35,402 nucleotides of DNA from Myxococcaceae bacterium (GTDB taxonomy: Bacteria > Myxococcota > Myxococcia > Myxococcales > Myxococcaceae). A model generated the notes under the pieces. That model was not told where the DNA came from, did no database searches, and saw only the letters and a program-made list of their open reading frames with translations. A program made the translations under genes and the position numbers. Shown here one piece after another: positions 1-35,402 of the stretch (positions are counted from its first letter, which is position 1; the number at the start of each line of letters is the position of its first letter). The DNA lies in NCBI GenBank assembly GCA_016926755.1, contig JAFGNZ010000054.1, forward strand, positions 1-35,402, in the 5' to 3' direction.

Positions 1-1
1 C

Positions 2-721
2 CAGTCGCTGGAGCGCTCCTTCTGGGGCATGGCCGCGCGGGTGGTGCCCCAGTTGGACAGAGAGGCTGTCGTCCAGTGGGCTCGGTACGTGGCGGGGGCC
101 CTGGGGGACAGGGATGCACAGGCCTTGAGGCGCCATCTACCGGCACTGCTGCTGGCCGGTGATGAGCAACTGCTCCACAGGCTGATGCCAGTGCGCCCGA
201 CGCAGGTGCTACCCGAGACACCCACCCCACTGCAGCCACTCGCTGTGGACAGCTCCGAGGCCGAGCCCACCAGGGACGAGCTGGCGGGCTCGGCCTGTGC
301 GAACCTGCCTGCTTGTCCGACAGGCCACATGCCCTTGCAGCCGCCTGCCCTGACAGAGCCACTGTCCCCGGGCAGCTCCACGCCTGAACTCGCTGGGGAG
401 GCGCCGGCGGAGGCGGCCCGTCTGAACCCGACGAGCTGTCGGACAGGCGAGGTGTCCCTGCAGCCCCCTTTTCTGACAGAGCCACTTTGCCCAGGCAGTC
501 CCTCGCCAGAACTCGCCGAGGGCGCGCTGGCGGAGGCGGCCTGTCTGAAGCTGACAAGTTGTCGGACAACTTTGCGCCATGCGCCGCCAACGTGGCGCCA
601 GGAGCTGGCCGGCCGCCCACGCTCCCTCCTCAAGAGCCGCCGCAGGAGGGCGCCAAGGCATCCGCCTTGCTGGCCATGCGCCGATGGGTGCTCCGCTGGC
701 TTGCTCGAGTACCTCCGCTAG
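2..721 (+). CDS. hypothetical protein with 41-residue tandem repeats, 5'-partial
   Basis: The reading frame is open from base 2, so the true start probably lies left of the window; the first internal ATG is at 29. The first 60 or so residues look like an ordinary helical domain (QWARYVAGALGDRD, then LLLAGDEQLLHRLMPVR). After that come three imperfect 41-residue repeats rich in Pro, Ala and Glu (LQPPALTEPLSPGS / LQPPFLTEPLCPGS), then a basic tail with many Arg and Cys that does not look like a conserved fold. Third-position GC is visibly lower than in the core genes of this window (codons such as aga, gct, cta, gca, caa), which suggests acquired or decaying DNA. I do not recognise the family. 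The C-terminal part may be a frameshifted or degenerate end rather than real protein. Confidence 0.45.
   Translation, partial: QSLERSFWGMAARVVPQLDREAVVQWARYVAGALGDRDAQALRRHLPALLLAGDEQLLHRLMPVRPTQVLPETPTPLQPLAVDSSEAEPTRDELAGSACANLPACPTGHMPLQPPALTEPLSPGSSTPELAGEAPAEAARLNPTSCRTGEVSLQPPFLTEPLCPGSPSPELAEGALAEAACLKLTSCRTTLRHAPPTWRQELAGRPRSLLKSRRRRAPRHPPCWPCADGCSAGLLEYLR
192..570 (+). repeat. three degenerate 123-bp tandem repeats
   Basis: Units begin near 192, 315 and 438, with the first 10 bases of a fourth at 561. The period is exactly 123 bp (41 codons), so the frame is kept. Copies two and three are closest, sharing the starts gtccgacagg / gtcggacagg and the segment ctgacagagccact. Copy one is more diverged. 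The repeats lie inside the partial gene at the left edge. Confidence 0.75.
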
Positions 722-870
722 TTCCGCTGCCTCAGACATCGTCCAACCCCAAGCGCAAACCGGGGAATGCCCGTTCCAGGACATGAACGACGGCGAGGCT
801 GCGCTCATCGTGGCCCATCAGCAGGGAACTCTGCGCGGCTGACATCTCAACACCACTCCATGCCCCGGGC
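722..870. other. 149-bp gap between convergent genes, no clear feature
   Basis: This lies between the repeat-containing gene and the minus-strand membrane protein. A 19-codon frame starting at 784 is too short and has no ribosome binding site, so I do not call it. I see no convincing terminator hairpin with a T tract. Confidence 0.4.
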
Positions 871-3495
871 TCAGCGCTCCGCGGGCCGGAGGCAGTCCAG
901 CTCCAGCTCGCGCAGGAACGTCAGGAAGGCGTTGTCCCCCACGGCCGCGCGAGCCTGCTCGACGGCCGCGCGAGCCGCCGCCCAGTCCCGGTCCAGCTTG
1001 AAGCGCGTGGACTCCAGCACCCGCTGGTTCGCCTCCCGCTCGCGCTCCAGCCGCTGCGCCTCCAGCCCCTCGGCCCGCGCCAGCCGTGCCCCCGGCGGCT
1101 CCGCCAGCGCCAGCAGCTCCTCCGGGTGGAAGGGCCGGTCCGCGTTGAAGAGGAAGTATTCCACCCGCGGGTGATCATCCGTCATCGCCGGGTAGCCCTG
1201 GACGTAGCGCCGCAGGGCCTCGGTCCCCGCGACGTAGGTGCCCAGCAGCCCGTACGGGCTGGTGAAGCCCACGTCCCTCAGCGAGCGCGCCACCGGCGGC
1301 TTTGCCCACTCCTGCTGCCAGCGCGCCCAGTCCACCGTGAGCGGCCGATCGGAGGCCACGAGGATGGCCTCGTAGTCCGAGGGGATCCACAGCGTCACCT
1401 CGGAGAACGCCTCCAGCAGCGAGGCGATCATCCCCCGGGTGAGGTTGTCCGGCTGCTGCTCCAGGGGGATCCACTGGGAGAGCACTCCACCGGGCGCGAG
1501 CCGCTGCTTCACCAGCCGGTAGAACTCGGTGGTGTAGAGGCTCACCACGCCGGCCGAGCGCGGCGGCGGGGGCTCGAAGGAGATGACGTCGTACTGGCCC
1601 GAGGCGGACAGCAGGAAGTGGCGCCCGTCGTTGAAGACGACGCGGGTGCGGGGATCCTCGGCCACGCGGTGGTTGTGCTCGGCGAAGTGGGGCGCGGCCA
1701 GCAGCACGTCCGGGTTGGTGTCCACGATGGTGAGCGAGCGCAGCTCCGGGTAGCTGGCGAACGAGCCCGCCGTGCTGCCGGTGCCGAAGCACACCTGGAG
1801 CACCTCGCGCGGCGCCTCGTGCAGCAACATGGGCAGGTGGGCCAGCGTGGCCATGTAGCGCTTCCGCGGGAGCACGGTGTTGGCGTAGCTCACCGAGCCG
1901 AAGAGCAGCTGCTGGTGGCGGAAGGGGCGCTCGCGGCAGCCGGGCCCGCAGGCATAGCGCCCCGAGTCGCAGACGGTCCGGTGGTCATACTCGAGCACCG
2001 CGAGCGTGCCGTCCGTCCCCTCCTTCACGAAGCGCACGCGCGAGTCCACGTGCTCCGCGAAGGCGCGCACCAGCAGCGCGCGGGGGACCAGGAGCAGGCC
2101 TACCGCGAGCAGCGCCGCGCCGGCCCGCACGCTCCGCCGGGCGCGGGGCTGCGCGTCCGGATCCAGCGCCTGCACGCCCAGCGCGAGCGCCATGTTGAGC
2201 GCGCAGACGAGGACGAAGCTCCACTGGGTGCCCACCGTGGGGACGAGGACGAAGCCCACGAGCAGCGAGCCTGCGATGCCGCCCAGGGTGTTCACCGAGT
2301 ACAGCAGGCCCACGTTGCTGGCGGCAGAGGCCACGTGCCGCGTGGTGAGCTGCACCACGAGCGGGAAGATGATGCCGATGAGCGAGGCGGGCGGGAGGAT
2401 GACCAGGGCCGCGTGGAGCAGCATGCCCACGTAGGGCGCCTGGGGCCCCCAGCCCTCCAGCAGCGCGGAGAGCAGCTTCCCCACGGGCCGGGACAGGCCG
2501 AGCAGCGCCAGGGACAGCAGGCCCATGAAGGCCAGCAGGGCCTCCACGGAGACGAACAGCTCCAGCTCCCTGCCCCGCCCGGCCAGCCGCAGCGAGTAGA
2601 TCAGCCCGCCGATCACCAGCCCGAGCAGGAAGGTGACCAGCAGGATGGTGAAGGCGTAGGTGGACGAGTCCAGCACCGTGGAGAGCACCCGGAACCAGAG
2701 CACCTCGTAGGAGATGGAGCCGAAGCCGCAGAGCGCGAAGGCGACCACCAGCAGCCGGCGCCGTGGCCCGGTGAAGGTGGAGGAGGGCGCGGCCGTCGGG
2801 GCGGGCGCGGGGGCGGGCAGCGCCTGGGAGGGGAGCCGGAAGTGCAGCGCCGTGACGACCAGGCCGATGAGCCCGTTGAGCGCCGCGGCGAGGACGGCGG
2901 TGCGCCACAGCCCGACCGCGCCGATGAGGTAGAAGCCGGCCAGGCCGCAGCCGATCGCCGCGCCCAGCGTGTTGAGGGCATAGAGGACGCCGAAGGATCG
3001 GCCCAGCCCCTCCAGCTCGCGGGCGATGAAGCGCGTGAGGACGGGCAGCGTGCCGCCCATGGCGAAGGTGGGGGGCAGCACGGCGAGGAAGGAGAGCACC
3101 CCGCGCACCGGGAGCGGCCCTCCCCCCTCCAGGCCCACGGCGGACAGCAGCTCCGGCAGCCGCGCCAGCACCCAGGAGACGCCCAGGGCGAGCACCGCCG
3201 TGGCGCCCTCTAGCAGTCCATAGATGAGGAGGGGGCGCTGGAGGCGATCCGCCAGCCGGCCCAGCCACAGGCTGCCCAGGACGAGGCCCGCGAGGAAGGA
3301 GGACACCACGAGGCTCACGGCGAACGTGGTGTGTCCGACGACCAGGGTGAGGTAGCGGACCCAGATCACCTCGAAGACGAGCCCGCTCATTCCCGAGGCC
3401 ACGAACAGCAGACCGACGACGGCGAAGACTCTGGTGGGGACGCGACTCACGTGGGCCAACCGTACACCGATGCGTCTGGAACACCACGCCCCCAC
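871..3495 (-). CDS. membrane protein fused to a spermidine synthase-like domain
   Basis: The 874-residue protein has an N-terminal membrane part of about 470 residues built as two related halves (GMSGLVFEVIWVR near residue 35, GFGSISYEVLWFR in the second half), each with five to six hydrophobic segments. A cytosolic Rossmann domain follows, like spermidine synthase SpeE. The nucleotide site reads VCFGTGSTAGS (about residue 568). The position of the SpeE catalytic Asp reads SFEPPPPRSAGVVSLYTTEFY without its last residue, that is Glu in place of Asp, as in other membrane-fused relatives. Polyamine synthesis is therefore doubtful. A Cys-rich insert CDSGRYACGPGC lies near residue 509. The N-terminal 20 residues are not family-like; a GTG 14 codons in is an alternative start. 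It is divergent from the kelch lipoprotein, with 40 bp between. Confidence 0.8.
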   Translation of the reverse strand: MGAWCSRRIGVRLAHVSRVPTRVFAVVGLLFVASGMSGLVFEVIWVRYLTLVVGHTTFAVSLVVSSFLAGLVLGSLWLGRLADRLQRPLLIYGLLEGATAVLALGVSWVLARLPELLSAVGLEGGGPLPVRGVLSFLAVLPPTFAMGGTLPVLTRFIARELEGLGRSFGVLYALNTLGAAIGCGLAGFYLIGAVGLWRTAVLAAALNGLIGLVVTALHFRLPSQALPAPAPAPTAAPSSTFTGPRRRLLVVAFALCGFGSISYEVLWFRVLSTVLDSSTYAFTILLVTFLLGLVIGGLIYSLRLAGRGRELELFVSVEALLAFMGLLSLALLGLSRPVGKLLSALLEGWGPQAPYVGMLLHAALVILPPASLIGIIFPLVVQLTTRHVASAASNVGLLYSVNTLGGIAGSLLVGFVLVPTVGTQWSFVLVCALNMALALGVQALDPDAQPRARRSVRAGAALLAVGLLLVPRALLVRAFAEHVDSRVRFVKEGTDGTLAVLEYDHRTVCDSGRYACGPGCRERPFRHQQLLFGSVSYANTVLPRKRYMATLAHLPMLLHEAPREVLQVCFGTGSTAGSFASYPELRSLTIVDTNPDVLLAAPHFAEHNHRVAEDPRTRVVFNDGRHFLLSASGQYDVISFEPPPPRSAGVVSLYTTEFYRLVKQRLAPGGVLSQWIPLEQQPDNLTRGMIASLLEAFSEVTLWIPSDYEAILVASDRPLTVDWARWQQEWAKPPVARSLRDVGFTSPYGLLGTYVAGTEALRRYVQGYPAMTDDHPRVEYFLFNADRPFHPEELLALAEPPGARLARAEGLEAQRLEREREANQRVLESTRFKLDRDWAAARAAVEQARAAVGDNAFLTFLRELELDCLRPAER

Positions 3496-3535
3496 GCCTG
3501 GATGCTAGATAGGGAAGCGGGGAGGGATTCCACGC

Positions 3536-5851
3536 ATGGTTCAAAAGAGAAGAGGGTACGGCCCGTGGCTCGCCGCGGCCGTCGTACTGGCAGTGTTTGG
3601 ATGCAGCGGCCCGCAGCCCACCGCGGGCAGTGTCCAGCTCATCGCGATGCTTCAGGGCGCCACCGCGGCCGAGGTGACGCGGGTCCGGGTGACGGTGACG
3701 GCCACCGACATGGATCCCCTCACGAGCGATCTGACCCAGACGGGCAGCACCTGGGGCGGCACGATCGGCCCTCTCCCCGCGGGCAGCGGGCGCACCTTCA
3801 CGGCCGAGGCCTTCAACACCGCGGGGACGCAGATCTTCTCCGGGAAGGCCAGCGACATCACCATCACCGCCGGGCAGACCGCGGTGGTGAACATCACCCT
3901 CCAGCAGCTCGATCTGCCGCCGGACTTCGAGAACGGGGCACCGATCATCTCCTCTCTGTCGGCCTCGACGGATCTCGTGCAGCCAGGGGGCAGCGTGCTC
4001 CTCAGCTCCTGGGTGCAGGACTCGGACGCCGGCGACACGATCAGCTATGCGTGGACGAGCACCGCGGGCAGCTTCGATGCTCCCACCAGCGCCAGCACGA
4101 GCTGGACGGCCCCCATGACCCCGGGCCCCGTCACCCTGACCCTGACGGTGACGGACTCCAAGGGGGCCTCGGCCTCCCTCAGCCTGACCCTCACCGTGGA
4201 AGGGGAGACGACCGGGGGCTCGACTGGCTCCGCCACGGTGGGAGCCCTCTTCAACGCCTGGCCCCAGGTGACGCGTATCACCGCCTCGCCCTCCTTCCTC
4301 TCCGTGGGTGACACGACCACCGTCGAGGCCCTCGCCAGCGACCTGGACGGGGACCCGCTCGCCTACCAGTGGACCCTGGCCGACGGGTGCACGGGCTCTC
4401 TCACGAACGCCTCCTCCTCCACGGTGAGCGTCACCATCACGGGGCCCCTCGACCCCTTGGCCAACCCCCACTCCTGCTACATGAACGTCACCGTCACCGA
4501 TGGGCGCGGCGGTCAGGGGAAGGGAGCCCTTCGCTTCTACCTCGGCCCCAAGGCGTCCGCGGCCTTCCCTCCCCGAGTCACCAGCACCTCCCAGTCCGCC
4601 ACCACCGTGAACACCGGGGAGACCGTCACCTTCAGCGTGACGGCGGTGGATCCCCAGGCCAGCCCACTCAGCTTCCAGTGGCAGAGCGGAGATGGCACCC
4701 TGGGGACCCCGGTGTCAGGCTTCGCCACCAGCGAGATCACCTGGACGGCCCCCTCCTGCGTGCCCGCCTCGCTCCCCACCGTGGGAGTGGCTGCGCGGGT
4801 GAGCAACACCCGGTTCCTCTCCGCCTTTGCCCCCCTGAGCGTGACGCTGACGGGCCCGGCCTGCCCCACACCGGCCTGGATGAACACTGGCACCCTGGTC
4901 AGCTCGCGGCGCTCCCACACAGCCACGGTCCTGTCCTCCGGCAAGGTGCTGGTGGCGGGGGGCGGGGACGGGGCGGAGCTGTATGATCCGGCCCTCCGCC
5001 TGTGGCAGCCCGTCTCGTATCTGATCGCGTACCGCTCCTCCCATGCGGCGGTCCTGCTGCCCTCCGGCAAGGTGCTGGTCACGGGTGGTCAGAGCTCCGG
5101 CTCCCAGGGCCTCGCCAGCGCTGAGCTGTACGACCCGAACACCCAGCGGTGGACCGCGGTGGCTCCCATGCTCCAGGGCCGCTACGGCCATGCCGCCACG
5201 GTGCTGCCTTCGGGCAAGGTGCTGGTGACGGGGGGCATTTCCAGCACCGGCGATCTGAGCAGCGCGGAGCTCTATGATCCAGCGACCGACACCTGGACAG
5301 CGACGGGTAGCATGAGCCAGCTCCGCACGGAGCACTCGATGCTGCTGCTGCCCTCGGGCAAGGTGCTGGTGGCAGGCCGCTCGAACTCCTCGTCGAACCA
5401 GGTCGAGCTGTACGATCCAGACACGGGCGCGTGGACCACCGCGCCCCTGCTCCGCAGCCGCACGAACGCCAAGGCGGTGCTGCTGAACTCCGGCACGGTG
5501 CTGGTGGTGGGCCAGGAGGCGATCAGCTTCACCGCGGAGGTATTCAACCCGACCACGGGCACCTCGACAGCGACTGGAAACCCGGCGTCGAATCACCTGG
5601 GCGTGGACCCCGTGGTGCTGCCCTCGGGCCGTGTGCTGCTGGCGGGCGGGGGAAGCAACCCCTTCAGCGGTGGCTCCGCCGCGGAGCTGTATGATCCGCT
5701 CACCGGAACCTGGAGTACCACCGGCTCCCTGAGCGTGCCCCGCGCCCGTCACACCGTCTCACTGCTGCCCTCGGGCGTGGTGCTGATCGCGGGAGGCCAG
5801 AGCTCCAACAACCCCGCCGGCCTCGACTCCGCCGAGCTGTACCTGCCATGA
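3536..5851 (+). CDS. lipoprotein with PKD-like domains and a kelch beta-propeller
   Basis: The 771-residue protein has a basic start, a hydrophobic stretch and the lipobox VFGC with Cys23, followed by Ser, which predicts outer-membrane lipidation. Residues about 25-130 form a beta-rich domain. Three PKD/Ig-like domains follow from about residues 133, 240 and 343 (DSDAGDTISYAWTSTAG, DLDGDPLAYQWTLADG and DPQASPLSFQWQSGDG mark the strands). From about residue 445 there are seven kelch-type repeats with the signature PSGKVLVTGG then AELYDPxTxxW, giving a likely seven-bladed propeller. Such proteins are abundant in myxobacteria and are usually annotated as kelch or galactose-oxidase-like, but the copper ligands of galactose oxidase are not evident, so a binding role at the cell surface is the better guess. 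Ten bp separate it from the longest reading of the next gene. Confidence 0.85.
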   Translation: MVQKRRGYGPWLAAAVVLAVFGCSGPQPTAGSVQLIAMLQGATAAEVTRVRVTVTATDMDPLTSDLTQTGSTWGGTIGPLPAGSGRTFTAEAFNTAGTQIFSGKASDITITAGQTAVVNITLQQLDLPPDFENGAPIISSLSASTDLVQPGGSVLLSSWVQDSDAGDTISYAWTSTAGSFDAPTSASTSWTAPMTPGPVTLTLTVTDSKGASASLSLTLTVEGETTGGSTGSATVGALFNAWPQVTRITASPSFLSVGDTTTVEALASDLDGDPLAYQWTLADGCTGSLTNASSSTVSVTITGPLDPLANPHSCYMNVTVTDGRGGQGKGALRFYLGPKASAAFPPRVTSTSQSATTVNTGETVTFSVTAVDPQASPLSFQWQSGDGTLGTPVSGFATSEITWTAPSCVPASLPTVGVAARVSNTRFLSAFAPLSVTLTGPACPTPAWMNTGTLVSSRRSHTATVLSSGKVLVAGGGDGAELYDPALRLWQPVSYLIAYRSSHAAVLLPSGKVLVTGGQSSGSQGLASAELYDPNTQRWTAVAPMLQGRYGHAATVLPSGKVLVTGGISSTGDLSSAELYDPATDTWTATGSMSQLRTEHSMLLLPSGKVLVAGRSNSSSNQVELYDPDTGAWTTAPLLRSRTNAKAVLLNSGTVLVVGQEAISFTAEVFNPTTGTSTATGNPASNHLGVDPVVLPSGRVLLAGGGSNPFSGGSAAELYDPLTGTWSTTGSLSVPRARHTVSLLPSGVVLIAGGQSSNNPAGLDSAELYLP

Positions 5852-5888
5852 GCGCGGCCTGATGATCATCCGGGACGAGCTGAGGGGC

Positions 5889-6506
5889 ATGATGATCCTG
5901 GTTCCCCTGGCGCTGGCCCATCTGGTCGCGGTCGCCTCTCCCGGGCCCAGCTTCCTGATCGTGGCCCAGACGTCCGCCCGGCACTCCTGGCGGATGGGCC
6001 TCCACGCGGCGCTCGGCATGGCCCTGGGCGCCTTGAGCTGGGCGCTGGCCGCGCTGCTGGGCCTGGGCGCCCTGTTCCTCAAGTTCACCTGGCTGTACGG
6101 CGTCATGCGGCTCGCCGGAGGCGCCTTCCTGCTCTGGGTCGCCTTTCAGCTGTGGAGGCACTCCGCGGACCCGCTGGAGCTGACACGCCGGAGCGAGGGC
6201 GAGGCCCCTCCCCGGCGCGTCCTGCTCTCGGCCCTCCGCGTCCAGCTCTCCAATCCGAAGCCCGCCGTCTTCTACGGCTCCATCTTCCTCGCGCTCCTGC
6301 CGCCCGAGACGCCGCTGCCCCTGAAGATCGCCGCCCTGGGAATCATCACCCTCAACGAGTTCCTCTGGTACGCGTTCGTCGCGGTCGCCCTCTCCCGGCA
6401 GGTGGTGCGCCAGGCGTACCTGCGCGGGAAGATCTGGATCGATCGCATCACCGCGGGCGTGCTCGGCCTGCTCGGCGTCCACCTGCTCGCCGAGGAGAGC
6501 AGCTGA
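5889..6506 (+). CDS. LysE/RhtB family amino acid exporter
   Basis: This is an inner-membrane protein of the LysE/RhtB family, which exports amino acids or similar small molecules. The family hallmark SPGPSFLIVAQTSARHS lies near the N-terminus, and the protein has about six hydrophobic segments and the usual length of about 205 residues. The frame stays open to an ATG at 5862, but a GAGGGG ribosome binding site at 5882-5887 and the family's usual N-terminus favour the ATGs at 5889 or 5892. The substrate cannot be told from sequence. It is co-directional with the kelch lipoprotein and may be co-transcribed with it. Confidence 0.85.
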   Translation: MMILVPLALAHLVAVASPGPSFLIVAQTSARHSWRMGLHAALGMALGALSWALAALLGLGALFLKFTWLYGVMRLAGGAFLLWVAFQLWRHSADPLELTRRSEGEAPPRRVLLSALRVQLSNPKPAVFYGSIFLALLPPETPLPLKIAALGIITLNEFLWYAFVAVALSRQVVRQAYLRGKIWIDRITAGVLGLLGVHLLAEESS

Positions 6507-6512
6507 GCCCAG

Positions 6513-6528
6513 CCGCGACGCAACGCGG
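6513..6528 (+). terminator. GC-rich hairpin after the LysE-type gene
   Basis: CCGCG (6513-6517) and CGCGG (6524-6528) pair around a 6-base loop, starting 6 bases after the stop codon. An outer GAGCCC/GGGCTC pair at 6505-6510 and 6538-6543 could enclose it. There is no T tract, so intrinsic termination is uncertain. Confidence 0.3.
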
Positions 6529-6599
6529 GCCGCCGCCGGGCTCGTGACGTATTCGTCAACAGTTCTCGGGGTGCTGGCATGAGATGATGGCACTCGCTC

Positions 6600-7916
6600 A
6601 TGCGCATCACTCCCAAGCCCCCCTCCAGCCCTCGCGAGTCCCAGCCTCGCGCAGCCCCCTCCGTGCCCGCTGCCCGCCCACGCTCCAGCGCACAGCCACA
6701 ACGCGCCCCGGAGGAGGCCAGGCGCTTCATCGCAGCCTTCCACGCGCGCCAGGATCTGCCTCCAGCGCGGCTTCGGGAGAAGGAGGCGCTGATGCGCGAG
6801 AGCCCTTCGGCCTTCTTCCGGATGATGCCCGCGCTCTTCCACGAGGACCTGCGTGGGCCGTACTCCGCCACGTCCCAGCTGCTGCCCCGCCCTGCCCCAC
6901 GCATCCTCGTGGCGGGCGATGCACACATCCAGAACTTCGGCACCTTCCGGGGGCCAGAGGGCCGCGCGGTGTGGGGGCTGAACGACTTCGACCAGGCCGG
7001 GAGAGGCTCGCCCGAGGTGGACCTCACGCGCCTGGCCACCAGCGCCATGCTCACCGCTCGCGAGGCGGGGCTGAGCAGCCGGGAGCAGGCAGAGCTCGTC
7101 TCGGCGCTGGGCAAGGCATACTTCGGCGAGTTGGAGCGGCTCGCCCGCGGCGGGAAGTCCCCGGGCGCCTTCCTCACGAAGAAGGAGGCCAAGGGAGAAG
7201 TGGACGACCTCATCGGCGACGCGCAGGACGCCTCGCCCGAGTCCCTGCTGGAGAAGCACGTCCGGCTCGACGCCAAGGGCGGGCCGCGCTTCCGAGAGAC
7301 GGACATGCTGCGGCCGGTACCCTCCTCGACTCGCAAGGCGCTGCGCGCGGCGCTCGACACCTACGAGGCCGGGCTGGGAAAAACGGAGGCCGTGGCCCGC
7401 CCCCTGAAGGTGCTGGATCAGGCACAACGGCTGGACGCGGGCGGCAGCAGCTATGGGCTGGCGCGCTACTACGTGCTCGCCGAGGCGGCAGATCCGAAGG
7501 ATCCGCCCGTGCTGCTGGAGTTGAAGGAGCTGCTCGCCCCCAGCGTCGAGGTTCCTCCCCTGCCCGCCGACGGCAAGGCAGCGGTGGACGCACAGGAGCG
7601 GCTGGGCGGGCTCTCCAACCCCCTCACGGGAGCCACCCGCCTGGGCGGCCGGGCCTTCCTCGTCCGCGAGCTGGAGCCCGAGAAGGCGAAGCTGTCAGCG
7701 CAGGCCCTCAACGGAAAGAAGGAGCTCGCCTCCGCCTTCGAGCAGGCCGCTCGAGTATTGGCTCGCGCCCATGGGCCCACGCCCGAGCAGGCCGCGCTCC
7801 TCACGGACTGGGTGGGAGCTGACGCCAAGGCGGCCACGAAGCGCCTCGCCGGCTTCGCCCAGCGCTACGCGGACCAGGCGCAGGCGGACTGGAAGGCGTT
7901 CCGGGCCGGGAGCTGA
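6600..7916 (+). CDS. DUF2252 domain protein
   Basis: The 438-residue protein has a disordered Pro/Arg/Ser-rich start of about 40 residues followed by a DUF2252 domain. The family signature is clear: FFRMMPALFHEDL, then ILVAGDAHIQNFGTF, then LNDFDQAGRGSPEVDLTRLATS. The GDAHxxNFG and NDFD motifs resemble the catalytic loop and metal-binding Asp of aminoglycoside-phosphotransferase and protein-kinase-like folds, so a phosphotransfer role is possible, but no function is established for the family. It ends 10 bp before the convergent ABC permease gene, leaving no room for a separate terminator between them. A 93-bp upstream gap separates it from the LysE gene. Confidence 0.85.
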   Translation: MRITPKPPSSPRESQPRAAPSVPAARPRSSAQPQRAPEEARRFIAAFHARQDLPPARLREKEALMRESPSAFFRMMPALFHEDLRGPYSATSQLLPRPAPRILVAGDAHIQNFGTFRGPEGRAVWGLNDFDQAGRGSPEVDLTRLATSAMLTAREAGLSSREQAELVSALGKAYFGELERLARGGKSPGAFLTKKEAKGEVDDLIGDAQDASPESLLEKHVRLDAKGGPRFRETDMLRPVPSSTRKALRAALDTYEAGLGKTEAVARPLKVLDQAQRLDAGGSSYGLARYYVLAEAADPKDPPVLLELKELLAPSVEVPPLPADGKAAVDAQERLGGLSNPLTGATRLGGRAFLVRELEPEKAKLSAQALNGKKELASAFEQAARVLARAHGPTPEQAALLTDWVGADAKAATKRLAGFAQRYADQAQADWKAFRAGS

Positions 7917-7926
7917 GCCGCGACAG

Positions 7927-9651
7927 CTACGCCGCGCCAGGCCCCTCGCTGGACACGTCCATCCGATCGAAGGCGCGGCCCAGGGCCACCAGCCCCAGCG
8001 CCACCTCGAAGGCCAGCCCCGCCGCCGCCGTGAGCCCCGCGAAGGGCAGCGCCCAGAGGCCCAGCAGGCCGTACAGGGCAAAGCCCACCAGCCCGGCCAC
8101 GATCGCCGCGGGGATCAGCCCTCCCATCAGCACCACCAGCGCCCCCGCCAGCGTGAGCAGCCGCTGCCCCATCGCCTCGATGCCTCGCGCCCGCTCCCCA
8201 TTCGCTGGCAGCCACGCGGGGAAGAGCACCACCGCGGCGTTCTGGACGAGCACGCCCCCGACGCTCAGCGCCGGCAGCACCGGCAACACCCCCAGCCCAC
8301 CGGCCACCCAGAGCTCGATCCCCCAGCGCCCCGGCGCCCCCGCCACCAGGCCGATGGCCAGGACGAGCAGCCCCGCCTCCAGGATCCCCAACAGCAGCCC
8401 CAGCGCGAGCACCTCCGCCGCCACCACCTGCCGCCCCGTCAACGGCATCGCCCGCAGCATGTCCAGCTTCGGCAGATCCATGCGGAGATCCGAGCGCAGC
8501 GACACGGGGCCGAACACGGTGAACATCGCCGCGAGCGCCAGGAAGATGCCCGCCATGGTCTGACGCACGATGGGGACCGCCTCGGGTGCGAAGAAGGCCG
8601 CCCCCACGGGAGCGGCGAGCCCGAGCAGGCCCAGGATCAAGATGATCTCCGTGCCCCCCAGCCGTCGCGCCGCGATGAGGTTCTTCCACATCAGCGCCAC
8701 TTCGGGCCGGCCGAGCGACCCAAGGCGGAAGAAGGGCTTGCGCATGACGATGTGCCCGACCCGCGCCACCCGCTGCCCTCGCTTGCGGGCCACCTGCTCG
8801 GCCCGGACCACCACCGCCTCCTCGAAGGGGACGATCAGCGCCGCCACCCACACGTAATGGGCCACGAACAACCCCAACGCGAGCGGCAGGGCCTGGAGGA
8901 AGTCTCCCGCTCCGCCCGCCATGGGCAGCGCCACCAGCGCCCTGCCCGGCCACAGCGCGACTCGCAGCGCCGGCTGCTCCAGCAGCCCGGAGAACCACGC
9001 CTCCAGCGCTCCCCGCTGGCCCGTGTCCTCCGGCAAGGGGTGGGCCAGGATCGACACGTACACCGCCAGGCCGAAGGCCGCGAACAGCCCCAGGAGCACC
9101 CCCCACCGGAGCGCCACCCCCGGCCACCCGAGCCGGGCCAGCCGGGTGCGCACGAATGAGGCGGCGGTGACGTGCAGGTTCACCGTGCCCAGCGCCACCG
9201 TGGCCCCCAGGAAGAACAGCACGGGGTGGGGGCTCACCACCCGGCCGATGAAGATCGTGGTGAAGAAGGCGGCCACCGCGGCCCCGAACAGCCCCCGCGC
9301 CAGCTTGTAGTGCAGCAGCCCCCGCCGGCTGATGGGCGCGGCGAAGAGCTGCTGCACCTCCGTCTCCGAGAAGGTGAGCGCCGGACGATCCTGCCCCAGC
9401 GCCCACGCCGAGACGAGCGACAGCATGAGCATGCCGCCCAGCGACAGCTCGGCCACCATCCGCGCGCCCGGCGGGAGCTCCTCCGTGGCGCGCTGGAAGC
9501 TCAGCCGCCGGAGGACGATGGCGTACAGGTAGGCCCCTCCCACCACCAGCCCCACCAGGTACTTCGGCTGGCGCAGGCGCTGTAGCTGCCTGCGGACCCG
9601 GTTGCGCAGCGAGGCCCACCACAGGAACGCCACCGCGCGCGGGAAGCTCAT
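7927..9651 (-). CDS. ABC transporter permease, putative ABC exporter family
   Basis: The membrane subunit of an ABC export system, 574 residues. The N-terminus SFPRAVAFLWWASLRNRVRR is cytosolic and basic, followed by roughly twelve to fourteen hydrophobic segments in two groups, separated by a soluble stretch around the middle (AEQVARKRGQRVARVGH). The ATG at 9651 overlaps the stop of the ATPase gene as ATGA, showing translational coupling, so the longer open frame reaching to 10134 is not real. It resembles the large ABC-2-like 'putative ABC exporter' proteins found next to a single ATPase. The substrate is unknown. The gene is the last of the minus-strand block. Confidence 0.8.
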   Translation of the reverse strand: MSFPRAVAFLWWASLRNRVRRQLQRLRQPKYLVGLVVGGAYLYAIVLRRLSFQRATEELPPGARMVAELSLGGMLMLSLVSAWALGQDRPALTFSETEVQQLFAAPISRRGLLHYKLARGLFGAAVAAFFTTIFIGRVVSPHPVLFFLGATVALGTVNLHVTAASFVRTRLARLGWPGVALRWGVLLGLFAAFGLAVYVSILAHPLPEDTGQRGALEAWFSGLLEQPALRVALWPGRALVALPMAGGAGDFLQALPLALGLFVAHYVWVAALIVPFEEAVVVRAEQVARKRGQRVARVGHIVMRKPFFRLGSLGRPEVALMWKNLIAARRLGGTEIILILGLLGLAAPVGAAFFAPEAVPIVRQTMAGIFLALAAMFTVFGPVSLRSDLRMDLPKLDMLRAMPLTGRQVVAAEVLALGLLLGILEAGLLVLAIGLVAGAPGRWGIELWVAGGLGVLPVLPALSVGGVLVQNAAVVLFPAWLPANGERARGIEAMGQRLLTLAGALVVLMGGLIPAAIVAGLVGFALYGLLGLWALPFAGLTAAAGLAFEVALGLVALGRAFDRMDVSSEGPGAA

Positions 9652-10457
9652 ACCGCGGGAGGCTCCGGCCGCTCTTCTCCACCGCTGCGGGTGATGCGGA
9701 TGAAGAGCTCCTCCAGGGAGGCGCTCCCCGCCTCCGCGCCGCTGAGCTGCGCGCGGATCTCCGCCAGCGAGCCCAGCGCCACCGCGCGCCCCCCTGTGAT
9801 GACGAGGATGCGGTGGCACAGCTCCTCCACCAGCGGCAGCAGGTGCGAGGAGAGCACCAGCGCCGCCCCCTGCTCCGCCCGCTTGCGCAGCGAGGCCTTC
9901 ATCCGGCGGATGCCGAGGGGATCCAGCCCCGTGAGCGGCTCGTCCAGCAGGATGAGCCGGGGCTCGTGCAGGAAGCCGCACGCGATGGACAGCTTCTGCT
10001 TCATGCCCCGCGAGAGCTCCCCCGGCAGCGCCTTCTCCTTGCCCACCAGCTCCATCTCGGAGAGCAGCGCGCGCGCCTTGTCCTCCCAGCCCTCCACCCC
10101 GTAGAGGCGGGCCACGAAGTTCAGGTGCTCCCACACGGTCAGGTACTCGAAGAGGCGCGGCTCGTCCGGCAGGAACGCCAGCGCCCGCTTGGCCTTCACC
10201 GGCTCTACCGCCACGTCATGCCCCCCCACCACCACCCGCCCGGAGGACACGGGGAGGATGCCCGCCAGGCAGCGCAGCGTGGACGTCTTCCCGGCCCCGT
10301 TGGGCCCCACCAGCCCCAGCACCTCCCCCGGCGCCACCTGGAAGGTCAGCCCCTGCACGGCCTTCACCGCGCCATAGGCCTTCTCCAGGGACACCACCTC
10401 CAGCGCGGGCGGGACAGGGGCCGGCCTGTCATCGGGACTCGTGTCGGTGGGGGGCAT
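9648..10457 (-). CDS. ABC transporter ATP-binding protein
   Basis: The 269-residue ATPase subunit powers the permease encoded directly after it. Walker A is GPNGAGKTS (residues 51-59), the ABC signature is LSRGMKQKL, Walker B is LILLDEPLTGLDP, and the switch His lies in LSSHLLP. The layout and the LTGLDPLGIRRMKASL segment fit the ABC-2 exporter class (CcmA/NatA-like). About 20 residues at the N-terminus and 12 at the C-terminus are Pro/Glu-rich tails. It starts with ATG at 10457, 12 bp after the stop of the CheY gene, so it could be read through from the chemosensory operon. Confidence 0.9.
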   Translation of the reverse strand: MPPTDTSPDDRPAPVPPALEVVSLEKAYGAVKAVQGLTFQVAPGEVLGLVGPNGAGKTSTLRCLAGILPVSSGRVVVGGHDVAVEPVKAKRALAFLPDEPRLFEYLTVWEHLNFVARLYGVEGWEDKARALLSEMELVGKEKALPGELSRGMKQKLSIACGFLHEPRLILLDEPLTGLDPLGIRRMKASLRKRAEQGAALVLSSHLLPLVEELCHRILVITGGRAVALGSLAEIRAQLSGAEAGSASLEELFIRITRSGGEERPEPPAV

Positions 10458-10469
10458 CCGGGCTCCAAA

Positions 10470-10847
10470 TCAGTGCAGGTTGAGCAGCCCCTTCACCGTC
10501 TCGAGCACCACCTTGGCCTGCACGGGCTTGACCAGGTACGCGCTCGCCCCGAGCGCCATCGCCCGCTCCCGGTCCGCCGTGGCCCCCTCCGTGGTGATGA
10601 CCACGATGGGCACGTCCGCGTGTCCCGGGCCCTGCCGGATGTGGCTGATGAGCTTGAGGCCATCCATCAGCGGCATGTTGATGTCGGTGAGCACCAGGTC
10701 GAACTGCCCCTGGGTGAACTTCTTGAGGCCGTCGGCTCCGTCAGAGGCCTCGACGCAGACGACTCCACCGAGCCGCTGCAGCGCGTACATGATGCTGCGC
10801 CGCATGGCCTGGGAGTCGTCAACGACCAGCGCCCGGATCTGCGTCAT
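10470..10847 (-). CDS. CheY-like single-domain response regulator
   Basis: A receiver domain alone, 125 residues, and the last gene of the chemosensory operon. The acidic pair is D10/D11, the phospho-acceptor D55 lies in LTDINMP, the conserved Thr is in ITTEG and the Lys in LVKP. The ATG at 10847 gives the normal receiver N-terminus (MTQIRALVVDDS). A GTG at 10892 would add 15 residues and sits 7 bases after the cheB stop, so coupling from it is possible. It shares LTDINMP, ITTEG and the MALGA-x-x-YLVKP block with the first gene of the operon, so the two are probably paralogues. With no output domain it should act by protein contact, as CheY does. Confidence 0.88.
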   Translation of the reverse strand: MTQIRALVVDDSQAMRRSIMYALQRLGGVVCVEASDGADGLKKFTQGQFDLVLTDINMPLMDGLKLISHIRQGPGHADVPIVVITTEGATADRERAMALGASAYLVKPVQAKVVLETVKGLLNLH

Positions 10848-10899
10848 GGGCGCGAAGATACCACCGCGCTCCGGGAAAGGAGCTTGTTTCACCCACCGT

Positions 10900-11933
10900 T
10901 CAGCGGCGGCGCCGGGTGAGCGCCACCAGCGCCGGGCCGATCTCCCCCAGCGGCAGCACCCGCTTCACCACGCCGGTGGCGATGGCCTCCTGCGGCATGC
11001 CGAAGACGACGGCCGTCTCCTCGGACTCGGCCCACACCTCGCCGCCGGCCTGGTGCACCGCGCGCACGCCCACCGCCCCGTCCGAGCCCATCCCGGTGAG
11101 CACCACCGCCAGGGCTTTGGGCCCGAGCACCCGCGCCACGCTCTCGAAGAGCCGGTCCGCCGAGGGCACATACCGATCCTTCGCGCTCACCTCCGGCGTC
11201 CTCAGCTCCAGCCGGCCCTCCTGCGCGACGAGCTGCAGGTGGCGCCCGCCCGGGGCGATGTAGACGTGGCCGGGGGCGGGGCGATCCCCCTGCTTCGCCT
11301 CCGCCACGTTGAACGGCCCGATGCGGTCCAGCCGCTCCGCGAACGCCCGGGTGAACTGGGCGGGCATGTGCTGGCAGACCAGCACGCACGGTGTGGGCTC
11401 CGCCGCGAGCGCCTCCAGCAGCCGCTGCACCGCGGGGGGCCCGCCGGTGGACGCGGCCACGGCCACGATGAAGGGCTTGTCCTCCACGGGCTCCTGCACC
11501 ACCCGCCCGGGCCTGCGCCGCACCTCGCCCCTGCGCACCAGCCGCGCCGCGCGGACCTTCTCCAGCAGCTCCGCGCCCAGCACCTGCAGCGACTGGGGCG
11601 TGGCCCTCGGTGGCTTGGCGATGAAGTCGAAGGCCCCCAGCTCCAGCGCCTTGAAGACGTCCGCCTTGTGGGTGTGGCTGGAGATGACGATGGCCGGCGT
11701 GGGGGCCGCGCTCCGCAGCAGCCGCAGGAAGGTGTACCCGCCCAGGCGGGGCATCTCCAGATCCACCGTCACCACGTCCGGGCGCAGCTCCACCACCTTG
11801 CGCAGCCCCTCCTCGCCGTTCTCCGCCGAGGCGACGACCCGCACGTCCTCCTCGGCCTCCAGCAGCTGCTGGAGCATCCGCCGGTTGTTGGCCGAGTCGT
11901 CGATGACGATGACCGTGATGGGAGGGCGCGCGC

Positions 11934-11937
<4 letters not shown>
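10900..11937 (-). CDS. cheB: CheB protein-glutamate methylesterase
   Basis: The enzyme removes methyl groups from receptor glutamates, resetting the chemosensory signal. Its 345 residues are in the usual order: receiver domain with phospho-acceptor D59 (TVDLEMP), a basic linker at about 130-150, then the esterase domain. The catalytic triad is visible as S163 (AASTGGPP), H190 (CQHMP) and D286 (GMGSDG), at the same positions as in enteric CheB. The ATG at 11937 overlaps the cheR stop as ATGA; the open frame extending to 12171 lies inside cheR and is rejected. A function on receptors is implied, although no receptor gene is in the window. Confidence 0.95.
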
Positions 11938-12824
<887 letters not shown>

Positions 12825-12828
12825 CCCC

Positions 12829-14802
12829 TCAGCGCCTGGAGAGGCGCTCCACCGCGTCCGAGAGCGCGCGTCGGGCCAGCGCGTCCTGCTCGGCCGAGAG
12901 CGCGGAGCGCACCGCCTCCAGGCTCTCCCGTCCCCCCGAGTCTCCCAGCACCCGCGCCGCCGTGGCGCGGACATCCCACCCCGAGTGGCTCAGCAGCTGC
13001 ACTGCCAGCGCCACTCCCTCGGCCGACACGGCCCCAGCCTGGAGCGCGGCCTTCACCACCTCCGCGTCCTCGTGCCGCGCGGCCTCGCGGAGCACCTCCG
13101 CCCGGACGATGCCGATCCGCGCCAGCGCGCGCACGGCCCGCCCCGCCAGCGCCCCATCCGGGTGGCCCACCAGCGCCTCCAGCTCGGGCACGCGCTCGGC
13201 GGCGCCACACTCGCCCAGCGCATCCACCGCGGCGAGCTGCACGGCGATGTCCTCGTCCTGGAGCGCCCGCTTGAGCAGCGTGCCCGCCGAGGTGTCCCCC
13301 ACCCGCCCCACCGCCCGCGCCCCGGCCGCGCGCACCGGAGCGGCCTCGTCCACCAGCGCCCCGCGGGCCAGCTCCAGCCCCACCGCCGGATCCACGTCCA
13401 TCGCCGCGTCCAGCGCCGCCGCGCGCAGCAGCGGATCCGCGGCGCGCGCCAGGCGCCGGAGGGCCGGCAGCGCCGTGGTTCCGCCCGCGTGGGCGAACGC
13501 CGCCAGCGCGGCCGGCGAGGGCTGCCCTTCCATCACCTTCTCCAGCGCCGCGAGGACGGCCTCCCGGCAGCCCCCGGAGAGCACCCCGAGCGCCCGGACC
13601 GCCGCCCCCGCCAGCGCCGGCTCGTCCAGCAGGGCCACCAGGGGTGCCACCGCCTCCGGCGACTGCGTCCGCCCCAGCGCCTTCACCGCCACCGCGCGCA
13701 GATCGTCCTCGGCCCACTCGAGCAGCGCGCTCAGCGCCGGCACGTAGGACGGATCCACCATCTCCAGCATGGCCTGGGCGGCCGCCGCGCGCGCCGGGAG
13801 GGACAGCTCCGCCATGCGCCCGAGCAGCTCCCGCCCCGCCTCGGGCCCCAGCCGCGACAGCGTGCGGATCACCTCGGCCAGCAGCCGATCCTCCCGCGCG
13901 GCCTCCGCCACCGCCACGGCGAGCGAGGGCTCGCGCAGGGCCCCCGCCGCCACCAGCGCGCCGGCGCGGACGGGGACATCCTCGGCCTCGAAGGCCTGGG
14001 ACACGAACTCCACCGCGTCCGGCAGCCGCTTGAGCGCGTTGCGCGCCTGGGAGTCGATCTCCGCCCGGAGCGCGCCATCGGCCACGCTGGCCTGGGTGCC
14101 CAGCGCTCCGAGCGCGGCCTCGCGGATGGAGCGCACCTCCGAGGCGAGCCCCCGGCTGATGAGCTCCGTGGCGGCCACCTGGGGGATGAGGCCCATCACC
14201 CGGTAGGCGCTGCGCCGCAGCTGGGGATCGGCCAGCAGCGGCACCACCCCCGGCAGGGGGGGCGGCCAGTGGAGCTGGATGAGGGCCTCCAGCACGGCCA
14301 GCCGCAGCAGGGGATCCGGCTCCTTCAGCAGGGACTCCAGGGCCCGCGCCGCCGCCTCGGAGCCCACGCGCCCCAGCGCCTCCACCGCGGAGACGCGGAC
14401 GTTGAGATCCGGATCCTCCAGCGCCTCGATCAGCGCGCTCTCCGCCGAGCGGCGGCCCAGCTGCCCGAGGATGTCCGCGGCGAACTTCCGCTGATCCGGG
14501 TCCGCATGGCGCAAGAGCCGGAGCAGCGGCCCCACCGCGGGATCCCCGAGCCCCACCAGGGCCTCGGCCGCCGCGTTGCGCGCCCCCGTCTCGCCCCGCT
14601 CGCCCAGCACGGCGACGAGCCGGCTGGCCACCTCGGCGAGGGACGGGAGCCGCCGCAGGCTCTCGGCCGAGGCCCGGCGCACGCGCCAGCTCTCGTCATG
14701 GAGCCCGGCGATGAGCGCGTCGAGCGTGCCCGTGTCCGCCGGGTCCAGCCCGAGCACGGCCTGGTAGCGCTCCTCCTCCTGAAAGGCGAGGACCTGGCTC
14801 AC
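12829..14802 (-). CDS. HEAT-repeat protein of the chemosensory operon
   Basis: The 657-residue protein is made almost wholly of HEAT/PBS-lyase-type helical repeats of about 30 residues. Examples are LLRLLRHADPDQRKFAADIL, then IEALEDPDLNVRVSAVEALG, then LESLLKEPDPLLRLAVLEAL. By eye there are close to twenty repeats with no other domain, signal peptide or membrane segment, so it should be a cytosolic solenoid that binds proteins. The start is GTG at 14802, with GGAGG six bases upstream, overlapping the CheW stop as GTGA. M. xanthus has a precedent: the HEAT-repeat protein Cpc7 works with the Che7 chemosensory system. By inference this protein is an output or scaffold partner of the pathway. The longer frame to 15030 lies in cheW. 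Confidence 0.88.
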   Translation of the reverse strand: MSQVLAFQEEERYQAVLGLDPADTGTLDALIAGLHDESWRVRRASAESLRRLPSLAEVASRLVAVLGERGETGARNAAAEALVGLGDPAVGPLLRLLRHADPDQRKFAADILGQLGRRSAESALIEALEDPDLNVRVSAVEALGRVGSEAAARALESLLKEPDPLLRLAVLEALIQLHWPPPLPGVVPLLADPQLRRSAYRVMGLIPQVAATELISRGLASEVRSIREAALGALGTQASVADGALRAEIDSQARNALKRLPDAVEFVSQAFEAEDVPVRAGALVAAGALREPSLAVAVAEAAREDRLLAEVIRTLSRLGPEAGRELLGRMAELSLPARAAAAQAMLEMVDPSYVPALSALLEWAEDDLRAVAVKALGRTQSPEAVAPLVALLDEPALAGAAVRALGVLSGGCREAVLAALEKVMEGQPSPAALAAFAHAGGTTALPALRRLARAADPLLRAAALDAAMDVDPAVGLELARGALVDEAAPVRAAGARAVGRVGDTSAGTLLKRALQDEDIAVQLAAVDALGECGAAERVPELEALVGHPDGALAGRAVRALARIGIVRAEVLREAARHEDAEVVKAALQAGAVSAEGVALAVQLLSHSGWDVRATAARVLGDSGGRESLEAVRSALSAEQDALARRALSDAVERLSRR

Positions 14803-15320
14803 GCCGCCCCTCCCGTCTGCTTCGTCTCCCGCTCCACCTCCGCGCGCAGCAGCGTCTTGATGTCCAGCAGCAGCCGCGGGCGCTCCGGCGGCCCGCACAC
14901 GCCGATGACGAACGGCGTCCGGCCCGGGGACAGCAGGGCGGGCGCGGGCTTGAGCTCGCTGCGGCGCACGCGCATCACCTCCGTCACCCGGTCCACCCGC
15001 AGCGCCAGCCGCCGCCGGCCCAGCAGGCACACCAGCAGCCGCGTCTTCGGGGACGCCGGCGCCTCGGAGATGCTCAACCGCTGGCGCAGATCCACCACCG
15101 GCAGGAGGGCGCCCCGCAGGTGCAGCATGCCCTCCACGAAGGAAGGGGCGCGCGGGACGGGGATGACCCGCTGAGGCGGGAGGATCTCCTCCACGCGCAT
15201 GATGTCGACCACGTACTCCTCACGGCCCACGCTGAAGCAGCAGAGCTGGACGAGTGGATCTCGAGGCGCCGAGTCCTCGGGCCGAGCCCGGCGCAGCTGC
15301 AGGGTCACGGGCTCCTTCAT
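14799..15320 (-). CDS. CheW-like coupling protein (second of two)
   Basis: CheW proteins link receptors to the CheA kinase. The 173-residue protein has a 20-residue charged N-terminal extension and then a CheW fold: LCCFSVGREEYVVDIMRVEEI, less its last residue, and HLRGALLPVVDLRQRL are clear family strands. It ends with LLLDIKTLLRAEVE. The ATG at 15320 overlaps the stop of the preceding cheW as ATGA. It differs strongly from the other CheW here, so the two are not a recent duplication. Its position before the HEAT-repeat gene, with a GTGA overlap, suggests the two proteins are made together. Confidence 0.9.
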   Translation of the reverse strand: MKEPVTLQLRRARPEDSAPRDPLVQLCCFSVGREEYVVDIMRVEEILPPQRVIPVPRAPSFVEGMLHLRGALLPVVDLRQRLSISEAPASPKTRLLVCLLGRRRLALRVDRVTEVMRVRRSELKPAPALLSPGRTPFVIGVCGPPERPRLLLDIKTLLRAEVERETKQTGGAA

Positions 15321-15877
15321 GCGAGCGCCTGCTGCAGGTCGAGGAGGATGTAGAGCTGCGAGCTGCGCCGCCCGATGCCCGCCACGCAGTCGCGCTCGCC
15401 GCCGAGGCCCGGCGGGGCCGCCTCCAGCATGGAGGGCTTCAGGCGCACCACGTCCTTCACCGCGTCCACCCAGACGCCCGCCGGCCCCTCCTCGGTGTGC
15501 GCGACGAGGATGCGCGCCGAGCGCGGCGGCGGCGGCGCGTCCGGGCCCGCCACCAGGGGGGCCTTGTCGGTCAGCCTCAGGCGCAGCTTGAGATCGTACA
15601 CGGGGATGACATCACCCCGGAGGTTCATCACGCCCAGCAGGAACGGCTCCGCGCGAGGGATCTCGGTCAGGGGCGGCACCCTGCCGATCTCCCGGACGGT
15701 GCGGATGGGCACGGCGTAGCACTCCCCCTCCAGGATGAAGGCCAGGTATTCCTCGGGGATCTCCTCCGGGGTGAGCGGCAGCAGCTCGTCGGTGCCCGCA
15801 GCGAAGTCCAGCAGGCCTCCCACGTCTTCGTCGGGCCGGTAGAAGAAGTCATCGAGCAGTTCAGAGAAGCGGGACAC
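15317..15877 (-). CDS. CheW-like coupling protein (first of two)
   Basis: The 186-residue protein begins with an acidic extension of about 40 residues (FSELLDDFFYRPDEDVGG) not found in minimal CheW. The CheW domain follows, with ECYAVPIRTVREIGR and VMNLRGDVIPVYDLKLRL as signatures. A short Pro-rich loop (DAPPPPRSA) interrupts it. The start is GTG at 15877. It lies 36 bp after the cheA stop and overlaps the next cheW by 4 bp. The extension may provide a specific contact with CheA or a receptor. Confidence 0.9.
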   Translation of the reverse strand: MSRFSELLDDFFYRPDEDVGGLLDFAAGTDELLPLTPEEIPEEYLAFILEGECYAVPIRTVREIGRVPPLTEIPRAEPFLLGVMNLRGDVIPVYDLKLRLRLTDKAPLVAGPDAPPPPRSARILVAHTEEGPAGVWVDAVKDVVRLKPSMLEAAPPGLGGERDCVAGIGRRSSQLYILLDLQQALA

Positions 15878-15913
15878 GACAGACAGAGGATAGCAGCCTG
15901 GGGGGGCCTTTCG

Positions 15914-18220
15914 TCATGCCCAGCGACGCTCTGGCCCGATCCCCTCCTCCATCAGGGCTGCGACATCCAGAACGAGCACGGTTCTCCGGTTTCCCAGGTC
16001 CGTGGCCCCGGAGATGCCCCGTACGGCCTGGAGCCGCCCCCCGAGGGGCTTGGTGACGATATCCTGCTGCCCGAAGAGCTCGTCCACGGCGATGCCCATC
16101 CGCTCCTGGGCCAGCCCCACCACCACCACGAAGCTCCGCGGGATGGGGCGCTCGGGCAGGCCGAACATCCGCGCCAGCCGGGTGAGCGGGAGCGTCTGCC
16201 CGCGCAGATCCAGCACCTCTCGCCGCTCCACCGTGCGGATGTCCTTGGGCTGCACGGCGAGGATCTCCAGCACGCTGTTGAGCGGCACCGCGTAGGTGCG
16301 GCCGCTCACCCCCACCACCAGCGCCCGGATGATGGCCAGCGTCAGCGGCAGCGTGAGGTGGAAGGCGGTGCCGCGCCCGCGCTCGCTCCACACGTCGATG
16401 AGGCCGGAGAGGTTGCTGATGTTGTTCTTCACCACGTCCAGCCCCACCCCACGGCCGGACAGCTCGGAGACGCTGCGGGCGGTGGAGAAGCCCGGCAGGA
16501 AGATGAGGTTGAGCAGCTCGCGCCGGCTCATCTCCGCGGCCTGCGCCTCGGTGATGAGGGCCTTCTGCAGGGCCACCTCGCGGACGCGGTGCTCGTCGAT
16601 GCCGGAGCCGTCGTCGCTCACCTCGATGACGACGTGGTTGCCCTTCTGCTCGGCCCGCAGCGACACGATGGCGCGCCGGGGCTTGCCCGCGGCCACCCGC
16701 ACCTGCGGCGACTCCACGCCGTGATCGAGCGCGTTGCGGATGATGTGCATCAGCGGATCGCTCAGCTCCTCGACGATGAGCTTGTCCAGCTCCACCTCGC
16801 CGCCGCTGCTGATGAAGTCGATCTCCTTGCCGGCCTCTCGGGCGATGCGGCGCACCAGCCGCGCCAGCTTGTCGAACACCTGGCCCACCGGGACCATGCG
16901 CGCCTCGAGCAGCCCGCTCTGCAGCGCGTCCAGCTTGCGCTCGAGCTGCCGCGTCTCCCGCCCCAGCTCCTGGACCCACGCCTTGGAGAGCACCAGCGTG
17001 CCCTCCTGCCGCGCCCCCTCGACCATGCGCTGGAGGTTGGCCTTGATGAGCAGCAGCTCGCCCACCGTGTTCATCAGCCCGTCCAGCCTGCGGATGTCCA
17101 CGCGCACCGTCTGCGTCAGCGAGCGCAGCGACGTGTCGAAGTCCACCCGCGGGCCGGTGGAGCCCGCCTCGGCCATGAGCTCCGGAGGGGGAGTCTCCGG
17201 CACCCCCTGGGCCGCGCGCACCGAGGGCACCGCCCGCGCCGGCGGCGGCACCTCCACCTCTGGCTCTGGCTCCGGGGGTGGGGCCGCTCGAGACGCCTTG
17301 CCCTTCCGGGAGCCGGCGCGGCGCGTGGAGGGGGCGCGCGGCTCCGAGGGTGCCGCGGGCGCCGAGGCGGCCGTCCGAGCCAGCGCGGCGGGCGCCTCAG
17401 GGGCGGGAAGCGCGGCCGGGGCGACGGGAGCGGGCGGGCGGGCCTTCGCTGGCGCCGAGCCCCTGCCCGGGGGGCGGAGCGCGAGCGGGGCGAGCTGCGC
17501 GAGGGTGCCCTCCACGGCCTTGGCCAGCTCCGGCCCCGTCACCTTCGAGCCGAAGATGAGATCGAACGCGATGCCGCTGGCGCTGCTGGGCTGCGCCGAG
17601 GGGAGCGTGCTGATGATCTCGCCCACCGGCTTGAGGCGGGAGTTCAGCTCGGCCAGCCCCTTGTCGAAGTCGGACAGATCGAAGTCGGCGCGCACCCGCC
17701 ACAGCGACACGCCGCGGCGGACGTTCTCCCGGAGCCGGTGCTCCTCGTACTCGGTGAAGACGGCGCGCACCTGGGGATCCAGCTCCAGCCGGTCCAGCGG
17801 ATCCTCCTCGCCCGGGGCCGCGGGAGCCCCCAGGCGGGAGAAGCCCTCCACCAGCGCCTCCACCCGCGCGGACTGCGCGGTGGACGTCTCTCCCCGGGAG
17901 GCATCCACCAGCAGCGCCTGCAGCACGTCCAGCGCCTCGACGAGCGAGTCCAGGGCGGTGTCGTCGAGCACCAGCTTGCCCAGCCGCAGCCGGTCCAGCA
18001 GGTCCTCCATGCCGTGCGCCAGCCGGGCGATGCGATCCTGGCCGAAGAGGCCCGCCAGCCCCTTGAGCGAGTGCGCGGCCCGGAAGATGCCGTTGACGAG
18101 CTCCGGATCCACCTCCTGCCCACGGCGCTCGTCGAGCGTGAGCAGATCCTTGTTCAGCGTGTCGAGGATCTCCGTCGCCTCGGCGACGAACTCCGACAGG
18201 GCTTTGCCTCCCTGGTTCAC
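15914..18220 (-). CDS. cheA: CheA chemosensory histidine kinase
   Basis: The 768-residue kinase is the core of the pathway. P1 is an Hpt domain with phospho-accepting H50 in FRAAHSLKG. A small domain at about 155-245 (DFDLSDFDKGLAELNSRLKP) resembles the P2-like module of other CheA proteins, followed by an Ala/Pro/Arg-rich linker of about 110 residues. P3 is the dimer helix pair (VDIRRLDGLMNTVGELLL). P4 is the ATPase, with HIIRNALDHGVE, DDGSGID, FLPGFSTA and GRGVGLDVVKNN. P5 is the CheW-like C-terminus. There is no fused receiver, unlike FrzE of M. xanthus. The start is GTG at 18220, 19 bp after the cheY stop. Confidence 0.95.
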   Translation of the reverse strand: MNQGGKALSEFVAEATEILDTLNKDLLTLDERRGQEVDPELVNGIFRAAHSLKGLAGLFGQDRIARLAHGMEDLLDRLRLGKLVLDDTALDSLVEALDVLQALLVDASRGETSTAQSARVEALVEGFSRLGAPAAPGEEDPLDRLELDPQVRAVFTEYEEHRLRENVRRGVSLWRVRADFDLSDFDKGLAELNSRLKPVGEIISTLPSAQPSSASGIAFDLIFGSKVTGPELAKAVEGTLAQLAPLALRPPGRGSAPAKARPPAPVAPAALPAPEAPAALARTAASAPAAPSEPRAPSTRRAGSRKGKASRAAPPPEPEPEVEVPPPARAVPSVRAAQGVPETPPPELMAEAGSTGPRVDFDTSLRSLTQTVRVDIRRLDGLMNTVGELLLIKANLQRMVEGARQEGTLVLSKAWVQELGRETRQLERKLDALQSGLLEARMVPVGQVFDKLARLVRRIAREAGKEIDFISSGGEVELDKLIVEELSDPLMHIIRNALDHGVESPQVRVAAGKPRRAIVSLRAEQKGNHVVIEVSDDGSGIDEHRVREVALQKALITEAQAAEMSRRELLNLIFLPGFSTARSVSELSGRGVGLDVVKNNISNLSGLIDVWSERGRGTAFHLTLPLTLAIIRALVVGVSGRTYAVPLNSVLEILAVQPKDIRTVERREVLDLRGQTLPLTRLARMFGLPERPIPRSFVVVVGLAQERMGIAVDELFGQQDIVTKPLGGRLQAVRGISGATDLGNRRTVLVLDVAALMEEGIGPERRWA

Positions 18221-18239
18221 GGCGGCAGCGGCCCCCGGC

Positions 18240-18614
18240 TCACGCCAGCTTCAGGTAGCGCCGGACCAGCCCCTCCAGGCTCGCCGGCTGGAATGGCTTG
18301 ACCAGATACTCCGCGGCCCCGAGCGCCATGCCCCGATCCCGATCCTGCTCGCGCCCCTCGGTGGTGATGATGAAGAGCGGCGTGTCGCGGTAGTTCGGGT
18401 TCTTCTTGACGAAGTTGATCAGCTCCAGCCCGTTGATGTCGGGCATGTTGATGTCGGTGATGATCAGATCGAAGCGGTGGCGTGGCAGCAGCCGGAGCGC
18501 CTCGAAGCCGCTGGAGGTGGTGACGGCCTCGATGCCGGGGACGGCCTCCACCGCCGCTGCGATGAACTCGCGCGACGTCCTGGAATCCTCCACGATCAGG
18601 ACCTTGAATCCCAT
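18240..18614 (-). CDS. CheY-like single-domain response regulator, first gene of the che operon
   Basis: A receiver domain alone, 124 residues. The acidic pair is E9/D10, the phospho-acceptor D54 is in ITDINMP, the Thr is in ITTEG and the Lys in YLVKP. The ATG at 18614 gives the normal receiver start (MGFKVLIVEDS); the frame running to 18995 lies in the neighbouring gene. No good ribosome binding site precedes it. It lies 76 bp after the M17-like gene, the largest gap between fabH and the end of the block apart from those around acpP, so a separate promoter for the che genes may lie there. It is probably phosphorylated by the CheA encoded next. Confidence 0.9.
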   Translation of the reverse strand: MGFKVLIVEDSRTSREFIAAAVEAVPGIEAVTTSSGFEALRLLPRHRFDLIITDINMPDINGLELINFVKKNPNYRDTPLFIITTEGREQDRDRGMALGAAEYLVKPFQPASLEGLVRRYLKLA

Positions 18615-18638
18615 GGGGCGGAGAAATGTTAGCAGAAG

Positions 18639-18651
18639 CCCGGCTGCCGGG
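18639..18651 (-). terminator. short hairpin before the che operon
   Basis: CCCGG (18639-18643) pairs with CCGGG (18647-18651) around a CTG loop. It lies in the 76-bp gap before the che genes, and its last base is also the first base of the tandem repeat. No T tract follows on the minus strand, so it could be a weak terminator or an mRNA-stabilising structure. Confidence 0.3.
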
Positions 18652-18684
18652 AGAGTCCCTGACCTGCGAGAGTCCCTGACCTGC
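18651..18684. repeat. perfect 17-bp tandem repeat
   Basis: The 17-base unit gagagtccctgacctgc occurs twice without a break, at 18651-18667 and 18668-18684. Both copies are identical and lie in the gap between the M17-like gene and the first cheY. The location would suit an operator, but a simple slippage duplication is equally possible. Confidence 0.85.
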
Positions 18685-18690
18685 CCGAAT

Positions 18691-19179
18691 TCAGGATTTC
18701 CGCGCTGGGAGGAGCTTCGCCAGGCCCTTGTCGGCCAGCAGGGCGACCCGCTTTCCCTTGAAAGCCGGAAGGAAATGCTGCTGGAGGGCCGCGGCCTGGG
18801 CGGCCTCGTCCAGCTGCGCTCCGCCGGGGATCTCCAGGGCCAGGGACTCCACCTTGGCCTTCGCGAGCACCCGGGCGGCGCTGGCCAGGGCCTGCCCCAG
18901 GGCGGCCGCGTCCAGGCTCTTCCGAGAGCCCAGCCCCACCGCGAAGATGCGCGGGATGGGCAGCCGCCCGTCCGAGGGCACCAGCAGCCAGTCATCCTTC
19001 ACGCCCGTGAAGAAGCCCTGCTTGAGCACGCGCGAGAGGGCCCCGCACAGCCGCCAGTCCACGAAGCCGGCGGTCCCGGGCAGGGGCCTGTCCTCCTCGG
19101 CCACGAAGAGGCAGAGGGCGTCCACCCCGGCGAGGGAATCCAGCCCCTCGAGCCCGATGTCGTAGGTCGTCACGCTCAC
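18691..19179 (-). CDS. stand-alone M17 aminopeptidase N-terminal (macro-like) domain protein
   Basis: The 162-residue protein resembles the N-terminal domain of leucyl aminopeptidases (peptidase family M17). The features are LCLFVAEEDRPL, the middle stretch RLPIPRIFAVGLGSRK, and LASAARVLAKAKVESLALEIPG. The catalytic metal-binding C-terminal half of M17 enzymes is absent, and the gene ends cleanly, so it is not a peptidase. In the full enzymes this domain mediates hexamer assembly and, in PepA, DNA binding. The start is GTG at 19179, overlapping the nusB stop as GTGA. The function is unknown; placement between nusB and the che operon gives no strong hint. Confidence 0.75.
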   Translation of the reverse strand: MSVTTYDIGLEGLDSLAGVDALCLFVAEEDRPLPGTAGFVDWRLCGALSRVLKQGFFTGVKDDWLLVPSDGRLPIPRIFAVGLGSRKSLDAAALGQALASAARVLAKAKVESLALEIPGGAQLDEAAQAAALQQHFLPAFKGKRVALLADKGLAKLLPARKS

Positions 19180-19601
19180 GGCTTACCGAGGGCCACCGCG
19201 ACGCGGTCGAGCAGGCCGTTGACGAAGGCGCTGGACTCCTCCGTGCCGAAGTTCTTGCCCAGCTCCACGGCCTCGTTGATGGAGACCTTCTTGGGGATGT
19301 CCGGGCGGTACTTCAGCTCGAAGACGCCCAGGCGCAGCACGTTCCGGTCGATCCGGGACATGCGATCCAGCCGCCAGTTGTGGCTGTGCTTCTCGATGAG
19401 CTGATCGATCTCCGCCTGGTGGGCCCGGACGCCCTCGACCAGCTCCTGGGCGAACCGGACGGCGTCCGGCTCCGGCTTGCCCTCCTCGGCGGAGGCGGCC
19501 CACGCGGAGGCGAGCGCCTCGGCGGGCGAGGAGCCCTCGGCCATCTCCAGCTGATAGAGCGCCTGCAGTGCGCGCTCGCGCCCGGTTCTGCGCGCCCCCA
19601 T
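19176..19601 (-). CDS. nusB: transcription antitermination factor NusB
   Basis: The 141-residue all-helical RNA-binding protein works with NusE (ribosomal protein S10) at boxA in rRNA operons. Family motifs are RRTGRERALQALYQLEM at the N-terminus, then RMSRIDRNVLRLGVFEL and SINEAVELGKNFGTEESSAF, with NGLLDRVA at the end. It lies 2 bp downstream of ribH, the common ribH-nusB arrangement, and its stop overlaps the next start by 4 bp. Length and motifs are fully typical. Confidence 0.96.
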   Translation of the reverse strand: MGARRTGRERALQALYQLEMAEGSSPAEALASAWAASAEEGKPEPDAVRFAQELVEGVRAHQAEIDQLIEKHSHNWRLDRMSRIDRNVLRLGVFELKYRPDIPKKVSINEAVELGKNFGTEESSAFVNGLLDRVAVALGKP

Positions 19602-19603
19602 GG

Positions 19604-20101
19604 CTATCCCCGCTTTCCTTCCGCCAGCTTCGCGTAGAGGTTGACCATCTCCAGGCAGGCCATGGCCGCCTCGGCGCCCTTGTTGCCCGCCTTCACCCCG
19701 GCCCGATCGATGGCCTGCTCCACCGTGTCACACGTCAGCACGCCGAAGGTGACGGAGACGGGCTTCTGCAGGGCCGCGGCGCTGAAGGCCACCGCGCCAA
19801 TGCCCTTGGAGCACTCGCCCGCCACGTAGTCGAAGTGGGGCGTGCCCCCGCGAATCACGGCGCCCAGGGTCATCACGCCCACGTACCCTTGCGACTCCGT
19901 GACACGCCGCGTCAGGCCGGGCAGCTCATAGGTGCCAGGGCAGCGGTAGACGTCGATGTCCGCGTCCGCCACCCCGTGGCGCACCAGCGCGTCCACCGCG
20001 CCCTTGACGAGCTCCTCGGTGATGAACGCGTTGAAGCGGGCCACGCAGATGGCAAAGCGGCCCTTGGGGGGCAGGAAATCACCTTCGATGTAGCGAGGCA
20101 T
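19604..20101 (-). CDS. ribH: 6,7-dimethyl-8-ribityllumazine synthase
   Basis: The enzyme condenses 5-amino-6-ribitylaminouracil with 3,4-dihydroxy-2-butanone 4-phosphate, the penultimate riboflavin step. It has 165 residues, with the substrate-binding [25 protein letters not shown], the phosphate loop [14 protein letters not shown] and [12 protein letters not shown]; the catalytic His is in PHFDYV. Such proteins assemble as pentamers or 60-mer capsids. The gap to ribBA is 35 bp. It follows ribBA and precedes nusB, as in many bacteria. Confidence 0.96.
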
Positions 20102-20136
20102 GGGTGCTTCCTACACCAGCGGCCCGGCCCGCGTCT

Positions 20137-21327
20137 TCACGACTTGTCACGCCGCCGGCGGGGGGTGCGCGCCGCCACCCGCCGGGGGGGCTCCGCCTGG
20201 GACAGGGGGACCTGCTCCACCACCTCCAGCGAGTAGCTCTCCAGGCCCACGATCTTCTTGGGGTTGTTGGTGAGCAGCCGCAGCCGGGACAGCCCGAGAT
20301 CCCTGAGGATCTGCGCCCCGACGCCGAACTCGCGCAGGCGCGTCTGGTCCGGCTTGCCCATGACGACCTGCTCGTTGGAGGTGTGGGTGCACTCCAGCCG
20401 GGCCCTGGGCGGCACATCCTTCTGGAGATAGACGATGACGCCCCGCCCCGCCGCCTGGATGCGCTGGAAGGCCTGCTCGAGCTGGCTGCCGCACTCGCAC
20501 TGACTGCTGCCCAACAGATCCCCCATGAGACACGCGCGGTGCATGCGGGTGAGCACGGGCTCCTTGCCGCGGATGTCGCCCTTCACCAGCGCCACGTGGA
20601 CGGCCGAGTCCACCTCGCTGCCATAGGTGTACGCCTGGAAGGTGCCCGCGCCCCGGCGCTCGACGGTGGCCGAGGCGATCCGCTTGACGAGCCGCTCGCG
20701 CTCCAGCCGGTAGCGGATGATGTCCGCCACCGAGAGCAGCACCAGCTTGTGCTTCCGGGCGAACTTCACCAGGTCCGGCCGGCGGGCCATGGAGCCGTCC
20801 GGGTTCATGATCTCGCAGATGACGCCGGCCGGCGCGAGCCCCGCCATCCGCGCCAGATCCACGCTGCCCTCGGTCTGCCCGGTGCGGACCAGCACGCCGC
20901 CCTCACGGGCGCGCAGGGGGAAGATGTGGCCGGGGCGCACCAGATCCCCCGGCTTGGCGTTCGGGGCCACCGCCGCCTGGATGGTGCGGGCCCGATCCGC
21001 CGCGGAGATGCCGGTGGTGACGCCGCGGGCCGCCTCGATGGAGACGGTGAAGGCCGTCTGGAAGGGCGAGGTGTTGTCCTGCACCATCAGCGGCAGGTTC
21101 AGCCGGCGGATGCGCTCCTCGGTGAGGGACAGGCAGATGAGCCCGCGCCCGTGGGTGGCCATGAAGTTGATGGCCTCCGGCGTGGCCTTCTCGGCGGCCA
21201 TCACGAGATCGCCCTCGTTCTCGCGATCCTCGTCATCCGTGAGGATGACCATGCGCCCCTTGCGGATCTCCGCGCGCGCCTGCTCCACCAGCTCGATGAC
21301 CTTCTCACCCTGCGTGCCGCGCGCCAT
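20137..21327 (-). CDS. ribBA: RibBA-like: DHBP synthase fused to a degenerate GTP cyclohydrolase II domain
   Basis: The 396-residue protein starts with ATG at 21327, after a strong AGGAGGG site. The N-terminal half is 3,4-dihydroxy-2-butanone-4-phosphate synthase, with the acidic loop [10 protein letters not shown] (31-40) and GHIFPLRA. Q151 (TGQTEG) stands where E. coli RibB has metal-binding His153. The C-terminal half is GTP cyclohydrolase II-like: zinc ligands C266, C277 and C279 ([15 protein letters not shown]) and RLLTNNPKK are kept. The segment that normally reads QEGRGIGL and carries catalytic residues is replaced by unrelated sequence at about 302-330, roughly 8 residues shorter. The protein therefore resembles RibBX of Shewanella, whose C-terminal domain lacks cyclohydrolase activity. 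A basic tail ([15 protein letters not shown]) ends it. Confidence 0.9.
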
Positions 21328-21338
21328 GCTTCGCCCTC

Positions 21339-21989
21339 CTAGCCTTTCACCCCGAAGCCGGCGGCCCTGAGCGCCTCCTCGGTGAGCCCGCTGCTGGGGC
21401 CCTGGCGCAGCGAGAACAGCCGCGCCACGTACTTGCCAATCATGTCGCCTTCCAGGTTCACCCGCGAGCCCACGCCCTTGGCCCGCAGCGTGGTGCGCGC
21501 CTGCGTCTCCGGGATGAGCTGCACGGTGAAGCGGTCGGCGAGCACCGCGTTGACGGTGAGGCTGATCCCATCCACCGCCACCGAGCCCTTCTCGATGAAG
21601 CAGGGCGCGAGCTCGGGCGGCAGGCGGAAGGCCATCACCCAGGAGCCGCCCTCGGTCCGCGTCTCCAGCACCTCGCTCACCGCGTCCACGTGGCCCGTGA
21701 CCAGGTGCCCGCCCAGCCGCTCTCCCAGCGCCAGCGCCCGCTCCAGGTTCACCCGGGAGCCCGGCCGCAGCTCGCCCAGGGTGGTGCGCCGCAGCGTCTC
21801 CGGCGCCGCCTGGACCTTGAAGGTGTCCCCGCCTCGCTCCACCACCGTGAGGCACGCGCCGTCCACCGCGATGGACTCGCCCAGGGCGAAGCTGCCCACC
21901 CCCAGCGCCGTGCGGATCCAGAGGTCCGTCATCCCACCTGGGACGACACGCTCCACTGCGCCCATGTCCTGAATGAGACCCGTGAACAT
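21339..21989 (-). CDS. ribE: riboflavin synthase, alpha chain
   Basis: The enzyme dismutates two 6,7-dimethyl-8-ribityllumazine molecules to riboflavin and the ribityl pyrimidine. The 216 residues contain the typical two lumazine-binding repeats: [15 protein letters not shown] starts the first, and [18 protein letters not shown] marks the second. LAVDG-type strands appear as [11 protein letters not shown] and [11 protein letters not shown], one per repeat. The MFTGLI N-terminus fixes the start at 21989. It is 23 bp after ribD and 11 bp before ribBA. Confidence 0.96.
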
Positions 21990-22012
21990 CGCCGGGGCTT
22001 ATAACGGATTCT

Positions 22013-23176
22013 TCACAGGCGTGCCTGGAGGAGTAGATCCGCTCCCAGCTGCTCGAAGGTGATGTTCTTCAGGGAAAGCGCCTCGGACATCACCTTCACC
22101 CCCAGGTCGCCCGACCAGGAGAGCCCCGGGCTGCCCACGAGCTTGGGGGCCAGGAAGAGGGCCAGCTCGTCCGCCAGCCGCTCGCGGAGGAAGGAGCCGT
22201 ACAGCTGCGCGCCCCCCTCGACGAGGACGTGGTTGAACCCCTGGTGACCGATGCGGGCCAGCAGGGACTTGATGTCCACCCGCCCGCGCTTCTCGCGCAC
22301 CTGCCACACCTCCACGCCCAGCTCGGTGAAGCGGCGGGCCTTGCGGCCCTTGGGATCCTCCAGGGTGGCCAGCACGGTCTTCGCCGAAGAGCGCTGGGTG
22401 AAGAGGGTGTACGAGGGCTTGAGGCTCAGGCGCGAGTCCACCACCACGCGCACCGCGTCCTTGCCTCCGCCGCCCGCAAGGCGCGTGGTGAGCTTCGGGT
22501 TGTCCCGGCGCACCGTGTTGGCGCCCACGAGGATGACATCCACCTTGTCGCGCAGCCGGTGGACCCAGGCGCGCGCCGGCTCGCCCGTCACCCAGCGCGA
22601 GTCCCCGGTGGCCGTGGCCAGCTTCCCATCCAGCGTCACCGCCGCCTTGAGCGTGACGTAGGGGAGCCCCTTCTGGATGACCTTGAAGAAGGGCCCGTTG
22701 ATCCGGTCCGCCTCCTCCTGGAGGACGCCGGTGAGCACCTCCACCCCGGCCTTGCGCAGCCGGGCGATGCCCTTGCCGCTCACCTTCGGGTTGGGATCCG
22801 AGGACGCGGAGATGACCCGGCGCACCCCGGCCTCGATGATGGCCAGGCTGCACGGCGGCGTGCGCCCGTAGTGATCACACGGCTCCAGCGTGGTGTAGAG
22901 ATCCGCGCCTCGCGCCCGGGGGCCGGCGGCCTCCAGCGCGACGATCTCCCCGTGCGCCGTGCCGGCCTTCTTGTGGTAGCCGCGCGCGATGATGCGCCCG
23001 CCCTTCACCAGCACGGCCCCCACGGGTGGGTTGGGGCTGGTGCGCCCCTGGCCCTTGGCCGCCTCCTCCAGGGCGATGCGCATGAAGAACTCGGCCACCG
23101 CGCGATCGAAGTCGGCCGCGCGCTTCGCCCTCGGGGCCCTGCTCGCCTTCAGCCGCGCCCGGGTCAGCAGCCTCAT
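22013..23176 (-). CDS. ribD: bifunctional pyrimidine deaminase/reductase RibD
   Basis: The enzyme carries out the deamination and the NADPH-dependent side-chain reduction after GTP cyclohydrolase in riboflavin synthesis. Of 387 residues, about 25-165 form the zinc deaminase, with H75 and E77 (HGE), C100 and C109 ([11 protein letters not shown]). The HGE replaces the more usual HAE. The reductase begins near residue 170 ([16 protein letters not shown]) and includes [15 protein letters not shown] and [14 protein letters not shown]. The first 25 residues form a basic extension beyond the usual start. The ATG at 23176 overlaps the nrdR stop by 4 bp. I see no FMN riboswitch because no untranslated space exists before the gene. 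Confidence 0.95.
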
Positions 23177-23676
23177 GACGGCTGGCCACCCTTGCCTGGC
23201 TGAGCCTTGGACCTGCCCTCCTTCGACTGATCCGCCAGCTCCCGCAGCTCGTTCATGAACTCGGCGATGTCCCGGAAGCTGCGGTACACGGAGGCGAAGC
23301 GCACGTAGGCCACCTCATCCAGCCCGCGCAGCCGGCGCATCACCTCTTCGCCGATCACGCTGGAGGGCACCTCCTTCTCGCCCATCCCCTGGAGCAGCCG
23401 CTCGATGGCCTCCACCGTCTGCTCGACCTGGTCCGCGGAGACGGGCCGCTTCTCGCACGCCTTCTTCAGGCCGGTGACGATCTTCTCCCGATCGAACGCC
23501 TCGCGCCGGCCGTCCTTCTTCACGATGAGCGGATAGAGCTCCTCCACCCGCTCGTACGTGGTGAAGCGGCGCTTGCACTCCAGGCATTCGCGGCGCCGGC
23601 GGATGACCGAGCCCTCGTGCGACTCGCGCGAGTCGATGACCTTGTTCTCGGTGTCCTGGCAGAAGGGGCAGCGCAT
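23173..23676 (-). CDS. nrdR: transcriptional repressor NrdR
   Basis: The regulator senses ATP and dATP and represses ribonucleotide reductase genes. The 167 residues begin with a zinc ribbon (C3, C6, C31, C34: CPFC and CLEC), with the [20 protein letters not shown] region of the family, followed by an ATP-cone domain ([20 protein letters not shown]). The gap to glyA is 19 bp, and nrdR overlaps ribD by 4 bp, an order (glyA-nrdR-ribD) seen in many proteobacteria. No ribonucleotide reductase gene is in the window. Confidence 0.96.
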
Positions 23677-23695
23677 GGGGTTGCTTCGAGCGGGG

Positions 23696-24952
23696 TTACT
23701 TCAAGCGCGAGGCGTAGAGCGGGAAGGACTGCGTCAGCTCCTTCACCTTGCCACGGATGCGCGTGAGCTGCGCGTCGTCCGAGGCGTGATCCAGCGCCTC
23801 GCCGAGGAGCTGGCCGACGATGGCCATCTCCGCCTCCTTCATGCCGCGCGTGGTGACGGCGGGCGTGCCCACCCGGACGCCGGAGGTCGTCATCGGCTTC
23901 TCCGGATCGAACGGGATCATGTTCTTGTTCACGGTGAAGCCGGCCTTGCCCAGCACCTCCTCGGCCACCTTGCCGGTGAGCTTCTTGGGCCGCAGATCCA
24001 CCAGCATCAGGTGGTTGTCCGTCCCCCCCGAGCACAGCCGCAGGCCGGCCTTCTGGAGCGCCTCCGCCAGCGCCTTGGCGTTGGCGACGATCTGCCGCTG
24101 GTAGGCCTTGAACTCGGGGCTGAGCGCCTCCTTGAAGGCCACCGCCTTGGCGGCGATCACGTGCATCAGCGGGCCGCCCTGGATGCCCGGGAAGATCTGG
24201 CTGTTGAGGGCCTTGGCGAACGGCTCCTTGCACAGCACCAGGCCGCCGCGCGGGCCCCGGAGCGTCTTGTGCGTGGTGGAGGTGACGAACTCCGCCAGCG
24301 GCACCGGCGAGGGGTGCACGCCCGCGGCCACCAGGCCGGCGATGTGCGCCATGTCCACCATCATCGCCGCGCCCACGCTGTCGGCGGCCTCGCGGAACTT
24401 CGCGAAGTCGATCGTCCGCGGGTACGCGCTGGCGCCCACGACGATGACCTTCGGCTTGTGCTCCTTGGCCAGGGCGGACACCTGGGCGTAGTCGATCGTC
24501 TCCGTGTCACGGGTGAGCCCGTAGTGGACCACCTTGTAGAGCTTGCCGGAGAAGTTGAAGGCCGCGCCGTGCGTGAGGTGGCCGCCCGAGTTGAGATCCA
24601 GCGACAGCATCGTGTCGCCCGGCTTCATCAGCGCCATGTAGGCGGCCATGTTGGCCTGGCTGCCGGAGTGGGCCTGGACGTTGGCGGCCTCGGCGCCGAA
24701 CAGCTCCTTCACGCGGTTGATGGCCAGCGTCTCGGCCACGTCCACCACCTCGCAGCCCCCGTAGTAGCGCTTGCCCGGGTAGCCCTCGGCGTACTTGTTC
24801 GTCAGCACCGAGCCCATGGCCTCCATCACCGCCGGGCTGACGAAGTTCTCCGAGGCGATCAGCTCGATCCCCTCCTCCTGGCGCTCCGTCTCGTGACGGA
24901 TGACCTGGGCGATCTCGGGATCGACCTCGGCGAGCGTGCGGGTGTTCTCCAT
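23696..24952 (-). CDS. glyA: serine hydroxymethyltransferase
   Basis: The PLP enzyme converts serine and tetrahydrofolate to glycine and 5,10-methylene-tetrahydrofolate. It has 418 residues, the standard length, with the PLP-binding K229 in [14 protein letters not shown]. Other motifs are [30 protein letters not shown], and [19 protein letters not shown]. The start is ATG at 24952, because an upstream frame to 25003 adds residues unlike the family. It lies 31 bp after rpiB. Confidence 0.97.
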
Positions 24953-24983
24953 GACTCCCTCGGAAGGTAGGTGGGTGCGGAGC

Positions 24984-25427
24984 TCAGCGCTCCGATTCAA
25001 CATCGCGGATCATCTGGACGCGGCGCTCGTGCCGGCCGCCCTCGAATGGCGTGGCGAGGAACACCTCGAGGATGCCCCGAGCCACCCCCGCGCCCACCAC
25101 CCGCTGCCCCACGCACAGCACGTTCGCGTCGTTGTGCGCGCGGGCCATGCGGGCCTCGAACTCGGTGGTGCACAGGGCCGCGCGCACGCCCGCGTGCTTG
25201 TTGGCCACGATGCTCATGCCAATGCCCGTGCCGCACACGAGCACGCCATGGGTGTACTCCCCGGCCGCCACGGCGCGAGCCACCTTCCTGGCGAAGTCCG
25301 GGTAGTCCACGGAGTCGCGCGAGGTGGGCCCCACGTCCTCGAAGGGCACGCCCCGCTCTCGGAGCGAGGCCGCCAGGTCCTGGCGCAGCTCGAGGCCCGC
25401 GTGGTCGGACGCGAGGATGATCTTCAC
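24984..25427 (-). CDS. rpiB: ribose-5-phosphate isomerase B
   Basis: The enzyme interconverts ribose 5-phosphate and ribulose 5-phosphate. This is of interest here because ribulose 5-phosphate is a substrate of the DHBP synthase in the riboflavin block. The 147 residues have the RpiB/LacAB fold, with SDHAGLELR near the start and catalytic C65 in [14 protein letters not shown]. The segment [18 protein letters not shown] is typical. It lies 27 bp after the fabF stop. Confidence 0.95.
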
Positions 25428-25454
25428 GCGGGGCTCCTCTCCGGGAGGGACGGT

Positions 25455-26711
25455 CTACTTGAAGCGACGGAACAGCAGCACCGCGTTGGTGCCGCCGAAG
25501 CCGAACGAGTTGCTCATCGCCGCGTCGACCCGGACCTCGCGTGGCTGGTTCGGGAGATAGTCCAGATCACACTCCGGATCGGGCGTCGAGTAGTTGATGG
25601 TCGGCGGCAGCACGCCACGCAGCAGCGACAGCACGCTGATGACGGCCTCCGCGCCACCGGCCGCGCCGAGCATGTGCCCGGTCATCGACTTGGTGGAGGA
25701 GACGGCCAGCTTCTTCGCGTGCGCGCCGAAGACCGTCTTGATGGCCTTCGACTCGTTGGCGTCATTGTAGGGGGTGGAGGTGCCGTGCGCGTTGATGTAG
25801 CCCACGTCCTCGGGGTTCATCCCCGCGGAGGCCAGGGCCAGGCGCATGCAGCGAGCCGCGCCTTCGCCCCCGGGGGCCGGCGCCGTCACGTGGTTGGCGT
25901 CCGAGTTGGCCCCGTAGCCCACCAGCTCCGCCAGGATGTTGGCGCCGCGCTTCTTGGCGTGCTCCAGCTCCTCCAGCACGACGATGCCGGCGCCCTCGCC
26001 CATCACGAAGCCATCCCGGTCCTTGTCGAACGGGCGGCTGGCCCTGGCGGGATCCTCGTTGTGGGTGGACAGCGCCTTCATCACCGAGAAGCCGCCCATG
26101 GCCAGCGGGGTGATGGAGGCCTCGGCGCCACCGGCGATGACCGCGTCACACTCGCCCAGCTTGATGCACTTCCAGGCCTCGCCAATGGCGTGGGCGCTGG
26201 TGGCGCAGGCGGACACCGGAGACCAGTTGGGGCCCTTGGCGCCGTACCGGATGGAGATCAGGCCGGGCGCCATGTTGATGATCATCTGGATGATGAAGAA
26301 GGGCGACAGCCGGTCGAACCCCTTCTCCAGGCCCTTCTTGTGCTGCTCCTCCAGCGAGGCGATGCCGCCAATGCCGGAGCCGACGATCACGCCCACGCGC
26401 TCATTGGCATAGCCGTTGGGCTTGTCCGCCCCAATGGGCAGCCCGCTCTCCTTCATCGCCATCTCGGAGGCGGCCACCGCGTACTGGGCGAACAGATCCA
26501 TCCGGCGCACTTCGCGCTTGTCGATGAACTGCTCGGGCTGGAAGTCCTTCACCTCGCCCGCGAAGCGCGTGTCGAGGCGCGCGACATCGAAGCGCGAGAT
26601 CGGAGCAATTCCGGACTTGCCGGCGAGCATCGCCTGCCAGTTCTTCTCTGTGCCGGTGCCCAGTGCCGTAATCAACCCGGTACCGGTGACGACGACTCGA
26701 CGGTTTGACAC
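25455..26711 (-). CDS. fabF: beta-ketoacyl-ACP synthase II
   Basis: The condensing enzyme elongates acyl-ACP with malonyl-ACP. It has 418 residues. The catalytic triad is Cys at about 169 (VSACATS), His in [11 protein letters not shown] and His in [10 protein letters not shown]. The N-terminus [19 protein letters not shown] suits a GTG start at 26711, preceded by GGAGAGG; a TTG at 26723 would add four residues and destroy that ribosome binding site, so I reject it. A 93-bp gap with a strong hairpin separates it from acpP. Confidence 0.96.
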
Positions 26712-26749
26712 GATCCTCTCCAACGGCGTGTGCGGCTGCCACCCTGTGC

Positions 26750-26794
26750 GCGGCCACGGAACGCCCGACTGCGGCGTTCCTCCGGCCCGGCCGC
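26750..26794 (-). terminator. long hairpin between acpP and fabF
   Basis: The inner stem pairs GGAACGCC (26758-26765) with GGCGTTCC (26773-26780) around a 7-base loop. The outer stem pairs GCGGCC (26750-26755) with GGCCGC (26789-26794). There is no U tract. It lies just after acpP, so it could stabilise the acpP message or let only part of transcription reach fabF. Confidence 0.6.
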
Positions 26795-26804
26795 GCTCGC
26801 TACC

Positions 26805-27047
26805 TTACTTCTTGTGGGTGTTGATGTAGTTGATGGCGTCGCCGACGGTCTTGATGTTCTCGGCTTCCTCATCGGGGATCTCGACCTCGAACTCCTCCTC
26901 CATCGCCATCACGAGCTCCACGATGTCGAGGCTGTCGGCGCCAAGGTCCTCAATGAAGGAGGACTCGGGCTTGATTTCATCCTCCCCCACCCCGAGCTGG
27001 TCGGCGATGATGGACTTGACCTTGGTTTCGATGGCTGAAGTCGACAT
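26805..27047 (-). CDS. acpP: acyl carrier protein
   Basis: The small acidic carrier of growing acyl chains has 80 residues, the usual size. S39 in the [18 protein letters not shown] motif receives the phosphopantetheine group. The N-terminus [17 protein letters not shown] matches the family, so the start is the ATG at 27047, not the longer frame to 27140. It sits between fabG and fabF with more non-coding space on both sides (105 and 93 bp) than any of its neighbours. Confidence 0.97.
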
Positions 27048-27116
27048 AAGTGCTGAACCCTCCAGGAACCATGTGGGGGCCCACCTTACTTCCCGGGCCC
27101 AGTCAAAGGCGGGCGC

Positions 27117-27145
27117 GGTATATCCCACGCCCGCCAGCAATCCAA
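27117..27145 (-). promoter_or_regulatory. possible promoter of acpP
   Basis: On the minus strand, TTGGAT (27140-27145) and TATACC (27117-27122) are 17 bases apart. They match the housekeeping consensus only moderately (3 of 6 and 4 of 6). Start of transcription would lie near 27110, giving a leader of about 60 bases. High acpP expression makes a dedicated promoter plausible. Confidence 0.35.
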
Positions 27146-27152
27146 CCGTGGG

Positions 27153-27902
27153 CTACATGTACATTCCACCATTCACCTTGAGAACTTCTCCGGTGATGTA
27201 GGCAGCCGAATCGCTGGCCAGGAAAACCACGGCGTTGGCCACCTCCTCGGGGGTGCCCAGCCGGGCCAGGGGAATGCCCTCGATCATCCGCTTGCGCATC
27301 TCCTCGTTGATTCCGGCCGTCATGTCCGTGCCGATGAAGCCGGGGGACACGGCGTTGACGCGGATGTTGCGGCTGGCCAGCTCCTTGGCCACCGCCTTGG
27401 TCAGGCCGATGAGCCCTGCCTTGGAGGCGGAGTAGGCGGCCTGCCCCGCGTTCCCCGACTCGCCGACGATGGAGGTGAGGTTGATGATGGCCCCGCCCCG
27501 CTGCTTCATCATCGGCCGGCTGGCGGCGCGGATGAGCGCGAAGGCGCCCTTGAGGTTGGTGTCCAGCTGCTTGTCCCAGTCCTCGTCCTTCAGGCGCATG
27601 ACCAGGCCGTCCACCGCCACGCCCGCGTTGTTGACGAGCACATCCAGCCGGCCGTGCGCCTTGACGATGTTCTCCACGGCGCTGGCGCAGGCGGCGGTGT
27701 CCGCCACGTCGAACTTCACCGCCTCGGCCTTGGCGCCCGCCTCCTGGATGAGCTTCACCGACTCCTGGGCGGCCGCCTCGTTGCCTGCATAGCTGATGAC
27801 CACCGTGGCCGCGCCCGCCTTGGCGAACGCCACCGCGCACGCCCGGCCGATGCCGCGCGAGCCGCCAGTCACCAGCACCACCTTGTCCTTGAATCCGCTC
27901 AT
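27153..27902 (-). CDS. fabG: 3-oxoacyl-ACP reductase
   Basis: The NADPH-dependent short-chain dehydrogenase reduces beta-ketoacyl-ACP. It has 249 residues. The cofactor loop is GGSRGIG, NNAG is conserved, and the catalytic residues are S144, Y157 and K161 (SIVGESGNAGQAAYSASK). The ending SDSAAYITGEVLKVNGGMYM is typical of FabG. The ATG at 27902 overlaps the fabD stop as ATGA. Longer frames in this region are shadows of fabD. Confidence 0.97.
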   Translation of the reverse strand: MSGFKDKVVLVTGGSRGIGRACAVAFAKAGAATVVISYAGNEAAAQESVKLIQEAGAKAEAVKFDVADTAACASAVENIVKAHGRLDVLVNNAGVAVDGLVMRLKDEDWDKQLDTNLKGAFALIRAASRPMMKQRGGAIINLTSIVGESGNAGQAAYSASKAGLIGLTKAVAKELASRNIRVNAVSPGFIGTDMTAGINEEMRKRMIEGIPLARLGTPEEVANAVVFLASDSAAYITGEVLKVNGGMYM

Positions 27903-28837
27903 GCTGCCCCCAGGGCCGCGAGCGTCTTCTCCAGGCTCGCGGAGTCCTCCACGTTGAACATCTCGATATCCTTGCTGATGCGCTTGACGAGCCCGGCCAG
28001 CACCTTGCCCGGCCCCAGCTCGACGATGCGCGTCACGCCCTCGGCCTTGAGCGCCTCCACGCACTCGATCCAGCGGACCGGGGCGCTCACCTGCTCCAGC
28101 AGCAGCGGCACCACGCGCCCGGCGTCGCTGTTGGGGCGGGCCTCCACGTTGGTCACCACCGGGAACCGGGGCGCGGACACCTTCACCTGGCCCAGCACCT
28201 CGGCCAGCCGGGGCTTCACCGGATCCATCAGCGCGCAGTGGAAGGGCGCGGACACCGGCAGGGGCATGACGCGCTTGGCCCCGGCCTCCTTGAGCTTCGC
28301 CTCGGCGCGAGCCACCGCGGAGGCGTGCCCGGCGATCACCGTCTGCTCCGGCGAGTTGTAGTTGGCGGGGGCCAGCACCTCGCCCTGGGCCGCCGCATCA
28401 CAGGCCGCCTTCACCTTGTCGGGCTCCAGGCCCAGCACCGCCGCCATGGCGCCTACTCCGGCGGGCACCGCCTCCTGCATGAAGGTGCCGCGGGCGCGCA
28501 CCGCCCGGGCCGCGTCCGCCAGCGGCAGGGCCCCCGCGGCCACCAGCGCCGAGTACTCCCCGAGCGAGTGCCCCGCGACGAAGGCCGGCGCGCTGACACG
28601 GCTGGCGAACACCGCGTGCACCGCCAGGGACACCGTGAGGATGGCCGGCTGGGTGTTGGCGGTGAGCTTGAGCGACTCCTCGGGCCCCTCGAAGCAGAGG
28701 GTGGACAGCTTCTCGCCCAGGGCGGCGTCCACCGCCTCGAAGACGGCACGGGCCTCCGGGAACTTCTCGAACAGCTCCTTCCCCATGCCCACCTTCTGGC
28801 TGCCCTGCCCGGGGAAGACGAATGCGATCTTCGACAT
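27899..28837 (-). CDS. fabD: malonyl-CoA:ACP transacylase
   Basis: The enzyme transfers malonyl groups from CoA to ACP. It has 312 residues, with VFPGQGSQKVGMGKEL at the start, nucleophile S91 in GHSLGEYSALVAAG, and the later catalytic His in VSAPFHCALM. It follows fabH after 31 bp and overlaps fabG by 4 bp. Length and motifs are fully typical. Confidence 0.97.
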   Translation of the reverse strand: MSKIAFVFPGQGSQKVGMGKELFEKFPEARAVFEAVDAALGEKLSTLCFEGPEESLKLTANTQPAILTVSLAVHAVFASRVSAPAFVAGHSLGEYSALVAAGALPLADAARAVRARGTFMQEAVPAGVGAMAAVLGLEPDKVKAACDAAAQGEVLAPANYNSPEQTVIAGHASAVARAEAKLKEAGAKRVMPLPVSAPFHCALMDPVKPRLAEVLGQVKVSAPRFPVVTNVEARPNSDAGRVVPLLLEQVSAPVRWIECVEALKAEGVTRIVELGPGKVLAGLVKRISKDIEMFNVEDSASLEKTLAALGAA

Positions 28838-28868
28838 GTGTACTCACTCCCTCCCTGACTTCCCCCAG

Positions 28869-29852
28869 CTACCAGCGCACCACCGCGCAACCCCAGGTCA
28901 TCCCGGACCCGATGGCCACCATGACGACGATGTCGCCGCGCTTCAGCCTCCCGGCGCGGTTGGCCTCATCCAGCGCGATAGGGACCGAGGCAGCCGACGT
29001 GTTGCCGTATTTGTCGAGGTTGATCCAGCACTTCTCGAGTGGGATCTCGATGCGCTGCATCACCGCCTCGAGGATGCGGAGGTTCGCCTGGTGCGCGATG
29101 AAGTGATCCACCTGGGACGTCGTGAGCCCGTGGACCTTCAGCGCCTCGTGCGTGATGCTCGTCAACTCCCGCACCGCGCACTTGAAGACCTCGCGCCCGT
29201 TCATGTTCAGCTTGTGGCGCTGGGTACGGATGTTCTCTTCGGTCAGCGGCTCCCGAGAGCCCCCCGCGGGGATGGTGAGGATCTCCGCCAGGGCTCCATC
29301 CGTCCGCAGGTGGGTGGAGAGCAGCCCCCGCCCCTCCTCCTGTGCGGGCGCCAGCACCATCGCCCCCGCCCCATCTCCGAACAGGACGCAGGTGTTGCGG
29401 TCGTTCCAGTTCAGCACCCCGGTGAACAGGTCCGCGCCGATGACGAGCGCCCGCTTCACCTGGCCCGTGCGGATGAACTGCTCTGCCACCGACAGGGCAT
29501 ACACCCCGCCGGCACACGCGGCGGCCACGTCGAAGGCAAAGGCCCTCCCCGCCCCCAGCTTCGCCTGCACGAACACCGCGCAAGAGGGCATGGGCATATC
29601 CGCGGTGATCGTCCCCACGACGATCAGCTCCAGATCCTCCGGGCGCACACCGGCCATGGCCAGCGCCTCACGGGCCGCGGCGACGGCCATGTCGCTGGTC
29701 GTCTCACCCGGCGCGGCCTTGCGCCTCTCCCGGATCCCCGTCCGCTCGACAATCCATTCGTCCGAGGTATCGACGAACTTCTCGAGATCCTTGTTGGTGA
29801 TGACTTGAGCTGGCGCGTAGGAGCCCGTTCCGATGATCTGCGCGAGGGGCAC
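28869..29852 (-). CDS. fabH: beta-ketoacyl-ACP synthase III
   Basis: The enzyme starts fatty acid synthesis by condensing acyl-CoA with malonyl-ACP, and in myxobacteria it would also set the mix of straight and branched primers. It has 327 residues, with catalytic C113 (AAACAGGVYAL), His in IAHQANLRI and Asn in YGNTSAASVPIA. The start is GTG at 29852, with GGGAG about seven bases upstream. The gene directly upstream is normally plsX; here that place holds 358 bp without an intact gene. Confidence 0.96.
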   Translation of the reverse strand: MPLAQIIGTGSYAPAQVITNKDLEKFVDTSDEWIVERTGIRERRKAAPGETTSDMAVAAAREALAMAGVRPEDLELIVVGTITADMPMPSCAVFVQAKLGAGRAFAFDVAAACAGGVYALSVAEQFIRTGQVKRALVIGADLFTGVLNWNDRNTCVLFGDGAGAMVLAPAQEEGRGLLSTHLRTDGALAEILTIPAGGSREPLTEENIRTQRHKLNMNGREVFKCAVRELTSITHEALKVHGLTTSQVDHFIAHQANLRILEAVMQRIEIPLEKCWINLDKYGNTSAASVPIALDEANRAGRLKRGDIVVMVAIGSGMTWGCAVVRW

Positions 29853-29985
29853 GTGGTTCTCCCTGAGTGTCGTCGGAACACAACGCTGCGGGCGGGCTCT
29901 CTAATCGGAAATAGCGGCGCCTGTCGCTCTTTTTCCTCCCAGGAAGACAGGCAACCAGGCACGCGGCGGGCAATGCGGCGCGTCA

Positions 29986-30165
29986 ACCCGGGCTGCCCGC
30001 CGGAAGCAGGACAGACGCCTCCCGTCCCGGGCGAGCACATGGCCCACCCGGAGCGCGACCCTGGCTTTCTTCGGAGGATGGAGGAGCTGTCGTCCAGCCC
30101 CACCACGGTGCGCGCCGGGTGCACCCGCACGCGCGACAACGCCCCCGCGAGCACGCTTCGTGCTC
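29986..30165 (-). pseudogene. plsX: probable decayed fragment of plsX (phosphate acyltransferase)
   Basis: Read on the minus strand in three successive frames, this stretch gives RVRVHPARTVVGLDDSSS then ILRRKPGS, next RVGHVLARDGR, then EASVLLPAGSPG. PlsX proteins carry the same order near residues 60-110: a VVxMDD segment, LRRKxxSS, RVAxELVRDGRAD, and VSAGNTGAL. Two frame changes in the same direction (near 30050 and 30015) would join them. The start codon region (MGGDHAP) and the C-terminal two thirds are missing. The position, between rpmF and fabH, is exactly where intact plsX normally lies. The similarity is judged by eye, so the call needs alignment, but place and motif order support each other. 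Confidence 0.55.
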
Positions 30166-30169
30166 CGGG
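30144..30169. repeat. inverted repeat downstream of rpmF
   Basis: GAGCACG (30149-30155) and CGTGCTC (30159-30165) pair perfectly around a 3-base loop; CCCG (30144-30147) and CGGG (30166-30169) extend the stem with one bulged base at 30148. It starts about 40 bp beyond the rpmF stop. Without a U tract it may end or stabilise the yceD-rpmF message. Confidence 0.5.
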
Positions 30170-30210
30170 AGCGCTCACGCGAACGGCACGCCACCGGCGG
30201 CGCGCCTCAC

Positions 30211-30393
30211 CTACTCCGTCGCGATGACCTCACGCCCGCTGTAGTTGCCACAGGCGGCGCAGGCGCGGTGCGGCAGCACCGGCTCCTTGCACTTGGAGCA
30301 CTTGATGACCTGCACGGCGCTCCGCAGGTTGCTGTTGGCCGCGCGGCGGCGGTCCCGGCGCATCTTCGACGTCCGCTTCTTGGGAACTCCCAC
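30211..30393 (-). CDS. rpmF: 50S ribosomal protein L32
   Basis: The 60-residue basic protein of the large ribosomal subunit has the typical start GVPKKRTSKMRRDRRRA and four zinc-binding cysteines, C32, C35, C45 and C48 (CSKC and CAAC). Zinc-type L32 is thus present. It lies 9 bp after the yceD stop, the classic yceD-rpmF pair. The gene normally following, plsX, is not intact. Confidence 0.97.
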   Translation of the reverse strand: MGVPKKRTSKMRRDRRRAANSNLRSAVQVIKCSKCKEPVLPHRACAACGNYSGREVIATE

Positions 30394-30402
30394 GACTCAC
30401 CT

Positions 30403-30978
30403 CTAGTTCAGCTTGATGTTCATCAGCGGCGCGAGCCGCGGGTCGATGACCTTCGTCTCGCAACCACACTTCTTCTCGTTGAGGTTCTGGCCACACTGCG
30501 CGCAGAGCCCCTTGCAGTCCTCACGACAGACCGCGTTCATTGGGAGGGCGAGCAATACCTGCTCACGCACGATCGGATCCAGATCGATCGTCTTCCCGTC
30601 GAAGAGTTCCTCGTCGGCGTCCTCCAGCTCGAAGGAACCGGCGGTCTCCCCCTGCTCGGCCCCAGACTCCTCGCCCCCCACGTCCTCACCCCGGGCGAGC
30701 GCCTCGGGCACGAGGTTGAGGGTGAAGGACACCGGCACGTCCATCGCCACATCCACCAGGCAGCGCTTGCACGGCGCGGCCACGTGGGCGGTGAACTCGC
30801 CCTGCAGGAGCACCCCTCCGCTCACCTTCCGAAGGGAGGCATGCAGCGTCGAGGGCCGGGTTGCCCGGAAGCCGGTATCCTGGCCGGCCCCTCCCAGCAC
30901 CTCCTGGAGCAGCGCGAGACCGATAGGCTCGTCGAGCTTCAGCCCCGTCTCGTGAATTTGTTCAATCTTTACGACCAT
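30403..30978 (-). CDS. yceD: YceD/DUF177 family protein
   Basis: The 191-residue protein belongs to the DUF177 family encoded before rpmF across bacteria and linked to 23S rRNA accumulation and ribosome assembly in E. coli and plants. The central KRCLVDV and the C-terminal Cys-rich motif CREDCKGLCAQCGQNLN are characteristic, and a further C-x-C (KKCGCE) suggests zinc binding. An acidic insert (EDVGGEESGAEQGE) lies in the middle. It is the first gene of the minus-strand run, with a strong promoter 30-60 bp upstream. Confidence 0.92.
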   Translation of the reverse strand: MVVKIEQIHETGLKLDEPIGLALLQEVLGGAGQDTGFRATRPSTLHASLRKVSGGVLLQGEFTAHVAAPCKRCLVDVAMDVPVSFTLNLVPEALARGEDVGGEESGAEQGETAGSFELEDADEELFDGKTIDLDPIVREQVLLALPMNAVCREDCKGLCAQCGQNLNEKKCGCETKVIDPRLAPLMNIKLN

Positions 30979-31007
30979 CTACAAGGCTTCCAGGCAAAAG
31001 GGCGCGC

Positions 31008-31036
31008 AACATAGAGGGGGGTTCCCCAAAAGTCAA
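31008..31036 (-). promoter_or_regulatory. housekeeping-type promoter of yceD-rpmF
   Basis: On the minus strand, TTGACT (31031-31036) and TATGTT (31008-31013) are exactly 17 bases apart. They match the sigma-70 consensus at 5 of 6 and 4 of 6 positions. The spacer contains the palindrome GGGGAACCCC. Transcription would begin near 31001, about 23 bases before the yceD start. Confidence 0.7.
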
Positions 31037-31141
31037 CGAGCCTCCGTTCACGGAAACCACGGGGAATGTCACCTCGCCGTAACCGACGGGAGTGCCTCCT
31101 TCCGTGGACCCTTCCAATAACGCTCTGGTACCGTCCCCTCA

Positions 31142-32062
31142 ATGTACGGCCGGCGGTTGTGCGTGGTTCTCAGCATCCTGGTAGGTGGGCTCCTGGGCCC
31201 TGCCCTGGCGTTCGGCGGACCCGTCTTCCCCGAGCCTCCCCGCTTCCAACTCGGGACGACGACTCCGGAGATCGTCCGCGCTCAGGAGCAGATCGAGCAG
31301 GGGGACTTCGAGGAGGCGGTGAAGACCCTCCAGGCGGGCCTGGATGCGCCCGACGTCACGGATGATCAGCTGGTGGAGCTCTACCGCCTGCTCGGCCTGG
31401 CCTCCCTGTACCTGGGAGACGAGGCGCGGGCCCGCCAGGCCTACGAGCGGCTGCTCCAGGCCCGGCCCGACTTCGAGCTGCCCCGCAACGCGCCCCCGAA
31501 GCTGCGGAACCTGTACGCGCGCATCAAAGAAGACATCAAGAGCCGGCGCGTGCGGCCCGTGACGATCCACGTGGATCCCATCCCGGACCCCACGGGCGGC
31601 GAGCCGGTGCTGGTAGAGGCGCGCATCGAGGACATGGCCTTGGGCGCCAAGGCGAGGATCTTCTATCGGCGCGCGGGGGACGTGGCCTTCAACTCCGTGG
31701 ACTTCATCCGCGAGCGCGGCAGCAAGGACCGCTACCTGGCCACCCTGCCCGCCTACGAGCTCCCCGCCGAGCCCACCCCCTATGAGGTGGAGTACTACTT
31801 CGAGGTCGCGGACGCGGCGCAGCGGCGGCTGGCCGGCCGGGGCGACTCCTTCCAGCCGCTGGTCTTCCAGGTGGAGCCGCCGCGCTCGGCGAACCAGCCT
31901 GCAACGGCCAGCACCGGGCGCCCCTGGTACAAGAGCCCCTGGCTCTGGGTGGCCGTGGGCGCGGTGGCCATTGGAGGCACCGCCGCCGGCGTCGCCATCG
32001 CCTCCTCCGAGGAGCGCGGCCGCGTGCCCATCACCATCCGCGTCACCCAAACCCCTCCATGA
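31142..32062 (+). CDS. exported or membrane-anchored TPR-like protein
   Basis: The 306-residue protein has a signal-like start (RLCVVLSILVGGLLGPALAFG), then paired helices of TPR type at about 45-115 (IEQGDFEEAVKTLQAGL; LASLYLGDEARARQAYERLL), a beta-rich middle (VTIHVDPIPDPTGGEPVLVE) and a late hydrophobic helix (SPWLWVAVGAVAIGGTAAG) near residue 270. This layout, signal peptide, TPR, Ig-like strands and a C-terminal membrane helix, is frequent in myxobacteria, but I cannot name a function. It overlaps the next lipoprotein gene as ATGA, so the two are co-translated. It is divergent from yceD, with a 163-bp gap. Confidence 0.75.
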   Translation: MYGRRLCVVLSILVGGLLGPALAFGGPVFPEPPRFQLGTTTPEIVRAQEQIEQGDFEEAVKTLQAGLDAPDVTDDQLVELYRLLGLASLYLGDEARARQAYERLLQARPDFELPRNAPPKLRNLYARIKEDIKSRRVRPVTIHVDPIPDPTGGEPVLVEARIEDMALGAKARIFYRRAGDVAFNSVDFIRERGSKDRYLATLPAYELPAEPTPYEVEYYFEVADAAQRRLAGRGDSFQPLVFQVEPPRSANQPATASTGRPWYKSPWLWVAVGAVAIGGTAAGVAIASSEERGRVPITIRVTQTPP

Positions 32063-32559
32063 GCCTGCGCACCTTCGCCCTCCCCCTGCTGACCCTGACG
32101 CTCGCCTCCGGGTGCGGCGAAGCGCCACCCTCTGATGCCGGCCTCTTCGCGGTGGAGCTCAGCCTGAGCCAGACCGTGGCCGAACAGCTCGCCGCCTTCC
32201 AGGTCGTCGTGCTCCCCAATGGCCGGCAGCGCGACTGCGAGGAGATCCAGAAGCGCTGCCTGCGGGAGCAGGTGAGGCAGAACGAGGCGCTGGTGCTGCG
32301 TGACGGGCAGGGCGCCGAAGGGCGCGCGCTGCGTTTCCCCGCGAACCTGAGTGGCAGCGCGCAGGACGTGTCCATCGAAGTGCCCGTGGGCCGCGACTAT
32401 GCGCTCGTCATCGAGGCCCTCTCCGGGGACACCCCGCCCCGCTTCCTGGGCAGCTCCTGCAACTACCTCACGGAGGTCAACGCGAGCCGCAACGCCCCGG
32501 TGCTCGCCGCGCCCATCACGCTCACCCCCGTGGAGTGCGATCCCACCTTCTCCCCCTGA
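32059..32559 (+). CDS. small lipoprotein of unknown function
   Basis: The 166-residue protein begins with a signal peptide ending LASGCGEA, so Cys19 would be lipidated. The rest is a beta-rich soluble domain with four further Cys (CEEIQKRC, SSCNYL, VECDP) that could form disulphides. I do not recognise the family. Its ATG overlaps the stop of the TPR gene by 4 bp, so the two proteins probably act together at the envelope. Two strong hairpins follow directly. Confidence 0.7.
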   Translation: MSLRTFALPLLTLTLASGCGEAPPSDAGLFAVELSLSQTVAEQLAAFQVVVLPNGRQRDCEEIQKRCLREQVRQNEALVLRDGQGAEGRALRFPANLSGSAQDVSIEVPVGRDYALVIEALSGDTPPRFLGSSCNYLTEVNASRNAPVLAAPITLTPVECDPTFSP

Positions 32560-32595
32560 GCCCGCCCGTCTCCCGGGCTTCCAGCGGAGCGCTGG
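32559..32595 (+). terminator. two adjacent hairpins after the lipoprotein gene
   Basis: AGCCCG (32559-32564) pairs with CGGGCT (32574-32579), and CCAGCG (32581-32586) pairs perfectly with CGCTGG (32590-32595) around a GAG loop. They separate the envelope pair from the regulator genes. There is no T tract, so termination is inferred from position. Confidence 0.45.
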
Positions 32596-32602
32596 CAGGA
32601 CG

Positions 32603-32620
32603 TTTCACACCGTTGTCACA
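32603..32620 (+). promoter_or_regulatory. Pho-box-like direct repeat
   Basis: TTTCACA (32603-32609) and TGTCACA (32614-32620) start 11 bases apart, the spacing of PhoB half-sites, and resemble the CTGTCAT-type consensus. A possible -10 element (TAGTGC, 32632) lies 11 bases downstream, as at PhoB-activated promoters. This would give autoregulation of the adjoining phoB/phoR-like pair. Confidence 0.45.
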
Positions 32621-32688
32621 GAGGGATCTGCTAGTGCTGTGCCGCCATGAAGCCGTCGTGCGGCTTCACCCTGGAGGCGGAGAAGGCA

Positions 32689-33369
32689 ATGGCGCGCATC
32701 CTGATCATCGAGGACGAGCAAGATCTCGCCGGGCTCGTCGAGTACAACCTCCGCGCCGCGGGGTTCGAGACGGAGACGTCGAGCACCGGCGCGGGTGGGC
32801 TCGCCAAGGCCCGCGCTCGGCCACCGGATCTCGTGCTGCTGGACCTGATGCTCCCGGACGTGGCCGGCGGCGAGATGCTCCGGATGATGAAGAGCGACAC
32901 GGAGCTGCGCAAGGTGCCGGTGGTCATCGTCAGCGCCAAGGGGCAGGAGTCCGACCGCATCCAGGGCCTGGAGCAGGGGGCGGACGACTACGTGGTGAAG
33001 CCCTTCTCCGTCCGCGAGCTGATGCTCCGGGTCAAGGCGGTGCTGCGGCGCTCGGACGCGGACGAGGGGCCCGCCACCCAGCTCACCGCCGGGGACATCC
33101 AGCTGGATACCTCGCGCCACCAGGTCCGCGTCAAGGGCCAGGAGGTGATCCTCACCGCGCTGGAGTTCCGCCTGCTGCACACGCTGCTGGAGCGCGGCGG
33201 CCGGGTGCAGACGCGCGAGGTCCTCCTCTCGGACGTCTGGGGCATCCAGGCGGAGATCCATACCCGGACCGTGGACACGCACATCAAGCGGCTGCGCGAG
33301 AAGCTGGGCCCGGCGGGTGACATCATCGAGACGATCCGAGGCGTGGGCTACAAGCTCAACGCGCCGTGA
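32689..33369 (+). CDS. phoB: OmpR/PhoB family response regulator
   Basis: The DNA-binding regulator has 226 residues, the PhoB length. The receiver has the acidic pair at E8/D9, phospho-acceptor D52 (LLDLMLPDV), and the switch Lys in DDYVVKPFS. The C-terminal winged helix reads HTRTVDTHIKRLREKLG and IRGVGYKL. The ATG at 32689 follows GGAGAAGG and gives the family start MARILIIEDE; the ATG at 32647 lacks a site and adds 14 unlike residues. The following kinase and the Pho-box-like site suggest phosphate control, but no pst or phoU genes are visible, so the symbol is tentative. Confidence 0.85.
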   Translation: MARILIIEDEQDLAGLVEYNLRAAGFETETSSTGAGGLAKARARPPDLVLLDLMLPDVAGGEMLRMMKSDTELRKVPVVIVSAKGQESDRIQGLEQGADDYVVKPFSVRELMLRVKAVLRRSDADEGPATQLTAGDIQLDTSRHQVRVKGQEVILTALEFRLLHTLLERGGRVQTREVLLSDVWGIQAEIHTRTVDTHIKRLREKLGPAGDIIETIRGVGYKLNAP

Positions 33370-33387
33370 GCGCCCGCGGCCCACCCC

Positions 33388-34740
33388 ATGCGCAACCTCC
33401 TCCTGCCCTTCCTGCTGCCCGCGTTCGCCGCCCTGGTGCTGCTGGCGTTGATGGGCGCGCCGGCCGCCGTCATCACCGCGGCGCTCGTCACGCTGGGCGG
33501 CCTGGTGCTGGTCATCATCGGCAACCGTGACAGCGTCCAGCGCCAGCTCCAGGCGCTCGCGCGCAAGACTCGCGGCCGCGTCGAGGGCCTCCCCGCCGCG
33601 CCCGTGTCGGAGGAGGACAGGCTGGACGAGGTGGCGAGCCTGGAGGGCGCCATCGACTCGCTCCACGCGCGGCTCGAGGCCCGCAACGCCCAGCTCACCC
33701 AGGAGGCGCGCACCCTCACCGCCGTCCTGGACGGCATGATCGAGGGCATCTGGATCACCGACGCCGAGGGCACTGTCGTGCGCCACAATGACGCCCTGCG
33801 GGAGATGCTCCAGCCGGGCAACGGGGGGATCGCCGGCCAGCGCCCGCTCGCCCTCATCCGCAACGAGGAGCTCAACGAGGCGGTGAGGCGGGCCTGCCGG
33901 GAGGGCGCCTCGTCTCGCCTGGAGCTGACGCAGGAGGGGTTGTTCCCGCGCACGCTGGCTGTCCGCGTCACCCCGCTCGGCAAGGATCTGCCGGGCAGCG
34001 CCGCCGTCTTCCACGACATCACCGAGCTGCGGCGGCTGGAGAAGGTGCGCAAGGACTTCGTGGCCAACGTCTCCCACGAGCTGCGCACCCCCATCACCGC
34101 CATCCGCGGCTACGCGGAGACGCTCCAGGGCGGGGCCCTGACGGATCCGGCGGTGGCGCCCAAGATGGTGGAGATCATCCACCGGCAGTCCGAGCGCCTC
34201 TCCGAGCTCGTGGAGGACCTGCTGGAGCTGTCCCGGCTCGAGTCCCGGGAGGTGAAGCTCAAGATCGCCAGCGTCTCCCTGGCGCTGGCGGCCTCGCGGG
34301 CGGCGGAGACGGTCAAGCCCAAGGCGGCGGGCAAGGACATCCACCTGGAGCTCCAGGTGCCGCCGGATCTGGCCGCCCAGGGGGACGAGCGGGCAGTCGA
34401 GCAGGTGCTCCTCAACCTGCTCGACAACGCGGTGAAGTACACCCCGGCCGGCGGGCGGGTGGAGCTCTCCGGCACGCGGGAGGACGGGCGCTGCGTGGTG
34501 CGCGTCAAGGACACGGGCGTGGGGATCGAACCCAGGCACCTCTCCCGTATTTTCGAGCGCTTCTACCGGGTGGACAAAGGTCGCAGCCGGGACATGGGGG
34601 GCACGGGCCTGGGGCTATCGATCGTCAAGCACCTGGTAGGCGCCATGGAGGGCGAGGTCAGGGTCGAGAGCCAGCCCAATGTAGGCAGCACCTTCGTAAT
34701 TTTTCTACCGGTCGCTAGTCCTGAGGCTGCATCCAGGTAG
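33388..34740 (+). CDS. phoR: PhoR-like sensor histidine kinase
   Basis: The 450-residue kinase has two N-terminal membrane helices (about 4-22 and 25-46) with almost no loop between, as in PhoR, so it should not sense through a periplasmic domain. A PAS domain (VLDGMIEGIWITDAEG) spans roughly 105-210. The HisKA region has phospho-accepting H230 (FVANVSHELRTPI), and the ATPase has LLNLLDNAVKY, DTGVGIE, FERFYRV and GTGLGLSI. It starts 18 bp after the regulator stop. It is the cognate kinase of that regulator by position. PhoR identity is inferred from architecture. Confidence 0.85.
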   Translation: MRNLLLPFLLPAFAALVLLALMGAPAAVITAALVTLGGLVLVIIGNRDSVQRQLQALARKTRGRVEGLPAAPVSEEDRLDEVASLEGAIDSLHARLEARNAQLTQEARTLTAVLDGMIEGIWITDAEGTVVRHNDALREMLQPGNGGIAGQRPLALIRNEELNEAVRRACREGASSRLELTQEGLFPRTLAVRVTPLGKDLPGSAAVFHDITELRRLEKVRKDFVANVSHELRTPITAIRGYAETLQGGALTDPAVAPKMVEIIHRQSERLSELVEDLLELSRLESREVKLKIASVSLALAASRAAETVKPKAAGKDIHLELQVPPDLAAQGDERAVEQVLLNLLDNAVKYTPAGGRVELSGTREDGRCVVRVKDTGVGIEPRHLSRIFERFYRVDKGRSRDMGGTGLGLSIVKHLVGAMEGEVRVESQPNVGSTFVIFLPVASPEAASR

Positions 34741-34752
34741 GATACAAGGACG

Positions 34753-35402
34753 ATGCGAGTCGCGATCCTCGCGGACATCCACGGAAATCTCCCTGCCTGC
34801 GAGGCAGTCCTCGAGGACATCGACAGGATGGCCCCGGACTACATCGTGGCCGCGGGCGATCTCTCGCTGCGGGGCGCCCACCCGCGCGAGACGTTGGAGC
34901 TGCTGATCGACCGCTGCGACTCGCTGCTGATGGGCAACACGGACTGCTACCTGGCGGGCAACTACCTGGGCGGGGCCTACCGCGAGCGGGATCACTGGAA
35001 GACGGAGCTGCTGCGCTGGACGCGGGATCAGCTCGGCGAGGCCCACCTCAAGACGCTGGGCGCGCTGCCCTTCTCCGTCCGCTACTCGCCGCGCAAGGGG
35101 CAGGACCTGTTCGTCTGCCACGCGAACCCGAAGAACCTCGAGGAGTCGCTGGATCCCACGCTGGACGAGCTCTCCGTCCGCCGCTTCTTCATGCACCTGG
35201 ACGCGGCGGCCTGCGCGTTCGGGCACCTGCACTTCCCCTACCGCCGCCGCGTGGGCCGGATGGTGATCGCGGACGTGGCCAGCGCCGGGATTCCGCGCGA
35301 CGGCGATCTGCGCCCCGCCTACGGCATCTTCACCTACACCCCCAAGGGCTGGCGCGTGCAGATCCGCCGGGTGCGCTACCCGGTGCGCAAGGCCACCCAG
35401 GC
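34753..35402 (+). CDS. calcineurin-like metallophosphoesterase, 3'-partial
   Basis: The frame from ATG at 34753 (AAGGA just upstream) stays open to the right edge, giving 216 codons without a stop. The metal-binding motifs of the calcineurin-like phosphoesterase fold are present in order: ADIHGN (residues 7-12), AAGDLSLRG, MGNTD, VCHANP and FGHLHFPY. The family includes YfcE-type phosphodiesterases and diadenosine tetraphosphatases; the substrate is not evident. It lies 12 bp after the sensor kinase gene, so it is probably in the same operon and could be part of phosphate recovery. Confidence 0.88.
   Translation, partial: MRVAILADIHGNLPACEAVLEDIDRMAPDYIVAAGDLSLRGAHPRETLELLIDRCDSLLMGNTDCYLAGNYLGGAYRERDHWKTELLRWTRDQLGEAHLKTLGALPFSVRYSPRKGQDLFVCHANPKNLEESLDPTLDELSVRRFFMHLDAAACAFGHLHFPYRRRVGRMVIADVASAGIPRDGDLRPAYGIFTYTPKGWRVQIRRVRYPVRKATQ

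Follow-up and report, generated by a model that had tools for sequence, protein, structure and literature searches.

The closest described relative of the feature reported here is the operon-type PlsX (TIGR00182/PF02504), encoded between rpmF and fabH. Pseudogene formation is a general route by which a redundant paralogue is lost: of two copies that have long coexisted, one decays and its neighbours are kept. The locus described below follows this scheme, except that the copy lost here had occupied the textbook place in the operon. In developmental data of M. stipitatus a putative PlsX protein is enriched, and the passage of that paper dealing with plsX is silent on copy number (PMC8561891). 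Among the matches listed from the open-access literature, we found no report of two PlsX types or of plsX loss in myxobacteria, and no paper on a division of labour in an old PlsX pair.

The window, i.e. the whole stretch of 35,402 nucleotides that was analysed, is contig C47 of an assembly of 9.59 Mb in 409 contigs from a soil-dwelling myxobacterium. On its minus strand, yceD and rpmF are followed by a gap of 358 bp, then by fabH, fabD, fabG, acpP and fabF (the last four names come from the sequence and an earlier list, not from a profile search). The features are as follows.

30403..30978, minus strand: yceD (PF02620, 107.6 bits)
30211..30393, minus strand: rpmF, L32 (PF01783, 71 bits)
29853..30210, minus strand: rpmF-fabH gap and former plsX site, 358 bp between the stop of rpmF and the start of fabH; G062 and others have plsX there
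29986..30195, minus strand: remnant of a decayed plsX, covering PlsX residues of about 20-104 (frameshift-aware alignment with traceback; DNA alignment to the plsX of G062)
29853..29938, minus strand: conserved fabH leader, not plsX, with a promoter-like GCGACA-N17-TTAGAG read by eye (alignment)
28869..29852, minus strand: fabH, intact (PF08541, 123 bits; PF08545, 110.4 bits)

The first-pass annotation had proposed from motifs read by eye that plsX had decayed in place between rpmF and fabH. The comparison of loci shows that the gap is the site of an open plsX in related genomes, and a profile was built from 11 intact operon-type PlsX proteins and aligned with the DNA in a manner permitting frame changes and large deletions. 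The gap gives a significant PlsX match with a score of 129.3, against 46.4±6.9 for 1000 dinucleotide shuffles, none of which reaches it (maximum 70.7); a separate set of 200 shuffles does not reach it either. When both strands of the window were cut into 780 tiles, the best four were minus-strand tiles overlapping the gap (129.3, 115.3, 103.1 and 76.8), and the best tile outside the gap scored 75.7. Neither the profile in reversed form nor one of FabH was significant for the window or for the two congeners G002 and G006. The last aligned stretches, of the type EEKERQAPLFP, are located in the conserved fabH leader and were hence not counted as plsX. They do raise the frameshift-aware protein scores, and the test at the DNA level omits the leader: the leader-free 202 nt score 405 against the plsX DNA of G062, a near relative from another genus where plsX is open in the operon place, versus 173±15 for shuffles (0/300). 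When the profile is built from the unlinked PlsX type described below, the match on the gap is also significant (89.4, 0/200 shuffles), as expected from a relative of the operon type, and stays below the operon-type score.

The four PlsX-like strings noticed at first sight are all present on the minus strand, in order and in three frames, and align with PlsX residues about 62-104. VVGLDD (30106-30089) and ILRRKPGS (30079-30056) share one frame, RVGHVLARDGR (30050-30018) is in a second and ASVLLPAGSPG (30018-29986) in a third. The relic reaches farther upstream than the first-pass annotation had placed it: GGVPFA*ALPEHEA (30195-30154, minus strand) corresponds to PlsX residues 20-33 and holds an in-frame stop, and VLAGALSRVR (30154-30125, minus strand) corresponds to residues 34-43. 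From 30195 to 29986, the traceback gives the blocks 20-33 (with the stop), 34-43, 57-68, 70-80, 81-92 and 93-104, and at the DNA level the three longest of the blocks that remain share 77-80% identity with the open plsX of G062. The remnant thus shares the place of operon-type PlsX and aligns with its residues 20-104, whereas, in contrast to the intact gene, it is devoid of a start, is interrupted by a stop and by shifts of frame, has about 13 codons deleted internally, and has lost residues 105-321, the C-terminal two thirds; it cannot encode the enzyme. Significant homology, disabling lesions and the same place as the intact gene of relatives together mark it as a pseudogene.

Two other explanations were weighed against these data. 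GC-rich intergenic DNA could by chance have been misread by eye as PlsX motifs, and Pfam scans of the mechanically called ORFs that cover the gap indeed return no match; such a result is however expected for a remnant whose frame is broken. The shuffles, the tiles outside the gap, the DNA homology to the plsX of G062 and the homologous remnants in G002 and G006 leave a chance reading with practically no probability. An assembly or sequencing error hiding an intact plsX could be suspected in a draft genome of 409 contigs, but about two thirds of the gene are absent, the rest carries several lesions, and none of the seven genomes of the genus (the window's own and G001 to G006), including assemblies of one and two contigs, has an intact plsX between rpmF and fabH. 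We regard such an error as highly improbable. The presence in the gap of a broken remnant of operon-type plsX is confirmed, and the comparison with related myxobacteria, which provides the open gene of G062 and the remnants of two congeners, bears out its decay in place.

The remnants of the congeners differ in their preservation. That of G002 scores 154.3 (0/200 shuffles) and begins at PlsX residue 1; its first 43 residues share a single frame that no stop interrupts (VRLVLDARGGDPAP...), and plain tblastn with operon PlsX finds it (34%, residues 1-106). The remnant of G006 also begins at residue 1 and scores 87.1 (0/200 shuffles). The stop and two one-base losses of the window remnant are private to it, being absent in G002 and G006, and the C-terminal part was recovered in none of the three remnants. 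A second remnant near PlsX residue 250 in G002 and G006 was considered and dropped, since 89/300 and 35/300 shuffles, respectively, scored as high. In the frameshift-aware protein test, G001, G003, G004 and G005 score 36.0-44.0, inside the range of the shuffles. Against the plsX DNA of G062, between 27 and 201 of 300 shuffles score as high as these four; against that of Citreicoccus, 3/300 do so for G005 and 53 to 137 for the others. With no relic signal in these four genomes, the loss of plsX is there deduced from its absence. The related genomes represent different stages of plsX decay.

The rpmF-fabH gap measures 297-439 bp in the seven genomes; its upstream part is variable, while the leader is conserved. 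In an alignment of the seven genomes with G062, Citreicoccus and Corallococcus, the 86 bp that immediately precede fabH are conserved in the seven genomes and G062, which also keep the pattern GAGGAAAAAG.GCGACA-N17-TTA.A. A scan with a strict sigma-70 consensus gave no site in the leader; read by eye, GCGACA-N17-TTAGAG is a plausible candidate for the fabH promoter. The remnant itself might have been re-used as a leader RNA, an attenuator or a short peptide: an inverted repeat GAGCAC...GTGCTC can be seen by eye in the window remnant, and remnants persist in three species. However, Rfam gives five matches, all far under their gathering scores, the upstream part is of variable length and can barely be aligned between subgroups, in contrast to the conserved fabH leader, and the species differ partly in their lesions. 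Re-use is accordingly rated as improbable. A blastn search against plasmids gave no match.

The first-pass annotation had predicted that the loss of plsX would call for a second copy elsewhere or for PlsB-type acyl transfer. The former is present and intact, together with PlsY. The own genome contains one PF02504 match (304 bits), an open frame of 347 amino acids without internal stop on contig C149, which exceeds the TIGR00182 equivalog cut-off (302.8 versus 243.4). This protein matches the solved PlsX structure 1vi1 over residues 11-344; a point against its role as a replacement is that it has DVMGSDHGP where 1vi1 has DAMGGDHAP. Of the PlsB-type alternative, only the presence of a related protein held: the protein on contig C139 scores 392.9 bits against the TIGR03703 cut-off of 618.5 and is for this reason designated PlsB-like. 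In the relatives search (30 genomes, own included), PlsY was detected in 22 genomes and a PlsB-like protein in 29, none of which reaches the curated cut-off.

Some genomes depart from this set. PlsX without a PlsY match was observed in G011, G019, G022 and G028. A PlsX match is absent from four of the 30 genomes of the relatives search (G020, G023, G024, G026), from three of the 96 family genomes (G098-G100) and from 30 of the 58 genomes of the phylum sample. The four genomes without PlsX in the relatives search also have no PlsY match, yet contain a PlsB-like protein.

A tree of 73 PlsX sequences separates 30 operon-linked from 43 unlinked rows (linked meaning that YceD, RpmF or FabH matches within the same fetched stretch) with a support of 100/100; the rows were chosen from the loci at hand, the tree is unrooted and some rows are long. 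Both types include sequences from several families of the phylum and are consequently old. By its position in this tree, the surviving PlsX is a member of a separate, old clade and not a recent duplicate. Across both clades 61 columns are nearly invariant. The unlinked PlsX of C149 is an intact PlsX above the TIGR00182 cut-off; in contrast to the operon type, the unlinked type forms its own clade, has an APP1_cat-like neighbour in most loci and shows a few fixed differences, among them an added K.DPF stretch. The neighbour in the own genome is an APP1_cat-like HAD gene directly after plsX (L001:2508-3542; 33.3 bits versus a cut-off of 27.1), and an APP1_cat-like match occurs within the fetched stretch, regardless of order or strand, in 37 of the 43 unlinked loci, including some from other families of the phylum.

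From these data, we are highly confident that the remnant is a pseudogene of the operon-type plsX, lost since the older unlinked PlsX could feed PlsY. An ancestor would have possessed both PlsX types; with the unlinked PlsX supplying acyl-phosphate to PlsY, the operon copy would have become redundant, would then have been broken, and would later have been worn as deletions and frameshifts accumulated. During this decay the leader of fabH, which adjoins the remnant downstream, would have been kept, so that the fab genes could stay expressed. The unlinked PlsX very probably does the work of the lost copy. We infer the order of the lesions and the promoter role of the leader, as well as the full replacement of the operon copy by the unlinked PlsX. 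The locus shows a redundant old paralogue midway through its loss, and events of this kind are ordinary. It suggests that, given an old second PlsX, the canonical rpmF-plsX-fabH operon can do without its own plsX, and it warns that an annotation based on the place in the operon would assign the working PlsX to the wrong locus.

A more far-reaching scenario is that Myxococcota have long had two functionally distinct PlsX, an operon copy tied to fatty-acid synthesis and an unlinked copy tied to the APP1-like phosphatase and to another lipid flow, the latter copy having assumed the entire supply of acyl-phosphate both in this genus and in several other lineages. We hold this scenario to be doubtful; if it were true, the takeover by the phosphatase-linked copy would alter the coupling of phospholipid synthesis to the fab operon. 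The two PlsX clades indicated for Myxococcota, one of which is found near an APP1-like phosphatase gene, make a division of labour testable in laboratory myxobacteria.

The number of losses within the close group depends on the position of G062. If G062 is sister to the group of the window species, G002 and G006, two separate losses would have occurred, to which we give a slightly less than even chance. The best tree of seven operon proteins joins G062 to these three (support 75/76) and the tree of unlinked PlsX gives it the same place (93/64), but a single clade of the seven genomes of the genus is not rejected (AU test, p = 0.243). Moreover, the window and G004 share a DNA match where residues of about 72-96 would lie (176 versus a maximum of 150 in 200 shuffles), which may be a common remnant; it is the only one of 12 between-subgroup DNA comparisons above all its shuffles, followed by G002-G004 with 5/200 shuffles as high. 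The short yceD-rpmF spacing of G062, the window species, G002 and G006 was tried as a derived mark and rejected, for it is also found in G012, G015, G016 and G064.

In the family as a whole, PlsX was found in 93 of the 96 genomes. The operon copy is kept, by position, in 62 of the 96, with plsX within 3 kb of yceD in 56 and at 4-58 kb in six more; another 31 have only an unlinked plsX and none near yceD. A plsX away from yceD was recorded in 87 of the 93, and in the remaining six a missed copy is possible since all are assemblies of at least 800 contigs. The six genomes where yceD and the nearest plsX are 4-58 kb apart are all the genomes of genus g8 (G013, G030-G034), and in both loci inspected there (L041, L085) rpmF and fabH are beside plsX. 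If the tree of unlinked PlsX follows the species and no copy was regained, at least three losses would have taken place in the family: one in this genus, another in the G012/G096 pair next to G064 and a third in a 12-genome clade. Among 26 gap loci, 21 were scored (18 of the 24 extra-genus family genomes with unlinked plsX only, plus G018, G026 and G099), L029 and L030 being too short, L149 and L154 having no FabH match and L157 holding plsX. None of the 21 gaps scored above its shuffles (lowest: L024, 5/200; L144 and L153, 6/200), and the losses outside the genus are for this reason probably older.

Other rearrangements of the operon were observed among the relatives. No FabH match is present in the operon stretches of 8.1-9.5 kb from G014, G082, G017 and G068 (L194, L196, L198, L199), where fabD, fabG, acpP and fabF do match; in G017 (L043) a FabH piece of 22 residues following plsX is perhaps a fabH remnant. 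In L012, L013, L041, L043, L062, L063, L085 and L161, rpmF is on the strand opposite to plsX (and to yceD, where present), a reversal that corresponds to a small inversion within the operon and is found in several genera.
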